10,623 nt of DNA from Actinomycetota bacterium (GTDB taxonomy: Bacteria > Actinomycetota > Thermoleophilia > UBA2241): positions 1 through 10,623 of the forward strand of contig PMKX01000086.1 of assembly GCA_003158705.1 (NCBI GenBank), written 5' to 3'. A model generated the notes under the pieces. The model made no database searches and had not been told where the DNA came from. It worked only from the letters and a program-made list of their open reading frames with translations. Below, one piece after another: positions 1 through 10,623 of this stretch (position 1 is its first letter; each line of letters starts with the position of its first letter). The translations under genes and the position numbers were made by a program.

Positions 1-189
1 CATGGTGTAGGAGTCGATGGCCGAGCGCATCACGTGCAGGTCTTCCTTGAGTACCGCTTCCTGGGCCTGCCTGACGGCCGCCTTGTAGCGCGGGATCGCC
101 ACCATCATCAGGATGCCGATGATGGTCATCACGATCAGCAGCTCGATCAGCGTGAAGCCCCCTTGCTTCTTCTTCGTGAAACGGTTCAT
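1..189 (-). CDS. Type IV pilin / GspG-like pseudopilin, N-terminal 63 residues (cut by window edge)
   Basis: The reading frame starts at ATG (189-187) and stays open to base 1, giving 63 residues. After a short basic leader (MNRFTKKKQGG) comes the class III prepilin signature G11|FTLIE, with cleavage by prepilin peptidase predicted after G11 and the conserved Glu at mature position 5 (E16). A hydrophobic helix follows (about residues 12-32), ending in AIPRY. The segment at 36-62, with AVLKEDL and MRSAIDSY, resembles type II secretion major pseudopilin GspG more than a Gram-negative PilA, so this may be a pseudopilin or a GspG-like pilin. The protein would insert in the membrane, be N-methylated after cleavage and polymerise into a pilus or pseudopilus driven by PilB/PilC encoded upstream. 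AGAGGAG (207-201) is the likely ribosome binding site, 11 nt from the ATG, which is slightly long. The gene is preceded by a c-di-GMP riboswitch leader. The diagnostic C-terminal domain is outside the window. Confidence 0.92.
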   Translation of the reverse strand, partial: MNRFTKKKQGGFTLIELLIVMTIIGILMMVAIPRYKAAVRQAQEAVLKEDLHVMRSAIDSYTM

Positions 190-200
190 TTCTTTGCCAT

Positions 201-207
201 CTCCTCT
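201..207 (-). promoter_or_regulatory. Ribosome binding site of the pilin gene
   Basis: AGAGGAG on the minus strand ends 11 nt before the pilin ATG. An ATG (202-200) overlaps it and opens a four-codon frame (Met-Ala-Lys-Lys) whose TGA overlaps the pilin ATG as ATGA. That mini-frame has no ribosome binding site of its own at proper distance, so the purine run is best assigned to the pilin start. Its GAGAGG core is complementary to CCUCUC at 248-243, so it could be masked by RNA folding. Confidence 0.6.
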
Positions 208-239
208 CGTGTTGAACCCTTGCTGTACTCTTCTTCGGC

Positions 240-274
240 CAAGAGAGGCTTGGGCTTTAGCACTACCTCTCTTG
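240..274 (-). promoter_or_regulatory. Perfect 9-bp hairpin in the pilin mRNA leader (putative expression platform)
   Basis: On the minus strand CAAGAGAGG (274-266) and CCTCTCTTG (248-240) are perfect complements separated by a 17-nt loop. No U-tract follows the stem, so it is not a classical intrinsic terminator. The 3' arm (CCUCUC) can alternatively pair with GAGAGG in the pilin ribosome binding site at 208-203, which would allow a fold where the site is either free or masked. The position just after the riboswitch and anti-aptamer strand supports a regulatory role; the mechanism is inferred. Confidence 0.55.
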
Positions 275-277
275 CGC

Positions 278-287
278 GGCAAACCAC
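278..287 (-). promoter_or_regulatory. Anti-aptamer strand, perfect 10-nt complement of the riboswitch 5' arm
   Basis: GTGGTTTGCC on the minus strand (287-278) is the exact reverse complement of GGCAAACCAC (372-363), which forms the 5' side of aptamer helix P1, the joining strand and the start of P2. Pairing of the two would dismantle the ligand-binding fold, so this looks like the switching strand of the riboswitch. It lies 22 nt downstream of the aptamer 3' end and directly precedes the 9-bp hairpin at 274-240. Confidence 0.6.
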
Positions 288-308
288 GAAGTGTTCCGAA
301 CCTCCGCG

Positions 309-380
309 GCGGCAGCCCAGCCGGCTCCGCGAGCCCTGTGGCTTTGCGCCCCACCCTCGCGAGTGGTTTGCCTTTGACGC
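309..380 (-). ncRNA. Cyclic di-GMP-I (GEMM-I) riboswitch aptamer in the pilin gene leader
   Basis: Read on the minus strand, the segment shows the GEMM-I core in order. CAAAGGCAAACC ends at 365. P2 is a 6-bp stem (366-361 with 356-351, one G-U pair) capped by a GCGA (GNRA) tetraloop at 360-357. Then come GCGCAAAGCC (350-341), a short P3 hairpin (GGCTC, GCG loop, GAGCC) and GGCTGGGCTGCC closing P1 near 311. By alignment to the Vibrio Vc2 aptamer, G20 corresponds to G at 371, A47 to A at 344 and C92 to C at 312. The G at position 20 favours c-di-GMP over the cGAMP-selective variants, which carry A. P3 is shorter than usual and lacks an obvious canonical tetraloop receptor. Such riboswitches commonly precede pilin, chemotaxis and secretion genes; here the next gene downstream is the pilin/GspG gene at 189. 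Confidence 0.88.
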
Positions 381-590
381 CTTCACTACTACTCTGCCCA
401 ACCGCGCCTTCGCCAGACGCACGATCATTCGGCAGGACCCCGCCTCCGCTTTAGCCGTCAGCAGCCGCCAGGGCGGCGCACAGGCTCAGAAACGCAGCGG
501 CAAGCATGCGTATGTGCCTGTGGATCCCCTAACGCCGGGCCTTCCCCTGGTACATATGTCTATGCCGAGGTGGACGGTGCAGAAAGCGTG
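381..590. other. Non-coding stretch between the sigma factor gene and the riboswitch
   Basis: No convincing gene is present between the sigma factor stop codon and the aptamer. The stretch holds the possible promoter at 453-426, a GC-rich palindrome at 464-477 whose loop is too small to be a clear hairpin, and a palindromic ACATATGT near 553-560. No U-tract terminator was seen after the sigma gene, so read-through from the assembly operon into the riboswitch leader remains possible. Confidence 0.5.
426..453 (-). promoter_or_regulatory. Possible sigma-28/WhiG-class promoter for the riboswitch-pilin transcript
   Basis: On the minus strand TAAA (453-450) and GCCGAATG (433-426) are separated by 16 nt. 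This resembles the TAAA-N15/16-GCCGATAA pattern of FliA/WhiG-type sigma factors, with the first five -10 bases matching. Transcription would start near 420, about 40 nt before the aptamer. A group 3 sigma factor is encoded immediately upstream, which makes the match worth noting. However, that protein looks closer to SigB/SigF, whose sites are usually GTTT-N15-GGGTA, so the assignment is tentative. Confidence 0.35.
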
Positions 591-1334
591 CTAGAAGACC
601 TTGCGACCCATGAGCTGCCTAAGACGCGTGAGCGCCTTGATGGACTCGCGCGAGACCTTCTTCTGCGTGAGGCCGAGCTCGGTGGCCACCTCGTGCTGAG
701 TCAGGTCCTTGAAGAACAGCAGGTAGATGAGACGGCGCTGGAACTTGGTGAGTTTGTCGAGGGCGTTGTAGAGGGTGATGCGGTCCTCGACCGGCAGCAC
801 GAAGGACTCGGAGCGCAACGCGTGTACCTGAGACCGGTCCGCCGCCGCCGAGGCCAGCTCCTCACTCGTAAAGGGCTCATTCTGACTATGCAGGTCGATA
901 CGCGAGTAGAGGTTGGTCACCTCGAGGATGCCCTCCTCGTTGATGTTGAGAGTCTCGGCAAGCTCGTGCAGGGTGGGCGGACGGTCGAGCTTGTGTGTGA
1001 GCTCGTTGGAGACCTCGAAGATGCGCGCGTACACGCGCTTGACCCAGCGGGGCTGGCGCATGAGCAGCGTGTCACGCAGATGGTGGCGCAGCTCTCCGTC
1101 CACGATGGCCGTGGCATAGGTGGAGAAGCGCACACCCTTCGCTGGGTCAAAGCGCTGCGCCGCTTTGATGAGCCCGAGGTTGGCCACCTGAAGCAGATCC
1201 TCGTAGGTCTCTTGCGCGTAGCTGAAGCGCTTCAGCGTGTGATGCAGAAGACCCTGGTTAGCGCGTACCACCTGCTCGAGGGCGGCTGGTGAACCGGTCT
1301 TGTGGTACGCCGCCAGAAGCTGCTCGTTGGTCAC
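591..1334 (-). CDS. RNA polymerase group 3 sigma factor (SigB/SigF/WhiG-like) in the pilus operon
   Basis: This 247-residue sigma-70 family protein lacks region 1.1 and has regions 2, 3 and 4. Region 2 spans about 18-92, with EDLLQVANLGLIKA (2.2, core binding) and the 2.3/2.4 segment at 61-88 that includes GVRFSTYA and GELRHHLRD. Region 3 is about 93-150. Region 4 is about 183-245, with the helix-turn-helix LTQHEVATELGLTQKKVSRE (211-230). The 2.4 part, reading I-x-GE-x-R-x-x-LRD followed by Q/P-R-x-V-K, is typical of SigB/SigF-like stress and sporulation factors; FliA/WhiG is the alternative. The start is GTG at 1334, 15 nt after the pilC stop. No strong Shine-Dalgarno is seen, so translation may be coupled to pilC. 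The gene end is followed by the riboswitch-pilin leader, so a natural inference is that it directs transcription of pilin or other surface genes. No anti-sigma gene is visible in the window. Confidence 0.9.
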   Translation of the reverse strand: MTNEQLLAAYHKTGSPAALEQVVRANQGLLHHTLKRFSYAQETYEDLLQVANLGLIKAAQRFDPAKGVRFSTYATAIVDGELRHHLRDTLLMRQPRWVKRVYARIFEVSNELTHKLDRPPTLHELAETLNINEEGILEVTNLYSRIDLHSQNEPFTSEELASAAADRSQVHALRSESFVLPVEDRITLYNALDKLTKFQRRLIYLLFFKDLTQHEVATELGLTQKKVSRESIKALTRLRQLMGRKVF

Positions 1335-1349
1335 CGCGAGGCCAGCAGG

Positions 1350-2567
1350 TCACGACTTGACGATGTTCATCATGTTGAAGATCGGCAGGTACATCGAGAT
1401 GACCACGAGGCCCACGATGCCACCCACGCCTACCATCATGACGGGTTCGATGATCGAGGTGAGGGCCTTGATGCTGGCATTCACCTCGTCCTCGTAGAAA
1501 TCGGCGATCTTGTGCAGCATCGTGTCGAGCGAACCCGTCTCTTCGCCCACGGAGATCATCTGCGTGACCATCGCCGGGAAGACGCGGATGCTCTCGAGAG
1601 GCCGCGTGATCGACTGCCCCTCCTTGATGCTCTGCTGTACGTTGACCATGGCCTTCTCGATGACCGTGTTGCCGGCGGCCTGGCCGGTTATGTCGATGGC
1701 CTGCAGGATAGGCACACCGGAGGTGACCAGGGTGCCGAGGGTGCGCGAGAAGCGAGCCACGGCAAGCTTGGCCACGATGTCCCCGAACACGGGCATGGAC
1801 AGCTTGGTCCTGTCCCACGCTTCCGTGCCTCGAGACGTGTGCTTGAGACGGCGCAGTCCCCAGATGAGCAACACGATGGCGGGGATGGCTATGAACCAGT
1901 AGCTGCGCAAGCCGCCGGACACGCCCATCATGATGCGCGTGAGCAGCGGGAGCTTGGCGTTGCCGAGGTCCTTGTACATCTTGGCGAAGATAGGGATGAG
2001 GATCATGACCATGCCGACGAGCACCAGGATCGCGAAGCTGGCGATCATGATCGGGTACACCATCGCCGACTTCACGGCCCGCTTGATGCTGTCGTCCCTC
2101 TCGAGCTGGTTGGCCAGCCGGTTGAGCACGTCGTCGAGGATACCGCCGATCTCCCCGGCGCGGACCATGCTCACGTAGAGGCGGCTGAAGACTCTGGGGT
2201 GCTTCTCCAGAGCGTCCGACAGACTGATGCCGGCCTCGACGTCCTCCTTCAGCTGGGCGATGACTTTGCCAAGCTTCTTGTTGGGGGTCTGCTCCTCGAG
2301 CACGTACAGGCAGCGCAGCATCGAGAGCCCCGAGTTCACCATGGTGGCGAACTGGCGCGAGAAGACAGTGAGGTCCCTGGCCTTGATGGTCTGGAACGGC
2401 TCCAGGATGTCGATCTGGCCCAGTCCCCGCTTGACCTCGTCGAGGTCGAGAACGGTCAGACCACGGCTGCGCAGCGCAGCGGCGGCCACCACCTTGCTGT
2501 CACCATCGACCTGGCCGGTCGCCGGTGTGCCTTTCGCATCCATTACTTTGTAGGCGAACGTAGCCAT
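1350..2567 (-). CDS. pilC: Type IV pilus assembly platform protein PilC (GspF family)
   Basis: This 405-residue polytopic inner-membrane protein acts as the platform on which PilB and PilT work to insert or withdraw pilin subunits. It contains two T2SSF repeats, about residues 63-186 and 269-391. Each carries the family signature near its end: GEIGGILDDVL (138-148) and GEETGSLDTML (341-351). Membrane segments are predicted near 172-195, 221-239 and 371-395, the last with the hallmark EPVMMVGVGGIVG region ending in YLPIF. The length is normal for the family. ATG 2567 was chosen over an upstream in-frame start at 2618 because it follows GGAGG (2576-2572, spacing 4 nt), gives the usual N-terminus (MATFAYKVMDAKG), and the longer version would run through a stem-loop. 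The gene follows pilT after a 103-bp gap and precedes the sigma factor gene by 15 bp. Confidence 0.95.
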   Translation of the reverse strand: MATFAYKVMDAKGTPATGQVDGDSKVVAAAALRSRGLTVLDLDEVKRGLGQIDILEPFQTIKARDLTVFSRQFATMVNSGLSMLRCLYVLEEQTPNKKLGKVIAQLKEDVEAGISLSDALEKHPRVFSRLYVSMVRAGEIGGILDDVLNRLANQLERDDSIKRAVKSAMVYPIMIASFAILVLVGMVMILIPIFAKMYKDLGNAKLPLLTRIMMGVSGGLRSYWFIAIPAIVLLIWGLRRLKHTSRGTEAWDRTKLSMPVFGDIVAKLAVARFSRTLGTLVTSGVPILQAIDITGQAAGNTVIEKAMVNVQQSIKEGQSITRPLESIRVFPAMVTQMISVGEETGSLDTMLHKIADFYEDEVNASIKALTSIIEPVMMVGVGGIVGLVVISMYLPIFNMMNIVKS

Positions 2568-2571
2568 GGAA

Positions 2572-2576
2572 CCTCC
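2572..2576 (-). promoter_or_regulatory. Ribosome binding site of pilC
   Basis: GGAGG on the minus strand sits 4 nt before ATG 2567, slightly close but a strong match. It fixes the pilC start downstream of the stem-loop at 2587-2617; the hairpin base ends only 10 nt before it, so folding could influence ribosome access. Confidence 0.7.
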
Positions 2577-2586
2577 GGACCTTGCT

Positions 2587-2617
2587 TGGCTCAGGCGCGC
2601 TAGGAGCGCCTGAGCCA
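2587..2617 (-). promoter_or_regulatory. 12-bp perfect stem-loop in the pilT-pilC gap
   Basis: TGGCTCAGGCGC (2617-2606 on the minus strand) pairs perfectly with GCGCCTGAGCCA (2598-2587), leaving a 7-nt loop. No U-run follows, so it is not a standard intrinsic terminator. It may be a U-less terminator or attenuator, an mRNA-stabilising 3' end for the pilB-pilT segment, or a processing site setting PilC and sigma factor levels apart from those of the motor ATPases. Which of these applies cannot be decided from sequence alone. Confidence 0.6.
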
Positions 2618-2670
2618 CTCTCCTGTGGGACTCTTCTTGAACGCGGTATTCATGCCGGCCGCCACGCCAC

Positions 2671-3750
<1,080 letters not shown>

Positions 3751-3755
3751 AGTCA

Positions 3756-3762
3756 CTTCCTC
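3756..3762 (-). promoter_or_regulatory. Ribosome binding site of pilT
   Basis: GAGGAAG on the minus strand lies 5 nt before ATG 3750. It decides the start: the longer GTG start at 3771 would translate through this site and add seven residues not typical of PilT. Confidence 0.75.
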
Positions 3763-3780
3763 GCTACACACTCGGCTTGG

Positions 3781-5685
3781 CTAGACGATGACCCGCGCGA
3801 TCTCCTCCATCGAGGTCATGCCTTGCAGGACTTTTTCCAGACCATCCTCACGCAACGTCCTCATGCCCTCGGCAGTGGCCACACGCGAGACTTCGTCGGC
3901 ACTCTTGCGCTCGACGATGAGTCTGCGGATCGCTTCGCTGACCACCATCACCTCGTAGATCCCGAGACGCCCCTTGTAGCCGGTGTTGTTGCAGCGTGAG
4001 CAGCCGCGGGCGCGGTAGAGGGTGACGTCGCCGGAAAGTTCTTTCGACGGGAAGCCATTGAGGCGCAGCACCTCGTGCGTGGGCTTGAAGGGCTCGCGGC
4101 ACTCGTGACACAGCCGACGAGCCAGCCTCTGGGCGAGCACGCAATCGACCGCCGACGAGGTGAGGAACGGCTCGACGCCCATCTCGGTAAGGCGCGACAG
4201 GGCGCCAGGAGCGTCGTTGGTGTGCATGCTGCTCAGCACGAGGTGGCCGGTGAGCGCGGACTCGATCGCGATCTGCGCCGTCTCGCGGTCGCGGATCTCG
4301 CCGATCATGATGATGTCGGGGTCACAGCGCAGGATGGTGCGTAGTCCGGAGGCGAATGTGAGCCCGGCCTTGTTGTTCACCTGTACCTGATTGACGCCGG
4401 CCAGACGGTACTCGACCGGGTCCTCGACTGTGATCACGTTCTTCTCGGGCGAGTTGAGCAAGCTGAGCACTGCGTAGAGCGTCGTGGACTTGCCGGAGCC
4501 GGTCGGGCCCGTGGCCAGAATTGTGCCGTACGGCTTGGTGAACGACCGCTGGAAGCGCTTCAGCGCTTGCTCGGAGAAGCCGAGCTCCAACAGATCGAGC
4601 ACTACGGTGGACTTGTCGAGCAGCCGCATGGCGATCTTCTCTCCGTACACCGTGGGCAGCGTGGCCACACGCACATCGACCGGTTTGCCGCCCACGACCA
4701 GACCGAGCCGGCCGTCCTGCGGCACACGGCGCTCGGCTATGTCGAGGCTCGACATGATCTTGAGCCGCGAGAGGATGCCCGACTGCATGCGGTGCGGCAC
4801 CGACATGATCTCGTGCAGCACACCGTCGATACGGAAGCGCACCAGGAGCTCCTTGGCCTGCGGCTCGAAGTGAATGTCGCTGGCGCCGTCCTCGACGGCC
4901 TGCGCCAGCACCGAGTTGACGAGCTTGATGACCGGCGCCTCGTTGACCGTCTCACGTATGTCCGAGTCCTCTTCGGGTTCTGGCCCAGAGGTGTGGGCGA
5001 ACTCACGGCCGACCGACTCCTCGCGGTTGAGACGAGCGATGGTGCCGAACACGTCTTTGGCGCTGGCTATGGCGGGCTGTATGTCGTAGCCCGTCATGAT
5101 GCGCAGATCGTCGATGGCAAAGACGTTGCTCGGGTCGACCATGGCCACCAGCAGGACCTGGTCGTCGAGGAACTTGACCGGGACGGCGCCGTAGCGGCGA
5201 GCCAGCCTGTCGGGGATCACGTCGGCGACATCGGTGTCGACCGGAGTGGCGGTAAGGTCGATGAACGGCACGCCCAAGTTGCGGCCAAGCGCCTTTATCA
5301 GGTCGAGCTCGTCGATGAACCCCAGGTCGAGAAGAGCCTCACCGAGCCGCTTGCCGGTCTCCTTCTGGGTGGCCGCTGCCTGCTCTATCTGCTCGTCGCT
5401 GACGACCTTCATCTCGCGCAGGATGTCGCCGAGACGCAGCTTGGAGCGCCGTCCGGGCCGGAACGAGTCCTCGACGGAGAAGCCGCTCTGGGGATCCGGC
5501 ACGACGACGGCGGGCTCAGCCTCGTCGCTCGCCAGGCTGACGATCACCATGTTCTCGGCAGGCTCCAACTCGTCCCTTTCTGGCCCCGGCTTGACTCTCG
5601 TCGCGCTCTCGTCGCTCGCGGCAGTGCCGACGGTCTCGTCGCCCGTCAGCCGCGAATCAACGTCCTCTGTGTCCTGTGACTGCAC
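3781..5685 (-). CDS. pilB: Type IV pilus extension ATPase PilB (GspE family) with MshEN-type N-domain
   Basis: This 634-residue cytoplasmic ATPase powers pilin polymerisation. It is longer than usual PilB (about 560-580) because of an acidic, low-complexity N-terminus (1-80). Residues 83-220 are an MshEN/T2SSE_N domain with two RLG-type motifs (R84-L-G and R113-L-G). This fold binds c-di-GMP in MshE, but the first copy has K93 where Gly is usual and the second has N136 where Gln is usual. The core carries Walker A GPTGSGKST (393-401), Asp box ITVEDPVEY, Walker B DPDIIMIGEIRD (455-466), His box LTGHLVLSSMHTNDA and a zinc tetracysteine (C526, C529, C562, C565) typical of PilB/GspE. The start is GTG 5685: GGAAG stands 9 nt upstream and an in-frame TGA at 5692-5694 excludes a longer protein. 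It overlaps the aroE 3' end by 29 bp, implying co-transcription. Confidence 0.95.
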   Translation of the reverse strand: MQSQDTEDVDSRLTGDETVGTAASDESATRVKPGPERDELEPAENMVIVSLASDEAEPAVVVPDPQSGFSVEDSFRPGRRSKLRLGDILREMKVVSDEQIEQAAATQKETGKRLGEALLDLGFIDELDLIKALGRNLGVPFIDLTATPVDTDVADVIPDRLARRYGAVPVKFLDDQVLLVAMVDPSNVFAIDDLRIMTGYDIQPAIASAKDVFGTIARLNREESVGREFAHTSGPEPEEDSDIRETVNEAPVIKLVNSVLAQAVEDGASDIHFEPQAKELLVRFRIDGVLHEIMSVPHRMQSGILSRLKIMSSLDIAERRVPQDGRLGLVVGGKPVDVRVATLPTVYGEKIAMRLLDKSTVVLDLLELGFSEQALKRFQRSFTKPYGTILATGPTGSGKSTTLYAVLSLLNSPEKNVITVEDPVEYRLAGVNQVQVNNKAGLTFASGLRTILRCDPDIIMIGEIRDRETAQIAIESALTGHLVLSSMHTNDAPGALSRLTEMGVEPFLTSSAVDCVLAQRLARRLCHECREPFKPTHEVLRLNGFPSKELSGDVTLYRARGCSRCNNTGYKGRLGIYEVMVVSEAIRRLIVERKSADEVSRVATAEGMRTLREDGLEKVLQGMTSMEEIARVIV

Positions 5686-6514
5686 TGCGCATCACTTCCA
5701 CTGGCGCACTCTGGCCGGTCCACAGCTCGAAGGAGGCCGCCGCCTGCCAGATCAGCATCGACAGTCCGTCCACCGTGAGAGCCTCACGGGCTCGAGCCTG
5801 GGCGACCAGCTGCGTCGGCTGTTTGGCATACACCACATCGCAGACGACGTGGTCGCTGCCTACATTATCGGCCAGCACTGCGGGGACTTTACCGACCGAC
5901 GCCATACCCAGAGCGCTGGCGTTGACGATCACGTCGGCTGCGCGCACCGTCTCCGCAGACAGAGCCGCCAGCGCCAAGGTCTCGCCCGGCGCACTGCCGG
6001 GCACTTGAGCGATGACCTGCACGATGCGCTCTGCGGCCGCCGGCGTACGGTCGGTGACGGTGACCAGCGCCCCCTCCCGCGCCAGGACCAACGCCGCGGC
6101 ACGTGCCATGCCGCCCGCACCGAGGAGCAGGACCGCCTGCCCGGCAAGGGATCCGGGGTAGACGTCGTGCAGGGCGCGGGCAAAGCCTTGCACGTCGGTG
6201 TTGTAGCCCTCGAGGCGCCCGTCACGGACCACGATGGTGTTGACCGCGCCCGCCAGACGCGCCTCGCCATCTACCTCGGCGAGCAGAGGTACGACGGCGG
6301 TCTTGTGCGGGATGGTCACGTTGGCGCCCACGAAGCCGAGCGCTTGCAGCCCGGCGACCGCCGTGCTCACAGCGCCCGGCGGCACGGGAAGGGGGACATA
6401 GGCCATGTCGAGGCCATAGGCTGCAAAGGCAGCATTGTGCAAAGCCGGCGACAGCGAGTGCTCGACCGGCCAGCCGATGATCCCCACCAGCCTCGTAGTG
6501 CCGCTGATGGCCAG
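5657..6514 (-). CDS. aroE: Shikimate dehydrogenase (NADP+) AroE, probable CTG start
   Basis: AroE reduces 3-dehydroshikimate to shikimate in the chorismate pathway. From the proposed CTG start the protein has 285 residues, the usual AroE length. Visible motifs are WPVEHSLSPALHNAAF (substrate serines), GANVTIPHKT with the catalytic Lys, GYNTDVQGF with the catalytic Asp, the dinucleotide loop GAGGMARAA, TDRT for the NADP phosphate, NASALGM, DVVYAKQPT and a C-terminal QAAASFELWTG. The only in-frame ATG or GTG upstream is ATG 6598, which would add 28 atypical residues and has no ribosome binding site. CTG 6514 instead follows AGGAAAGGGG at good spacing and begins just before the conserved sheet (RLVGIIG). 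The gene is separated from mltG by 120 bp, or 204 bp if CTG is used, and overlaps pilB by 29 bp. Family assignment is firm; the start is tentative. Confidence 0.93.
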   Translation of the reverse strand: MAISGTTRLVGIIGWPVEHSLSPALHNAAFAAYGLDMAYVPLPVPPGAVSTAVAGLQALGFVGANVTIPHKTAVVPLLAEVDGEARLAGAVNTIVVRDGRLEGYNTDVQGFARALHDVYPGSLAGQAVLLLGAGGMARAAALVLAREGALVTVTDRTPAAAERIVQVIAQVPGSAPGETLALAALSAETVRAADVIVNASALGMASVGKVPAVLADNVGSDHVVCDVVYAKQPTQLVAQARAREALTVDGLSMLIWQAAASFELWTGQSAPVEVMRSAVTGHRGR

Positions 6515-6520
6515 GGCACA

Positions 6521-6530
6521 CCCCTTTCCT
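6521..6530 (-). promoter_or_regulatory. Ribosome binding site supporting the CTG start of aroE
   Basis: AGGAAAGGGG on the minus strand ends 6 nt before CTG 6514. No ATG, GTG or TTG in the aroE frame lies at a fitting distance, so this purine run is the main argument for CTG initiation. A GTG inside GGGGTGTG is out of frame. Confidence 0.5.
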
Positions 6531-6562
6531 GATCTACCGGGCCATGAGGCGCCCGGCCTCGC

Positions 6563-6568
6563 ACTATA
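6563..6568 (-). promoter_or_regulatory. Possible -10 element upstream of aroE
   Basis: TATAGT (minus strand) differs from TATAAT at one base and lies in the mltG-aroE gap. A start near 6556 would give a leader of about 40 nt before CTG 6514 and would place the upstream ATG 6598 outside the transcript. No good -35 hexamer was seen 16-18 nt upstream, so support is weak. Confidence 0.28.
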
Positions 6569-6683
6569 GGTTAGGCGCTGGCGACACGCATCCTCCATTA
6601 GGGATGGGTGACCGGGTTCACGACGATGGCGTCAGAGTGGGATCAGGGTGAACGTCGGCGGTGAGCGCGAGGATTGGGCGCCA

Positions 6684-6707
6684 GCGGGAGGAAGCAGGTC
6701 CTCCCGC
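6684..6707 (-). terminator. 9-bp perfect stem-loop after mltG, possible U-less terminator
   Basis: GCGGGAGGA and TCCTCCCGC form a perfect 9-bp stem with a 6-nt loop, 11 bp after the mltG stop codon. The position suits transcription termination or mRNA 3' end protection for the alaS-ruvX-mltG unit. No T-run follows on the minus strand, so it is not a classical intrinsic terminator. Confidence 0.45.
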
Positions 6708-6718
6708 CTAAGCTGAGA

Positions 6719-7888
6719 CTACTGGGCGGCCTTCTGCTTGTCGGCCAGGAACTGGCTGTAGGTGCTCGAGAAGTAATGCCGGCCGCTGCCGTCGTTGCGG
6801 GCTACGTAGTAGAGATAGTCAACGTTGGCCGGACCGGCGGCGGCCTTCAGCGAGGCTGCTCCCGGGTTGGCGATCGGCGTCGGCGGCAACCCGGCGTGCA
6901 GGTAGGTGTTGTAGGGCGACTGGATCTTCAGATCCTGGTAGGTGAGCACGGGCTTGTACTGAGGGAGAGCGTACTCGACCGTGGCATCGATCTGCAGAGG
7001 CATGCCCTTGTGCAGACGATTCCAAATGACCGCCGCCACCAGCGGTCGCTCACTGGGCACCTCGACCTCGCGCTCGACCATGGAGGCGATGATGGTGACG
7101 TCGTAGGGCGTCAGATTGGCCTTGCGGGCCCGCGACAGGTCGACCTGGGCCAGCGCGTTCTTGCAGGCTGCCAGCTGCCGCTCGATGAACTGGCGCGCAG
7201 TGACCGACGGCAGCACGTCGTACGTGGCCGGAAAGAGCAGGCCCTCAAGAGTGCGACCAGGCGTGTAGCCGACCACCTTGGGAGCAATCGGATGTTTGAC
7301 TGCCAGCTCCAGATAGGACTCGGCGGAGAAGCCCGGGATGGTCTTCGCCAGCATGGCGGCCGCCTGGGCCACCGTGAATCCCTCGGGGATCGTCACCTTG
7401 ATGGCCGCCTGCTGAGGACCCGCCGCCAGAGTCGCGACCAGCTGGTCGTACGGCTCGTTCTGGCGCAGAACGTACGTGCCCGCCCTGAGATCTGTGCCGT
7501 GACCGTCGCCGGACGCCCTGATCTCGAAGGCCCGTGCTCGAGGGACCACGCCCTTCTGCTGCAGGATCTCGGCGATCGTGTTCAAGGTCGCCCCGGGCGG
7601 GATGGTCACGTGTACCTTGCCACCGAGCTTACCGGTGTGGAAGTACCACTTGTAGAAGCCCAAGCCTCCGGCGAACAAGACGGCCACTACCACGAACAGA
7701 ACGAGAAAGATGAGCCGGACGCGCACGCGGCTGGTCCGGCGCCCATGACGGTCGCCCCGAGGGCGCTGGGCGCGATCGGCCTCCGCCGGCGCCCGCTCAC
7801 ACGGCCGCTGCTCGTCCTGGCGACCTAGCTGCTGCAGCCGCTCCTCGGCGTCGCCGAGGCGTGGGTCGCCTTTACCGTCCGGGTCCAT
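6719..7888 (-). CDS. mltG: Endolytic murein transglycosylase MltG (YceG family)
   Basis: This 389-residue membrane-anchored lytic transglycosylase cleaves nascent peptidoglycan strands and is thought to end glycan synthesis. A charged cytoplasmic N-terminus (1-57, rich in Arg, Glu and Gln) precedes one membrane helix (about 58-78). An extracytoplasmic LysM-like region with IPPGATLNTIAEIL (96-109) follows, then the YceG catalytic domain. Family motifs are EGLLFPATYDV (215-225), IIASMVEREV (266-275) with E272 aligned to the catalytic Glu of E. coli MltG (E218), ERPLVAAVIWNRL (280-292), GMPLQIDATVEYAL, SPYNTYLHAGLPPTPIANPG (324-343) and a final HYFSSTYSQF. The ATG at 7888 overlaps the ruvX stop by 17 bp. 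No strong Shine-Dalgarno is close, so coupled translation is likely. The gene order ruvX-mltG-aroE is common in Actinobacteria. Confidence 0.95.
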   Translation of the reverse strand: MDPDGKGDPRLGDAEERLQQLGRQDEQRPCERAPAEADRAQRPRGDRHGRRTSRVRVRLIFLVLFVVVAVLFAGGLGFYKWYFHTGKLGGKVHVTIPPGATLNTIAEILQQKGVVPRARAFEIRASGDGHGTDLRAGTYVLRQNEPYDQLVATLAAGPQQAAIKVTIPEGFTVAQAAAMLAKTIPGFSAESYLELAVKHPIAPKVVGYTPGRTLEGLLFPATYDVLPSVTARQFIERQLAACKNALAQVDLSRARKANLTPYDVTIIASMVEREVEVPSERPLVAAVIWNRLHKGMPLQIDATVEYALPQYKPVLTYQDLKIQSPYNTYLHAGLPPTPIANPGAASLKAAAGPANVDYLYYVARNDGSGRHYFSSTYSQFLADKQKAAQ

Positions 7889-8267
7889 GTGGGGTCCGCA
7901 GGTAATCCTCCAAGATCAACGCCGCCGCACGTGCGTCCACAGGCCCAGTCCCTCCCCGCTGCTTGGCGATAGCGGTGCTGAACCGTTCGTCGTAGGTGAC
8001 CACCGGGATCTCGGTGCGCTGCGACAGAACGTCGGCGAACCGACGGACCTCCTGGGCCTGCGCGTGCTCGCGAGCGTCCAACGACACCGGCAAGCCCACG
8101 ACGAGGAGCTCCGGCCGTTCTTCGGCGATGAGCGCCAGGAGCTCATCCAAGCCGTGCTCACTGGCGACGCGTTCGACCACGGCCAAGGGCCGGGCCAGCG
8201 TACCCGTCGGATCGCACACCGCCACTCCGGTGCGCACCGTTCCGTGGTCGAGAGCCATGACCCGCAC
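7872..8267 (-). CDS. ruvX: RuvX/YqgF-family Holliday junction resolvase-like nuclease
   Basis: This 131-residue RNase H-fold protein is close to the standard family length (about 135-150). The acidic active site is complete: D7 in ALDHGTVRTGVAV, E94 in TYDERFSTAIA and D111 in DARAAALILEDYL. VVGLPVSLD (56-64) is the conserved central strand. YqgF/RuvX is implicated in 16S rRNA 5' end maturation and was proposed as a Holliday junction resolvase; which role applies here cannot be read from sequence. The usual Lys of the GTKRIG motif is replaced by Val11. The GTG start directly abuts the alaS TGA (TGAGTG), and the end overlaps mltG by 17 bp, so expression is almost certainly coupled to both neighbours. 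An ATG three codons downstream (8258) would remove the beginning of the first strand and is less likely. Confidence 0.94.
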   Translation of the reverse strand: MRVMALDHGTVRTGVAVCDPTGTLARPLAVVERVASEHGLDELLALIAEERPELLVVGLPVSLDAREHAQAQEVRRFADVLSQRTEIPVVTYDERFSTAIAKQRGGTGPVDARAAALILEDYLRTPHGPGR

Positions 8268-10623
8268 TCAGGCACCCAGCAGCTCGCCGGCCCTAAGCAG
8301 ACCGGCCTCGAGAGCGGCGGCGATGCCGTCCACCTTGTCGCCGCCACCGCGAGCCAGCGAGGGCTTGCCGCCTCCCTTGCCGTCTATCGCCGGCGTCATG
8401 GCGCGCAGGACATCGGATGCATGCACACCGCGGCCGACGACCGCGTCGGCCGCCGCGACCACCACAGCGGCTCGTCCGTCCACGTTGCTCGCCAACACGA
8501 CCAGCGCCTCGGGTGCTTGCGCGCGCACCTGATCGACCAGGGCGAGCAGCTCATCGGCGGCAGCGACCCTGGGACTGCCCGTCACCACCGTGACGCCGCC
8601 CATGTCCCGCGCGCCCTCAAGCAGCGCATCAAGCTCAGAACGTTGCTCGCCGCTCGCCGCCGACTTGAGTCGTTCCTCCAGCTCCCCTATGCGAGCCGAC
8701 TGCTTGCGCAAAGCTGCCGGCACACGCTCGGCACTCACGCCAAGCCCCGCCGCCATGTCCGCCACGGTGTCGTCGAGCTCGCGGTAGTACTCGCTGGCCT
8801 TCGCCGACGTGATCGCCTCGATGCGCCGCGTGTTGGCGCCCACCGATTGGCTGACGACGATCTTGAAGAGACCGATCTGCGAAGTGCTCGAGACGTGCGT
8901 GCCGCCACACAGCTCACGACTGAAGTCGTCAATTTCGAGTACGCGCACAAACTCGCCGTACTTCTCCTCGAAGAACGCCAGCGCGCCGATCTCGAGTGCG
9001 TACTCCTTGGTCGTCACGAACGGCCGCACGGGATGATTCTCGAAGATGCGCCGGTTGACCAGTTCCTCGATCCTGCGCAGCTCCTCCGGTGTCGGCGCCC
9101 GGCGCGTCGTGTAGTCGAAACGCAGCTTGTCAGGGCGCACGGAGGAACCCGCTTGACGCACCTGCTCGCCAAGCACCAGACGCAGAGCATTGTGCAACAG
9201 GTGCGTCGCCGTATGGTTGCAGGCCGTCTGGTGACGGCGCACGTTGTTGACCATCGCCTTAGCCCGCTCCCCCTCCACCGGCGCGCCTTCGCTGGCTCGG
9301 CCGAGCACGACCTGGTCGCCTTCGAAGCGCACCACGTCCTCGACCTCGATCTTGCCGGACTCGGTATGGATCCAGCCCGTGTCGGCGCTTTGCCCCCCGC
9401 CCTCGGGGTAGAACGGCGACTCCGCCAGCTTGAGCGCCAGCCTGCCATCGGCCAGCTCACGCAACGCCCGGATCACCGTGAAGACCTCGAGGCGCTCGTA
9501 GCCGACGAACGCCGTCGCGATCCCGGCGGCGTCGCGCTGGAACTCCTCTACCTCGCCCGGGCCCGAACCGGCCACGCCAGCCTTGTGGGCAGCCCGGGCA
9601 CGTTCCCGCTGCCCACCCATGAGTTCCTCGAAGCTGTGCTCGTCGACCGCTATGCCCCGCTCCTGAGCGATCTCGCGGGTCAGGTCGAAGGGGAAGCCGT
9701 AGGTGTCGTGCAGCTCGAAGGCGACCTGGGCCGGCAGCTCGGCGCCGGCCTCGCAAGCGCGACCGAGCGCCTCGTCGAGGATGTGCATGCCCTGGTCCAG
9801 CGTGCGGCGAAAGCGGACCTCCTCCTCGCGAGCGGCGGTGACGATCCGATCCCGCGCAGCTACGAGCGCCGGATAGGGCGCACCGAGCTGCTCGACCGCG
9901 GCCTCGCAGAGCCGCGACACGAACGGCTCCTGCAGCCCTATGGACACGCCCTGCTGCACGGCTCGCCGGATGATGCGCCTGAGCACATAGCCGCGGCCCT
10001 CGTTACCGGGCAGGACGCCGTCGGCGATGAGGAAGGCGATGCCACGGACGTGCTCAGCCATGACACGCAGCGCGCGCGTCGCCGGCGGCGAGCTCCCGTA
10101 GGCGACGCCCGACAGCTCCTCGCCGAGAACGATGAGCGGCCGGAAGGCGTCAGACTCGTACACTGTGGTCACGCCCTGGGTGATGGCCGCCACGCGTTCC
10201 AGACCAAAGCCCGTGTCGATGCTCGGCTTGGGCAAGGGCGCCAGCACACCGTGCTCGCCCATGTCGTATTGCACGAAGACCAGGTTGTAGAACTCCATGA
10301 AGCGGTCGCAGTCGCAACCTGGCTTGCACTCGGGCCTGCCGCAGCCGATGTGCTCGCCCATGTCGAAGTACAGCTCCGAGCATGGACCGCACGGTCCGGT
10401 GGGCCCGGCAGGGCCCCAGAAGTTGTCGTCGCGGCCAAGGGGCACGATGCGCTCCGCCGGCACGCCGTGGGCGTGCCACAAAGCGATCGCCTCGTCGTCG
10501 GCGGGCACCTCCTGGTCGCCGCCGAACACGCTCACCCAGAGGCGGTCGCGCGCGATCGCGAGCTGGCTCACCAGCTCCACCGCCCAGGCGACAGCCTCTT
10601 GCTTGAAGTAGTCGCCGAACGAG
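8268..10623 (-). CDS. alaS: Alanine--tRNA ligase AlaS, partial (N-terminus beyond window edge)
   Basis: The open frame enters at the right window edge (first whole codon 10622-10620) and yields 784 residues; roughly the first 100 of about 880 are missing. The entering residues SFGDYFKQEA match the conserved class II catalytic region. Further on are GPTGPCGPCSELYFD, a cysteine-rich insert (CGRPECKPGCDC) known from many AlaS proteins, EFYNLVFVQY (motif 2 side) and IDTGFGLERVAAI (motif 3). The editing domain has HTATHLLHNALR (HxxxH) and CGGTHV, giving the zinc ligands for hydrolysis of mischarged Ser/Gly-tRNA(Ala). The C-terminal DHHA1 (C-Ala) domain ends with a Gly-rich DGKGGGKPSLARGGG segment. 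All key residues visible are intact and the TGA stop is directly followed by ruvX. The protein attaches alanine to tRNA(Ala) in the cytoplasm. Confidence 0.97.
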   Translation of the reverse strand, partial: SFGDYFKQEAVAWAVELVSQLAIARDRLWVSVFGGDQEVPADDEAIALWHAHGVPAERIVPLGRDDNFWGPAGPTGPCGPCSELYFDMGEHIGCGRPECKPGCDCDRFMEFYNLVFVQYDMGEHGVLAPLPKPSIDTGFGLERVAAITQGVTTVYESDAFRPLIVLGEELSGVAYGSSPPATRALRVMAEHVRGIAFLIADGVLPGNEGRGYVLRRIIRRAVQQGVSIGLQEPFVSRLCEAAVEQLGAPYPALVAARDRIVTAAREEEVRFRRTLDQGMHILDEALGRACEAGAELPAQVAFELHDTYGFPFDLTREIAQERGIAVDEHSFEELMGGQRERARAAHKAGVAGSGPGEVEEFQRDAAGIATAFVGYERLEVFTVIRALRELADGRLALKLAESPFYPEGGGQSADTGWIHTESGKIEVEDVVRFEGDQVVLGRASEGAPVEGERAKAMVNNVRRHQTACNHTATHLLHNALRLVLGEQVRQAGSSVRPDKLRFDYTTRRAPTPEELRRIEELVNRRIFENHPVRPFVTTKEYALEIGALAFFEEKYGEFVRVLEIDDFSRELCGGTHVSSTSQIGLFKIVVSQSVGANTRRIEAITSAKASEYYRELDDTVADMAAGLGVSAERVPAALRKQSARIGELEERLKSAASGEQRSELDALLEGARDMGGVTVVTGSPRVAAADELLALVDQVRAQAPEALVVLASNVDGRAAVVVAAADAVVGRGVHASDVLRAMTPAIDGKGGGKPSLARGGGDKVDGIAAALEAGLLRAGELLGA

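Follow-up and report, generated by a model that had tools for sequence, protein, structure and literature searches.

Does the second messenger c-di-GMP control pilin synthesis in deep Actinomycetota, and does it raise or lower it? The question is posed by the window, a stretch of 10,623 nucleotides from an Actinomycetota bacterium (Thermoleophilia, UBA2241; contig PMKX01000086.1), whose minus strand carries a type IV pilus (T4P) locus in the order pilB-pilT-pilC-sigma-riboswitch-pilin, which is common to relatives (Table 1). The preliminary description had placed a c-di-GMP-I riboswitch in a T4P locus about 120 nt before a pilin start, and this holds: the pilB, pilT, pilC and sigma factor genes precede the aptamer, the pilin gene follows it, and the distance from the aptamer to the pilin ATG was computed as 117 nt; the direct control of this gene that was also stated there is a prediction. 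The designation of the gene as pilin/GspG-like agrees with its N-methylation motif; GspG, however, is the best NCBIfam model with a score far below its cut-off. Mis-binning of the contig is unlikely, as PilB is 73% identical to that of G004, a genome of the same family, and the gene order is equal. The window contig and contig C140 of G004 both stop within the first pilin, as if the assembly were broken by a repeat, and tandem riboswitch-pilin units about 800 bp apart are found at L032 (G008:C14) and L033 (G010:C159).

Table 1. Features of the window, all on the minus strand; positions are those of the whole stretch.
Feature	Position	Strand	Remark
c-di-GMP-I aptamer	307..381	-	Rfam covariance models
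Aptamer P1	381-378/311-308	-	
Aptamer P2, 6 bp	366-361/356-351	-	GCGA loop 360-357
Aptamer P3	343-314	-	by eye on RF03167 alignment
Ligand-binding strand GGCAAACCAC	372-363	-	
Aptamer piece GGCAAACC	372-365	-	
Aptamer piece GCGCAAAGCC	349-340	-	
Aptamer piece GGGCUGCC	318-311	-	
Anti-core GUGGUUUGCC	278..287	-	10/10 Watson-Crick complement of GGCAAACCAC 372-363
Hairpin CAAGAGAGG/CCUCUCUUG, 9 bp	274-266/248-240 (240..274)	-	no U-tract after
Pilin SD AGGAG and ATG	205-201; 189-187	-	
Pilin gene, first 63 codons	1..189	-	contig ends; PF07963 42.5 bits
Promoter-like box GTCT-N15-GGGCANNNTA	390..418	-	8 nt upstream of aptamer
Possible second box, sigma-28-like	428..453	-	TAAA 453-450, GCCGAA 433-428; weak, by eye
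SigB/SigF/SigG-like sigma factor gene	591..1334	-	directly upstream of riboswitch
pilC	1350..2567	-	
pilT-like ATPase gene	2671..3750	-	
pilB with MshEN domain	3781..5685	-	PF05157

The sensor itself was recognized by two Rfam covariance models. The minus strand from 381 to 307 matches c-di-GMP-I (RF01051) with 58.4 bits against a gathering cut-off of 35, which confirms the class I assignment, and the best-scoring model is c-di-GMP-I-GGC (RF03167; 62.0 bits, cut-off 59, E 5e-13); for both models together, the host genome (a 1.93-Mb draft, 74% complete) holds this one copy only. All GEMM-I pieces named in the preliminary description (GGCAAACC, P2 with its GCGA loop, GCGCAAAGCC and GGGCUGCC) were found on the minus strand. 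P3 had been called unusually short, a claim that was dropped because a reading by eye allows it 12 pairs, interrupted by an A bulge and a GG bulge and closed by a loop of 3 nt. The helices also covary in an alignment of 22 leaders from pilin-type relatives (20 seen with a pilin gene, whereas L068 and L081 end before it): changes on both sides occur at six of the 14 pairs of P3, one of four in P1 and one of six in P2, with P1 paired in only 83%. By its sequence, the segment is an ordinary and canonical aptamer of the known c-di-GMP-I class. A survey run with stricter filters detected 78 such aptamers in 38 of 60 genomes, the host genome included, and 25 of them, among these the window's, lie upstream of a gene with a prepilin motif, a count in which the choice of reading frame favoured such motifs. 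Numerous genomes from the window's family have aptamers of 80-81 nt upstream of genes for long predicted secreted proteins with similar starts (L002, L008, L010, L011, L013-L016, L018, L020, L024 and L028).

In the Vc2 aptamer, the ligand is contacted by G20, A47 and C92, and Vc2, Vc1 and Bc1 share a spacing of 27 nt between G20 and A47 (excerpts of PMC4744006 and PMC11218506). Given this spacing, and if the first A that follows CGC is equated with A47, G372 and A345 are the predicted equivalents of G20 and A47. The preliminary description had rightly read a G at this place as favouring c-di-GMP over cGAMP, but had put it at 371, which is the next G. C312 presumably corresponds to C92, according to an alignment to Vc2. 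We infer from these contacts that c-di-GMP is the ligand of the 381-307 aptamer. Position 20 could be parsed in 67 of the 78 aptamers (11 unparsed) and is a G in 64 and an A in three, namely L049 (G001:C42), L027 and L064. L049 is a pilB-pilT-pilC-sigma locus that matches that of the window and belongs to G001, a genome of the same family; as A at position 20 is a mark of cGAMP, the ligand may differ among close relatives. Apart from L049, the fact that some GEMM-I aptamers sense cGAMP (excerpts of PMC7266159) speaks for this ligand; the G at position 20 of the window (372) and in nearly all parsed aptamers, however, makes cGAMP a highly improbable ligand here. Barely plausible is an altered ligand of the GGC type, even though RF03167 is the best Rfam match, 3 bits above its cut-off, and was also the best model in four of five anti-core leaders of relatives that were scanned (RF01051 in the fifth). 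The printed RF03167 consensus has a G at Vc2 position 47, which we take to be the source of the family's name, and the variant probably stems from two papers by Weinberg in 2017. The window has an A at this position, as do all 78 aptamers, window included, by a regular expression; membership in the GGC variant with an altered ligand was therefore rejected, and the window, as aligned, shares the scaffold and the best bit score of RF03167 without its distinguishing base. The GNRA loop without an evident receptor, which the preliminary description had taken for a possible novel structural variant, is indeed present, but it corresponds to a subtype already published as type II of c-di-GMP-I, in which a GYRA loop has no receptor (excerpts of PMC11218506), and loops of the form G[CU][AG]A occur in 72 of the 78 aptamers, so that the unusual-variant reading was rejected. 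With type II aptamers of RF01051, the window has the P1-P2-P3 core, the three contact bases and the receptor-less GYRA loop in common, and the aptamers differ in nothing essential.

How such an ordinary sensor could be coupled to the pilin gene is suggested by the sequence downstream of it. A predicted expression platform extends from 287 to 240, outside the segment 309..380 originally described, and begins with a strand, here called the anti-core, that is able to pair with the aptamer in place of the aptamer's own fold, as judged by its complementarity to the ligand-binding strand. In 2000 dinucleotide shuffles of the window leader, a 10/10 match to the core was equalled once, and a match of this length to any stretch of the aptamer nine times. 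Among the 78 leaders, an anti-core of at least 8 Watson-Crick pairs is present in 12 of the 25 pilin leaders versus one of the 53 others (Fisher p 1.3e-6), and in 60 of 2500 shuffled pilin leaders; the sole non-pilin case is a contig-end locus directly downstream of pilT-pilC-sigma. In the remaining 13 of the 25, no anti-core of 8 pairs is present. Within the window's family, three of nine pilin leaders carry the long form (the window and two of G004); it is missing from those of G008 (two), G010 (two), G009 and G012.

A scan of named genomes with an exact pattern that required the anti-core returned 24 matches, at least four of which are on the same contigs as loci of the surveyed genomes (L099, on a G004 contig, repeats L034). 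Fourteen of them carry a label of Actinomycetota, Actinomycetes, Actinobacteria, Thermoleophilia or Gaiellales. A pilin gene follows in 13 of the 14; in the fourteenth, L081, the sequence stretch ends before any gene. The element thus occurs in metagenome-assembled genomes named as Actinomycetota, Thermoleophilia and Gaiellales, in line with the earlier guess of a deep actinobacterium. The other ten are distributed over Omnitrophota (four), Selenomonadales (two), Bacillota, Elusimicrobiota, Woeseia and Rhodocyclaceae (one each), with a pilin-like gene downstream in one, L079. A terminator-like hairpin around GGTTTGCC accompanies 22 of the 24 matches, weakly in L085 and L097, and was not found in L086 and L090. 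Terminators containing GGUUUGCC also follow c-di-GMP-I aptamers of Omnitrophota and Selenomonadales (L079, L084, L087, L094, L088 and L100), where the downstream gene has a prepilin motif in L079 only; the core-capturing terminator stands before other genes in these groups and may therefore have evolved repeatedly.

The coupling of anti-core and terminator was analysed in 25 leaders that were picked because they carry the anti-core or a close variant, with the window excluded, one pair identical and three (L049, L068 and L081) in which the contig or stretch stops before a gene. All 25 picked leaders have a hairpin with the anti-core in its 5' arm and loop, followed by a T-run of at least three. 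In the 22 aligned leaders, 99% of the cells of the terminator helix are paired and six of its ten pairs have changed on both sides, whereas pairing of the whole structure falls to 32-49% in a control with all partners slid. The whole structure exceeds all 500 shuffles, which ignore the relatedness of the rows, in four of five measures, the exception being the measure of further pair types. When the leaders were folded to the end of the U-tract, the terminator formed in 21 of the 25 with the core blocked and in 19 without constraint; the anti-core helix and the terminator are therefore mutually exclusive, and equilibrium folding alone gives no ligand dependence. As the anti-core is transcribed ahead of the 3' arm of the terminator, a kinetic switch is possible, and for an OFF switch the anti-core would have to pair first, while transcription is still under way. 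A second helix, the antiterminator, which takes part of the terminator's 3' arm, can be drawn in 25 of 25 leaders at a low threshold, but exceeds 95% of shuffles in 12 only, and the idea that every relative has an antiterminator hairpin was therefore rejected. In three full-length folds with the core blocked, the antiterminator formed and not the terminator. A further helix between the 3' flank of P1 and the 5' arm of the terminator (nine pairs in the window) is not uniform across relatives and is not claimed.

The window itself departs from this picture, because two scans (with loops of 3-8 and 3-34) found no intrinsic, U-tract terminator on the minus strand between the aptamer and the pilin gene. 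Its hairpin at 274-240 occupies the position of the antiterminator of some relatives. The switch could therefore be vestigial in this genome, with the aptamer and the anti-core kept, the terminator lost and pilin made regardless of c-di-GMP. In favour of such decay, five of the nine pilin leaders of the family lack a terminator by scan (the window, G009, two of G010 and G012), and the window folds with the anti-core helix or with the core blocked are near equal in energy (-68.8 vs -68.4 kcal/mol); however, the core, P1-P3 and all ten anti-core pairs are intact, which would be unexpected from decay alone, and we regard a vestigial switch as rather unlikely. Alternatively, control could be translational: CCUCUCUUG would pair with either the decoy strand (274-266) or the SD region CACGAGAGG (211-203), and the GGCAAA upstream of the ATG would be a partner of the anti-core. 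The SD region and the decoy are indeed direct repeats with 70% identity over 20 nt, and the SD region is 89% complementary to the 3' arm of the hairpin. Yet the decoy hairpin is paired in all computed states and the SD mostly free, with a small change of exposure between the bound (0.72) and the anti-core state (0.87), so that folding lends little support; GGCAAA precedes the ATG in only one other leader of the family (G010:4935), which lacks the anti-core. Control at the level of translation is therefore doubtful as well.

We thus somewhat favour the model of a receptor-less c-di-GMP-I riboswitch with a core-capturing platform that turns pilin OFF in response to c-di-GMP. The pilin mRNA would carry the riboswitch close to its 5' end. 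In the absence of c-di-GMP, GUGGUUUGCC would pair with GGCAAACCAC, which includes G20 together with the 5' strand of P2, thereby unfolding the sensor; in the relatives, this pairing would block the terminator, some of them would then form the antiterminator hairpin, and pilin would be made. Upon binding of c-di-GMP, GGCAAACCAC would be locked in the aptamer and the anti-core freed, so that the terminator would form and pilin transcription would end. The ligand cannot prevent the terminator but only removes its competitor; therefore, an OFF and not an ON switch is predicted. For the window, this direction is taken over from the relatives by analogy, and without a U-tract terminator the window would switch through some other output. 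The model builds on the aptamer, the anti-core and the relatives' covarying terminator that contains it, which the sequence comparisons demonstrate; the ligand, the OFF direction, the folding order and the switching of the window through another output we infer. In its favour are the Rfam matches, the invariant A47, the perfect anti-core, its enrichment before pilin genes, the covarying terminator, the 21 of 25 core-blocked folds, the ligand supply indicated by 19 GGDEF and 8 HD-GYP matches and the c-di-GMP motif of PilB. Against it stand the window's missing terminator and small SD change, the 13 of 25 pilin leaders without the anti-core and its presence in three of nine within the family, the 19 of 25 unconstrained folds, the antiterminator in 12 of 25 and the three blocked folds that form it, the measure of further pair types, which does not exceed the shuffles, the lack of EAL domains, though HD-GYP is present, and the opposite sign in Clostridioides difficile.

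Among the closest known systems is Cd1, which acts on flagellar genes of C. difficile and is, as proposed here, a class I, transcriptional OFF switch with a terminator and an antiterminator (excerpts of PMC9262584). Its target, however, is flagella, whereas here the target is pilin, with OFF as the predicted sign. The Cd1 antiterminator takes the A strand of the aptamer on the 3', P1 side, whereas in the relatives it is the 5', ligand-binding strand that the anti-core captures. The pilM riboswitch of Geobacter metallireducens is also of the GEMM-I type, transcriptional and linked to pili, but senses cGAMP and acts ON; like Cd1, it exchanges the A strand (excerpts of PMC9262584). In Bc4, the terminator is described as a rival of the C contact, of P1 and of part of P3 (excerpts of PMC4759541). 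Capture of the 5' ligand-binding strand is thus absent from the c-di-GMP-I platform descriptions compared (Cd1, pilM and Bc4), as far as the excerpts of these sources go. The T4P cluster of C. difficile is controlled by c-di-GMP as well, but through a class II, that is an unrelated, aptamer, and the class II switches of this species act ON, with one translational exception (excerpts of PMC11477304). Among the matches listed from the open-licence literature (titles and abstract starts), there was no report in which a c-di-GMP-I riboswitch governs pilin in Actinomycetota, and none of the literature matches listed dealt with pili of deep Actinomycetota as a target of c-di-GMP. The core-capturing platform and the predicted OFF sign on pilin therefore appear to be new, and the sensor itself appears ordinary.

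A start of the pilin mRNA close to the aptamer is suggested by the promoter-like box at 418-390, which resembles the consensus of SigB/SigF-type promoters. Boxes of the type GTCT-N15-GGGYA precede the aptamer in 18 of 27 pilin-type loci versus two of 51 others, counts that are descriptive only, because the expressions were composed after the sequences had been viewed. The closest models of the neighbouring sigma factor are SigB, SigF and SigG, with scores below their cut-offs. A sigma factor gene was detected in 18 of 27 loci tested for it (17 distinct), most of which also have pilC and pilT. In 15 of the 17, this gene ends 72-245 nt upstream of the aptamer, and in L066 and L076 the distance is about 1.4 kb; at the other nine loci, no match to sigma, pilC or pilT was found within the fetched stretch. 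The neighbouring sigma factor may drive the pilin promoter box. The co-occurrence of a SigB/F/G-like gene with the GTCT-N15-GGGYA box (window 591-1334, L032, L034, L054, L101 and others) raises the possibility of a sigma factor dedicated to pilin. A regulon of the box across the genome was not supported by exact matches, of which there were two, versus one for the reversed control. At most 60 nt upstream of the aptamer, 24 of the 51 non-pilin aptamers (e.g., L002, L008, L010 and L022) and four of the 27 pilin-type ones have a CCGAT-like box, which reminds us of sigma-28/WhiG promoters, and different targets of c-di-GMP riboswitches may depend on different sigma factors.

Residues 84-135 of PilB match the MshE-type c-di-GMP-binding motif (NF053729; 58.2 bits, cut-off 38), although, compared by eye, they depart at several positions from the published 24-residue consensus (excerpts of PMC5013675). 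Next to a c-di-GMP riboswitch, this motif constitutes a second possible c-di-GMP input to one pilus locus. The host genome encodes 19 GGDEF matches, some of which are two halves of one domain, and eight HD-GYP matches; no EAL domain was found in the 74% complete draft. A combined reading, in which a core-capture OFF switch lowers pilin at high c-di-GMP in deep Actinomycetota, PilB reads c-di-GMP and the SigB/F-like sigma factor drives the promoter, is put forward tentatively, as one that falls a little short of being probable.

The core-capture platform lends itself to testing and is distinct from the exchange of the 3' strand described for Cd1, pilM and Bc4. If the model is true, one messenger may act on the same machine twice, through the mRNA and through the ATPase, and c-di-GMP would repress pilin in deep Actinomycetota, opposite to its effect in C. 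difficile.
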